This document shows positions 1 through 42,645 of a stretch of 42,645 nucleotides of DNA, piece after piece. The stretch spans positions 1 through 42,645 of IMG/VR virus record IMGVR_UViG_3300043219_000064; one strand, written 5' to 3'. The translations under genes and the position numbers were made by a program. The DNA is from a virus. The stretch's first letter is position 1, and each line of letters starts with the position of its first letter. The notes beneath the pieces were generated by a model. It did no database searches. It was not told the DNA's origin and saw only the letters and a program-made list of their open reading frames with translations.

Positions 1-209
1 CCGGAACAACTACGGCAACCGATACGCTTAACGATAGTGGATTATTTGTAAAGTACACAACTAAAGATACAACCATTGCCGGAATTAAGTTAGCCATGTT
101 GAAAGAGATCGCTGAGATATACGAGAAGCGCGGGAATACGTTTGAGGGTGGATTGGTTAAATTAACGAGTAACTTTTATAATTATCTGAGTCAGTTTAAA
201 GTTTACTAA
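1..209 (+). CDS. Head-tail connector, gp6-like (3' part; gene crosses the circle joint)
   Basis: This is the C-terminal part of a 178-residue protein whose 5' part lies at 42203-42530; bases 1-115 are repeated at 42531-42645. The full product begins with a helical segment containing LTPAEVKSWLKVD and LITSLITQVRELAEEAAG, typical of the HK97 gp6 / Phage_connect_1 family that forms a ring under the portal. The stop TAA shares its last A with the ATG of the next gene, so the two are translationally coupled. Position between capsid and adaptor genes agrees with the call. Confidence 0.85.
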   Translation, partial: GTTTATDTLNDSGLFVKYTTKDTTIAGIKLAMLKEIAEIYEKRGNTFEGGLVKLTSNFYNYLSQFKVY

Positions 210-538
210 TGGAAATCGGACGATTAAATAGAAGAATTACATACACAACATTTGCTGCCAGTACACCAACGGCAACAGGGGGCAGTACAAAAGGCGTAGG
301 GACTGAGGTTAGCACTTGGTGTGGTGCGAACCCACTTAGTCAGTCCGAAAGCCTCTTGAATGGATTACAGTTAGGTCAATCGAGTTATGAGTTTACATTT
401 AGATACGAGCAAGGCACGAACATAACACAGGCGGTTGGATTGACTTATGAAACTAGAAAGTTTAAAGTAATAAGCATTTTAGAGATTGACGAGAATAAAA
501 GAATAGTAAAAGTTTTAGCTAATGAGCGTACAAATTAG
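209..538 (+). CDS. Head-tail adaptor (Phage_H_T_join / SPP1 gp16-like)
   Basis: The 109-residue product has the family layout: an N-terminal IGRLNRRITY strand, a central TWCGANPLSQSE segment (usually W-A-x-I-x-P-L-x-G-x-E), FTFRYEQG, and a C-terminal FKVISILEIDENKR strand pair. The family stops the portal channel and joins head to tail. It overlaps the connector gene by one base and the next gene by 17 bases, in a tightly packed neck operon. Confidence 0.8.
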   Translation: MEIGRLNRRITYTTFAASTPTATGGSTKGVGTEVSTWCGANPLSQSESLLNGLQLGQSSYEFTFRYEQGTNITQAVGLTYETRKFKVISILEIDENKRIVKVLANERTN

Positions 539-965
539 TCTTGATCCTATATCACATAAGCGGCTTAATAAGCGGTTTAAGCTAATGGAAAAACATTATC
601 CAGAAGAGACGTTTAAGGCTATTGTGGCTATCTTATTCGATATGAAACTGATTGCACAAAGGAAAATTAAATCAGACGGTCATATAGTAACATCGAGACT
701 AAGAAACTCTTTATTTGTCAAAACGATAAAGCAAAAGTTTGCCAATAGAGCAACTAATAAAAGAGGGTATAGTTTTCAAGGTGGTTCAAGCGATAGGGAT
801 TTAAGCGTTAACTTAAAGAACCAACAGGGAGCCGTAGGAACGAATGTGGTTTATGGAAACAAAATTGAGAAGTTGGATTCTTACTTAGAGCACGCGGCGA
901 GAACAGTAGATGTAAATAAACGATTTAGAGAGATACCCGGACGAGCAAATAATAAGATCAGATGA
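522..965 (+). CDS. HK97 gp10-like neck / tail completion protein
   Basis: A 147-residue protein beginning with a long helix and rich in Lys and Arg. Its place (connector, adaptor, this gene, tail terminator, tail tube) and the RIKSDGHIVTSRLRNSLFVK segment, resembling the G-x-L-R-x-S part of HK97 gp10 proteins, suggest a role in closing the head-tail interface. Overlaps both neighbours by a few bases. Sequence similarity alone is modest; the call leans on gene order. Confidence 0.6.
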   Translation: MSVQISLDPISHKRLNKRFKLMEKHYPEETFKAIVAILFDMKLIAQRKIKSDGHIVTSRLRNSLFVKTIKQKFANRATNKRGYSFQGGSSDRDLSVNLKNQQGAVGTNVVYGNKIEKLDSYLEHAARTVDVNKRFREIPGRANNKIR

Positions 966-1384
966 AAGATTGTAGAACGCCATTAGTAACAGGATTAATA
1001 ACCGCGATAGCCGCAAAGGCTACGGGGCTAACTCCATATACGAAAGTTCCAAAAGGAGATTTCAATAATCCTATTGCTTACCCGTTTTATTATATCACTA
1101 ACATAACCGATATAGAGGACGGCCCAAAGAATCAGTTCATGTACAGCTACGATTTAGACATAGAAGTTGTATTTGCTGACCTAACGACAAAAGAAACGAT
1201 GTGGACGGCTGTTAATTCAATCAAGGAGATAATTAATAACTGTGTACCATTTACAATAACAGGAGGCTTTGAAATAATGTCTATGACTTTGATTAGTACG
1301 GATGAAACCGAGGACTTATTAAATAGTCAAGATGTAGACACAACAATAATAAGAGTGAATTTTCAAATTGAAGACAATAATTAA
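962..1384 (+). CDS. Tail terminator / tail completion protein (DUF3168-like)
   Basis: A 140-residue acidic protein directly before the tail tube gene, where siphoviruses keep the tail terminator. It contains YPFYYITNITDIEDGPKNQ followed by a YSYDLDIEVVF strand, the pattern of DUF3168-type proteins (ligand segment, then a strand reporting on an interval of the tail). ATGA-type overlap with the previous gene. Function is inferred mainly from position and size. Confidence 0.6.
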   Translation: MKDCRTPLVTGLITAIAAKATGLTPYTKVPKGDFNNPIAYPFYYITNITDIEDGPKNQFMYSYDLDIEVVFADLTTKETMWTAVNSIKEIINNCVPFTITGGFEIMSMTLISTDETEDLLNSQDVDTTIIRVNFQIEDNN

Positions 1385-1394
1385 TTTTTAAGTT

Positions 1395-1823
1395 ATGGCA
1401 AAAGTAGGAACATGTGTTAAGATTAAGATCGAGACAAAAGAATTGATTGGGGAATTAAGCACGTCCCTAGCAACAGCAATTAATTTAATCGAAGTGAGTT
1501 CAAAGGCTTCTAAGAGATCATCTAATTTCGAGTACGGGCGTTTGGCTGATACTTTATCTGTTAGTTCAATTGGCGACACAGACGGAGCTGCAACGGCTGA
1601 GAATTGGGAAGCGTTGCACGATGCAGCAGTAGCCGGGACGAAAGTACCGATTGAAATTACTAATTATGGAATTGATGGAACCACAGAGGTAGTAGGAGAC
1701 ATTAATATAGCCGGTACTGCATTGATTGGTAATATCACAGAAGATTATGCTGATAATGATAGAATTACTTATTCATGTGATTTGACATTCGACGGCGATA
1801 TTGTAAAAACAGTTAATGTATAA
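1395..1823 (+). CDS. Major tail (tube) protein, TP901-1 type
   Basis: The 142-residue product has the small beta-rich profile of siphovirus tube proteins: KIKIETKELIGELSTS near the start, a central KVPIEITNYG strand and a C-terminal ITYSCDLTFDGDIV hairpin like the GNxxxxSxxFxGxG end of Phage_tail_2 proteins. It would polymerise into the tube around the tape measure. The start follows an AAGTTATGG context without Shine-Dalgarno sequence. Stop codon overlaps the next ATG. Confidence 0.8.
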   Translation: MAKVGTCVKIKIETKELIGELSTSLATAINLIEVSSKASKRSSNFEYGRLADTLSVSSIGDTDGAATAENWEALHDAAVAGTKVPIEITNYGIDGTTEVVGDINIAGTALIGNITEDYADNDRITYSCDLTFDGDIVKTVNV

Positions 1824-2212
1824 TGCGGAATGGAACGATTGAAATAAAACTACCCTTTCCGTTAAGGTGGGGTATATTTTACATTCCTCTAAAAAGAACT
1901 ATTGGCTTTTCGTTTGATCAGCTTTCTATGTTTCGATTGTTAAAGAACAACGACATTGATTTACCTGATCATCAAAAATGGCTAAAAGAAACATCAAAGG
2001 CAATTATTGCTTCTGAGCAGATATTCGCTGGGGCTGAAAGTTATTGCATGGAACGCAGGATTAAAAACAACTTCACTAAGAAGGAGTTGAATACTGCGCT
2101 TGAATTAGCCGGAAACGAAGCAACGCAAAAGATAGTCAATTGCTATATGGATTCCGAGCAGTTAGGATATAGGAAGATGCCCGGCAAACCTAAAAAAAAA
2201 GTGAACCGCTAA
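1823..2212 (+). CDS. Tail assembly chaperone, short form (gpG-like)
   Basis: A 129-residue helical protein between the tube and tape measure genes, the position of lambda gpG. It ends KPKKKVNR, encoded across a run of nine A residues at 2192-2200. A -1 shift there removes the last three residues and fuses the protein to the next reading frame. Such chaperones coat the tape measure during tail assembly and are absent from the virion. Confidence comes from gene order plus the slippery site. Confidence 0.8.
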   Translation: MRNGTIEIKLPFPLRWGIFYIPLKRTIGFSFDQLSMFRLLKNNDIDLPDHQKWLKETSKAIIASEQIFAGAESYCMERRIKNNFTKKELNTALELAGNEATQKIVNCYMDSEQLGYRKMPGKPKKKVNR

Positions 2213-2514
2213 CTTTCTCTGAGTTATATAACATGGCTATTGGGGAGCTACAAATTGACCCTGAAAAGTTTTGGAGGCTAACGAATGGCGAGCTAAGTGG
2301 AATTATACGAGGCTTTGCAGTTAGGAGGGATTTAGTAAGCTCAGACCATAGAAATATAGTCACGCTTACGGCAAACTTAAACCGTAAAAGAGGACACGCA
2401 GCCAAAGAGCCTAAAGATGTATGGCCTTTAGATATTGACTACATAGATGTTGTGAGCATAGAAGACAGATTAGAGTATTATAAGAACATCGGAAAAATAG
2501 GAAAGAATGGCTAG
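1823..2514 (+). CDS. Tail assembly chaperone, frameshifted long form (gpGT-like)
   Basis: If ribosomes slip at 2192-2200, the first 126 residues are joined to 104 residues encoded at 2200-2511, giving about 230 residues. The joined part starts SEPLTFSELYNMAIGELQID, where the ten residues before the ATG at 2233 are coding-like and continue the PEKFWRLTNGELSGIIRG motif common in phage chaperone GT domains. The T part would bind the tape measure. The ATG at 2233 might also give a free T-like protein, but the open frame upstream argues for fusion. Confidence 0.75.
2192..2200 (+). promoter_or_regulatory. Programmed -1 ribosomal frameshift site (A9)
   Basis: Zero-frame codons are AAA AAA AAA GTG AAC CGC TAA. 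The heptamer A AAA AAA at 2194-2200 permits a one-base backward slip, after which reading continues AGT GAA CCG CTA ACT TTC without a stop into the gpT-like frame through the ATG at 2233. The same arrangement makes gpG-T in many siphoviruses. Confidence 0.85.
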
Positions 2515-4216
2515 CAAATTATCAGACTTATTTGTAAAATTAGGACTCAACTCAACATCTTTCAATAAGGGTATTGATAAGGCAGAGAAGAAAACAGGTG
2601 CGTTCGGTAAGGGCATGGCAAAGATTGGCGGTTTAATAGCTGGTGCTTTTGCTGTTACTCAGGTTGTTGCTTTTGGTAAAGAGCTTGTTTTATTGGGTGG
2701 TGTTGCTGAGGGTGTAAGAAATGCGTTTAATCGCATGGCCTCAGATAGTACACTAAGAGACTTACAAGAGGCAACTGCCGGAACCGTTGGCGAATTAGAA
2801 CTAATGAAACGTGCGGTAAGTGCAAAGAATTTAGGATTGCCAATTGAACAACTGGCTAGCCTATTCGAGTTTGCAACTAAACGCGCACAAGAAACGGGGG
2901 AGTCAGTAGATTTCCTTGTTAACTCAATTGTAACAGGTATCGGTCGAAAGTCTCCTTTAATCCTTGACAACTTAGGAATCTCCGCTATTGAATTACGTAA
3001 ACAATTAGAAGGGGTTGGATTTGAGTCTGCTAAAGTTTCAGACATAGCCGCAGCAGTTGGAAGGATTGCCGCCGAGTCAATGGCGGAGAGTGGAAAGATC
3101 ATAGACACTAACGCAATCAAGGTTGCAAAGCTAACAGCTACATGGAAAGACTTCAAACTGTCTATTGCCGAGAGCAAAGGGTTCAATACATTTGTATCGA
3201 ACGAAATTGATATACTACAAGATAACTTTGAAGTATTCTTTAGTGAAACTTTATCTGGTTGGGATAAGTTTTTAGCCATTACGGACGTGACGGGAAGGAA
3301 TATGGAGATTCTAGCCAACAAATCAAAGAAACTAAGGGAAGAACAAAAAGGGCTAAACGATCATGTAGACGAAGGAACAGAGGCATATAGAAATAAGATT
3401 GCGGCCGAACAGGATGCAATATTGGCTGAAGTAAATCATATTCAAACCATTGGCGAACTAAAAAAAGAAACTGACGACTTAAAAGAATCACTAGAATTAT
3501 ATAATGTAGAGCAAGGTGTAGAGATTCAAAAAACATTAGCTCAGATAAAAGCCAATGAAGAACTAATCAAATCACTAACCACATTAAGAACTGCCAGAGG
3601 TGCAACGCCTGAGACTATGGCAACGCGTGGAGACGTTCCGCAGATAGGATTACCATTTGATCCAGAATCAGGATTGGCGAACATGGAAGCATTCTTTAAT
3701 AGAATGAGTGAACAATTAGATGCGTTCACAGAAGACTATTTGTCCGACTGGAGGCAATTAGGCGAAGATTTAGACAACTTAATCATTGATGGAATACTTT
3801 CTATTGCTGATGAATTTGGCGCGGCTATGGAGGCTATTTTTGCGGGTGATTTCAACATCGAAGAATTAGGAGCTAGATTATTAAAAACAATAGGCGGTTT
3901 TCTTGGCGAGTTTGGTAAGATGTTAATCGCCTACGGAATAGCACAGGAGGCGTTTTGGACTTCGCTAGGATTAGGGCCAATTGGTGCAGGGTTAGCAATC
4001 GCCGCTGGTGTCGCTTTGGTAGCTATTGGCGGTGCAATTAGTGGGGTAGGCTCTAGGGTGTCAAAAGGCAATCTATCAACTGGAGGCGGTGCAAATGCAC
4101 AAACCTTTAATGTAATCAACACTAATGCACAAGATCAAAGATTAGTTGCTAGTGTTAGCGGAAATGATCTTAACTTTGTACTAACGAAATTCCAAACTAA
4201 TCAAGGAAGAATTTAA
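2507..4216 (+). CDS. Tail tape measure protein
   Basis: The 569-residue product begins with SDLFVKLGLNSTSFNKGID, an N-terminal motif common in tape measure proteins. It is helical, with hydrophobic stretches near residues 40-65 and around 460-500 (Gly/Ala-rich), as expected for a protein ejected with DNA. The length is short for the family; at roughly 0.15 nm per residue it implies a tail near 85 nm (inference). Its start overlaps the chaperone frame by eight bases and its stop shares a base with the next ATG. Confidence 0.88.
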   Translation: MASKLSDLFVKLGLNSTSFNKGIDKAEKKTGAFGKGMAKIGGLIAGAFAVTQVVAFGKELVLLGGVAEGVRNAFNRMASDSTLRDLQEATAGTVGELELMKRAVSAKNLGLPIEQLASLFEFATKRAQETGESVDFLVNSIVTGIGRKSPLILDNLGISAIELRKQLEGVGFESAKVSDIAAAVGRIAAESMAESGKIIDTNAIKVAKLTATWKDFKLSIAESKGFNTFVSNEIDILQDNFEVFFSETLSGWDKFLAITDVTGRNMEILANKSKKLREEQKGLNDHVDEGTEAYRNKIAAEQDAILAEVNHIQTIGELKKETDDLKESLELYNVEQGVEIQKTLAQIKANEELIKSLTTLRTARGATPETMATRGDVPQIGLPFDPESGLANMEAFFNRMSEQLDAFTEDYLSDWRQLGEDLDNLIIDGILSIADEFGAAMEAIFAGDFNIEELGARLLKTIGGFLGEFGKMLIAYGIAQEAFWTSLGLGPIGAGLAIAAGVALVAIGGAISGVGSRVSKGNLSTGGGANAQTFNVINTNAQDQRLVASVSGNDLNFVLTKFQTNQGRI

Positions 4217-6435
4217 TGGCATACGGCATAAAATACACAGGAACATTAATAGACCATTTCGGCAGAACGGTTAAAGTTGATATATCTGAAAACAATTATT
4301 CAGGTGCGGAAATTCCTGTAATACTTGCCGGATTAACTAAAAACATAAACGGAGACGACCAAGATTTATTCGTTTCTAAATTAGGAAGCCTAATTAGCGT
4401 AGGTATATTAACACAATCAGACTTCCAGTACATAGATTTATTCACCGGAGATTCACGAAAGTATAAATTACAGGTTTATATTGATGCTGTTTTAGATTGG
4501 GTTGGGTGGGTGATTCCTGAGAACTTCACAGAGCCATACAACGGGACACCTTATGCAACAACAATAACTGCAAGGGATGGTTTAGGTGAACTATCTTCTA
4601 TTAAATATGAATTTACAGGTGTGCAAAGTAGTTTGTTCACATTGTTGTATTGCTTAAATAAACTAGCACCTACATTTATTGATACAATTAAATTAAACGT
4701 ATCTGTAGACATATATGAAGAAAACCACGTCACTACAGATTCTTCGTTGAATCAAACATATATAGATCAGTCCAGATATGAGGGAATGAATTGTGATGAA
4801 GTACTAAATGATTTATTAAATCTATGGGGGGCTAGAGTATATCAAAAAAATGCTGAGTGGTGGTTCGTGAATACGGTGGGTTTTGGATCTGTACTAAACG
4901 TGTTTAAATATGGTTTTTCTGGTATTTTAATAAGTCAATCAAATATAAACACTGAGCTGTTTATAGGATTACCAAACAATGATAAGTTTGCTAATTCAGA
5001 TCAGACTTTAAACGTACTTCCGGCATGGAAAGAACAAACCATAATAAGGGACTTTATATTTAAAAAATCAGCTCTATTGAATTATGAGTTCGATGATTGG
5101 TCACAAGTTGGAGCGGATTATTTGCCCGATGGTTGGAGCCAATCAGGAACGGGCGTAATTGATCGGTATAGTTCTAATGGCAAGGTATCAGCTAGGTTCG
5201 TAGATTACAGTACAGTAAGCCAGCCTACGAATTACATACTACAAACAATAAATAACATAGAAGGAAATAAGCACGGCTTAAAATTAAATTTATCCTTTAA
5301 GCTCAATAAGCTAACAGATGACGACATACTAGTTGGCTCTCAGTTCTGGGCGAAGATAGTGAATAAGTCAGGTGGCGGTGATAAGTATTTAACAAATGAT
5401 GCTACATGGTCATCGACTGAGGTCTTTATAAATTTTCAAAAGGTAGATGTTAAATTAGCTTCCAATTCAGCATACATTGATTATGAAATACCAAACACAT
5501 TAGTCATTCCTGAAGATGGATCATTAGAGGTTTATGTTTATAGTGCATTTGGTTCTTATTTGATACTTGATAGTTTTCAACTTCAATTAACATTCCCTCA
5601 AATAATTCCTTTATCACCGGAGCAATTTGGCGCATATCCAGACGAGCCAATAGTAGATTTAATACAAGTTGGGAATAATACATATATCCCTGATGATTTA
5701 GAATTATTAACAGGCGATTTTCCCGATCTAATAAATACTGGTGTTCAGCCATACAACGGAGAGTTAAACGAACAACATATCTATACAGGTGGATTATTCC
5801 TAAATAATGGCAAAAGCGAAGTAACTACCAACTGGTCGAAACTTCCTGTAAATTATGCAAACAAAACAAATCTTCACAAGGTAGTTGCAACGGCTAAAAG
5901 CGGAAAGGTCAATCTTCCTCAATGGGCTATAACCGGATCAATCCTAACTAAAGACATTAAGCCCGACAGTACGATTATAGATTACGAGGTAAATAATAAT
6001 AAATACCTTGTCTGTAATGGTAATCATGACATGGAGAAGTGTATTTTCAATGGCACGTTTATTCAGATAGGAAATTCAAACGTGTCAGGATGGATATTGG
6101 GCGAACCTTCTGGAATTTGGAATGATGCTAATGATTGGGATGATAACGGTCAATGGGTGGATTCAGCACAAGTAGAAGAGACTATTGAGTTGGCAGGAGT
6201 AGGGCCACACGATATTTCAGCATATTTAGGATTTGGAGATACAATAACTGTATTACCTTTAGCACCGGATTCAATGAACGACGCATTTACGCCAATAACA
6301 ACAGTCCCTCATATTATTGGAACTGATTTTCCAATTTATGTAGTAGCAGGGACACAAACAGTATCATATTCTAATACCTTTGAGGCAACAGCGGCAGGAG
6401 TGAATACAAAATTTACAGTAAACGTAACAATATAA
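4216..6435 (+). CDS. Distal tail / baseplate hub protein
   Basis: This 739-residue protein follows the tape measure directly, where the distal tail and hub proteins lie. The N-terminal 200 residues (MAYGIKYTGTLIDHFGRTVK, then GWVIPENFTEPY and ITARDGLGEL) resemble the tail-tip domain seen in Bacteroidetes phages: a beta-sandwich followed by a hub-like region ending near WGARVYQKNAEWWFVN. A central part around residues 290-430 looks like a jelly-roll carbohydrate-binding fold. Role in receptor contact is inferred from position. Confidence 0.6.
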   Translation: MAYGIKYTGTLIDHFGRTVKVDISENNYSGAEIPVILAGLTKNINGDDQDLFVSKLGSLISVGILTQSDFQYIDLFTGDSRKYKLQVYIDAVLDWVGWVIPENFTEPYNGTPYATTITARDGLGELSSIKYEFTGVQSSLFTLLYCLNKLAPTFIDTIKLNVSVDIYEENHVTTDSSLNQTYIDQSRYEGMNCDEVLNDLLNLWGARVYQKNAEWWFVNTVGFGSVLNVFKYGFSGILISQSNINTELFIGLPNNDKFANSDQTLNVLPAWKEQTIIRDFIFKKSALLNYEFDDWSQVGADYLPDGWSQSGTGVIDRYSSNGKVSARFVDYSTVSQPTNYILQTINNIEGNKHGLKLNLSFKLNKLTDDDILVGSQFWAKIVNKSGGGDKYLTNDATWSSTEVFINFQKVDVKLASNSAYIDYEIPNTLVIPEDGSLEVYVYSAFGSYLILDSFQLQLTFPQIIPLSPEQFGAYPDEPIVDLIQVGNNTYIPDDLELLTGDFPDLINTGVQPYNGELNEQHIYTGGLFLNNGKSEVTTNWSKLPVNYANKTNLHKVVATAKSGKVNLPQWAITGSILTKDIKPDSTIIDYEVNNNKYLVCNGNHDMEKCIFNGTFIQIGNSNVSGWILGEPSGIWNDANDWDDNGQWVDSAQVEETIELAGVGPHDISAYLGFGDTITVLPLAPDSMNDAFTPITTVPHIIGTDFPIYVVAGTQTVSYSNTFEATAAGVNTKFTVNVTI

Positions 6436-6438
6436 GAC

Positions 6439-7110
6439 ATGGGAATAAATAACATAAACGACGGAGATACTGGGTTAGTAGCTAGAAACATTATAAACGA
6501 GGTAGTAGACCAGATCAACAAACTTGGTTTAGATATTCAGTTCAGCATAGACAACGATACTTTGTGGCATTATCCGTGGGTTAATGGTGATCTATTTATG
6601 AGGCTTTCGGCTGACTTTGGAGTGACATGGACGGATGGTATATATTTGGCTTATTCTCCGAGCGACTCTGCTGGTTGGACGGATGCGTTCTTTGATGAAA
6701 CAACCGGAAACTTAAACTTTCTAAAAGGTGCTGTTTTGGATGAGACGGTTAACCTTGATGATCGTTATGCTTTAATAGCTGATGCAGCTAAATCAGTTTT
6801 TCCAATATCACTTCCAATTAACGGAACATTAGCCGGAAGTATTGCGGCGGCAGTTGAAGGGACTGATTATCCTGTGGGTTGGGTTTTAACTGCTTCGAGT
6901 GGCAACCTTTTAATTGAACACAATTTAGGAAGGTACGGCGCAGATGTTACAGTTTCTTACAATCTATCAGGAACAGAATATAAATTCCTAAGACCGTTTG
7001 TAGATGCTTTTCAGGGCTACACAAATTTAGATGATAATAATTTTAGAGTAGAAACAATATCAACACGTTACACGCAATCTATATTAAAACTTTATATAAT
7101 AATAGAATGA
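6439..7110 (+). CDS. Tail-associated structural protein, unknown
   Basis: A 223-residue protein rich in Asp, Asn and Tyr with a beta-like C terminus. It sits between the hub-like protein and the large fibre-like protein and overlaps the latter by four bases, so it is probably made with the tail tip. The central DETVNLDDRYALIADAAKSV segment resembles short spacer sequences in tail fibres. I do not recognise a specific family. Confidence 0.5.
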   Translation: MGINNINDGDTGLVARNIINEVVDQINKLGLDIQFSIDNDTLWHYPWVNGDLFMRLSADFGVTWTDGIYLAYSPSDSAGWTDAFFDETTGNLNFLKGAVLDETVNLDDRYALIADAAKSVFPISLPINGTLAGSIAAAVEGTDYPVGWVLTASSGNLLIEHNLGRYGADVTVSYNLSGTEYKFLRPFVDAFQGYTNLDDNNFRVETISTRYTQSILKLYIIIE

Positions 7111-10100
7111 GAAAATTAATCACATTATTACTTTTATTTATTTCAATCTTAGGATATTCACAACAGGACTCTATTAATTGGGATAAATACAAACCGATAA
7201 TTGCATGGAAAACAATAATCAACAACGTACAGTATTTAGGACAAGACACATTTTCAGTTGTTGTTGCTCCCATTGACGACGATCCGGGAACGTTCCCTTT
7301 GGTTTACGGGAATTATATTGAGGATAAAAGAGGGTTGAGATATGAGGTAATTGATACCACAAATGCACCCACTTTAATAGTAGTTGATTTTCTAGATGCA
7401 AATTACGCACCATTTCAGGGAGAGGTGGGTACGGTTTATTTATCAGCAAATAACGGAGAATCACCATCTTTACCTACTGGTAATTTCGAGCAGTTAGACC
7501 CAGATGCTTTACAGTATGGGTACGGGGTTGATATGAGCTTACAGTGGGGGCACGGTATAGAATACGACTTACCGTTTAAACGATTAGTATTAGATACTAC
7601 TTATGTAGAAATAGGTGACGAACCAAAGGGTACTATGTATTGGGATGAGCCAAATAGAACTTATTCAATTGATTTAGGCAACGGCGTAGTACTACAAGTA
7701 GGGCAAGAAACTCAAATACCCGTACATAACAACACAGGATTAACCATAATAAACGGTCGTGTATTATTTGGACAAGCTGTTTTTAACGATAGAATTACGG
7801 TAGGATTAGCTACCAATACAGAAAGATATACAGCGTTATTAATAGCCACTGAGGACATTTTAAACAACACGGACGGATTAGCGGTGGAGCTTGTAGGACG
7901 TGTAAACGATGTAAATACAGGAGGGTTGTCACTAGGTCCTATTTATGTAGATGTAGATGGACTACTGACCAATACAAAGCCTGAGTTTCCTGAATACACT
8001 TATCCAATTGGTGCAGTCGTGAAAGTGGGCGTAACAGATGGAATAATTCAATTCAGATCAGACGGTGTTAATTTCTATAATTCTATTCGAGATGCGTTTG
8101 ACGGTTCGATTCGTGAGACTTTTGACTTTAGGACATTCGTTGAGGGTGGAGTAGTCAAGGGTGTATTGCTTTCTACTGATTCCCACGACAGTTTGACAAC
8201 TGTTTTTAGTAATGGATGGTTTGATTTCACTGTACCCGATACGATTGATTTGACAGCCGGAACATTAAACGATTTAACTGATAATTACATCTACATAGAT
8301 AAGGCGACTAGAACTCTGCAGACAGCTACTAGTTTTCCGTTCATAGAACATTCTAAAATCTCTTTTACTTCATTGCTCGACCCGACCACTACCGATACAT
8401 ACGGGGCAATGATTAACCAGAATTTTAACGACCACTTTAAATACACAGATGATAACGGTCATATTCTACATTTAGCTGCAAGATTACGAACATTAGACGC
8501 TAAGTGGGAAAGTGGAACGGCTGCTACCTTAACAGGAACAACCGCAAATGTATACATCCAAATAACAGCCGGAAAAGTTTGGCATTTACATTTACAAGAT
8601 ATGCCTGTTATTAATATGTCGACAGGAGATGTTATTTGGGTAGTCAATGATCCAGACGGAACCTATCGACCAACTTCAAATTTAAATGACATAACTGAAT
8701 TTTCAGATGGTTCAAATTGGAATAATGAGTGGGGTAATATAGTGGTTTGGGGTGCGGTTAACAAAACAGGAGAGATAAGCCAATTACTTGTCAATCTTCC
8801 TAGTGACGGATATCAACAAGAAGAAAGTGCAATTGCAGACGCATTGAATTATACCAATTATACAATGCCTAGAAACTTCAGAGGAAAGGGTTTTTTGATT
8901 GGTAGGTTTACTATCAGAAGATCAGGGGCGAGTACAACTTATAATCCTTCTACTGGATTCCTTGATTTACGGGGTTTTGTTCCGAATACAACTGTAGGCG
9001 GTGGAACGGGTGGCAGTACTCCCGTAACGGAATGGACACAATTAAACGACATACCAGCTAGTTATTTGAATTTCGCAGGTGCTTTTGCAACTATTAACGC
9101 GTTGGAAACAGGGGTTGAATTTATACTTAGAGAGGACATGCCTTTAACTGACCTTGATTCAACAGGCTTCACTTTAGAGATACCCCAAGTAGTAGGGCTT
9201 GTAGATAGTCTTTCCGACAAATGGAATAATGATGGAACAAGTACGGCTGCTGGTGATTGGGATATTGGAGCGTTTGATTTTACGGCGGCAACACTAAACG
9301 CGACTAATCTAACAACTGGCTACATGCCTTACGATAATGGTACTAGTTTAGTAAATAGTACTACACAAATCATAGGAACAACTATGGTTACTAATTTATT
9401 TAGCGGAGGGTATCGTGAAATAAATACTGATGGGGGATCATTTACGATAGGGGGGTCAGCTCACACCAGTATTAAGAATAGTTTAGGGGGATCGGGCTAC
9501 TGGTCTTTCACCCCGAGAGATAATGGAAGATTAGGTGTAACGTATGGGGCATTAAGTAGTGGAAATGTTAATCTGAATGCTGATATTATTTCCTTGTTTC
9601 AGAATGGTAATATAGCAGTAGGTAAATCAGCATTAGAAGACTGGGGATCTAATTTCACCACATTAGAGGTTGGTGGACAAGTGGGTATTATGGCAACTAA
9701 AGCGTCAGACAGTGATGGGAGTTTAAATATAACCCAAAATTCATACTTTGATGGGGGTAACTGGATATATATAAATACAGGAACAGCGACTACCCATAGA
9801 CAATTTGGGGGGGCGCATACATTTAGAGTAGCTCAGAGTGGAACGGCAGGTAATGTTATATCATGGACAGATGCTTTAAATATAGAAGTATCCGGCAACG
9901 CTACTTTCTCAGGTAGTGTTACTGCGGATGAAGCGGTATTAGGAACAGAATTAGTCACCCTTGATCAATTAGAAGCAACGGCAGTAAGTTTTGGTAGTAC
10001 TACTCAAATTCCATATATGAATATTGCCGGGGATGATTTTTTATATAGCAATAATTTAACTTACAACGGTTCATATTTTACTACAAATTGGTTTAGGGCA

Positions 10101-10400
10101 ACTACCTTTGAAATATCAGAGTCGGGTTCATCAGCTACTCCTGACAGTGGCTTTGGCTTATATAGAGCAGATACAGATGGGAAGCCCTATTATATTAATG
10201 ATGCTGGTGAAGAATCCCTTTTGACGGAAAGAAATCCAACAGGGGAATTCAGAACAACTGATCCGGCAACCGTAACAAATGGTTATGTTATGTGGATGAG
10301 TAATGGGACAGGAAGTGGTGATATTGGAGATATTATGATAAAAATTAATGCGTCTGCTACAACAAAAACAATTACTTTAGTAGATTTTAGTGCATTTTAA
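7107..10400 (+). CDS. Large fibre-like protein with N-terminal signal peptide
   Basis: The longest protein of the phage (1097 residues). It starts with a clear Sec signal peptide: MRKLI, about 12 hydrophobic residues, then GYSQ with likely cleavage before Gln-Gln. The rest is beta-rich and repetitive (many T-G-x-x, N-L-T and D-G segments), with fibre-tip-like parts near residues 750-1000 (GNATFSGSVTADEAVL) and an SGFGLYRADTDGKPYYIND segment common in fibre shafts before the tip. Probably the receptor-binding fibre. The signal peptide is odd, because virion proteins normally stay in the cytoplasm. Confidence 0.65.
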   Translation: MRKLITLLLLFISILGYSQQDSINWDKYKPIIAWKTIINNVQYLGQDTFSVVVAPIDDDPGTFPLVYGNYIEDKRGLRYEVIDTTNAPTLIVVDFLDANYAPFQGEVGTVYLSANNGESPSLPTGNFEQLDPDALQYGYGVDMSLQWGHGIEYDLPFKRLVLDTTYVEIGDEPKGTMYWDEPNRTYSIDLGNGVVLQVGQETQIPVHNNTGLTIINGRVLFGQAVFNDRITVGLATNTERYTALLIATEDILNNTDGLAVELVGRVNDVNTGGLSLGPIYVDVDGLLTNTKPEFPEYTYPIGAVVKVGVTDGIIQFRSDGVNFYNSIRDAFDGSIRETFDFRTFVEGGVVKGVLLSTDSHDSLTTVFSNGWFDFTVPDTIDLTAGTLNDLTDNYIYIDKATRTLQTATSFPFIEHSKISFTSLLDPTTTDTYGAMINQNFNDHFKYTDDNGHILHLAARLRTLDAKWESGTAATLTGTTANVYIQITAGKVWHLHLQDMPVINMSTGDVIWVVNDPDGTYRPTSNLNDITEFSDGSNWNNEWGNIVVWGAVNKTGEISQLLVNLPSDGYQQEESAIADALNYTNYTMPRNFRGKGFLIGRFTIRRSGASTTYNPSTGFLDLRGFVPNTTVGGGTGGSTPVTEWTQLNDIPASYLNFAGAFATINALETGVEFILREDMPLTDLDSTGFTLEIPQVVGLVDSLSDKWNNDGTSTAAGDWDIGAFDFTAATLNATNLTTGYMPYDNGTSLVNSTTQIIGTTMVTNLFSGGYREINTDGGSFTIGGSAHTSIKNSLGGSGYWSFTPRDNGRLGVTYGALSSGNVNLNADIISLFQNGNIAVGKSALEDWGSNFTTLEVGGQVGIMATKASDSDGSLNITQNSYFDGGNWIYINTGTATTHRQFGGAHTFRVAQSGTAGNVISWTDALNIEVSGNATFSGSVTADEAVLGTELVTLDQLEATAVSFGSTTQIPYMNIAGDDFLYSNNLTYNGSYFTTNWFRATTFEISESGSSATPDSGFGLYRADTDGKPYYINDAGEESLLTERNPTGEFRTTDPATVTNGYVMWMSNGTGSGDIGDIMIKINASATTKTITLVDFSAF

Positions 10401-10403
10401 ATT

Positions 10404-10871
10404 ATGAAACAATTAGTTATAATGCTAACAATCGTGGTTTTAGCAACCACCGCAAGTTTCGGACAAAGTTACACAGTATTGGATTCAATTTTAACAGTTG
10501 ACCGTAAACTGAAGGGAGCTTATCAAATCAAACGAAGTAGTTATGATTTGCTTAAAAAACTCATTTCTCAGGAGAAAATGAGTACTGATACAATCACACA
10601 CAAGGAAGCGGTATTAAAACTTTACAGCGACATAGAAACGGCTGTAAATACTTATGAGCTTGAATATTTAGTAGTAAATGAAATAGAAATAACTGATTCC
10701 GTATATCAGGAATGGCTATTGGAATATCAAGTACTGAACGAGTGGATTAACAAAGTGACAAATGATCCTGACATTCAGGAAGCTACTACTATGTCTGAAT
10801 ACAAGCGAAAACTTGCAAGAAGGAATAAATTATTAGGGTATCACAAACAAATACAAGGACAAATAAATTAG
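10404..10871 (+). CDS. Exported small protein, unknown
   Basis: A 155-residue protein beginning with a Sec signal peptide (MKQLVIMLTIVVLATTASFG, then Gln-Ser). The mature part is charged and helical with a basic C terminus (KRKLARRNKLLGYHKQ). It lies four bases after the fibre gene and ahead of the lysis cluster. It could act in the periplasm during lysis or in entry exclusion; nothing in the sequence decides this. Confidence 0.55.
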   Translation: MKQLVIMLTIVVLATTASFGQSYTVLDSILTVDRKLKGAYQIKRSSYDLLKKLISQEKMSTDTITHKEAVLKLYSDIETAVNTYELEYLVVNEIEITDSVYQEWLLEYQVLNEWINKVTNDPDIQEATTMSEYKRKLARRNKLLGYHKQIQGQIN

Positions 10872-10876
10872 TAATC

Positions 10877-11149
10877 ATGAAAATTACAAAAGACAAGAAG
10901 AAACATTTCGTAGTAGGTTTTTTGATCGCATTAGCAGGCTGTTTTATAGCTTACTTTTTATTGGGTATGAAAGAAAATCCGATATACTTAGGGGCTGGAC
11001 TTGCTATATTCGCAGGATTGGCAAAAGAAGTATGGGACAAAAAGACGGGGAGAGGAACACCAAGCCAAATGGACTTTGTATTCACCTTTATTGGTGCTAT
11101 TTTAGGAGGTGGATTATTCCAATTTGTGATATATACTTTTATAGCATAA
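10877..11149 (+). CDS. Small membrane protein, holin candidate (YfiM/DUF2279-like pattern)
   Basis: The 90-residue product has three predicted membrane segments (about residues 13-30, 36-50 and 68-88). The KKKHFVVGF start, central AGLAKEVWDKKTGRG and the Asp before the last helix match a pattern seen in small phage and bacterial membrane proteins. It opens the lysis cluster upstream of the endolysin and is one of several holin candidates here. Confidence 0.55.
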   Translation: MKITKDKKKHFVVGFLIALAGCFIAYFLLGMKENPIYLGAGLAIFAGLAKEVWDKKTGRGTPSQMDFVFTFIGAILGGGLFQFVIYTFIA

Positions 11150-11186
11150 ATTTATTAACTTTACATAACATTTAAAATTAGAAATT

Positions 11187-11240
11187 ATGGCAGTAAGACC
11201 AAAAAAACCACCAAAAACAAGTCCAAAGAAAACAAAGTGA
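11187..11240 (+). CDS. Seventeen-residue basic peptide
   Basis: A very short frame encoding MAVRPKKPPKTSPKKTK. Its stop codon TGA overlaps the GTG start of the next gene as GTGA, which suggests a translated leader coupled to that gene. Without it the next gene would lack an obvious initiation context. It may be only a coupling device. Confidence 0.4.
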   Translation: MAVRPKKPPKTSPKKTK

Positions 11241-11623
11241 TTAATCAAAGGAACATATCAGGGGTACTTTTAGTATTATCATTTGCTATTTATTTAATAT
11301 TTGGCAAGGCAGGAGATACCTCTGATATGATCCCTAAAGATGCTCTAGAAATTGAGCGTTGGGATAGTTATTATTTTATAAACTTGGATTTACTTGTAAT
11401 CTATTTAAGCATATTGGGTTTAAAATGCTACAGGGATAAATTACATAGAATAATAGTTAAAGTTTTCTTGGGTGTTGCAATGGGTAAGTTATTATTGAAT
11501 TTGTTTTCATTTGTGGACATGGATATTTTCGATAAAATAAACACGAGCAGCGAAGCAGGGGTAATTATAGTATCGTGCATTGTTGTTTTTTTAATATACA
11601 GAAGTAATGAGAGACTGGTTTAA
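11237..11623 (+). CDS. Multi-spanning membrane protein of the lysis cluster
   Basis: A 128-residue protein starting with GTG in the overlap GTGA. It has about four hydrophobic segments (near residues 8-22, 47-62, 72-90 and 107-122) and charged loops. It overlaps the following gene by 17 bases. Function unknown; holin or antiholin is possible by position. Confidence 0.5.
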   Translation: MINQRNISGVLLVLSFAIYLIFGKAGDTSDMIPKDALEIERWDSYYFINLDLLVIYLSILGLKCYRDKLHRIIVKVFLGVAMGKLLLNLFSFVDMDIFDKINTSSEAGVIIVSCIVVFLIYRSNERLV

Positions 11624-11894
11624 ACAGAAGTACAAGGATATGTTATTACAGGGGCTAATAACCTTGTTAGTGATGTTAATAATGCTGTGGAGTGGTGGAT
11701 TGTTGCAATCAAAAGAAAAGAGAGCCGATGTTCTAGATAAGAAAGCAGATAAAAGTTTAGTTGAGAAAAGATTTGCTAATCACATTCATATTTTTGAAGC
11801 TAATCAAAATGCAAAGATTGATTCTAAGGCTGACAAGAGTTTAGTGGAAAGCATGGACGGCAAACTTGATTTAATACTAATGAGACTTAAATGA
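11607..11894 (+). CDS. Membrane-anchored coiled-coil protein of the lysis cluster
   Basis: The 95-residue product has one membrane helix near residues 15-33 and then a charged coiled-coil tail with two related blocks, LDKKADKSLVEKRF and IDSKADKSLVESMD. It overlaps the endolysin gene by four bases. The topology resembles hemolysin XhlA-like or pinholin-associated proteins in reverse order; I infer a lysis role from its place only. Confidence 0.5.
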   Translation: MRDWFKQKYKDMLLQGLITLLVMLIMLWSGGLLQSKEKRADVLDKKADKSLVEKRFANHIHIFEANQNAKIDSKADKSLVESMDGKLDLILMRLK

Positions 11895-12250
11895 AACTAT
11901 CAGAAAAACAAGGCATATTCCTTTTAAACGTAGCCAAACTCATTCAATGGGTAAACGATCAAGATCAATATGTAACAGGTGGCGAATTACTACGCACAAA
12001 AGAACAGCAACAAATATATGTTGACTCATGGAAAAGTAAAACACTAGACGGTAAACATCTTGAAAAACTTGCTATTGATTTAAACCTATTCATTAATGGC
12101 ATCTACAGAACCGACACAGAGGCATATAAGCCACTTGGTCAGTTTTGGGTGTCTTTGCATTCAGATAACCGTTGGGGTGGAGATTGGAACAAGGACGGGG
12201 CTATAGAGGACGAGAAGTTTAAGGATGGTAACCACTTTGAAATGAGATAG
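11891..12250 (+). CDS. Endolysin, M15-family peptidase
   Basis: A 119-residue enzyme of the Peptidase_M15_4 / VanY-like type. Zinc ligands are visible: His56 and Asp63 in KHLEKLAIDLN and His115 in the terminal GNHFEMR, with WGGDWNKDG before it. Such phage enzymes cut L-Ala-D-Glu or D-Ala-linked bonds in peptidoglycan. There is no signal peptide, so it needs a holin, and small membrane proteins lie on both sides. Size is normal for a single-domain M15 endolysin. Confidence 0.88.
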   Translation: MKLSEKQGIFLLNVAKLIQWVNDQDQYVTGGELLRTKEQQQIYVDSWKSKTLDGKHLEKLAIDLNLFINGIYRTDTEAYKPLGQFWVSLHSDNRWGGDWNKDGAIEDEKFKDGNHFEMR

Positions 12251-12280
12251 AATATTTTTCGTAACTTAGTAAAAAATATC

Positions 12281-12391
12281 ATGAGCGTAATAGCATTAAA
12301 TATAATCGTATTTTGTGCATTATTAATTATATGTGCAGGGATGGCTTTTAGTATTTACTTAAAAATAAAAAATGAGATTTCAAACAACTAG
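12281..12391 (+). CDS. Small single-helix membrane protein
   Basis: A 36-residue frame encoding one hydrophobic helix (IALNIIVFCALLIICAGMAF) followed by a charged tail KIKNEISNN. It begins 30 bases after the endolysin and overlaps the next gene by 20 bases. The size and topology fit a small holin-like or accessory lysis protein. Confidence 0.5.
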   Translation: MSVIALNIIVFCALLIICAGMAFSIYLKIKNEISNN

Positions 12392-12572
12392 ATTCATTCT
12401 AACAATCGTTAGTTCTATTTCATTGGCTGCGATTGCCTTTTATGGAATAGCTAAAGGAGACGCGGTAACGCCTCCTATGTGCGTAACCGGAATAGGAACA
12501 ATAGTAGCAGGGTATCAGTGGAGTAAGGCACATACAAACGCAAAAGCAATTGAAAACAAAAAGCCTGAGTAA
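12372..12572 (+). CDS. Two-helix membrane protein, holin candidate
   Basis: The 66-residue product has two hydrophobic segments (about residues 7-26 and 37-49) separated by a short loop, and a charged C terminus NAKAIENKKPE, the layout of class II holins. It lies between endolysin and spanin and shares one base with the spanin gene. This is my best holin candidate in the cluster. Confidence 0.55.
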   Translation: MRFQTTRFILTIVSSISLAAIAFYGIAKGDAVTPPMCVTGIGTIVAGYQWSKAHTNAKAIENKKPE

Positions 12573-13147
12573 TGAAAATACTAATATATTTACTAGTCAT
12601 TGCCTCGCTTTCTAGCTGCATGACAACAAAACGAATGAAAAAGCATTGTGATGATTTCGCAATGGTCTGCGTAGTTCCGGTTAAAAAAGTAATTGAGTAC
12701 AGAGACACGGTTATTTATTTGGATAGAGTAGTGCCTGTTAAGCTACCTCCTGTAACTATTACGATTAGAGATACCGTATTGGTCACAAACAACGAGAACA
12801 AGCCTATAAGTGGCGCAAAAGTACATATAAGCCCAATCCATAGAGTAGATGGGATTATAAAAATAGATGCCATAATTAGAAACAACAATCTAATTGTTAA
12901 TGTCGAATTGATTGACAGCACTATATTAGTACCTATAAAGGATACCATATATTTAAAAGCAGCGATAAAAGAAACGACTACTGAAAACAATATAATACTA
13001 CCACCTGTCAAGTTTATACCTTGGTTGTATAAATTAGCTATGTGGATATTATTAATTGAAATTTCAATATTGATCGGATGGGTTGCATGGACGTACTTTC
13101 TTAAAAAAGCCTCGTTTGTAAAAAATATTATTGGAATATTCACCTAG
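12572..13147 (+). CDS. Unimolecular spanin (u-spanin) candidate
   Basis: A 191-residue protein with a lipoprotein signal (MKILIYLLVIASLSSC, Cys16 as lipid site) and a C-terminal membrane helix near residues 147-170 (LAMWILLIEISILIGWVAW) ending in KK. Outer-membrane lipid anchor plus inner-membrane helix joined by a beta-rich periplasmic span is the plan of phage T1 gp11. It is the last gene of the late operon and would fuse the two membranes after wall digestion. No nested Rz/Rz1 pair is present, in agreement. Confidence 0.75.
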   Translation: MKILIYLLVIASLSSCMTTKRMKKHCDDFAMVCVVPVKKVIEYRDTVIYLDRVVPVKLPPVTITIRDTVLVTNNENKPISGAKVHISPIHRVDGIIKIDAIIRNNNLIVNVELIDSTILVPIKDTIYLKAAIKETTTENNIILPPVKFIPWLYKLAMWILLIEISILIGWVAWTYFLKKASFVKNIIGIFT

Positions 13148-13172
13148 TAATATTCAAAAAGAAATAAAAGTA

Positions 13173-13197
13173 AGCCGGAGCAACGTTCCGGCTTTTT
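13173..13197. terminator. Bidirectional rho-independent terminator
   Basis: AGCCGGA at 13173-13179 pairs with TCCGGCT at 13187-13193 around a 7-base loop, followed by five T on the plus strand; on the other strand the stem is followed by ACTTTTATTTC. It separates the converging late and early transcripts just after the spanin gene and overlaps the stop of the minus-strand gene at 13196. Confidence 0.85.
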
Positions 13198-13492
13198 AAA
13201 ATGGCATCCCTGAATCAACAAATACAGTTTCTTTGTATTCAATCCTTTTAGTAATCTCCTTTAGATTAGACATTGATTTTGGAATGTTACAAATCGAATA
13301 GCCATAACCATTCCCTATTTCTTTCTTGATTAACTTCCTTTTTTGGTAGCTGCGATTCCCTTTTAAATACGGCATTCTGTAAAGCTCTTTCTTCTTCCAG
13401 CAAAACATTATCCCATCAAATTCAAATCCATGTCTATATTCTATAACTTGTTGACTACTAATCATATTATATAGTTTAGGTATCGTTAGCAC
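13196..13492 (-). CDS. Hypothetical basic protein
   Basis: A 98-residue protein with the segment FEFDGIMFCWKKKELYRMPY and a basic middle. Phages of this host group often carry small proteins with a similar W-K-x-K-x-L-Y-R-L-P motif, but I know no function. It is the last gene of the leftward transcript, ending inside the terminator, and begins four bases before the first cassette core at 13496. Confidence 0.5.
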   Translation of the reverse strand: MLTIPKLYNMISSQQVIEYRHGFEFDGIMFCWKKKELYRMPYLKGNRSYQKRKLIKKEIGNGYGYSICNIPKSMSNLKEITKRIEYKETVFVDSGMPF

Positions 13493-13495
13493 TAC

Positions 13496-13543
13496 GTTAT
13501 AGTTAACCGCTCTATACGCTAAATAATAAGAGAGCGGTATAAC
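13496..13543. repeat. Unit 1 start arm and internal arm (short hairpin)
   Basis: GTTATAG plus ACCGCTCT at 13496-13513 pair with AGAGCGGT and TATAAC at 13531-13543, leaving a loop of 17 bases. The right half of this internal site, GTATAAACTTAATGC at 13553-13567, pairs with GCACTAAGCTTATAC at 14528-14542 beyond the methyltransferase gene (13 of 15). Confidence 0.65.
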
Positions 13544-13567
13544 AATAACACTGTATAAACTTAATGC

Positions 13568-14440
13568 TTAATCCAGTGTTTCAAATAAACTTCGCTGCGT
13601 AAAGTCTTTTTCTTTTATTTTTCCCTCCCCTTTAAGAAAAGAAAAAATGTGTGCTATAACATCAACTGTCCATCCATTCCCAAGCATGTTGTATCGCTGC
13701 GTAGTACTAACTCCTTCCGTATATCCGTCTGGTACTGTCTGTAATTTTTCACATTCACTTGGCGTTAACTTTCTAATTCCGTTATCTGTTTTTATTTGGT
13801 TTTTAGTACTGTTCGTAATTATGGCATTAGATTTATTGTCTGTCCTAAATTCAATTCGTTCAAACCTTTTCAATCCACGCTTCTTGTAATCCCTTGGGTA
13901 TGGTTGTGGCTGTCCTATTTGGGCGTTTGGTATTCCGATAACATCTCCAACAGTAATATTCCTGTCGGTTGGTTCGTTAAATTTTATATTTGTCCAATAA
14001 AAACGTGGTCTGTTTTGCCCCGAAACTACTGCCGAATTTATAAATATTGGTTCAACACCTAAGTATTCAGATATTATATCCCTAAATTCCTTTTTCATAC
14101 CAACATTCTCGAGCAACCAATGTTCGGGGTTTAGATTTTCCTTAGCTTTAACAAACTCAAAAAACAATTTACTTCTTGGGTCGTCAAAGTTTAATTCTTT
14201 CCCTGCGGTGCTAAACCCTTGGCAAGGGCTGCCGCCTATTAATAAATCAATCTTTGGCAACGAATCAAAGTCTACATCAAGAACACTTCCCATCTGTTTT
14301 GTGTTGGGGTAATTCTTTTGTGTTATTTCCATTGCATATTTGTCAATCTCATACGCAAAGTAATTATCAATAGCCACTCCAACTTTTTCAAGTGCTATTT
14401 GTCCGCAACTCATTCCATCATAATAACTTACTATATTCAT
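13568..14440 (-). CDS. DNA cytosine-5 methyltransferase, cassette cargo
   Basis: A 290-residue C5 methyltransferase with the expected order of motifs: I (SYYDGMSCGQIALE), IV with catalytic Cys73 (GGSPCQGFSTAG), VI (ENV at 111-113), VIII (QNRPRFYW from 142), IX (RKLTPSECEKLQTVPDGY) and X (YNMLGNGWTV). The target-recognition part is short. No restriction partner is nearby, so it probably protects phage DNA. The gene fills unit 1: the stop adjoins the internal arm at 13553-13567, and the matching arm lies upstream at 14528-14542. Imperfect 31-base direct repeats (near 13573-13603 and 14492-14522) also flank it. Confidence 0.9.
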   Translation of the reverse strand: MNIVSYYDGMSCGQIALEKVGVAIDNYFAYEIDKYAMEITQKNYPNTKQMGSVLDVDFDSLPKIDLLIGGSPCQGFSTAGKELNFDDPRSKLFFEFVKAKENLNPEHWLLENVGMKKEFRDIISEYLGVEPIFINSAVVSGQNRPRFYWTNIKFNEPTDRNITVGDVIGIPNAQIGQPQPYPRDYKKRGLKRFERIEFRTDNKSNAIITNSTKNQIKTDNGIRKLTPSECEKLQTVPDGYTEGVSTTQRYNMLGNGWTVDVIAHIFSFLKGEGKIKEKDFTQRSLFETLD

Positions 14441-14547
14441 ACTTTTAATTTTTTCAAAATTATTTGCTATATCTAAAAATAAAACAAAAAGGTGCAGTGT
14501 TTCAAACTAACTTCGGTTCGTAATTCCGCACTAAGCTTATACTTTAC

Positions 14548-14991
14548 GTTATATATCATTACCTCCACTCGTGCCTCGTTACGGTTTCATTTCCGCTTTT
14601 GCTCATAAATAATAGGAACTTATTTAATCGTTTCAAAGCTCCCAATGAACCATGATATATAACGTCCCGTCTAAACTCGAAAGGGTTCAGTGCTTTAATG
14701 TCGGAAACGATAAATAACAAGGTCTGAAACGCAATTTAGCGTCAGCACTAATAAGTCCTTTCGACTTTACTTTTTGTTCTCAGCCTTTTCTAAAATAGAA
14801 ATAGTTTCTTTGAGTAGTTTGTTTTCTTTTTTCAGTCTATCTACTAAACTATCTTGACATTTTACAAATGCCTCAGCCATTAGCATTTCACCATTTTCAA
14901 TGATTCTTTCTAATAATTCAATTTTATCTTTCATACCTATTCCTTTTTTATAAAATTCTTTCACAAAAACTAAACTGCGTTTAGACGGGAC
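14548..14991. repeat. Composite cassette A, copy 1
   Basis: From core to core this unit is nearly identical to 17987-18429 apart from the middle of its gene. Outer arms: 14546-14559 with 14652-14665, and 14662-14676 with 14979-14993, both perfect. Between the gene stop and the internal site (14677-14766) a further stem pairs CTCGAAAGG near 14676 with CCTTTCGA near 14757, and AGTGCT with AGCACT inside it. The 90 bases at 14560-14651 hold only a 15-codon frame (MSKSGNETVTRHEWR). Confidence 0.75.
14767..14934 (-). CDS. Cassette protein of unit 2, coiled coil
   Basis: Starting at the ATG at 14934, the 55-residue product (MKDKIELLERII to ILEKAENKK) is a charged helical protein. An upstream ATG in frame exists at 15042 but would read through the unit junction, so I reject it. 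The last residues ILEKAENKK match ILENAENKK of the paralogous unit at 18205, while the middle differs. Function unknown. Confidence 0.6.
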   Translation of the reverse strand: MKDKIELLERIIENGEMLMAEAFVKCQDSLVDRLKKENKLLKETISILEKAENKK

Positions 14992-15010
14992 GTTGTAGGC
15001 AATTAAAATG

Positions 15011-15208
15011 CTACAAATATTTACATTTCGAACATGCTTCACTAGTTATAGGATTATTGCAGATAGCTGTATCCTTTGGAATAAAGCATTTTAACAGTTC
15101 GCTTCGCCCAACAACACTATGTAAAATCAATAACTTATCGGTTGCTTCATCAATAGTTATTCGCTTTAATTTAAAGTCACCTAGTATTTTAAATATTTTA
15201 TGTTCCAT
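15011..15208 (-). CDS. Cassette protein of unit 3
   Basis: A 65-residue product ending CNNPITSEACSKCKYL, with Cys residues that could bind zinc. It fills the unit at 14992-15233. Start arm 14992-14999 pairs with 15108-15115 (7 of 8) and 15003-15012 with 15085-15094 (10 of 10), the internal arms lying inside the gene. No family recognised. Confidence 0.6.
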   Translation of the reverse strand: MEHKIFKILGDFKLKRITIDEATDKLLILHSVVGRSELLKCFIPKDTAICNNPITSEACSKCKYL

Positions 15209-15245
15209 GTTCGTTACTATTTTTACATTTTACGTTATAGATAAT

Positions 15246-15539
15246 CTAGGAATACCATTCGGTTATCGGGCCGGAGCATTTATCGCAGCCAAATCCATTA
15301 CCTGTGTTTTGTATATGTCCACATCCCATACATACATACCCATCGGGTTCTTCCTCGTCCAGAGGTTCTTCTTCGTATTCATCTAGACTATCAATAACAG
15401 AGTCTAAATTTAAAAGTTTTATTTGCTCCTGTGCGTAGCCATCTAATGCTTGTCTTATCCAAAATTCGTTAGCTTTATTCTTAGCTTCTGGGATACGTTT
15501 TTGTATCCAGCTCATCCAATTGTCTAATTCTTTATTCAT
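15246..15539 (-). CDS. Cassette protein of unit 4, C-terminal zinc ribbon
   Basis: A 97-residue protein: an N-terminal helical part (WMSWIQKRIPEAKNKANEFW), an acidic linker and a CMGCGH...CDKC zinc ribbon near the end. The unit start 15234-15250 pairs with 15382-15398 inside the gene (14 of 17). The internal site encodes LLNLDSV, a motif shared with other cassette proteins. Confidence 0.65.
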   Translation of the reverse strand: MNKELDNWMSWIQKRIPEAKNKANEFWIRQALDGYAQEQIKLLNLDSVIDSLDEYEEEPLDEEEPDGYVCMGCGHIQNTGNGFGCDKCSGPITEWYS

Positions 15540-15586
15540 TATTTCTTAGTATTTAATTCATAAAACTTCAAAAGTTAGCCAAATCG

Positions 15587-15832
15587 TTACCCACCATTGC
15601 CTTCTAACTTTTTTATCCTATCTGCAATATTCTGCTTTAATTCTTCGCATTCCGCTGCCTGTATCTTCCACCAAGGCAACGGTTCACTTCGTTGGGTAAC
15701 AAGGTCTAAATTTAACTTTAAAACTTGTTCAGCTAATTCCTCATTCTCTGTTTCTAACTTCTCAATTTCTTTATGCAATGCATCAAAGTGAGGTTGCATT
15801 TCTTTCTGTTCTCTGCTCGGTAACATACTCAT
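15587..15832 (-). CDS. Cassette protein of unit 5, coiled coil
   Basis: An 81-residue, largely coiled-coil protein (IEKLETENEELAEQVLKLNL, then ELKQNIADRIKKLE). Its stop TAA is formed by the junction core. Unit arms: 15586-15603 with 15673-15700, where a 10-base insert TCACTTCGTT splits the internal arm, and 15704-15724 with 15860-15880 (17 of 21). The internal site encodes LKLNLDLV. Confidence 0.65.
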   Translation of the reverse strand: MSMLPSREQKEMQPHFDALHKEIEKLETENEELAEQVLKLNLDLVTQRSEPLPWWKIQAAECEELKQNIADRIKKLEGNGG

Positions 15833-15885
15833 AATAATTATATTTATTTTTTCAATTCCGTTTTAAAACTAAACTTAGCCAAACG

Positions 15886-16065
15886 TTATGGAGAATGCTT
15901 TGCTAACAAAAAGTCAGTAGCAGCAATCTCATTATCATACCATTCTGTTGGATACGTGCTATCATTAGATTTTAAATGTTCTAATCTACGTCTCCAATCT
16001 AACAGCTCGTCTATTCCGGGCAGCCGTTTGTATTTCTTGTAACCTGTTAGCAAAACACTCTCCAT
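15886..16065 (-). CDS. Cassette protein of unit 6, distal gene
   Basis: A 59-residue protein starting MESVLLTGYKKYKRLPGIDE and ending LLAKHSP. Both ends of the gene lie in the unit's paired arms: 15885-15908 pairs with 16045-16068 (22 of 24), so the start ATG falls in one arm and the TAA stop in the other core. Unit 6 thus has one gene in each loop of the folded unit. Function unknown. Confidence 0.6.
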   Translation of the reverse strand: MESVLLTGYKKYKRLPGIDELLDWRRRLEHLKSNDSTYPTEWYDNEIAATDFLLAKHSP

Positions 16066-16089
16066 AACAAAGTACGATAAATAATTAAT

Positions 16090-16299
16090 TTACTTTCTTT
16101 CGATATTACTGTAATCTATTAATCGAAGTTGGAATCCTAATAAGCAAAAATAATAATCGTATTTGCCATTTAACCACTTTCTGTAAATTGAGATTACATG
16201 AAATTCACTATCACTGTACTTGTGATAATTATTTTTTAACTGTATCGCAAATTTGTTACACTGATATAACATCCAGTAATCTTGCCAATATTTATTCAT
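16090..16299 (-). CDS. Cassette protein of unit 6, proximal gene
   Basis: A 69-residue protein rich in aromatic residues (MNKYWQDYWMLYQCNKFAIQ; YDYYFCLLGFQLRLIDY). It lies in the second loop of unit 6, upstream of 15886-16065. The leader carries CGGAATTGAAACAC, also found before the genes of units 5 and 14. No family recognised. Confidence 0.6.
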   Translation of the reverse strand: MNKYWQDYWMLYQCNKFAIQLKNNYHKYSDSEFHVISIYRKWLNGKYDYYFCLLGFQLRLIDYSNIERK

Positions 16300-16353
16300 A
16301 ATAATATACTTTAGTGTTTCAATTCCGTAAATTAAAAATTCATGTACAGGCCG

Positions 16354-16674
16354 TTACCCATCATTAATAGATTTTAAATATAAGTCTACTAATTTGGTAA
16401 CTTTATCTATATCGCTTTCACCTGCAAGTTTATGAATCCATAAGCTAAAATCTATTAACGATTCGCGTTGCTGGGTAATAAAGTCTAAATTTAATGCTGT
16501 TTTATCACTCGTAGAATTTCCGTTTACTTTCTTCTCTATGTGCTCAATGTACTTTTCAGCTTTATCAGCATATTGTTTAAGTCCTCCTGTGTATCGTTTT
16601 TCATCGTTTTCTACACTTTCCCCTGCCCAGTATTCTTTTCTAATTGGCTTCTTTGGTTTCTTCATGTCGTTCAC
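16354..16674 (-). CDS. Cassette protein of unit 7
   Basis: A 106-residue charged helical protein. The stop TAA is part of the core at 16353. ATCATTAATAGATTTTA at 16360-16376 pairs with 16446-16462 inside the gene (16 of 17), and GTTACCC with GGGTAAT after a 10-base insert TCGCGTTGCT. The internal site encodes ALNLDFITQQRES, close to LNLDLVTQRSE of unit 5. Function unknown. Confidence 0.65.
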   Translation of the reverse strand: MNDMKKPKKPIRKEYWAGESVENDEKRYTGGLKQYADKAEKYIEHIEKKVNGNSTSDKTALNLDFITQQRESLIDFSLWIHKLAGESDIDKVTKLVDLYLKSINDG

Positions 16675-16746
16675 TATTTAGTAATTTATAATTTATATTT
16701 TCGTATCAATTGCGGTGCATATTTCACGCACTAAACTTAGTCAAAC

Positions 16747-17176
16747 GTTCAGTTCAATTACCTCGCTACGGCTCGGTTATCTTCTCCATGTCGCTAAATA
16801 AATTGAAAATAATTTATTCAGATTCCGACATTCCCGAAGCTACCATTGAACTGAACGTTTGGCTAAACTTGAAGGGTTTCGTCTAAGCCCGCTACGGCAA
16901 AAGCACAGAACAAAGTCTAAACGTAATTTGGCAGCAGTGCTTATAATTCCCTTCAACTTTTATTTTTATTCTCGTCCTCATTTAAAAATAAAACACTATC
17001 TGTTGAGAATCCGCTAACATTCCCATCTTTATCAAACCCAAATATTAATCTTTCTCCACTTCTTGCTGTGATAGTTAAGTAGGTGTATTCCTTGCCTTCA
17101 AAACCGTCTTTAAATTTGTACATAATTTTATTTTAAAATGATTACTTCACAAAAATCAAACTCCGTTTAGCCAAAC
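16747..17176. repeat. Composite cassette B, copy 1
   Basis: AACGTTCAGTTCAAT at 16744-16758 pairs perfectly with 16845-16859, and GTTTGGCTAAAC at 16857-16868 with 17165-17176. After the gene stop, TTGAAGGG/CCCTTCAA and AAGCAC/GTGCTT form inner stems around a core TTACGTTTAGACTTTG, which resembles the TTGCGTTTCAGACCTTG core in cassette A. The second copy is 18723-19278. Confidence 0.7.
16953..17123 (-). CDS. Cassette protein of unit 8
   Basis: A 56-residue frame (MYKFKDGFEGKEYTYLTITA ... NEDENKNKS) with alternating beta-like segments. It is flanked by the arms GTTTGGCTAAAC and GTTTAGCCAAAC. The last residues NKNKS recur in the paralogous unit at 19059, again showing conserved ends and a different middle. 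Function unknown. Confidence 0.6.
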   Translation of the reverse strand: MYKFKDGFEGKEYTYLTITARSGERLIFGFDKDGNVSGFSTDSVLFLNEDENKNKS

Positions 17177-17193
17177 GTTAGCGGTCATATGCC

Positions 17194-17430
17194 TCAAAGA
17201 ATGTGCTTGCCGCATATCGAGCATAGTGGTTTATTTCTTGCTCCATCGAATGATTGCGCCCAGTTCGGGTGTCGGCAAACAGACACGCTAACAATGTGCG
17301 ATAAATCATTTTTCTTTATTACAGCAGTACTATCATATTCATTCATAAGTTTAAGTAATTCGTGTTGCTCCCACATGTCTGATATTCCGTGTTTCTTTTT
17401 AAAGTCTCTTAAATACTCTTTTGCTTTCAT
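17194..17430 (-). CDS. Cassette protein of unit 9, possible zinc binding
   Basis: A 78-residue protein with an N-terminal helix (KEYLRDFKKKHGI) and C-terminal Cys pairs (SVCRHP, CSICGKHI). NDLSHIVSVSVC, encoded at the internal site, is close to NDLSHPVIVPVC of unit 15. Core GTTAGCG at 17177-17183 pairs with CGCTAAC at 17286-17292. Confidence 0.6.
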   Translation of the reverse strand: MKAKEYLRDFKKKHGISDMWEQHELLKLMNEYDSTAVIKKNDLSHIVSVSVCRHPNWAQSFDGARNKPLCSICGKHIL

Positions 17431-17477
17431 TAGTTTTCTCTTTTAATTCATAAATAAAATCAATTCATGCACCAGAC

Positions 17478-17552
17478 GTTGTAATTCATATTTTGCCATT
17501 TAAAAGTAGAGGTTAATAATGAAATTCGCAATGGCAAAAAACGAATAACAAC
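17478..17552. repeat. Unit 10 start arm and internal arm, 23-bp imperfect hairpin
   Basis: The first 23 bases of unit 10 (17478-17500) pair with 17530-17552 (20 of 23) around a 29-base loop with no gene. The right half of the internal site, GTGCAATATTGC near 17556, pairs with GCAACATGCAC near 17971-17981 beyond the gene. It shows the unit architecture with an empty first loop. The stretch 17553-17671 holds no frame that I can support. Confidence 0.7.
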
Positions 17553-17671
17553 AAAGTGCAATATTGCATTTTTCTTTCAACTAATAAACGGCTTACGTTA
17601 ATAAACCGTTTTTATAATTCCCCTCGCGCTTACAGTTTTGCAAACTGTCAATTATTAAGGATTGATATTTA

Positions 17672-17845
17672 CTACAGTATTTTTTCTTCATCAAACCAGT
17701 ATTCAACGCTACCAGTTGTGCAATAAATACCATTAGGTGATTTTTTATCATCAGTTGCAGCCTTTAATGCTTCCTCTTTTGTTTCAAAGTTTCCAATTTC
17801 AAATGTGAATCTGTCTGTTTCTGCTTTTAATTCGTGTAGTACCAT
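17672..17845 (-). CDS. Cassette protein of unit 10
   Basis: A 57-residue acidic protein (MVLHELKAETDRFTFEIGNF ... VEYWFDEEKIL). Alternating strands and a central helix KEEALKAATDDK suggest a small alpha-beta fold. It has an imperfect operator (ATGACAAAAATCAG) 54 bases upstream. The leader CCACTAAAATAAT is shared with the gene at 20283-20420. Function unknown. Confidence 0.6.
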   Translation of the reverse strand: MVLHELKAETDRFTFEIGNFETKEEALKAATDDKKSPNGIYCTTGSVEYWFDEEKIL

Positions 17846-17898
17846 CTTTTTTGTTTTTAATTATACCACTAAAATAATGTTTTCAAGTGTAAATAAAC

Positions 17899-17912
17899 AT
17901 GACAAAAATCAG
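17899..17912. promoter_or_regulatory. Operator-like palindrome, imperfect
   Basis: ATGACAAAAATCAG differs from the ATGACTTTTATCAT type in the centre and last base. It stands upstream of the unit 10 gene, in the same place relative to the CCACTAAAATAAT leader as the perfect site at 20480. Confidence 0.4.
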
Positions 17913-17986
17913 CCTTTACAAAATAATTATAAAAACTGCTGTATAACATTTAATCGAATACATCTTAAACGCAACATGCACCGGAC

Positions 17987-18429
17987 ATTATATATCATTA
18001 CCTCCACTCGTACCTCGTTACGGTTTCATTTCCGCTTTTGCTCATAAATAATAGGAACTTATTTAATCGTTTCAAAGCTCTCAATGAACCATGATATATA
18101 ACGTCCCGTCTAAACTCGAAAGGGTTCAGTGCTTTAATGTCGGAAACGATAAATAACAAGGTCTAAAAGCAATTTAGCGGCAGTACCTATAAGTCCTTTC
18201 GACTTTACTTTTTGTTCTCAGCATTTTCTAAAATAGAAATAGAGACTCTGATTTGATGTACTCTATTATTCCAGAACTCTGCGGCTTCTAGTTTTCCTTC
18301 TTTTGTGTTTTTGACTGCACGTTCTCTGCTTTCTTGAATCTCTCTTTTTAATATTAAAATTGAATACCTCATACCTATTTCTTTTTTATAAAATTCTTTC
18401 ACAAAAACTAAACTGCGTTTAGACGGGAC
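17987..18429. repeat. Composite cassette A, copy 2
   Basis: Nearly identical to 14548-14991 at both ends; the homology begins and ends at the cores (left flanks differ, right flanks GTTGTAGG versus GTTATAGT). Arms: 17985-17998 with 18091-18104 (13 of 14) and 18101-18115 with 18417-18431 (perfect). Only the central part of the gene has diverged. Confidence 0.75.
18205..18372 (-). CDS. Cassette protein of unit 11
   Basis: From the ATG at 18372 the product has 55 residues (MRYSILILKREIQESRERAV ... ILENAENKK), helical and basic. A longer frame starting at 18453 crosses the junction and is unlikely. Only the C-terminal end and the leader match the unit 2 protein. Function unknown. Confidence 0.6.
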   Translation of the reverse strand: MRYSILILKREIQESRERAVKNTKEGKLEAAEFWNNRVHQIRVSISILENAENKK

Positions 18430-18445
18430 GTTATAGTTCAGTTTG

Positions 18446-18679
18446 CTAATCATCTAAAAATCTCATATCAATACCCTTGCTTTCTCCGCATACACTACAG
18501 GCTTGCGTGTGTGTACAATCGCAAACCGAAACAATAACACAAGCTAAATTTAATTTTAAAACCTCAGTTTCTAGCCATGTAACATACTCCTCGTTAAATA
18601 CTAACGGTGCTTTAGGTGGTATAAATATACCTTTCTTTACTTCTTTTAAGTACTTTCTTCTAATGTCTGTAATCTTCAT
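18446..18679 (-). CDS. Cassette protein of unit 12, Cys-rich C terminus
   Basis: A 77-residue protein with EVLKLNLACVIVSVC encoded at the internal site, followed by DCTHTQACSVCGES, a likely zinc-binding loop. GCAAACCGAAACAATAAC at 18521-18538 pairs with the unit start at 18430. Right arms pair as GCTAAATTTAATTTTAAAAC near 18543 with the leader near 18690-18715. No family recognised. Confidence 0.65.
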   Translation of the reverse strand: MKITDIRRKYLKEVKKGIFIPPKAPLVFNEEYVTWLETEVLKLNLACVIVSVCDCTHTQACSVCGESKGIDMRFLDD

Positions 18680-18742
18680 TTTGTGGTTTTTAAACGGTTT
18701 TAAAACTCAACTTAGCAGCAACGTTCAATGCAATTGCCTTCG

Positions 18743-18913
18743 CTAAGGCTCGGCTGTGTTTCCGTTTCTGCTCATAAATTTATCTAGGTATTTATCCAAT
18801 ACTATTATGCCTTGCAGCGTTGATTTAGCGAATCTAATATCAGCAACTATTTTCCACAATTCTAATTCCCTGTCAGTCAAACCACTTGCTTGTGTAGTCT
18901 TTAATTTATTCAT
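18743..18913 (-). CDS. Cassette protein of unit 13, first-loop gene
   Basis: A 56-residue helical protein (MNKLKTTQASGLTDRELELW ... NGNTAEP). Its 3' end runs into the conserved CCGAGCC-TAGCGA segment seen at the same place in the three other composite cassettes. Function unknown. Confidence 0.55.
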   Translation of the reverse strand: MNKLKTTQASGLTDRELELWKIVADIRFAKSTLQGIIVLDKYLDKFMSRNGNTAEP

Positions 18914-19058
18914 ACTATAAATTTAATCGTTTCGAAACTCTCAACCCACCATTGCATTGAACGTTTGGCTAAACTTGAAGGGTTTCGTCTAAGCCCGCGA
19001 AGCCAAAAGCATAGAACAAAGGCTAAACGTAATTTGGCAGCAGTGCTTATAATTCCCT

Positions 19059-19226
19059 TCAACTTTTATTTTTATTCCCAGTCTTTAATTTTAAAATTGA
19101 CTTATCAATCTTAGCCAGTTTTGTGTCATACGTATCTACTAATTTATTATTATTCTTGAAAGCGTAAAATCCCTGTTCGCGTTCATATTGTTTTCTTTTC
19201 TTTTTTAAAAATTTTAGCCTATCCAT
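19059..19226 (-). CDS. Cassette protein of unit 13, second-loop gene
   Basis: A 55-residue very basic protein (MDRLKFLKKKRKQYEREQGF ... LKTGNKNKS). The ending NKNKS and the following structured segment are shared with the unit 8 gene. Basic charge suggests nucleic acid contact, which is inference only. Confidence 0.55.
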   Translation of the reverse strand: MDRLKFLKKKRKQYEREQGFYAFKNNNKLVDTYDTKLAKIDKSILKLKTGNKNKS

Positions 19227-19279
19227 AATATTTTAAAATTAAATCCTTTCATAAAAATCAAACTCCGTTTAGCCGAACG

Positions 19280-19591
19280 TTATATGCAATAAATTTTTAC
19301 CTCATTATTATTGTAATCATGGTGTACCGATGTAACCTGATATTGAATACCTCCACAAATCCAAACGTATTGGTTTATTATTGGAGCTTGCATATTTGTA
19401 TTTATCTCTTCTACTATATTGCCATTTTGTGAAAAAAATTTAAAGCATATAACACAAGGTATAGCAAATGATTTTACTAAGTCATCCATTAGTCCGTCAA
19501 CATCTACATGATGTGCTATTATTCCGTTCTTTTCCGATTCTTCAATTTCTACTGAATTTCTTTCGATTAGTTTAAATAATTTCTTTTTCAT
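19280..19591 (-). CDS. Cassette protein of unit 14
   Basis: A 103-residue protein with a beta-rich C terminus (IINQYVWICGGIQYQVTSVH). The stop TAA is formed by the core at 19279. The unit start pairs with AGCATATAAC near 19444-19453, and GGTATAGCAAATGATTTTAC near 19458 pairs with the leader near 19624-19640 (16 of 20). The internal site encodes DDLVKSFAIPCVICF. Function unknown. Confidence 0.6.
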   Translation of the reverse strand: MKKKLFKLIERNSVEIEESEKNGIIAHHVDVDGLMDDLVKSFAIPCVICFKFFSQNGNIVEEINTNMQAPIINQYVWICGGIQYQVTSVHHDYNNNEVKIYCI

Positions 19592-19644
19592 AATTGTAAA
19601 TTTTGTGTTTCAATTCCGTAAAATAAAATGCCATACCAGCAACG

Positions 19645-19902
19645 TTATAGTTCAGTTTGCTTAAAGAGTTCAAATCTATCAGGACACATAAAAGTAATAG
19701 GGCTGTGTCGCTCTTTTGTTTTTCCGCAGTGTTCGCAAACCGGAACAATAACAGGGTGCGATAAATCATTTTCATTTACTACGTCCGGTGTAGATGCTAG
19801 TTTAAGCATTCTTAGTATAGTTCCATCTTCTGGTAATTCTATTCCTGCAATTGCAGCGTGAGCAATTAATGTTCTTTTTGCTTTTTGATAATTTGTTTCC
19901 AT
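19645..19902 (-). CDS. Cassette protein of unit 15, Cys-rich
   Basis: An 85-residue protein with an N-terminal helical part and NDLSHPVIVPVCEHCGKTKE at the internal site, which may bind zinc. The unit start GTTATAGTTCAGTTTGC pairs with GCAAACCGGAACAATAAC at 19735-19752. The start sequence is shared with unit 12, yet the genes differ, as if ends and coding parts had been exchanged. Confidence 0.65.
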   Translation of the reverse strand: METNYQKAKRTLIAHAAIAGIELPEDGTILRMLKLASTPDVVNENDLSHPVIVPVCEHCGKTKERHSPITFMCPDRFELFKQTEL

Positions 19903-19964
19903 TTTTCACTTAGTTTTAAATTCGTAAATAAAATTAATTCATGCACCGGACATTAGCAATAATG

Positions 19965-20228
19965 CTAGCCAAACATATCATGCTTTCTTCTGTTCTTGCG
20001 GTTTCTAAGCTCTTGTTTTAGTTTATCATTAGCACAATTGCTAACAATATGGAAATGCAATAAATCAAAATTAAGCAACCTCTCAGCCATTTTAATCATT
20101 GTGCGTTTATTTGCATCAGGCAAAGTGTCAAATTCTACCTTGCAATTTTCTTGTGTATTCCAGTTTTCTTTTCGGGCTACCTCTTCGTAATTGTCGTGCA
20201 GCCACTTTGCTAGTTCTAATTTATTCAT
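19965..20228 (-). CDS. Cassette protein of unit 16
   Basis: An 87-residue protein with a helical N terminus (LELAKWLHDNYEEVARKENW) and a basic tail (ELRNRKNRRKHDMFG). The core here is ATT rather than GTT: ATTAGCAAT at 19952 pairs with ATTGCTAAC at 20037-20045. The internal site encodes LLNFDLLHFHIVSNC. The N-terminal half resembles small phage proteins of unknown role. Confidence 0.65.
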   Translation of the reverse strand: MNKLELAKWLHDNYEEVARKENWNTQENCKVEFDTLPDANKRTMIKMAERLLNFDLLHFHIVSNCANDKLKQELRNRKNRRKHDMFG

Positions 20229-20282
20229 CTGTGTATAATTTTAATTTACTTCACTTGCACGGGGCGTTGTAGGTAATAAAAA

Positions 20283-20420
20283 TTACTCAAAATCCTCAAT
20301 ATTTTCACTACCACAATCAGGACATTTATTACAAGGGTCATCTATTGCATCAGTTTCACTCACTAACATAGTTGAATCTCCTGTCCAATCACAATTATTA
20401 CAAATTAATTCTTCTTCCAT
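20283..20420 (-). CDS. Small zinc-ribbon protein (last array gene)
   Basis: A 45-residue protein with CNNC and CPDC pairs (MEEELICNNCDWTGD; DPCNKCPDCGSENIEDFE), a classical zinc ribbon. It follows the core at 20266. Pairing arms for this unit are not clear, so it may be the fixed end of the array rather than a complete unit. The promoter and operator at 20480 stand directly upstream. Confidence 0.65.
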   Translation of the reverse strand: MEEELICNNCDWTGDSTMLVSETDAIDDPCNKCPDCGSENIEDFE

Positions 20421-20479
20421 TATCGTAATTATAAAAACCTTTTATTCCACTAAAATAATATACCTTGATAAATATAACA

Positions 20480-20493
20480 ATGACTTTTATCAT
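20480..20493. promoter_or_regulatory. Operator-like palindrome
   Basis: ATGACTTTTATCAT, one of nine related sites. On the minus strand it runs into CATTG, where TTG fits a -33 element, followed after about 20 bases by TATTTTAG (near TAnnTTTG). It probably controls leftward transcription into the cassette array. Confidence 0.6.
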
Positions 20494-20708
20494 GTTATTG
20501 ATTTTTTATTTATAATTGCAGATATTTTATAAATTACATTTTGCTCTGAAATTGAATATCCGCTATATGATTTAACCAATATATATTCTTCATCAAAAAT
20601 ATCAAAATAATAATCTCCTTCCCGGACGTTATATTTAACTACGGCGGTGAACTCTTTATGTTTTATTCTGAATTTCTTGATTAGTTCTATGTCGGTTATT
20701 TCTATCAT
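20490..20708 (-). CDS. Hypothetical protein
   Basis: A 72-residue protein with alternating beta strands and a C-terminal helix (IYKISAIINKKSI). Its stop lies inside the operator at 20480-20493, and its start shares one base with the preceding stop. No family recognised. Confidence 0.6.
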   Translation of the reverse strand: MIEITDIELIKKFRIKHKEFTAVVKYNVREGDYYFDIFDEEYILVKSYSGYSISEQNVIYKISAIINKKSIT

Positions 20709-21253
20709 TACACATACCTTTCTTGATCTTCAGTACTCATCTTTGAAATTACATTACCCCGTTGCATTCTAAATTCCTTACAAGCCAGTAAAATAGTTTG
20801 CATATTAAATTTACCGTAGAATATACCGTAACTCCCTTTTAATAGCTTTTTAAAGAATAAAGTAAACTCGGCTATGTTGATCATGTAAAGTTCTTCTAAT
20901 ATCAATATGGAGGTAGTACCCACTTGTTCCGGGCTAATTTGAAAGTCCATCTTATTAGCCAATACAATCAACCATGCACTAATCCAATTAGTTATATTTT
21001 CATCGCCATAACAGTCTGACAATTCACGGAGCTTTACAGTATTGGTTTGAATACCGTCTAAGTTAGTTTTAACGGCTATGTATTTACTTGTACAATAATC
21101 CATGTTAAATTGCATTGCAAAGTCTTTAGCTGTTGAATACAAGCTTAAAACGCCCTTTGAGCGTTTACTTAAATCCGTTTTGGACTTGCTCAATTGCGCG
21201 CCTCGTGGTATCACTTTCAAAGCCTTTCCTATTATTTGTCCGATTCGTATCAT
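20708..21253 (-). CDS. Conserved phage protein (DUF6633-like)
   Basis: A 181-residue protein with a helical C-terminal part (EELYMINIAEFTLFFKKLLK, then GSYGIFYGKFNMQTILLACK), a pattern I associate with Bacteroidetes phage and element proteins of DUF6633 type. The gene overlaps the upstream gene by 89 bases in another frame; a start at the internal Met near 21115 would avoid this. Function unknown, probably linked to replication by context. Confidence 0.6.
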   Translation of the reverse strand: MIRIGQIIGKALKVIPRGAQLSKSKTDLSKRSKGVLSLYSTAKDFAMQFNMDYCTSKYIAVKTNLDGIQTNTVKLRELSDCYGDENITNWISAWLIVLANKMDFQISPEQVGTTSILILEELYMINIAEFTLFFKKLLKGSYGIFYGKFNMQTILLACKEFRMQRGNVISKMSTEDQERYV

Positions 21254-21518
21254 TATTAAAGTTATTTCGTTTCCATCTTTGTAACCGTCTTTTCGTGTCC
21301 CAAGTTCTTTCTAATTGATATTTAATTTTGGTATTTGATCGGTTTGGCTCTGACCAGTAATCGTAAAACTCTCTAACCATATTCCTATCAAACTCCGGCA
21401 CGAAATCAGCAAGTAAGTTATAAAACTTTCCTTGATACGTGATTATCTTAGCCTCTTTTGATTCGTCGGGGGCTGAAATCTCGTACCCACAATGCGGACA
21501 ATTAAATGGTTCTTTCAT
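21165..21518 (-). CDS. Replication-initiation-like protein with zinc finger
   Basis: A 117-residue protein with an N-terminal CPHCGYE zinc knuckle and a central MVREFYDYWSEPNRSNTKIK segment followed by LERTWDTKRRLQRW. That block is a frequent C-terminal motif of phage DnaT-like or replisome organiser proteins. It lies beside a winged-helix-like protein, so the pair may load the host helicase (inference). Confidence 0.6.
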   Translation of the reverse strand: MKEPFNCPHCGYEISAPDESKEAKIITYQGKFYNLLADFVPEFDRNMVREFYDYWSEPNRSNTKIKYQLERTWDTKRRLQRWKRNNFNNDTNRTNNRKGFESDTTRRAIEQVQNGFK

Positions 21519-21520
21519 GA

Positions 21521-21871
21521 TTAAGGTTTATGATTAATCAAAGCATCATAGATATGCTTCCAGTCTTCGCGTGTATTACAGTACTGGATGTATGTTGGTT
21601 TCTTTTCTTTCGGTGGGTTTGGATTGTGTGCATAAATAGAATGCGGCTGTCCGTTCTCTTCTTTTTCCCCGACAATGATTAAAATATCTTCTTTATACAT
21701 GTCAGATAATCGTTTCCATATCTGTTCAGGCTTCATTCTTACTTTCTCCGCTACTTCAATATAAGTAAGCTGACAGTCTTTTAAAGCGTTGTAGGCTATC
21801 TTTCGATGCGTCCAACGTGTTTCCATGTTGTTGGGGTTGGTTAGTGCTTTTAAACTTGCTGTTGTTGTCAT
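21521..21871 (-). CDS. Winged-helix-like DNA-binding protein
   Basis: A 116-residue protein. Residues about 20-70 (THRKIAYNALKDCQLTYIEV, then AEKVRMKPEQIWKRLSDMYK) have the spacing of a helix-turn-helix with a following wing. Placed directly upstream of the replication-initiation-like gene. It is one candidate for the regulator of the ATGAC/ATCAT sites, or it may act at the origin. Confidence 0.55.
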   Translation of the reverse strand: MTTTASLKALTNPNNMETRWTHRKIAYNALKDCQLTYIEVAEKVRMKPEQIWKRLSDMYKEDILIIVGEKEENGQPHSIYAHNPNPPKEKKPTYIQYCNTREDWKHIYDALINHKP

Positions 21872-21890
21872 GATTGTAGTTTTAAAGGAG

Positions 21891-21929
21891 TCCGCAGCCG
21901 CCTATGGTTGGGCGAAATTACTGCGGACG
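21891..21929. promoter_or_regulatory. Strong hairpin between genes
   Basis: GTCCGCAG pairs with CTGCGGAC, with CCGCC and GGCG forming an inner stem. There is no T run on the minus strand, so it is not a typical terminator. It lies between the amino-methyltransferase gene and the winged-helix gene and may protect or time the mRNA. Confidence 0.45.
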
Positions 21930-21949
21930 GTTTGAAATCTAATAGTATT

Positions 21950-22936
21950 TTAAAACATTTTTTGCTGTGAATCTACATCGAATCTCTTTTTTACTGATAC
22001 TAAGTTTTTAATCATTTGAGAATAATAACTATCCTTTAGCTCAACCCCGATAGCTTTTCTACCCATTGATACAGGACTATAAACCTCTGAACCAACTCCA
22101 GCGTATGGAGTGAAAACAGTTTCTCCGGGATTACTCCAAAGTTCTACACATCTATCAATCACGTCTAACTGTAATGGGTGTACATGCTTTTCGTCGTCCT
22201 CGTCTTTGCTTTCCTTGTATTTCAGGACTTCATCAATTCTAATGTCGTCCCAAACGCTTGAAGCGTACCTCTGCCATGTTAAATGACTAAATTTATTTAC
22301 TTTAGGATCACCTTTAAATCCATGCCATTTCTTTTTAAACGTTTCATAATCTCCATATGTATCTTCGTGTTCAGGTAAAAAAGGTCTTGCACCAGAATAA
22401 TGAGATAACCCATAAGGATGTTCTACTGGAACTTCATTTTCTCCTTTTTTCTTAAACACTAAAACATAATCAGGCATTGCCGTAAAACATTCTGTAGAAT
22501 CTTCAACAATAAGTTTGTGCATTAAACTTCTAACCATTGTACGCATACGAACTTTTAAGGGTTCTTTCCAAATAGTAATTTGGTCTTTCCATGTGAACCC
22601 ATACTTTTGATGTAGTTTAATTATTTCGGCTGGCAAATTCCACATATCACCAGTTTTTGAATCCTTAATATTAGTACAATGAACAGCGGTTATTCTACCC
22701 GGCTTTGTTAGTCTTGCAATTTCTTTTACTACAAAATCATAAGTTTCAATGAATTGTTCTTTTGTATCGCAGTTCGAGTGGTCATTAGGTGACGAACTGT
22801 AATTATATAAACCTGCAAAGGGAGGAGAATAAACAGACATGTCTATTGAATTGTCTGGCATTCCTGCCATTACAAACATATTATCAGAGTTATAAATTGC
22901 GTAATCTTCGGTAATTAATTGTTGCTTTACATCCAT
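21950..22936 (-). CDS. DNA amino-methyltransferase (N4-cytosine or N6-adenine type)
   Basis: A 328-residue methyltransferase. SPPF at residues 37-40 is catalytic motif IV, and the SAM-binding motif FTPYAGVGSE comes near the C terminus, so motif IV precedes motif I as in the beta class; SPP-F is commonest in N4-cytosine enzymes. No restriction gene is adjacent. It overlaps the helicase start by ten bases. Likely protects phage DNA against host restriction or marks it during replication. Confidence 0.85.
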   Translation of the reverse strand: MDVKQQLITEDYAIYNSDNMFVMAGMPDNSIDMSVYSPPFAGLYNYSSSPNDHSNCDTKEQFIETYDFVVKEIARLTKPGRITAVHCTNIKDSKTGDMWNLPAEIIKLHQKYGFTWKDQITIWKEPLKVRMRTMVRSLMHKLIVEDSTECFTAMPDYVLVFKKKGENEVPVEHPYGLSHYSGARPFLPEHEDTYGDYETFKKKWHGFKGDPKVNKFSHLTWQRYASSVWDDIRIDEVLKYKESKDEDDEKHVHPLQLDVIDRCVELWSNPGETVFTPYAGVGSEVYSPVSMGRKAIGVELKDSYYSQMIKNLVSVKKRFDVDSQQKMF

Positions 22937-24291
22937 GTTGGTAATTTTATTTTTTGATTAAATTGTTTATTTTTTATTTCAAACTTTGAATTAAGGCTAG
23001 TATTTAATTTAGTAAATAATTGATTTGCTTTTTCTGTTTTTGCTAAAAGAGAATCTAAAACTCTTTTCTGTCCATCGGAATAAACTAAATCGCATATTAC
23101 TGGTTCAGTCCTTCCAAATCTCCAAAACCTTCTTATAGCTTGATAATATTGTTCGTATGAAAATGAAGGAAAGAATACAGTGTGTCCACAATGTTGCCAG
23201 TTTAATCCAAATCCTGTCATCTTTGCTTTTGTAATTAATTTTTTAATATCACCTTTTGCAAATGATAGAAGTATTTCTTCTTTTTTATCAATATTCATAG
23301 ATCCAGTTATCTCGTATGAATCACTATCTAATTTTTTTAATAGTTCACTTTCTTTATTGAAGTTACACCAATAAACAGTAGTGTCATGTTTTGCGGCGAT
23401 TTCAATAGCATTTTCACATCTTGATTCTATTGTTTGTCTTTGCTCAACTTTTATCTCTGTTAATCTTCTGGCAATTTGATTAAATAATTGTATTTGCCCG
23501 TCAACAACCAAATTATTAGGATTTTTTACAGAATGATAATTTGTTATTAATTCAGGCAAAATATGTCTTTCGTCACTGAATCCTAAATCAGAAGGCATAC
23601 GCATTGATATTGACCAATTAGATACCCATTTAAAAAAGTCATCAGTAGCATGACCTTTTAAAATCCATTTTGTACCTATATTTTGTGGCTTAATAGTATC
23701 TTCATTATTTGTAAAAAATTTAGTTAACATATCAGTATAACCCAAATATCCAAGAGCTTCCGAACTTGTTCCCAACTCCACAAAATCATTAGGGCTAGGA
23801 GTAGCTGTAAATAGATATCGATACTTTACTTTCTTTAAAAAAGTAGTTATTTGTTGCTTTCTCGCACCGTCAAAGTTTTTAAGTATTGAACTTTCATCCA
23901 GTATAACACAATCAAAGTCATTAGGATTTAGATAGTGTAACCTTTCGTAGTTAATTAATATTATCTTTTTTGAATACTTACCGTCCTTTGTATGTTCAAC
24001 ATCTTCTATCCCGAACTTTTCAGACTCCCTTAAATGCTGATCGGCAACCGCCAAAGGAGTAATTATTAAAACAGGTTTGTTAGTGGCTCTAACGTAGTTG
24101 TGTGCAACTGTCAATTCGATTAACGTCTTACCCGTGCCAGTGTCTAGGAAGTTAGCATAACGCCCTTTTTTAATTGTCAGTTCGGTTACATACTTTTGAA
24201 AATCAAACATTCCATCGGGATAGAATGTCGGATTAATTCCGTAGTCGATTGATGAATGTTGTTTAGTTTTTAAAAATTCTTTATAATTCAT
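22927..24291 (-). CDS. SNF2-type superfamily 2 helicase
   Basis: A 454-residue helicase with motif I TGTGKT (51-56), motif II DESS (132-135), motif III TATP (162-165) and motif VI QAIRRFWRFGR near residue 390, all of SNF2/DEAD-box type. Such enzymes are typical of phages that rely on host polymerase and use their own helicase for recombination or replication. It is coupled to the methyltransferase gene, so the two may act together on the DNA. Confidence 0.88.
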   Translation of the reverse strand: MNYKEFLKTKQHSSIDYGINPTFYPDGMFDFQKYVTELTIKKGRYANFLDTGTGKTLIELTVAHNYVRATNKPVLIITPLAVADQHLRESEKFGIEDVEHTKDGKYSKKIILINYERLHYLNPNDFDCVILDESSILKNFDGARKQQITTFLKKVKYRYLFTATPSPNDFVELGTSSEALGYLGYTDMLTKFFTNNEDTIKPQNIGTKWILKGHATDDFFKWVSNWSISMRMPSDLGFSDERHILPELITNYHSVKNPNNLVVDGQIQLFNQIARRLTEIKVEQRQTIESRCENAIEIAAKHDTTVYWCNFNKESELLKKLDSDSYEITGSMNIDKKEEILLSFAKGDIKKLITKAKMTGFGLNWQHCGHTVFFPSFSYEQYYQAIRRFWRFGRTEPVICDLVYSDGQKRVLDSLLAKTEKANQLFTKLNTSLNSKFEIKNKQFNQKIKLPTWM

Positions 24292-24295
24292 AAGT

Positions 24296-24388
24296 TTATT
24301 TGTAGTCGGTACATTTTACTGATTTGTTTTTCTCGTACCAAAATTTAAAACTGCAATCTTTCTTTTTGCATTTATTACATTTATACAT
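24296..24388 (-). CDS. Thirty-residue Cys-rich peptide
   Basis: A short frame encoding MYKCNKCKKKDCSFKFWYEK and a tail with one more Cys. CxxC plus CxxxxxxxxxxxxC suggests a zinc knuckle. It starts downstream of an operator-like palindrome at 24422 and ends five bases from the helicase gene, so it looks like a genuine small gene. Confidence 0.5.
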   Translation of the reverse strand: MYKCNKCKKKDCSFKFWYEKNKSVKCTDYK

Positions 24389-24421
24389 ACTGCAATTACG
24401 TAATTCGTTTTTATTCTAACA

Positions 24422-24435
24422 ATGACTTATGTCAG
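24422..24435. promoter_or_regulatory. Operator-like palindrome
   Basis: TGACTTATGTCA forms a perfect 12-base palindrome related to the ATGACTTTTATCAT sites. On the minus strand it continues as GTCATTGTTAG, the same operator plus TTG arrangement as at 20480 and 28826. Confidence 0.5.
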
Positions 24436-24804
24436 CTTTTGAATTTCTTTGTTTAATTCTTTTAGTAATAGTTCCTTTTCAAATGGATGTAATTTAGATG
24501 TGGAATTAGCCTTTATCCTTAACAGTGTATGCCATTGTTCACTTCTCTCATTAATAATCCATTCAGTGAATATAGTAGGCGTTCCGTGTGCTGAAAACTT
24601 ACTATTTAAAATATGATGAGAAGCACAAAGACTTATCCCGTTGTCAGTGTCCCACCTAGTAGCTCGGTTTACTCTTGTGAATATGTGATGAGAATTTAAA
24701 GAGCTTCTACTTCCACAATACTCACAACAATTATTAGCTTTAAGTTTAACTAGTAAACTCCATGCCGTATCTAATTTCCCATCCAATCCTTTTAATTTTT
24801 TCAT
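24427..24804 (-). CDS. HNH endonuclease (NinG-like)
   Basis: A 125-residue protein with CCEYCGSRSSLNSHHIFTRV near residue 27 and WDTDNGISLCASHH after it: paired Cys residues bind structural zinc, and the HHI...N...H residues form the HNH site. Size and motif resemble NinG-type recombination nucleases and small phage HNH proteins. Position in the recombination block with helicase and annealing protein agrees with a repair role. Confidence 0.75.
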   Translation of the reverse strand: MKKLKGLDGKLDTAWSLLVKLKANNCCEYCGSRSSLNSHHIFTRVNRATRWDTDNGISLCASHHILNSKFSAHGTPTIFTEWIINERSEQWHTLLRIKANSTSKLHPFEKELLLKELNKEIQKLT

Positions 24805-25034
24805 AGTTGTGATTTTTCTACTTTACAAAAACGGCACTTCCATATATTTATAGCAGCCATGAGTTCAGCCGCTTTTATGATTCCTTTGGTATCTTTCCTT
24901 CTCCCTTGTAGCACTAATGTTATATAAGCCTTATGACAGCCGAATTGTTCTGAAAGTAATATCTGACCTCCCGATGGTAGGTTGTTGCATATGTCCCACC
25001 TGTCGATCCTTGGCTTATAGTAAGAGTGATTCAT
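24801..25034 (-). CDS. Small helix-turn-helix protein
   Basis: A 77-residue protein with GGQILLSEQFGCHKAYITLV then LQGRRKDTKGIIKAAELM, the spacing of a Cro/CI-like helix-turn-helix (QFGCHKAYITLVLQGRR), plus a C-terminal CRFC pair. It overlaps the HNH gene by four bases. It is the best candidate for the regulator that binds the repeated ATGAC/ATCAT operators, though nothing proves this. Confidence 0.6.
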   Translation of the reverse strand: MNHSYYKPRIDRWDICNNLPSGGQILLSEQFGCHKAYITLVLQGRRKDTKGIIKAAELMAAINIWKCRFCKVEKSQL

Positions 25035-25037
25035 TAA

Positions 25038-25229
25038 CTATTTAGGGCAATACCACCCAATCCATTCACCGCCTTGATATAAATCATCGGTGTAAGTATT
25101 TGTATTTACTGCGTGCTCGTTCGCTTCTTTTTTCTCATCGTAATTAAATACTTTAGTTCTACCTGATTTGATACTTTTTTCTAGGTTTTTACCTCTTGCG
25201 TTTCTGCGTGGTTTCTTTTCTTCTTTCAT
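25038..25229 (-). CDS. Small basic protein
   Basis: From the ATG at 25229 it has 63 residues: a basic N terminus (MKEEKKPRRNARGKNLEKS) and a C-terminal GGEWIGWYCPK. An earlier ATG at 25256 would overlap the upstream gene and is less likely. No family recognised. Confidence 0.5.
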   Translation of the reverse strand: MKEEKKPRRNARGKNLEKSIKSGRTKVFNYDEKKEANEHAVNTNTYTDDLYQGGEWIGWYCPK

Positions 25230-25230
25230 G

Positions 25231-25671
25231 TTATAGATATTGTTTATGTTTATCAATCTCGTTCTGTATGTGGTCTAGAAATGCTTGGTCGGTTGCTTCA
25301 GGTAACTTAATACCCAACTTAACATGAGCGAAGTCTTTAAACCGTTCTATTGCCGTAGTCATTTCCTTAGTGTCTAAGTCTGCACTGCTTCTCCACTCGA
25401 CCCTAGATTTTCCGTTCTTTGGATTCTTGCGATATGTTTTAAATATGGAAAGATTAACCCACTCCTTGAAAATGTCCTGCTTTGTGAACTCAAAAGTCTC
25501 TCCGTACTCAATAGCGAAATAGTTAATCAGAAGGTGCAAATAAGAATTTTGAGGGGTTGTTCGTTTGCCCCGTTTCTCTGTCTGTTCAATTCTCTTTTTC
25601 TTTGAAATAAACCACTTTAAACGATCCATTGCCTTTATACAGTCTATTTCATTCTCAAAGTTGTAAATCAT
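25231..25671 (-). CDS. NinB-like recombination accessory protein
   Basis: A 146-residue protein with RTTPQNSYLHLLINYFAIEY, then a central VEWRSSADLDTKEMTTAIER and a terminal EATDQAFLDHIQNEI. This order occurs in phage NinB/Orf-type proteins that help recombination mediators. It lies in the recombination block and overlaps the YopX gene by four bases. Confidence 0.65.
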   Translation of the reverse strand: MIYNFENEIDCIKAMDRLKWFISKKKRIEQTEKRGKRTTPQNSYLHLLINYFAIEYGETFEFTKQDIFKEWVNLSIFKTYRKNPKNGKSRVEWRSSADLDTKEMTTAIERFKDFAHVKLGIKLPEATDQAFLDHIQNEIDKHKQYL

Positions 25672-26015
25672 GGTAAAAGGTGTTTTTCATGAACATTGCC
25701 GATAACTTCCATTTCTTTCATCGCCCTAAGTGCCATGCCCTTTGCCCCAAAACAACCCATGTCAAACTCAACTATACAATATATTTTATCTATTTTCATA
25801 ACTTCGTTTTGGATTGCATCGCCTGAATAAATATCTTTCCCGTTCTTGTCTGTCAGTCCTGTAAACTGAACTATTGTGTCTGGATTAACTTCATAACTAT
25901 CAGGGCTATCCACATTTTCGTCATTAAATATGTGGGTAAAATCATAAGTAGGCATTCCGTAAATCCATTCCCTACTATATTTTTTAAGTCCGCGAAACTT
26001 TATCTCTCTACTCAT
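25668..26015 (-). CDS. YopX-family protein
   Basis: From the ATG at 26015 the product has 115 residues and starts MSREIKFRGLKKYSREWIYG, followed by a DTIVQFTGLTDKNGKDIYSG core and a C-terminal VIGNVHEKHLL, all hallmarks of YopX proteins. The family is frequent in phages of Firmicutes and Bacteroidetes; its role is unknown. The longer frame starting at 26075 would begin inside the operator at 26062. Confidence 0.85.
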   Translation of the reverse strand: MSREIKFRGLKKYSREWIYGMPTYDFTHIFNDENVDSPDSYEVNPDTIVQFTGLTDKNGKDIYSGDAIQNEVMKIDKIYCIVEFDMGCFGAKGMALRAMKEMEVIGNVHEKHLLP

Positions 26016-26061
26016 AGCTTTAATATTTCTGTAAAAGTACAACCCATGACCCATATTTTTC

Positions 26062-26075
26062 ATGATATAAGTCAT
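26062..26075. promoter_or_regulatory. Operator-like palindrome
   Basis: ATGATATAAGTCAT, related to the other sites. It stands upstream of the YopX gene; on the minus strand a TACTTTTA box follows about 32 bases downstream, before the ATG at 26015. Confidence 0.55.
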
Positions 26076-26091
26076 GGATTTGAATTAATTT

Positions 26092-26475
26092 CTAAAAAGG
26101 AAGTGGCTCGTCTCCTTCTTGCAATGGCGGCACGTCTTCAAATTCCTTCGGCAAGTCTCCGGTAGCTTCTAAGTGTTCATTCTGCTGAACTTCTCCGGCT
26201 GTTATTTTCCAAGCGTTCACATTATGAAACCACTTACCATTGTATTCTCTGCTTTCAAGATTGAAAGAAACATCCACCAATTGACCTTCACTAATTTTCA
26301 TTAATAAATCTATCTTATCGCCAAATAAAGTGAATGCAACCTTTTTAGGATATTGGTCTTCTGTCGTTTCAATAACGAAATCTTTCTTCTTCCATTCCTT
26401 TCCGGCTTTGCTTGTGCCGCTTTCTTCTTGGAGTATGTGTATTACTACTCCTTTAATTGTTAAACTTTCACTCAT
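26092..26475 (-). CDS. DUF3127 protein, OB-fold / single-strand binding like
   Basis: A 127-residue protein: LTIKGVVIHILQEESGTSKA, GKEWKKKDFVIETTEDQYPK and an OB-fold-like strand pattern, then an acidic tail ending in EGDEPLPF like SSB proteins. It matches DUF3127, a family largely restricted to Bacteroidetes. It follows the annealing-protein block and probably serves as the phage single-strand binding protein. Confidence 0.82.
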   Translation of the reverse strand: MSESLTIKGVVIHILQEESGTSKAGKEWKKKDFVIETTEDQYPKKVAFTLFGDKIDLLMKISEGQLVDVSFNLESREYNGKWFHNVNAWKITAGEVQQNEHLEATGDLPKEFEDVPPLQEGDEPLPF

Positions 26476-26943
26476 TTATTTTAATATTACGACTACTTGT
26501 GTAGTACTTGTTTTTATAGGTGCAAATAATTGAACGCCATTACCATCATAAAATTCTTTAGTAGTATCAATGGCTTTTAATAATGTTTCTCTTTTTTTGC
26601 GTTCTTCGGTAAGCTCTTTTAAGTCATTGGTTATTTGTTCAAGCTCCGAATCGTTGCAGTTTTTGAAATCATACTTAACCCCGACCTCTTTAACTTGAAA
26701 CTTAGCATTGCCTTTTTCGAATGATTTAGACCTGTATTTTTCAGCCTCTTCAAGTATCACATCTTTTATAAGGTGGTCAGCTTTTAATGCCTTAAACAGT
26801 TGTTCTAACGCGCTGACAGTTGCAGCAAATTGCAAAGGCTCTACCTCTCCATTCAATACACTTTCTTTAATTAAACGAGTGTAGTCTTTTACCTGTTCTT
26901 TAGTTTCAGGTAAGTTTTTAAAAATGTTAATTGCTGATTCCAT
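26476..26943 (-). CDS. Coiled-coil partner of the annealing protein, Gam-like by position
   Basis: A 155-residue helical protein with the charged coiled coil LTEERKKRETLLKAI and the segment KFQVKEVGVKYDF. Such a protein often accompanies Rad52-like annealing proteins in phages of this group. Its start is three bases from the Rad52-like stop and its stop adjoins the next gene's start. Role inferred from context. Confidence 0.55.
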   Translation of the reverse strand: MESAINIFKNLPETKEQVKDYTRLIKESVLNGEVEPLQFAATVSALEQLFKALKADHLIKDVILEEAEKYRSKSFEKGNAKFQVKEVGVKYDFKNCNDSELEQITNDLKELTEERKKRETLLKAIDTTKEFYDGNGVQLFAPIKTSTTQVVVILK

Positions 26944-26945
26944 AA

Positions 26946-27524
26946 TTATTCTATTACTCCGTTGTCTGTTAAAATCTTTTTTCTTTTACCCAACTCAGAT
27001 TTGAAATCTTCATTCAAATGAAGTTCTTTGTTAGCATGCCATAATTTATTAAGGTCTGCCTGCGTGTTCCCTTTTCTGATTACGCTCAATAGACTTGGAG
27101 ATAATGGCTGTGGCTTTTTAGGTGCAATACCATTGCCGCTAATATTGCCTTTAAACATATCTATACCAATCTCAAAGTAAGATGCTATTTTGCTCTGACA
27201 ATCAGTAACTGCTGACTTGAACCCGTCTGCAATTTCAGTATTTGTTCCTGATGTTTTATGCCCTCCGAATTGCTTTGGTGTTATCGCTTCAAAATCAATA
27301 CTTTTAAATTCACCCTGAACTAATACATAGTCGGCAGTACGTTCTATGATTTCAATATCAATAGTCCATCTACCAACCCCAAATACATCATTTAAACGCT
27401 CAGTAACATACATAGCTTTCAATGTAGTTAAGAACGTTTTTGTTGGGTGTTTCTTATACGCCTCTTTTGGAAAATCAGCCCTAAGAGCTATTCTCATTTC
27501 ACTTGTAATTTTGGTCTTTTCCAT
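26946..27524 (-). CDS. Rad52-like single-strand annealing protein
   Basis: A 192-residue protein. The FGVGRWTIDIEIIERTADYV strand followed by GGHKTSGTNTEIADGFKSAV and TDCQSKIASYFEIGIDMFKG is characteristic of phage Rad52/22 (Sak-type) annealing proteins. It would pair single strands during replication-linked recombination together with the OB-fold protein and helicase encoded beside it. Confidence 0.85.
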   Translation of the reverse strand: MEKTKITSEMRIALRADFPKEAYKKHPTKTFLTTLKAMYVTERLNDVFGVGRWTIDIEIIERTADYVLVQGEFKSIDFEAITPKQFGGHKTSGTNTEIADGFKSAVTDCQSKIASYFEIGIDMFKGNISGNGIAPKKPQPLSPSLLSVIRKGNTQADLNKLWHANKELHLNEDFKSELGKRKKILTDNGVIE

Positions 27525-27529
27525 TTCGT

Positions 27530-27667
27530 TTAAATTATATAATTATTATCCTCTTCATTAAAATCAAAGCTAAATACAACCCATTTAAGCCATAGTCTAG
27601 CAACTGTGAATAAAACAGTGCTAACTATGAACCAAAGGGAAATAAATAGTATTAGTATGTTAATCAT
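27530..27667 (-). CDS. Small membrane protein
   Basis: A 45-residue frame: hydrophobic helix from residue 2 to 22 (ILILFISLWFIVSTVLFTVA) then WLKWVV and an acidic tail FNEEDNNYII. It overlaps the upstream stop by eight bases and ends six bases before the Rad52-like start. No family recognised. Confidence 0.5.
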   Translation of the reverse strand: MINILILFISLWFIVSTVLFTVARLWLKWVVFSFDFNEEDNNYII

Positions 27668-27893
27668 AGGTTAGAGTTAAATCAATCCCGTTCTCGGTAA
27701 CTGTGTACCAACCATCTTCCTCACAGTTCGTAACGTTTAATTCCATCATAACTTTATAGTTCTCAAATGCGTGACAGTGCATTCTGATTTTTGATCCAAT
27801 ACAATGTGGGTGTGCGTAGATAGTTATAGCAGAAGATACAATATCATACTTCTCAATAAACTCCAATGCTGTTTTAAATAGTTTCTTTTCCAT
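27660..27893 (-). CDS. Hypothetical protein with His/Cys cluster
   Basis: From the ATG at 27893 it has 77 residues (MEKKLFKTALEFIEKYDIVS ...). A cluster of His and Cys (YAHPHCIGSKIRMHCHAF) could bind metal. A GTG at 27926 would extend it by 11 residues but overlaps the upstream gene. No family recognised. Confidence 0.55.
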   Translation of the reverse strand: MEKKLFKTALEFIEKYDIVSSAITIYAHPHCIGSKIRMHCHAFENYKVMMELNVTNCEEDGWYTVTENGIDLTLTYD

Positions 27894-27903
27894 AATCTTA
27901 GTT

Positions 27904-28056
27904 TTATAATGAATAAATTTCGTCACAATCTTTACAGTAGTAATACTCTTTGCCGTTGTTAGAATTGTAGTGAGAATGCACTTTTCTGTCTGATCCGCAT
28001 TCCGGGCAAACTTCTTCTGTGTTATCTTCTGATAAGTCTGAATATTCGTAAATCAT
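27904..28056 (-). CDS. Small zinc-ribbon protein
   Basis: A 50-residue protein with CPECGSDRK and CKDCDEIY, giving two CxxC pairs about 20 residues apart: a classical zinc ribbon. It begins 12 bases after the preceding stop. Similar ribbons occur in array units 4 and 17. Exact function unknown. Confidence 0.65.
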   Translation of the reverse strand: MIYEYSDLSEDNTEEVCPECGSDRKVHSHYNSNNGKEYYYCKDCDEIYSL

Positions 28057-28068
28057 AATAGTTTAATT

Positions 28069-28302
28069 TTACTCAACGCTTCTTATTCTGTTTAAAAACT
28101 TAGTTGCATGTTCTACGGATCTTCTAATAGAAAACTCGTGAGCATCCTTATTATTAAATGCCATATCGTCAATATCAGTAATCAGGTTTTCAACCAATGA
28201 AGTTAATTCTTCTAGATTTTTAAATCTGTCATTGTCTGTATTGGTTTCTCCTACTGGGTTGATTTTCCCAATCAGCTGTTTTACAATTTTGTGATAATCC
28301 AT
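28069..28302 (-). CDS. Hypothetical helical protein
   Basis: A 77-residue acidic helical protein (NLEELTSLVENLITDIDDMA; EHATKFLNRIRSV). An operator-like palindrome at 28348 lies 46 bases upstream of its start, so it probably begins a transcript. No family recognised. Confidence 0.55.
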   Translation of the reverse strand: MDYHKIVKQLIGKINPVGETNTDNDRFKNLEELTSLVENLITDIDDMAFNNKDAHEFSIRRSVEHATKFLNRIRSVE

Positions 28303-28347
28303 AATTTTTATTTTTATGCAATTTAGTTATTAAGGTTGTGTTTTTAT

Positions 28348-28361
28348 ATGATTAAAATCAT
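28348..28361. promoter_or_regulatory. Operator-like palindrome
   Basis: ATGATTAAAATCAT, a perfect palindrome of the repeated type, between two minus-strand genes. Confidence 0.55.
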
Positions 28362-28364
28362 GCT

Positions 28365-28583
28365 TTAATACCAACCATCATCATGATAACATTTTTCAAT
28401 AAACCCAAGATGTGGATTATTCTTGCTAAATTCCATTATTCTTTTATTAAACCTTTCAGATTGTATCTTCATCGTTTTTTCGATAGTTAATACTTTTTGA
28501 GACACTTCCTCCACTGATGGATTACAAGTGCCTTCGGACCTTAATACTCCATGTGCTAATCTACGCATTCCCTTTTTAGACAT
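28365..28583 (-). CDS. Hypothetical basic protein
   Basis: A 72-residue protein with a basic N terminus (MSKKGMRRLAHGVLRSEG) and a long helix (VLTIEKTMKIQSERFNKRIM). It overlaps the upstream gene by eight bases. No family recognised. Confidence 0.5.
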   Translation of the reverse strand: MSKKGMRRLAHGVLRSEGTCNPSVEEVSQKVLTIEKTMKIQSERFNKRIMEFSKNNPHLGFIEKCYHDDGWY

Positions 28584-28776
28584 TGGATGTATTTTTTAGT
28601 TCATGAAATATTTTAATTAACCTATCGTCTAAAAATAACAAGCAGGCTATATTATTTTTAACAATGGCGGTATCTAATCGTTCAATAAAAAAAGGGCAAT
28701 TAGATTTATCTCTAAAATCCTTAATAGTTTTTATTTGATTGCCTATTGACATTTGAATAAAAGAATCTACTTTCAT
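28576..28776 (-). CDS. Hypothetical protein
   Basis: From the ATG at 28776 the product has 66 residues (MKVDSFIQMSIGNQIKTIKD ...). An earlier in-frame ATG at 28839 is excluded because it falls inside the operator at 28826-28839 and upstream of the likely promoter (TTG, then TATATTTA). Helical, with a C-terminal DDRLIKIFHELKN. No family recognised. Confidence 0.55.
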   Translation of the reverse strand: MKVDSFIQMSIGNQIKTIKDFRDKSNCPFFIERLDTAIVKNNIACLLFLDDRLIKIFHELKNTSNV

Positions 28777-28825
28777 GTTGTTTTTAATTATACTGTAAAT
28801 ATATAGGTTAGTTAAAATACAAACA

Positions 28826-28839
28826 ATGACTTTAATCAT
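28826..28839. promoter_or_regulatory. Operator-like palindrome with promoter
   Basis: ATGACTTTAATCAT. On the minus strand it continues into CATTG, and TATATTTA follows after about 20 bases, giving a promoter of Bacteroidetes type with the operator against the -33 element. Confidence 0.6.
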
Positions 28840-28859
28840 GTTTAAGTATTTAGTTTAAT

Positions 28860-29144
28860 CTACTACCTAGAAATGTATCTTTTTAAGCTAAGGTTACACT
28901 AATCCTAATAATGATGTTACTCAGATTAGTATAACCCGCGAGAATCTACCTTTGAAATTGTAGTGCTTTCGTCGCTTCGACTAAATAGACTTACAACTAT
29001 TTAGCTTACGGCATTCGTTTTAGCCTTGTAAGAGCCGTATGGTTTCTCCTCGTCCATCTTATACTCGGATAGTGCTGTCCCAATCCCCGCAGTAGCACAC
29101 TTAGTCTGGTTGCTGCTAAATCATTTCATCCTCCTACCAAACGC
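28860..29144 (-). other. Structured non-coding stretch
   Basis: No frame longer than 20 codons is convincing here. Hairpins: GGTTACACTAATC (28892-28904) with GATTAGTATAACC (28924-28936), CTAAATAG (28981-28988) with CTATTTAG (28997-29004), and GTCG/CGAC at 28971-28981. A minus-strand frame at 29001-29057 would encode MDEEKPYGSYKAKTNAVS. It may be a longer RNA, a leader of the genes to its left, or an origin. Bases are less AT-rich than the neighbours. Confidence 0.4.
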
Positions 29145-29178
29145 AAAAAACCACCTCCGAAATGAATCGAAGATGGTT
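29145..29178 (-). terminator. Rho-independent terminator of the small RNA
   Basis: On the minus strand AACCATCTTCGA pairs with the segment complementary to 29149-29160 (12 pairs including G-U), then six T. Confidence 0.8.
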
Positions 29179-29257
29179 TATATATGATGTACCTAGACTT
29201 TCCTCTGAAAGTAAAGATTTAACTATTACAATACTGGCAATCTCAAGATACATCATA
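29145..29257 (-). ncRNA. Autonomous small RNA gene, about 110 nt
   Basis: A 12-bp closing stem (AGATACATCATA 29246-29257 with TATGATGTACCT 29183-29194, one G-U pair) encloses two hairpins, one of them ACTTTC-AGAG-GAAAGT. The closed part is about as long as a tRNA, but T-loop and D-arm sequences are missing. It is followed by a strong terminator hairpin and six U. Promoter elements stand directly upstream, so it is a gene of its own. Function unknown. Confidence 0.65.
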
Positions 29258-29260
29258 GGA

Positions 29261-29291
29261 CAAATGTAGTATTATTTATTTAGACGGGCAA
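29261..29291 (-). promoter_or_regulatory. Promoter of the small RNA
   Basis: TACATTTG (-7, complement of 29261-29268) lies 20 bases from TTG (complement of 29289-29291), matching TTG-N17..23-TAnnTTTG. The bases TTTGTCCTATGA after it recur exactly in front of the tRNA at 38.58 kb. Confidence 0.75.
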
Positions 29292-29292
29292 A

Positions 29293-29586
29293 TTAAAGTT
29301 CCTTACATGCCGTAATAATTATAGGATCTTGGTATGTGCCTATCGATACGCATGATACGAAATAACCGTCTTTGTTTATTTTATCACCACTTTCCAATAA
29401 CTCGTGAAACATCGCGTTTATGACATCGTATTCACGCTTAGAACTACAATGTATCTCTATGTCAAAGAGATCATACTTCGACTTATCGTTATTGACCATC
29501 TTCATAATTCTAACGACAATAAACCACGTAATAAATGCAGCAGCAGCCCACGAGTAAATCGTATAAAATATTTCCATTAGTGTCAT
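29293..29586 (-). CDS. Membrane-anchored protein
   Basis: A 97-residue protein with an N-terminal membrane helix (WAAAAFITWFIVVRIMKMV) and a soluble alpha-beta part (FDIEIHCSSKREYDVINAMF; IGTYQDPIIITACKEL). A second ATG three codons inside is equally possible. No family recognised. Confidence 0.5.
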   Translation of the reverse strand: MTLMEIFYTIYSWAAAAFITWFIVVRIMKMVNNDKSKYDLFDIEIHCSSKREYDVINAMFHELLESGDKINKDGYFVSCVSIGTYQDPIIITACKEL

Positions 29587-29642
29587 AATAATGTATTTAT
29601 TTAAGTTTTAAAAAGTAACGAAATCTTATTGAGGTGTGCAAG

Positions 29643-29909
29643 TTAATCTAGGATATTGTCTACCCATTCTTTGTTTAACTTAAACCACCAAGGCAATAGT
29701 AAATATAATAAATATCCAATAACTATAATTAATAACCCCCATAAGAAAAAATAAAAACTATACCAATTAAAATCAAGGCACATACGAATATGAGCTTCGC
29801 TAAACAGCATAGAAATATAATATCCACCCCTAGAAATTAATAAATATATTGCTACTGTTCCGGCAATTTCTAAAACTTTAAACAAAACGAATAATAATAA
29901 TTTTTTCAT
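29643..29909 (-). CDS. Two-helix membrane protein
   Basis: An 88-residue protein with hydrophobic segments near residues 4-25 and 50-72 (YFFLWGLLIIVIGYLLYLLL) and a charged C terminus NKEWVDNILD. Unknown function. Confidence 0.5.
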   Translation of the reverse strand: MKKLLLFVLFKVLEIAGTVAIYLLISRGGYYISMLFSEAHIRMCLDFNWYSFYFFLWGLLIIVIGYLLYLLLPWWFKLNKEWVDNILD

Positions 29910-29914
29910 AATAT

Positions 29915-30115
29915 TTAATTTGAATAATGTAATTTATATAATCGAATACCACCCTCAACCTTCTCAGTGGTTACTTTCTTGCCTTCCTCCCATTCCTTGC
30001 GCTTGGCTGAACTTACTAAAGCTATTTTCTTATTAGCTGATACTTCAGAGCCTCGCGCCCAGTTGTCAACTGCTAGATTAATTGATTTTATTGTGTCTTT
30101 TCTTTTTCGTGGCAT
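29915..30115 (-). CDS. Small basic protein
   Basis: A 66-residue protein starting MPRKRKDTIKSINLAVDNWA, with many Lys and Arg. It starts two bases before the next upstream stop. It may bind nucleic acid; no family recognised. Confidence 0.5.
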   Translation of the reverse strand: MPRKRKDTIKSINLAVDNWARGSEVSANKKIALVSSAKRKEWEEGKKVTTEKVEGGIRLYKLHYSN

Positions 30116-30116
30116 T

Positions 30117-30479
30117 TTATAAAGTATTTTTATTGATTGCTAAACCGGATTTGATAAATTTATTAAAGTCAATGTGGTTTTTACACATTACACTGTATGT
30201 CTCTAGACTTATTTCTTCCAGTTCAATACGGTCACTTTCTAAATCCCATATTTCATTGATAACTTTCATACTACAATTAAGTAGTTTCATCGCTTCACCT
30301 GCTGTAACTTTTCCGCAATATTCGGACAGTGGGTGCAGGATAAGCCTATGGTCGCCTTTTAGCCAATCGTATAAATTATCCACAGATAAAGTGTAGGTAG
30401 TAGTTTTGCGTAAAAATGTACTATTTGCTTTCAATTTATACGGCAAATAAGCCGCCAAGTGTTCTAATTTTAATTTCAT
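30117..30479 (-). CDS. Conserved hypothetical phage protein
   Basis: A 120-residue protein starting LKLEHLAAYLPYKLKA, followed by a beta-rich middle and a helical end (MCKNHIDFNKFIKSGLAI). I recognise the LKLEHLAPYLPYGLK pattern as common in Bacteroidetes phages and prophages, but not its function. Confidence 0.6.
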   Translation of the reverse strand: MKLKLEHLAAYLPYKLKANSTFLRKTTTYTLSVDNLYDWLKGDHRLILHPLSEYCGKVTAGEAMKLLNCSMKVINEIWDLESDRIELEEISLETYSVMCKNHIDFNKFIKSGLAINKNTL

Positions 30480-30481
30480 GA

Positions 30482-30667
30482 TTATTTATTTTTAAGTCTA
30501 TATCTAATGTAAAATATAAAACAAACCAATATACCCAGAAAGATAAAAAACTCTTTTAGGTTTAGAAATGCCATATCTACAAGGTGGGTGATTATACTCT
30601 CCCCAAATAGAGCCGTTAAGATTATGGCTGCAAAAATAACGTAGTGAAATGGTTTAACTTTTTTCAT
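30482..30667 (-). CDS. Two-helix membrane protein
   Basis: A 61-residue protein with hydrophobic stretches near residues 7-25 and 36-55 (FIFLGILVCFIFYIRYRLK). It starts KKVKPFHYVIF. Unknown function. Confidence 0.5.
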   Translation of the reverse strand: MKKVKPFHYVIFAAIILTALFGESIITHLVDMAFLNLKEFFIFLGILVCFIFYIRYRLKNK

Positions 30668-30671
30668 AATA

Positions 30672-30839
30672 CTAATTTATAGGTTTATAATTATTTACAA
30701 TTACATTCAATCCTAAAAAGAATAATATACTTAATCCGCTTATGATTGTCATTGCTTCATATTTAAAAGCAATCCCAACGCATAATATTATAAATGAAAG
30801 AAAGAATGCGAATGCCGAGATGTTAGATAACTTTTTCAT
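30672..30839 (-). CDS. Two-helix membrane protein
   Basis: A 55-residue frame (MKKLSNISAFAFFLSFIILC, then a second hydrophobic helix SILFFLGLNVIVNN). It lies in a run of small membrane-protein genes between 29.3 and 30.9 kb. Unknown function. Confidence 0.5.
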   Translation of the reverse strand: MKKLSNISAFAFFLSFIILCVGIAFKYEAMTIISGLSILFFLGLNVIVNNYKPIN

Positions 30840-30849
30840 TTTGTATTTT

Positions 30850-31005
30850 TTAGTTTATGAAATATCCTTTTCGTAATACTTTCAAATTATAAGTACTGGC
30901 TAATGATTCATCTGAATAACTTCTAAATATACAAATGATTAAACTTAGTTCCTGACCTTGCCAGTCTGATTTAAACCAATTGAATATTTCGTTTCGTGTA
31001 ATCAT
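30850..31005 (-). CDS. Hypothetical small protein
   Basis: A 51-residue frame (MITRNEIFNWFKSDWQGQEL ... LRKGYFIN), soluble and helical. It starts five bases after the upstream stop at 31011. No family recognised. Confidence 0.5.
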   Translation of the reverse strand: MITRNEIFNWFKSDWQGQELSLIICIFRSYSDESLASTYNLKVLRKGYFIN

Positions 31006-31010
31006 ATCGT

Positions 31011-31250
31011 TTATTGAAACATTGGCTTAAACCATGCTTGCGGTTCATTACTTATAATCCATTCTAAGCCTATCCTTTTAACTGACTGCTTCCATAGTGA
31101 TATAATCATATTGGAATAGTCTGAAGATTCAGCATTGAGTTTAATATAATTACCTAGCTCATTTTTAGTATTAATTAGAACCTGAGTGGATTGGTCTTTA
31201 CTCATTCCTAAACTTTCTAGATACTGTGATAAAACATTTATAACTTTCAT
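31011..31250 (-). CDS. Hypothetical protein, first gene of the leftward transcript
   Basis: A 79-residue helical protein (INVLSQYLESLGMSKDQSTQ; WKQSVKRIGLEWIISNEPQA). It is the first minus-strand gene after the divergent control region with the operator at 31296, so it should be made early. No family recognised. Confidence 0.55.
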   Translation of the reverse strand: MKVINVLSQYLESLGMSKDQSTQVLINTKNELGNYIKLNAESSDYSNMIISLWKQSVKRIGLEWIISNEPQAWFKPMFQ

Positions 31251-31295
31251 ATCGTTTAATTTTCAGCAAGTAACGGTTAATATTTTTAGTAAAAC

Positions 31296-31309
31296 ATGAC
31301 TTTTATCAT
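31296..31309. promoter_or_regulatory. Operator-like palindrome in the divergent control region
   Basis: ATGACTTTTATCAT between the leftward early gene start at 31250 and the rightward lipoprotein gene at 31362. A protein bound here could control both directions. Confidence 0.65.
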
Positions 31310-31331
31310 AATAGGGTAAATAAAGTATTTG

Positions 31332-31339
31332 TATTTTTG
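31332..31339 (+). promoter_or_regulatory. Promoter -7 element of the lipoprotein gene
   Basis: TATTTTTG fits TAnnTTTG exactly and lies 22 bases before the ATG at 31362. A clear -33 TTG is not seen, so activation may be needed. Confidence 0.55.
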
Positions 31340-31361
31340 TGGGGTTACTAAATATTAAAAC

Positions 31362-31973
31362 ATGAAAAAACTAATTATTATTTTGATTGCGGTGATCGCA
31401 GTGAGTTGTGGAAATGAAAATGAACACAAGGTGCAAGGTGTAGATACATCTGCATTCCAAGTTGGAGACACGTTAGTACTTGACCGGAACAATGCCGGAG
31501 CCATGACGACGATTGATAAACTCATGCCTGAAGATAGTGTTATTATTGTTGGATTCATTACATCGACTGATTCAATACAGGAGTCTGATTTAATGCAATA
31601 CATAAAAAGGCGAATACGTAGAATGCCGCCAACGTGGTTTAATGGGTTTGAATTTGAAGAGCTCCATAGAATAAGCGAAGAACAATATCTATTCAACATA
31701 TCTTCTGGATCATACTATAAATTACACAGGGAAACTATAAAGGGCGAAATGTATGCAATACCTATGAATATCAGCGGCGTATTATATGCTGAAAAAACAT
31801 TACTGATATGGGTTGAGAAAGGAGAAGTAAAAAGTTCATTCGATGGGATTAGTCAGGAAAATAAAAACGACATATTCCTGATATGGAAAATAAATATTAC
31901 AATCAAGTGGGGTGAAATAGATTGGGTTGAGATTCGCGATTATAGGGGATTTTCATTAGATTCAATTATATAA
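31362..31973 (+). CDS. Lipoprotein of the control region
   Basis: A 203-residue protein with a lipoprotein signal (MKKLIIILIAVIAVSC, Cys16) followed by an acidic-polar stretch GNENEH. The mature domain is mixed alpha-beta with Trp-rich segments. It is transcribed alone between two operator sites, apart from the virion genes. Early envelope lipoproteins of phages often exclude superinfecting phages; that role is inferred from position and export only. Confidence 0.6.
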   Translation: MKKLIIILIAVIAVSCGNENEHKVQGVDTSAFQVGDTLVLDRNNAGAMTTIDKLMPEDSVIIVGFITSTDSIQESDLMQYIKRRIRRMPPTWFNGFEFEELHRISEEQYLFNISSGSYYKLHRETIKGEMYAIPMNISGVLYAEKTLLIWVEKGEVKSSFDGISQENKNDIFLIWKINITIKWGEIDWVEIRDYRGFSLDSII

Positions 31974-31985
31974 ATAAACAATAAG

Positions 31986-31999
31986 ATGACTTTTATCAT
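31986..31999. promoter_or_regulatory. Operator-like palindrome before the late leader
   Basis: ATGACTTTTATCAT, identical to the sites at 20480 and 31296, 22 bases upstream of a -7 element TAAATTTG. Confidence 0.65.
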
Positions 32000-32021
32000 G
32001 AATAGTTTAAATTATTATTCG

Positions 32022-32165
32022 TAAATTTGAGTCACTTTAATACAATACGTATTTATTAACGCCGGACTAATAGGCATAAAGACAACGAATTATGAATCGG
32101 TGATTAAACATCACAAAACAAAAGAAAAAAGCGAAAGCAACTGATTAAATTTAGTTGCTTTTTTT
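32022..32165 (+). ncRNA. Leader RNA 1: promoter, short RNA, terminator
   Basis: TAAATTTG at 32022-32029 is a perfect -7 box. About 100 bases later AAAGCAACT (32134-32142) pairs with AGTTGCTTT (32153-32161) and a T run follows. No reading frame is seen between; small stems GCC/GGC and GTGAT/ATCAC are. Either a small RNA or an attenuator in front of the late genes. Confidence 0.55.
32134..32165 (+). terminator. Rho-independent terminator in the late leader
   Basis: Nine-base stem, ten-base loop and seven T residues; strong and directional to the right. Confidence 0.75.
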
Positions 32166-32182
32166 ATGTCATTTAAATAGCG

Positions 32183-32277
32183 TACATTTGAGATGAGGTT
32201 TTTTCATAATGTTTAAGTTTATTTCATAAGTTTAGGTTTAGTTTTCAAAAGTCAGGTATCATTATCTGGCTTTTGTT
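32183..32277 (+). ncRNA. Leader RNA 2: second promoter and terminator
   Basis: TACATTTG at 32183-32190 is another exact -7 box. AAAAGTCAG (32247-32255) pairs with CTGGCTTTT (32266-32274) and is followed by a T-rich stretch. So a second short RNA or attenuator lies directly before the terminase operon. No frame is seen in it. Confidence 0.5.
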
Positions 32278-32308
32278 TAATCCACTATAAATAACTAACT
32301 TGCAAGAC

Positions 32309-32422
32309 ATGGTTAAAACAATTTCATACGAAGAACTAAGCATAGCAATAAGCATATCAATAATGTTTTTGTGTGATAAGTTAATGAACGGGGCTGAAAT
32401 GCCGGATTACTTAATGAACTAA
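32309..32422 (+). CDS. Small protein before the terminase
   Basis: A 37-residue frame (MVKTISYEELSIAISISIMF ... PDYLMN) with a hydrophobic middle. It ends one base before the small terminase ATG. A weak promoter (TTG, 20 bases, TAACTTGC) precedes it. Could be a translated leader. Confidence 0.45.
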   Translation: MVKTISYEELSIAISISIMFLCDKLMNGAEMPDYLMN

Positions 32423-32423
32423 A

Positions 32424-32891
32424 ATGGCATCTTACACAGAACAACAAAGAATAGAACTACTTAATACTATTTGCGATGAAATTGCAGAGGGTAGGTCTTT
32501 GAGGAAAGTGTTGTTAGATGAAGGAATGCCAGATAGAACAACTTTCTTTAAATGGATTGATGACAATAAAGAAAGAATCAACCAATACACCCGCGCGTGT
32601 GAGGCTAGAGCAGATTTAATATTTGATGAAACGTTTGAAATCGCAGACAATACAATTGAAGGAACTGTAATTGAAACAGATGATTCCGGCAGAACCAAGG
32701 AGAAGAAAGGCGATATGTTGGGGCATAGAAAATTGCAGATAGATACAAGGAGATGGGCGTTATCTAAGATGCAGCCTAAGAAGTATGGCGATAAGTTAGA
32801 CCTATCAAGTGATGACGGTTCTATGACTCCACAAACCAACATTATAACAACACTAACACCGGAACAATTAAAAGAAGCACTAAATAAATGA
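32424..32891 (+). CDS. terS: Terminase small subunit
   Basis: A 155-residue protein with an N-terminal helix-turn-helix (EGRSLRKVLLDEGMPDRTTF, FKWIDDN) followed by a helical oligomerisation part (YTRACEARADLIFDETFEIA) and RKLQIDTRRWALSKMQPKKY, standard for TerS proteins of this type. It recognises the packaging site and overlaps terL by four bases. Confidence 0.88.
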   Translation: MASYTEQQRIELLNTICDEIAEGRSLRKVLLDEGMPDRTTFFKWIDDNKERINQYTRACEARADLIFDETFEIADNTIEGTVIETDDSGRTKEKKGDMLGHRKLQIDTRRWALSKMQPKKYGDKLDLSSDDGSMTPQTNIITTLTPEQLKEALNK

Positions 32892-34039
32892 TCCTTACCA
32901 CATCATTCAATAAGATAGCTAATCTAACAGGACGAATAAGGATCGCTCAGGGTAGCTCATCGGCTTCAAAAACATTCTCAATACTTCAAAAACTAATACT
33001 ACAAGCTACTGAATCAACAGAGGCCAAGTTGGTTTCAATTGTAACTGATACACTACCAAACATTGAGAAAGGTGCTTACAGGGATTATAAAAACATTCTG
33101 GCAAGCGATAAGATGACCGACACCGGAACAAAGAAGCCAATCGAAAGGCAAATAGGTAATTGGACATTTGAGTTCTTCGGCTTAGATGATGAAACAAAGG
33201 CCAGAGGGGGCAGGCGTGACATTCTATTTATAAACGAGGCTAACCGCGTTAAATGGGAAACAGCCCGGCAATTAGTAATGAGAACGCGCGAAACTGTTTA
33301 TCTTGATTATAATCCAGATGCTGAATTTTGGGCGCACGAGAGGTACAAGGGAAAGAAAGATACTTCATTCTGTATTGTAACCTACAAAGACAATGAGGCG
33401 TGTCCACAGGCCGCAATAGATGAGATAGAATCTTATAAAATAACGGATCCTGAATGGTATAAGGTTTACGGCCTTGGTATAGTCGGGAACTTATACGCTG
33501 GTAAGGTGTTTCGTAATTGGGAGCAGTTAGATGTATTCCCAAATATAGACTATTGGTACGGCTTAGACTTTGGGTTCTCAAACGATCCCACGGCAGTAGT
33601 TAGAGTTGCTAAAGAAAATAATAGTATCTTTGTTGATGAAATATTGTATCAAATTGAATTAACAAACGCGGATATTGCTAAGATGTTAAAGCAAAGAGGC
33701 TACAAGGGTGAGTTGATTATATGTGATAGTGCAGAGCCTAAGAGTATTCAAGAACTGAAGCTATTAGGTATTAACGCTATTCCGGCAGATAAGAAGCCGG
33801 GAAGCATAATGGAAGGGATTGACTATTTAAAACGTCATAATGTTTTATTGACTCGGAACAGTTCTAACCTTTTGACAGAATATAAGCATTATAAGTGGCA
33901 AAAAGACAGAGACGGCAAATTCTTGAACAAACCAGTTGATATGTTTAATCATGGTATTGACGCTTTGAGATACGCTTTTAGTCTTGGATTAAGGAACGAA
34001 CAGAAAGAGGAATCATTATTTATAAAACAATGTGGATAA
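32888..34039 (+). CDS. terL: Terminase large subunit
   Basis: A 383-residue packaging motor: variant Walker A GSSSASKT at residues 22-29, Walker B and catalytic Glu DILFINEA near 111-118, and the RNase H-like nuclease with GLDFGFSNDPTA, the acidic DSAEP and terminal NHGIDALRY. Somewhat short for the family, but all key motifs are present. Gene order terS-terL-portal is standard. Circularly permuted ends suggest headful packaging. Confidence 0.93.
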   Translation: MILTTSFNKIANLTGRIRIAQGSSSASKTFSILQKLILQATESTEAKLVSIVTDTLPNIEKGAYRDYKNILASDKMTDTGTKKPIERQIGNWTFEFFGLDDETKARGGRRDILFINEANRVKWETARQLVMRTRETVYLDYNPDAEFWAHERYKGKKDTSFCIVTYKDNEACPQAAIDEIESYKITDPEWYKVYGLGIVGNLYAGKVFRNWEQLDVFPNIDYWYGLDFGFSNDPTAVVRVAKENNSIFVDEILYQIELTNADIAKMLKQRGYKGELIICDSAEPKSIQELKLLGINAIPADKKPGSIMEGIDYLKRHNVLLTRNSSNLLTEYKHYKWQKDRDGKFLNKPVDMFNHGIDALRYAFSLGLRNEQKEESLFIKQCG

Positions 34040-35343
34040 CAGAATTATTTAAAAAGAAACAATTCGAGCCTTTAGACGACAAGTATCTGGACGCATTGTT
34101 TAGAAATTTACTGAGAGCCGGAAATCTATTAGAAATTAATGATAACGCACAATCATACATCGTGGACGGTTATCAAGGTAATGCTGATATCTATTCGATC
34201 ATTCGTAGACATATCACAATGTCAACACAGGCCAAGCTAACTCTAAAGCAAAAGATGAAAGATGGCAGTGTGGAAGATGTTGTTGATCATGAATTGAATA
34301 AGTTCCTGTTAGTTGCTAATCCACAGATGACAATGGCAGAGTTTCGCGAGGCTTATGGTGTTTATCTATTAGCCACAGGTGATAGTTTCTGGTATAAACC
34401 AACACTTGAAAGCGGATTGAATGTGGGTAAGACTAATGAGATATATGTATTGCCGGCCAATGACATTGAGATCATTCAAGGAAACAGCAAGATAACGGCT
34501 CCGGTTGCAGGATATAAGCTAATAAGCTCAACAGTTCCGTTTAAGCCAGAAGAGGTATATCATTCCAAATATTTCAATCCACTTATATACACTAATGAAA
34601 CGTTGTTCGGACAAAGTCCTATAATGGCGGCTAAAGATATTTTATCAAAGCAAATACAAGCGGCAAAGACCGAGGCTAAGCAAATGGAGAATCAGGGGCC
34701 AGCTTATTTGATATTCCGAAAAGGTCAGGAGATGTGGAATAACCTGTCTGATCCACAAAAGACAAATCTTGAAAAGGAATTAAACACCGTAGCTAAACGA
34801 GGCAAGCAGGGCGGTGCTATGGTGATGAAAGATGAGTTCGGACTTGAACGTTTAGGATTAAGTCCGGCAGATTTAAAGATAATTGAATCTACTCAGGACG
34901 GTAGACGTATTCTGTGTAATGTTTATATGATGCCAGTAGCTTTGTTTAATGATCCTGAAGGTTCAACATATAATAACGTAGTAGAGGCTAGGAAAGCAGC
35001 ATGGACAGACGCGCTTATCCCTTTTAATAATAAGTTCACTAACGACTTAAACGCGGCATTGATAGCACCTGTTCCTGAATACGTTAAAGGCGGTTATTTT
35101 TATTCAATGGACTATTCAGATGTTGAGGAATTACAAACAGGAATAGGCAAAAAGGTTGATTGGATGGTTAAAGCTAAATGGACAGGCAACGAGATAAGAG
35201 TAGCCACCGGAAAAGATAAAGTCGAAGCTGAGGGAATGGATGAGCCTATCTTTAATCAGTCTGATGTATTGGCTAGTGAATTGAGTTTAGATACAAGTTT
35301 AGAGAATAAGAATCATGGGGATTATAAACAATTAAATAATTAG
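34030..35343 (+). CDS. Portal protein, HK97 family
   Basis: A 437-residue portal protein: VYLLATGDSFWYKPTLESGL, VYHSKYFNPLIYTNETLFGQ and SPIMAAKDILSKQIQAAKTE follow the HK97 portal pattern, and the C-terminal GMDEPIFNQSD is typical. Twelve copies form the channel through which DNA is packaged. Overlaps terL by ten bases. Confidence 0.9.
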   Translation: MWITELFKKKQFEPLDDKYLDALFRNLLRAGNLLEINDNAQSYIVDGYQGNADIYSIIRRHITMSTQAKLTLKQKMKDGSVEDVVDHELNKFLLVANPQMTMAEFREAYGVYLLATGDSFWYKPTLESGLNVGKTNEIYVLPANDIEIIQGNSKITAPVAGYKLISSTVPFKPEEVYHSKYFNPLIYTNETLFGQSPIMAAKDILSKQIQAAKTEAKQMENQGPAYLIFRKGQEMWNNLSDPQKTNLEKELNTVAKRGKQGGAMVMKDEFGLERLGLSPADLKIIESTQDGRRILCNVYMMPVALFNDPEGSTYNNVVEARKAAWTDALIPFNNKFTNDLNAALIAPVPEYVKGGYFYSMDYSDVEELQTGIGKKVDWMVKAKWTGNEIRVATGKDKVEAEGMDEPIFNQSDVLASELSLDTSLENKNHGDYKQLNN

Positions 35344-35345
35344 TT

Positions 35346-35669
35346 ATGGCAACAATAGTAGACGCATACGATCTATCTGGAGGTGATACTTTATCGCTAG
35401 AGGTAGTAAACCCTGTAAATTTGAGAATACAGTGTGAGGTGACAGGATCAACACAGCCTACACAGGCAATTTATTTAACTATGCAAACCGATGATGGAAC
35501 GGCGTATGTTAATCTGAATGATTCAATAGGTGATGTGATTAAGTATGGGATATCTGGTAATTCAAAAATTAGTAAGAACCACTACGGAATTAACAGTGTT
35601 AGTTTAAAGGTAAAAGTTGAGGCAGAGAATGCCGACGGTTTATTAACAATCACTACACACGAATCGTAA
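35346..35669 (+). CDS. Small beta-rich structural protein
   Basis: A 107-residue protein made almost only of beta strands (LSLEVVNPVNLRIQCEVTGS; VSLKVKVEAENADGLLTITT). Its place in the head operon suggests a minor head or decoration protein. Shares its last base with the next ATG. Confidence 0.5.
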   Translation: MATIVDAYDLSGGDTLSLEVVNPVNLRIQCEVTGSTQPTQAIYLTMQTDDGTAYVNLNDSIGDVIKYGISGNSKISKNHYGINSVSLKVKVEAENADGLLTITTHES

Positions 35670-37012
35670 TGATATCCGGTAAATTAATAGGAAAGAGAGT
35701 TGGGAGGTATTGCGGCAAGATGGGCGACAACTATTTAGTTGAAAGTCTTCGGGCTGACTTATTCGCCCGCTACTTCAACGTAACCCCACCTTACGCGCCC
35801 GATGGGGTAACTCTATTGGACACAATAACGGGAGGATATCCGTTTAATATCATTAAACAGAATTGTGTAATTGGAGATGGTACAGCAAAACTAACCTTTG
35901 CAAGTTTACCGGCCTACGATTTAATTACAATCGAAGCTGATGGAGTAGAGACAGCGATAAGTTTAACAGCTTTGGAATATGTGCTTTTAAATACTACTCT
36001 ATACAATAAAGTAATATTTAAAAATGCAAGTGTAGTTGTAGAGAAATTTAATCTAAATGAATACGACAGCACTAAAACCGTTCCTACAATTAAGAGCTTC
36101 TATGGAGTTAAACAAAGTGGGGCAACTTGTGTATTAACTGATGATACTGCCAACATATCAAAGGCTGATGGACTTTCTAGTAACTTCGAGAAGGGGTTTA
36201 ATTGGGGGGTTGTTAGTGATGGAGTGGATGATTATATTGATTTAACGAATATACGTATTCCTGCTACTGATGATTTTGAATTAGAAATGAACATGGTTAG
36301 ACTTACTACAGCTTCAAATGTAACAATCATATCCCAATATACAGCAGGAGAGACAGGTAGATTTTTATTGAATCTAGGCAGTAGTAATAGGATTACGGTA
36401 ACACTTGGTTTATCATACAATTCGCCAATTGAATCACTGAAACCGCTAGTACCTTACAATATAAAACTAAGACGTAGTTTGGGAAATATTGAGGTATTGA
36501 TTGATGATGTTATAGTAATATCTTTTGTTAGTTCATTAATTTATCAACGAGATTTAGTAGTGTTTAATGCTATTGGACTAAGTTCATTTTCCAACATTGT
36601 TGTAGAAGATATTAAACTAACAATAGGAGCGACAGCATTTAAGGCAACTGCACAGTCAGATGGAACACTAAAAGACCAAAACGGAACAATCTACACCAAT
36701 CAAGGCACAGGAGACTTAGCAACAGTATATATCCCAGCCTCAGAAATAACCCCAACAGAAGACATAGCAGGGGTAACACTACAGCAGAAATCGGGCAACA
36801 GTCAAAACGAGAACTACATCAAGCCAAGCACGAATGCCGTTGAGTGGACAAGCAGGGATGATAAGTTTTTAAATAGTGTAGCTGGTGAATTACCTTTCTT
36901 TGTCGCAACAGTAGCACAAGAGATAGAACTTGCAGCGATAGCCGGAATAAACGAGGGTAATTCAATAACGATAGTCGGAGGTGATATTAAGGATATAAAA
37001 CTGAAAGTATGA
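35669..37012 (+). CDS. Structural protein with LamG/concanavalin-like domain
   Basis: A 447-residue protein. Residues about 160-330 (GVVSDGVDDYIDLTNIRIPA, IISQYTAGETGRFLLNLGSS, YNIKLRRSLGNIEVLIDDV) match a laminin-G/concanavalin-like lectin fold. Such domains occur in head fibres and decoration proteins that bind glycans. It is encoded in the head operon, not with the tail fibres, so it may extend from the capsid or vertex. Confidence 0.6.
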   Translation: MISGKLIGKRVGRYCGKMGDNYLVESLRADLFARYFNVTPPYAPDGVTLLDTITGGYPFNIIKQNCVIGDGTAKLTFASLPAYDLITIEADGVETAISLTALEYVLLNTTLYNKVIFKNASVVVEKFNLNEYDSTKTVPTIKSFYGVKQSGATCVLTDDTANISKADGLSSNFEKGFNWGVVSDGVDDYIDLTNIRIPATDDFELEMNMVRLTTASNVTIISQYTAGETGRFLLNLGSSNRITVTLGLSYNSPIESLKPLVPYNIKLRRSLGNIEVLIDDVIVISFVSSLIYQRDLVVFNAIGLSSFSNIVVEDIKLTIGATAFKATAQSDGTLKDQNGTIYTNQGTGDLATVYIPASEITPTEDIAGVTLQQKSGNSQNENYIKPSTNAVEWTSRDDKFLNSVAGELPFFVATVAQEIELAAIAGINEGNSITIVGGDIKDIKLKV

Positions 37013-37422
37013 GAGTAATACCATTCATATTAATATTCTTACCATTTATTGCAATGGCACAATTAAAACCAATTGCAGAATTGGAATTTGGGTATGCTGA
37101 CAAGGTTGTTAGATTAACTGAGTTAAACCATATATCGCCAAAGATCAATAAGCAAAGTACTTACACCAATATAGTGATAGGCGCAACATGGAAAGGTATT
37201 GAAGCTACGTTCGAGAACGAAACGTATATAGACTTCAACGAGGGGACTTTTAAACCTTGGCTTGCGGATTACACCTTTAATTTGAATTACGAATATAAAG
37301 GTATCGTATTAGGCTATAAACATAATTGTATTCACATGATAAAGAATCGTACAAATTATTATGAGAATGTAATCTATTCCGGCGGTTACGATAAGTTTTA
37401 TTTAAAATATAAGTTTTTTTAA
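37009..37422 (+). CDS. Outer-membrane beta-barrel-like protein
   Basis: A 137-residue protein with a signal peptide ending PFIAMAQ. The mature part alternates hydrophobic and polar residues in strands (YTNIVIGATWKGIEATFENE, TFNLNYEYKGIVLGYKHNC) and ends in aromatic YLKYKFF, the C-terminal Phe of outer-membrane barrels. A host-like OMP in a head operon is unusual; blocking or altering receptor sites late in infection is possible, but unproved. Confidence 0.55.
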   Translation: MRVIPFILIFLPFIAMAQLKPIAELEFGYADKVVRLTELNHISPKINKQSTYTNIVIGATWKGIEATFENETYIDFNEGTFKPWLADYTFNLNYEYKGIVLGYKHNCIHMIKNRTNYYENVIYSGGYDKFYLKYKFF

Positions 37423-37431
37423 ATTAAATAA

Positions 37432-37590
37432 ATGGAGATTATAAATAACATTAAGAATTGGTTAGGTATTGAATCAGATTTAAGTATGCCAATGGAAAGG
37501 CCGAAGCCGAAACATAGACCAATAAGTACTGCGGAAATAGAAGAGTGTTTAAAAAGGCAATTAAATAAAAACGGATATGTGGTTAATTAA
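37432..37590 (+). CDS. Hypothetical small protein
   Basis: A 52-residue frame (MEIINNIKNWLGIESDLSMP, then Pro/Lys-rich PMERPKPKHRPIST). It overlaps the next small gene by 14 bases. Unknown function. Confidence 0.5.
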   Translation: MEIINNIKNWLGIESDLSMPMERPKPKHRPISTAEIEECLKRQLNKNGYVVN

Positions 37591-37738
37591 TAGAATAGCA
37601 CTTTTAATCTTAACTATGATAAGTGTCATAATTTTATTAACTTTGGCTATTGTAAGTCCGAAGTGGTATAGTGTTTATCTGGCTTACATAACTGATAAAG
37701 TGTTTAAGTTTATTTATGGCACGAAAGAGCAGATTTGA
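37577..37738 (+). CDS. Small membrane protein
   Basis: A 53-residue frame with one strong hydrophobic helix (IALLILTMISVIILLTLAIV) and a charged tail ending GTKEQI. It overlaps the MuF gene start by 23 bases. A membrane protein inside a head operon recalls small lysis or exclusion genes. Confidence 0.5.
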   Translation: MWLINRIALLILTMISVIILLTLAIVSPKWYSVYLAYITDKVFKFIYGTKEQI

Positions 37739-38498
37739 AAGACGAATAATAAGGACTCGGAATAAGTTAGAAAAGCGAGGACAAACGATGGCTTTTAATG
37801 CTATCAAAAAACAATATAAAGCGGTCTTTGACATGGTTGATAATATGTTGCCTGTTTCGTTGCTTGATAATATCAATCAGTTCGTACAGGAAGCACCAGT
37901 TAAGCAGTTCATGTTCGACTATTACCCGATGTTTAATACTATAGGGCTAATGTATCGGAACGAGGCTCTAAGCACTAAGACGGCTGAAGATGATTTCTAT
38001 GAAAGTGTTTTCATGGATAAGCTGAGACAGTTTGGACTAATCGAAACCGGATCACGAATAACAAGCATAACTGAAACGAGTGAAAGATTTATAAGGGGTG
38101 CAGTTGAAAGTGCGATAACACAAGCCACTGAGCAAGGGTTGGGAATAGACAAGACAAGCCGATTGATTAGAACGTTCTTACAGGATAGTATGGGAGACAT
38201 CGGACGCAGTAGGTCTAAAATGATTGCACAAACTGAAATGATAATCGGAAGCAATCAAGCGAGTCAGGAGGGCATAGAGTCAACAGGATTAAATTATAGA
38301 AAGTTTTGGAGTACTTCAGGACTTAAAAATATTAGGAATAGTCACATATTTGCACAAGAGAACTATCCTAAGGGATTGCCGAAAGATGGCGTGTTTGATA
38401 TGGGTAACGGCAACATTATGAGATTTGTCGGTGATCCGCAAGGAGTAGCAGCAGAGGTTATAAATTGCAGATGCACTACTCTTTATGAAGTTATTTGA
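37716..38498 (+). CDS. MuF / SPP1 gp7-like head morphogenesis protein
   Basis: A 260-residue protein with the MuF C-terminal signature: SRSKMIAQTEMIIGSNQASQ, then RKFWSTSGLKNIRNSHIFAQ and the closing INCRCTTLYEV (CRC motif). MuF proteins attach to the portal and enter the cell with DNA in some phages. The N terminus is a basic helical region. Position after portal is standard. Confidence 0.85.
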   Translation: MARKSRFERRIIRTRNKLEKRGQTMAFNAIKKQYKAVFDMVDNMLPVSLLDNINQFVQEAPVKQFMFDYYPMFNTIGLMYRNEALSTKTAEDDFYESVFMDKLRQFGLIETGSRITSITETSERFIRGAVESAITQATEQGLGIDKTSRLIRTFLQDSMGDIGRSRSKMIAQTEMIIGSNQASQEGIESTGLNYRKFWSTSGLKNIRNSHIFAQENYPKGLPKDGVFDMGNGNIMRFVGDPQGVAAEVINCRCTTLYEVI

Positions 38499-38507
38499 AA
38501 TAAGTAG

Positions 38508-38579
38508 AAAGCACCGTTGGAATTGAACCAACGCGTACCCGTTATTAATGGGATGCTCTAATCACTGAGCTAGATGCTT
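38508..38579 (-). tRNA. tRNA, anticodon AAT (Ile-type), antisense to the head operon
   Basis: Cloverleaf read on the minus strand: acceptor AAGCATC/GGTGCTT (7 bp), D-stem GCTC/GAGC with AGTGATTA loop, T-arm GTTGG-TTCAATT-CCAAC. The anticodon stem is weak (TCCCA/CGGGT: three C-G pairs plus two mismatches), loop TTAATAA, anticodon AAT at 38544-38546. A34 is unusual for Ile. No CCA is encoded. It has its own minus-strand promoter. Confidence 0.75.
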
Positions 38580-38587
38580 TCATAGGA

Positions 38588-38595
38588 CAAATATA
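38588..38595 (-). promoter_or_regulatory. Promoter -7 element of the tRNA gene
   Basis: Complement TATATTTG is an exact TAnnTTTG box, followed by TCCTATGA before the tRNA, as before the small RNA at 29.26 kb. The operator at 38618 lies upstream. Confidence 0.65.
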
Positions 38596-38617
38596 AAGCA
38601 AGAATATTAATATAAAC

Positions 38618-38631
38618 ATGATAAAAGTCAT
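38618..38631. promoter_or_regulatory. Operator-like palindrome between divergent tRNA and HNH genes
   Basis: ATGATAAAAGTCAT, the reverse complement of the sites at 20480, 31296 and 31986. It stands between the tRNA promoter (left) and a TATATTTA box at 38657 (right). Confidence 0.6.
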
Positions 38632-38656
38632 GAATAAAGAATTAAAACATAAATAG

Positions 38657-38742
38657 TATATTTAAAAAGCATCGGGGTTTTTACTTGGCGGTTTGCCCCT
38701 TTGCTTTAAAAAATAAAGCCGCCATTATTAAATCGCCAAGAA
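38657..38742 (+). promoter_or_regulatory. Leader of the HNH gene with competing hairpins
   Basis: After TATATTTA (38657-38664) come GGGG/CCCC (38674-38677 with 38696-38699), GGCGG/CCGCC (38687-38691 with 38719-38723) and CTTGGCG/CGCCAAG (38684-38690 with 38734-38740). The last two stems share bases and exclude each other, and the outer one ends two bases before the HNH ATG. Confidence 0.45.
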
Positions 38743-39144
38743 ATGAAAGAAGTTTGGAAAGACATTGAAAATTATGAAGGATTGTATCAAGTTAGTAGTA
38801 TTGGAAGAATCAAAAGTCTGGAGAGAACAGTTTACGCAGGAAGCGGGAGAACAAGGATTCAACGCGAAAGACTTTTAACGAATTCAATTAATGATAACGG
38901 ATATTATAGAGTTAATTTATGGAGGAACAATATTTTTAAGGTTAGGAAAGTTCACAGACTGCAAATGGAAGCATTCGTTCCAAATCCTGAAAATAAGAGA
39001 ACAGTCAACCATAAGAACGGAATAAAAACAGATAATAGATTGTGTAATATGGAATGGGCAACTCACAGTGAAAATAATCAACATGCATGGGATAACGGAT
39101 TAAATAAAAAGCATAGATATGAAAAAGGAATTAAAATTTCTTAA
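38743..39144 (+). CDS. HNH homing endonuclease (NUMOD4-HNH)
   Basis: A 133-residue protein with NUMOD4 at the N terminus (EVWKDIENYEGLYQVSSIGR) and an HNH nuclease (VHRLQMEAFVPNPENKRTVN, HKNGIKTDNRLCNMEWAT). It interrupts the head operon between MuF and the protease, with its own promoter. Such free-standing endonucleases spread by cutting related phages at the insertion point. It overlaps the protease start by 26 bases. Confidence 0.88.
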   Translation: MKEVWKDIENYEGLYQVSSIGRIKSLERTVYAGSGRTRIQRERLLTNSINDNGYYRVNLWRNNIFKVRKVHRLQMEAFVPNPENKRTVNHKNGIKTDNRLCNMEWATHSENNQHAWDNGLNKKHRYEKGIKIS

Positions 39145-39844
39145 TATACCGATAGAAACAAAGGAAGATGCCAATGGTGAATTAATAATCACTGGACACG
39201 GAGCAGTCAAAAACAACATTGACAGCTACAAGGACGTGATTGTAGACGGTGCATTTACCAAGACTATTAAAGAGCAAGGTGATCGCATTGCGTTCTGCTT
39301 ACAACACGACATTAGAAACCCTATCGGAAAGATATTGGAGATTAAGGAAGATGAGAAAGGTTTATTCCTTCGGGTTAAAATATCGGATGCTGAAGGAGGT
39401 ATTAAGATAAAAGTTAAAGAGGGTATTTTAAAAGAACTGTCAATCGGCTATTCTGTTATTCAGGCAGAGAAAGGAGAGAAGGACGGTAAAGACGTTCTAT
39501 TTCTGCAACAAATCAAACTTTATGAAGTTAGTTTGGTAACACTAGCCGCCAATCCTTTAGCGATTATAGAAGGAATGAAAGCAGACGGTCAAAGTAATAA
39601 GGACGTTATAGAAGCTGAATTTGATAGCCTGTTAGCGATTGAAAGGAACAACGAAAAGAAATACGAGATAATGAAGTTAAAGGCACTTGTGATGAGTTTG
39701 CCGTTGAAGTCCACACCCACTCAATTTACTGTAGAATTAAAAGGTAAAGACCTTTTGGCAGTACTTGACCCGGGCAAAGATAGATACACGATTAAGGACA
39801 AGCCGCAATTAACGAAAGAAGATTATTTAGAAATATTAAAGTAA
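39119..39844 (+). CDS. Prohead protease, HK97 family
   Basis: A 241-residue serine protease with the catalytic pair visible: His63 in CLQHD and Ser108 in KELSIGY. The LYEVSLVTLAANPLAII segment completes the fold. It matures the capsid by cutting scaffold and capsid N termini. The C-terminal third is extra and may act as scaffold. Start overlaps the HNH gene end. Confidence 0.9.
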   Translation: MKKELKFLNIPIETKEDANGELIITGHGAVKNNIDSYKDVIVDGAFTKTIKEQGDRIAFCLQHDIRNPIGKILEIKEDEKGLFLRVKISDAEGGIKIKVKEGILKELSIGYSVIQAEKGEKDGKDVLFLQQIKLYEVSLVTLAANPLAIIEGMKADGQSNKDVIEAEFDSLLAIERNNEKKYEIMKLKALVMSLPLKSTPTQFTVELKGKDLLAVLDPGKDRYTIKDKPQLTKEDYLEILK

Positions 39845-39851
39845 TAACAAA

Positions 39852-41072
39852 ATGGAGAAAGAATTAAAAGACGCTTTGGTAGAGCACAAAGAAGCCATTG
39901 TGGTAATGGTAGAAGAATTAAAGACTGCCGCGGGTGATGACAAAACAGCACTCGAGCTTCAATTGACTGAAGCAAAGACAGCACGCGACACGATGCAAAC
40001 GCAATTAGACCAGATTGCCACCGATCAAAAGAATGCTAGATTAGACATTCAGAAGAAAGATGAGAAGCACGAAACTTTCGAGGAGTCAATGGGCAAACTT
40101 TTAAACTCAGATGAGTTCAAGGCTGCTAAGACGAAAGGATTTCCAGCGGGTAGTAATAAGTTTGAGGTTAAGGTTGATACTTCAGTAGTTACCGGAGACG
40201 TAAACAGAACGCGTCAGAACTTAACAATTGGGTTTGCACCTGAAAATCAATTGGCATTTATTGCTAATATGAGTCAGATGTTCATTGACCAAGATAAAAA
40301 TCGTGTGCTTTGGGTAGATGGTGCTTACACTTCTAATGTAGGTTATGTAAGTGAGGGTACAGGACAAGCAACCGCAGACGGTGGAACAGCTGTTGAGAAA
40401 TACAGGGAAATGTCCAAGATTTCGGCTAAGCTTCCTTTGACTACTGAAATGTTGGAAGATGAAAACTATGTGGCTTCGGCATTCCGGTCTAAAATGTCTG
40501 AGAAATCAGCGTTATTTACCGACGGCGAAGCTTATGACGGTGACGGTTCGGACGGTGGAGAACCGAAACACATTTATGGTATCAAAGGTCATGCAACCGC
40601 GTTTAGTGCTGCAACGTCTGGGACTGCAACGTCTGTTGTAGATGCTAATATTGGAGACTTAGTTGATGCTATGATCCTACAAGCAGAGAAAGCCAACTTT
40701 AGAACATCTAATGTTCTATGGATGAATCCGAGTGATTTCTTCAGCTTTAAAACTGCGAAAGACGACAATGGCAATTACCTTTTTGTTAAAGAGGTAAACG
40801 GTCAGTACTCAATTCAAGGGTTGAGGGTTATTCGTTCGAATCGTGTTACCGTTGGGGATATGCTTTTAGCTGATACTTCAAAGCTTCAGTACTGGACTAA
40901 GAGACGTGCTGAATTGAAATTCTCACAAATGAACGGAACTAACTTCGTTGATGATGTATGGACAGCAGTTATGTTTGTTCGCTCTCAAGTTGTTGTTGAA
41001 ACATTTGATAAGTTATCATTGATTTTTGTTGATGATATTGATGCCGCGATTACTTCAATCACTAAAGTATAA
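39852..41072 (+). CDS. Major capsid protein, HK97 fold
   Basis: A 406-residue protein. Residues 1 to about 95 are a charged coiled coil (delta or scaffold domain), cleaved or expelled in this family. The remainder has HK97 hallmarks: MFIDQDKNRVLWVDGAYTSN, AKLPLTTEMLEDENYVASAF and the C-terminal VEVF-like strand ending VVETFDKLSLIFVDDI. Placed directly after the protease. Confidence 0.93.
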   Translation: MEKELKDALVEHKEAIVVMVEELKTAAGDDKTALELQLTEAKTARDTMQTQLDQIATDQKNARLDIQKKDEKHETFEESMGKLLNSDEFKAAKTKGFPAGSNKFEVKVDTSVVTGDVNRTRQNLTIGFAPENQLAFIANMSQMFIDQDKNRVLWVDGAYTSNVGYVSEGTGQATADGGTAVEKYREMSKISAKLPLTTEMLEDENYVASAFRSKMSEKSALFTDGEAYDGDGSDGGEPKHIYGIKGHATAFSAATSGTATSVVDANIGDLVDAMILQAEKANFRTSNVLWMNPSDFFSFKTAKDDNGNYLFVKEVNGQYSIQGLRVIRSNRVTVGDMLLADTSKLQYWTKRRAELKFSQMNGTNFVDDVWTAVMFVRSQVVVETFDKLSLIFVDDIDAAITSITKV

Positions 41073-41076
41073 TATT

Positions 41077-41490
41077 ATGAAAAAGTTAGTATTATTTTTA
41101 GGACTGGTTTTGTTTGCTGTTGTAGCAATGGCACAAGCAAGCAATGGAGTAGTAGCATTTGACACAATCTTATCTACGGACGCTGAAACGGTTTATCAGA
41201 TTATCGACACACCGAATCCAATTACTAGAAATTATTCAGTAGCGATAGTTTCTATTCCGAATAACGTAAGTGGAACGGCAACGGTTACGGCTATGCCACA
41301 AGGCTCTTTAGACAATGTGAATTTCTTTGATTTGGAAGCCGCTGTAACAACTATTAATACTGCCGGAACGATAACTGTTACCGGATGGGAGTACGATGCT
41401 GCACCTTGGATTTACTACAGAATAGAACTGGTAAGTACAGGAACGGGGGTCACTGATCATGATGCACAATTAGGATTGAAACGATTATAA
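41077..41490 (+). CDS. Exported or capsid-associated beta protein
   Basis: From the ATG at 41077 the product has 137 residues: a signal peptide (MKKLVLFLGLVLFAVVAMAQ) and a beta-sandwich resembling decoration proteins (GTATVTAMPQGSLDNVNFFD; ITVTGWEYDAAPWIYYRIEL). It follows the capsid gene by four bases, the usual place of a decoration or head-fibre protein, so the signal peptide is puzzling. An in-frame start 51 bases earlier would lie inside the capsid gene and is rejected. Confidence 0.6.
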   Translation: MKKLVLFLGLVLFAVVAMAQASNGVVAFDTILSTDAETVYQIIDTPNPITRNYSVAIVSIPNNVSGTATVTAMPQGSLDNVNFFDLEAAVTTINTAGTITVTGWEYDAAPWIYYRIELVSTGTGVTDHDAQLGLKRL

Positions 41491-41550
41491 AGCGTATATG
41501 GTGAAAGGGTGGTTCGATTCCACCCTACGCACGAAACAGCACGAAAGTGC
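41491..41550 (+). other. tRNA-like stem and GNRA hairpin between genes
   Basis: GCGTA (41492-41496) pairs with TACGC (41526-41530), enclosing GGGTGG-TTCGATT-CCACCC (41507-41525), a perfect T-arm with a T-loop sequence. Anticodon and D arms are missing. A second hairpin GCAC-GAAA-GTGC follows at 41539-41550. It could be the remnant of a tRNA gene, an attP core matching a host tRNA end, or an RNA signal. Confidence 0.5.
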
Positions 41551-41564
41551 ATAAAACAATTATC

Positions 41565-41708
41565 ATGAAAGTTAGAAAATTTGAAGTAATCAAAGTTTAT
41601 CATGGAATCAAAGTAGGTAAGAAAGTAGGTTGTAGGTCTGAGGTAACGATCAAGAAAATGGTTGATCAAGGATTTTGGAAAGAAGTTAAATCTACTAACG
41701 AAAAGTAA
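41565..41708 (+). CDS. Short basic protein, paralogue of the next gene's N terminus
   Basis: A 47-residue protein (MKVRKFEVIKVYHGIKVGKK ...). Its F-V-K-x-Y-x-GIK-x-G-x-x-V ... K-x-M-x-x-x-G-F-W pattern matches residues 12-46 of the next protein (FRVSKDYCGIKKGEEV ... RKMIKKGLW). The two seem to be tandem copies of one small domain. Confidence 0.6.
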   Translation: MKVRKFEVIKVYHGIKVGKKVGCRSEVTIKKMVDQGFWKEVKSTNEK

Positions 41709-41713
41709 TTATC

Positions 41714-42199
41714 ATGAAAAATAGAACAGAAAAAGAGGTTAGAGAATTTAGAGTTTCCAAAGATTATTGTGGAATCAAAAAGGGCGAAGAGGTAAAGTCC
41801 AACAATCCTATCACACAAAGAAAGATGATTAAAAAAGGTCTTTGGATTGATGAAAAAGGGGCGGCAATTGAAGAGCAAAGAAAAGTCGACGAATTAGAAC
41901 GCGTAAGACTAGAAGAGGAAACAATTGAAACCGCAAGGTTGAAAGATATCGAAGACAAAGAAGTTCGGGAAGACAATGTACGACTAAAATCAGAACTGGA
42001 AGGAAAAGTAAAAGAAGTTGATGGATTGAAAGAGAAAATAACTACTGATACAATCAAAATGAAAGCCGACATTGACAAAGAGAAAGCAAAAACCGTAAAG
42101 GCAGAGGGTAACGAAAAGGCTGCAATTAAAAGGGCTGAGAAAGCAGAAAAAGAAGCGACTAAAAACAAAGCTATCGGAAACGCACTGGATAATAAATAA
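41714..42199 (+). CDS. Coiled-coil protein with N-terminal paralogous domain
   Basis: A 161-residue protein: an N-terminal small domain like the preceding gene product, then a charged coiled coil from about residue 55 to 150 (VDELERVRLEEETIETARLK, MKADIDKEKAKTVKAEGNEK). It lies between capsid and connector genes; similar Glu/Lys-rich proteins are minor head proteins in some phages. Confidence 0.55.
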   Translation: MKNRTEKEVREFRVSKDYCGIKKGEEVKSNNPITQRKMIKKGLWIDEKGAAIEEQRKVDELERVRLEEETIETARLKDIEDKEVREDNVRLKSELEGKVKEVDGLKEKITTDTIKMKADIDKEKAKTVKAEGNEKAAIKRAEKAEKEATKNKAIGNALDNK

Positions 42200-42202
42200 G
42201 TC

Positions 42203-42645
42203 ATGGATATTCGCTATTCAGCAATAACAGGAACTGAGCCACTAACCCCGGCAGAGGTAAAATCATGGTTAAAAGTTGATTTCGATACGGAAGATACTTT
42301 GATTACTTCGCTTATAACTCAGGTGAGAGAATTGGCAGAGGAAGCCGCCGGATTAGCGTTAATAGCCAAAACTATTGAATACTACGAGAACGACAGGGAT
42401 ATTTTATGCGATTGGATTAAACTACCTTATCCGGTACACAATGAAATCACAGAGGTTAAGCTTGATGGGACCGGGTTAACGTCCGAGAGTTATTCAAAAA
42501 CAGGATTAAACCAATTTTTGATAAAAGTAACCGGAACAACTACGGCAACCGATACGCTTAACGATAGTGGATTATTTGTAAAGTACACAACTAAAGATAC
42601 AACCATTGCCGGAATTAAGTTAGCCATGTTGAAAGAGATCGCTGA
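42203..42645 (+). CDS. Head-tail connector, gp6-like (5' part)
   Basis: The 5' part of the gene completed at 1-209: MDIRYSAITGTEPLTPAEVK, then SWLKVDFDTEDTLITSLITQ. Bases 42531-42645 duplicate 1-115, so on the circle the gene runs 42203-42530 and then 1-209 (178 residues). The description is given with the first feature. Confidence 0.85.
   Translation, partial: MDIRYSAITGTEPLTPAEVKSWLKVDFDTEDTLITSLITQVRELAEEAAGLALIAKTIEYYENDRDILCDWIKLPYPVHNEITEVKLDGTGLTSESYSKTGLNQFLIKVTGTTTATDTLNDSGLFVKYTTKDTTIAGIKLAMLKEIA
42531..42645. repeat. Terminal overlap identical to bases 1-115
   Basis: The 115 bases are the same without a mismatch, inside the connector gene. This is the usual sign of a circular assembly from circularly permuted phage DNA or from replicating circles, not a biological repeat. 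Confidence 0.9.

Follow-up and report, generated by a model that had tools for sequence, protein, structure and literature searches.

Probable integron-type cassette array in a phage record, with genes reversed relative to their attC sites

Results

We analyzed the whole of the 42.6-kb virus record IMGVR_UViG_3300043219_000064, which we refer to as the window (GC content 35%). Plus-strand genes occupy the window up to approximately 13.1 kb, minus-strand genes of early type (helicase, methylase, and small ORFs) extend from approximately 20.5 to 31 kb, and the genes for head formation and packaging lie beyond. Between the plus-strand block and the minus-strand early block sits an array of 16 tandem units, which after refinement by hand spans positions 13,496 to 20,266; a 17th unit likely follows directly past the last of them (U15). 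Each unit carries one or two small ORFs on the minus strand. On the plus strand, the units share the pattern GTT-x ... x'-AAC-y ... y'-GTT, and their arms pair inside their own unit and differ in sequence from unit to unit. This arrangement follows the plan of an attC site, R''-spacer-L''...L'-spacer-R', with GTT as R', the internal AAC as R'', and the unit boundary at G|TT.

Features of the array (window coordinates; units are given on the plus strand and ORFs on the minus strand)
Array U0 to U15, 13496..20266, plus: attC top strand (R'' to R'), with ORFs on minus; from chain search, arm statistics, and layout
U0, 13496..14548, plus: body 51 nt; R'' AAC at 13547; attC span 1001 nt, with a whole Dcm methylase in the loop
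Dcm-type cytosine methyltransferase (U0), 13568..14440, minus: 290 aa; from blastn to annotated phage DNA methylases
U1, 14548..14992, plus: R' GTT at 14548; R'' AAC at 14716; next R' GTT at 14992
U1 ORF, 14934..14767, minus: in attC loop
U2, 14992..15234, plus: R'' at 15113; ORF 15208..15011 (minus) crosses R''
U3, 15234..15586, plus: R'' at 15396; ORF 15539..15246 (minus) crosses R''
U4, 15586..15885, plus: R'' at 15698; ORF 15832..15587 (minus) crosses R''; TAA stop formed by the core G|TTA
U5, 15885..16353, plus: unit with a 24-base arm; R'' at 16066
U5 ORFs: 16299..16090 (minus) in attC loop; 16065..15886 (minus) in body, core-derived stop
U6, 16353..16747, plus: R'' at 16477; ORF 16665..16354 (minus) crosses R'', core-derived stop
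U7, 16747..17177, plus: R'' at 16909; ORF 17123..16953 (minus) in attC loop
U8, 17177..17478, plus: R'' at 17290; ORF 17430..17194 (minus) crosses R''
U9, 17478..17987, plus: R'' at 17550; ORF 17845..17672 (minus) in attC loop
U10, 17987..18430, plus: R'' at 18155; ORF 18372..18205 (minus) in attC loop
U11, 18430..18723, plus: R'' at 18536; ORF 18679..18446 (minus) crosses R''
U12, 18723..19279, plus: R'' at 19015; ORFs 18913..18743 (minus) in body and 19226..19059 (minus) in attC loop
U13, 19279..19644, plus: R'' at 19451; ORF 19591..19280 (minus) crosses R'', core-derived stop
U14, 19644..19952, plus: R'' at 19750; ORF 19902..19645 (minus) crosses R'', core-derived stop
U15, 19952..20266, plus: R'' at 20043; ORF 20228..19965 (minus) crosses R''
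Probable 17th unit, 20266..20628, plus: ORF 20420..20283 (minus); R'' not placed; boundary by eye
Inverted junction copies: about 14651-14676 (U1), 16844-16869 (U7), 18090-18115 (U10), and 18950-18975 (U12)

A blind search for chains of the GTT-x..x'-AAC-y..y'-GTT pattern recovered 13 consecutive units plus two more with a score of 182, compared with a score of at most 10 (one unit) in shuffled window DNA. A first, looser chain detector had called arrays in three GC-rich sequences (L082, L019, and L080) that proved false, therefore we tightened the scoring. The R'' (AAC) and R' (GTT) cores are present in all 16 units, with a single transition (ATT or AAT) in three core copies. The imperfect inverted repeat of an attC site was confirmed, with an R box, an unpaired spacer, and an L box, and the spacers are mostly 4 to 6 and 2 to 5 nt long. 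The attC sites span 121 to 437 nt, and 1,001 nt in one of the 16 units; the usual length of attC sites is about 57 to 141 nt. Single unpaired bases are visible by eye in several L'' arms. A search of Rfam returned no match, and a scan of viral contigs with exact site consensus strings found no convincing array.

All the cassette ORFs are reversed relative to the polarity of the attC sites, and most of them lie in or across an attC site and begin within its loop. An ORF crosses R'' in nine of the 16 units and lies entirely within the attC loop in the other seven, of which U5 and U12 also have an ORF in the body. This layout bears out a preliminary description of the window, made from sequence alone, in which coding sequence was said to fill the loops. 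In five units, the core itself (at 15586, 15885, 16353, 19279, and 19644) supplies the end of the gene, as G|TTA gives the TAA stop of a minus-strand ORF. The layout usual in integrons, which is not mechanistically essential (gene running from R' to R'' in the attC direction, short attC site), is absent from the array, and the reversed cassette genes agree in direction with the adjoining minus-strand early genes. The U14 and U4 ORFs had no tblastn match among phage records, and the cassette ORFs that we tested had no Pfam or PHROG assignment, weak matches apart. U11 (ORF 18446-18679) and U14 (ORF 19645-19902) have common x arms (GTTATAGTTCAGTTTGC) and different y arms and proteins; both proteins have cysteine motifs close to the site, and it is possible that protein ends were exchanged at R''.

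The preliminary description had pointed out that unit ends pair with an internal site, based on four units out of the at least 16 present. The pairings themselves are real: 14546-14559/14652-14665 (14 bp) and 14662-14676/14979-14993 (15 bp) are perfect inverted repeats, AACGTTCAGTTCAAT (from 16744) pairs with its exact complement at 16845-16859, AACGTTCAATGCAAT (from 18720) pairs with its exact complement at 18951-18965, and the 24-base arm at 15885-15908/16045-16068 pairs at 22 of 24 positions. In the units described as starting at 14546, 16747, and 18723, however, the internal partner is not R'' but an additional feature, an inverted copy of the unit's own circular junction (its end joined to its start). 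Only U1, U7, U10, and U12 have such a copy, with one to three mismatches in 26 positions versus 11 to 13 in units without a copy, and these four units form a subclass within the array. Their attC-type R'' lies further in, with AAC at 14716, 16909, 18155, and 19015. We reassigned R'' in these units by reading the sequence and then checked the core positions; the chain search and the arm permutation take R'' at the inverted junction copy, and the wobble counts, folding, and ORF layout use the corrected R''. The copies delimit segments of roughly 110 to 240 bp with inverted ends, which could allow the delimited segment to invert. Within this subclass, U10 is a near-duplicate of U1, with 98% identity over 184 nt from the core, and the inner ORFs of the two units differ.

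Pairing is kept while the arm sequences change, as had been proposed. The x arms scored 22.6 within their own unit compared with 4.2 when paired with arms of other units (permutation z = 11.4, p ≤ 1e-5), and the y arms scored 19.6 compared with 9.1 (z = 7.8, p ≤ 1e-5); this significance remains when duplicate units are removed. The arms contain 38 transition mismatches. As G.T wobbles, 37 of these belong to the bottom (minus) strand and a single one belongs to the top strand. Because composition alone yields a 70% bottom share when arms of different units are paired, we corrected for it, which gave p = 3e-5. In silico folding of circularized, single-stranded attC segments with DNA parameters predicted better pairing for the bottom strand than for the top strand in all 16 units, with a mean of 15.1 expected end-arm pairs for the bottom strand, 8.4 for the top strand, and 1.0 for a shuffled arm. 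The 1-kb Dcm unit U0 hardly closes in the predicted fold (1.3 expected pairs). Adding the arms of related phages, which had been named as a way of refuting selection on structure, gave the same pairing and the same strand bias: the pooled units of other phages have 32 of 34 wobbles on the bottom strand (32:2, composition-corrected p = 8e-4).

Judging from the one-strand wobbles and the predicted folding advantage of the same strand, the pairing is maintained in a single strand, the attC bottom strand, in agreement with the folded single strand that the preliminary description had suggested. Neither a double-stranded site nor homogenization of the arms predicts wobbles on one strand together with better folding of that strand. 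The phage sense strand, which has the mRNA sequence, is the attC bottom strand in this array, and RNA folding could add to the wobble bias; because the transcripts have the bottom-strand sequence, its share is inseparable within the window. The bacterial control arrays contained too few wobbles to tell DNA folding from RNA folding.

Related phages gain and lose whole units at G|TT. The Polaribacter phages P12002L and P12002S have at least 99% identity in their shared flanks and differ in cassette content. The empty site in P12002L, CAAACG|TTACCTGC, corresponds in P12002S to a filled site, CAAACG|TTAGCAAC...methylase...AGTACG|TTACCTGC; the insertion at G|TT is clean. Between these phages, three further breakpoints fall on the core and one falls in an L box, at an ATACA microhomology. 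P12002S has three extra units, two of which have ORFs crossing R''. Among 99.9%-identical isolates of Flavobacterium muminviruses, some have and others lack, at AACG|TTA, a 506-bp unit whose ORF (4190-4618) begins within the attC part. No target site is duplicated there apart from the shared core, and the breakpoints of three other array differences also coincide with the core. The cassettes of the muminviruses and the two Polaribacter phages are rich in DNA methyltransferases.

We found no close relative of the window with a variant array; therefore, the argument for mobility in the window phage is one of analogy, together with the duplication that U1 and U10 represent. The contigs nearest by helicase stop short of the array or differ in this region. 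A contig related through its helicase (L067) has the same unit layout as the window. In a phage-like contig from a Bacteroidetes metagenome-assembled genome (MAG; L128), the helicase is 78% identical and attC-like sites flank genes downstream of it. Another candidate relative (L101), selected by tblastx similarity, proved to have no array.

The 42.6-kb record is possibly a fragment; it had no match to the phage integrase family PF00589 and thus has no integron integrase in cis. Such integrases are common in the phylum of the Bacteroidetes MAG: in a sample of 395 genomes from that phylum, 105 have an integron integrase (TIGR02249) above the curated cutoff. Conventional attC arrays adjoin two of these integrases (in L179 and L167), with sites like those of the window and genes in the usual direction. 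Four AT-rich genomes of the phylum (L172, L182, L184, and L186) have a full-length integron integrase and no array visible to our detector within about 10 kb. Few complete integrons were reported in Bacteroidetes with IntegronFinder 2.0 (PMC9024848). Among phage records, integron integrase matches came from Shewanella, Vibrio, P1-like, and a few other phages, and none came from phages of Flavobacteriia.

Discussion

The core, the G|TT boundary, the unpaired spacers, the L boxes, and the similar sites beside integron integrases of the phylum make the likeness to attC specific, as the preliminary description had supposed. We consider it very probable that the region is a phage-borne cassette array of integron type, acted on at G|TT by an integrase supplied in trans. 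We call it CALIN-like because it has attC-type cassettes and the record has no integrase. In this reading, each unit between two G|TT cores would correspond to one cassette (TT...G), whose attC site would form by folding of the bottom (minus) strand. The folded strand would be recognized by an integron integrase acting in trans, most likely from a Bacteroidota host, and cassettes would be joined by it at G|TT; genes could thereby be gained, lost, and reordered. A plausible reason for the reversed genes is that, in an array placed against early transcription, only reversed cassettes would be expressed, and a phage-specific cassette pool may build up in this way.

Ordinary or microhomology-mediated recombination between phages, occurring at the conserved motif ACGTTA without a site-specific recombinase, is an improbable explanation for the array. 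Phage genomes are mosaic and one P12002 breakpoint falls in the L-box ATACA; however, most breakpoints have only about 4 to 7 nt in common and coincide with the core, even though CGTT makes up only 0.4 to 0.6% of positions, and this explanation does not account for the arm covariation or the one-strand wobbles. It is slightly less probable still that the arms pair in mRNA, forming long-range helices that link the 5' leader, middle, and 3' end of each small ORF and control translation or stability without any recombination. The transcripts do match the wobble-paired strand in sequence, and the arms are located at the starts, middles, and ends of ORFs. Against this, whole units move together in related phages and break at G|TT, the layout is like that of attC sites beside integron integrases, and several ORFs lie entirely inside one loop. 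Double-stranded inverted recombinase sites of the XerC/XerD pdif type, or a transposon with terminal inverted repeats, are very unlikely: inverted repeats bound the units and four units hold a near-exact inverted junction copy, but the arms vary strongly between units as fixed binding sites would not, the pairing is strand-specific, the proteins examined included no transposase, and the muminvirus insertion is flanked by no target duplication other than the shared core.

The closest known counterparts of the probable integron-type array are CALINs, clusters of attC sites without an integrase, whose occurrence in phages such as P12002L was reported in 2023 (Qi et al., PMC9892861). These share with the window attC-bounded cassettes, methylase cargo, and no integrase in the record, and IntI1 was shown to act on one P12002L site (attC2), with joining at G|TTRRRY. 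P12002L is described there as having few predicted attC sites, whereas the window has at least 16 units with mostly unknown small ORFs that lie inside or run through attC.

The Bacteroidota chromosomal integrons L167 and L179 resemble the window in having an R' core of GTTATA type and R-box pairing longer than 7 bp, and L179 also has the AAC-AAAGT spacer and the CTTAGCC..CGTTA arm. They differ from the window in that their genes run from R' to R'' in the attC direction, their attC sites are about 75 to 125 nt long, and the integrase is adjacent. The R-box pairing in several of their units extends over about 9 to 15 bp; the textbook R box is 7 bp. The Vibrio superintegron, with attC sites of VCR type, likewise has many small unknown cassettes and a site folded from the bottom strand with an unpaired central spacer. 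Its genes run in attC polarity, and we know of no genes in the VCR loop. Modules of pdif type (XerC/XerD) also place small genes between inverted sites of tyrosine recombinase type. However, the window has no fixed 11-6-11 site, and its arms covary and are strand-biased; conserved XerC/XerD arms around a 6-bp spacer were not found, judging from the arms of different units not matching.

The apparently new features are the gene orientation, opposite to the polarity of attC, and the gene position, either within the attC loop or extending through it. Because gene direction, gene position, and attC length differ, we classify the array as a variant of phage integron cassette arrays. Tentatively, such cassettes may constitute an inside-out class in Bacteroidota phages, in which the attC loop is the gene, the gene is reversed, and the cassettes are moved by host integrases, including those beside which no array is visible.

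These results indicate that sizeable libraries of small genes, rearranging and built on integron chemistry, are maintained by phages. Near-isogenic phage pairs document in nature how cassettes are gained and lost. Some of the cassettes are methylases of the sort tied to infection success on different hosts (PMC7077304). In the same study, a methyltransferase difference among muminviruses was linked to plating efficiency; therefore, cassette swaps may alter infection success. A layout with reversed genes in the attC loop would probably be missed by attC finders tuned to short hairpins, and the common, often array-less integron integrases of Bacteroidota gain a possible substrate. If the inside-out class is real, misses by search tools would help explain why these integrases often seem to be alone.
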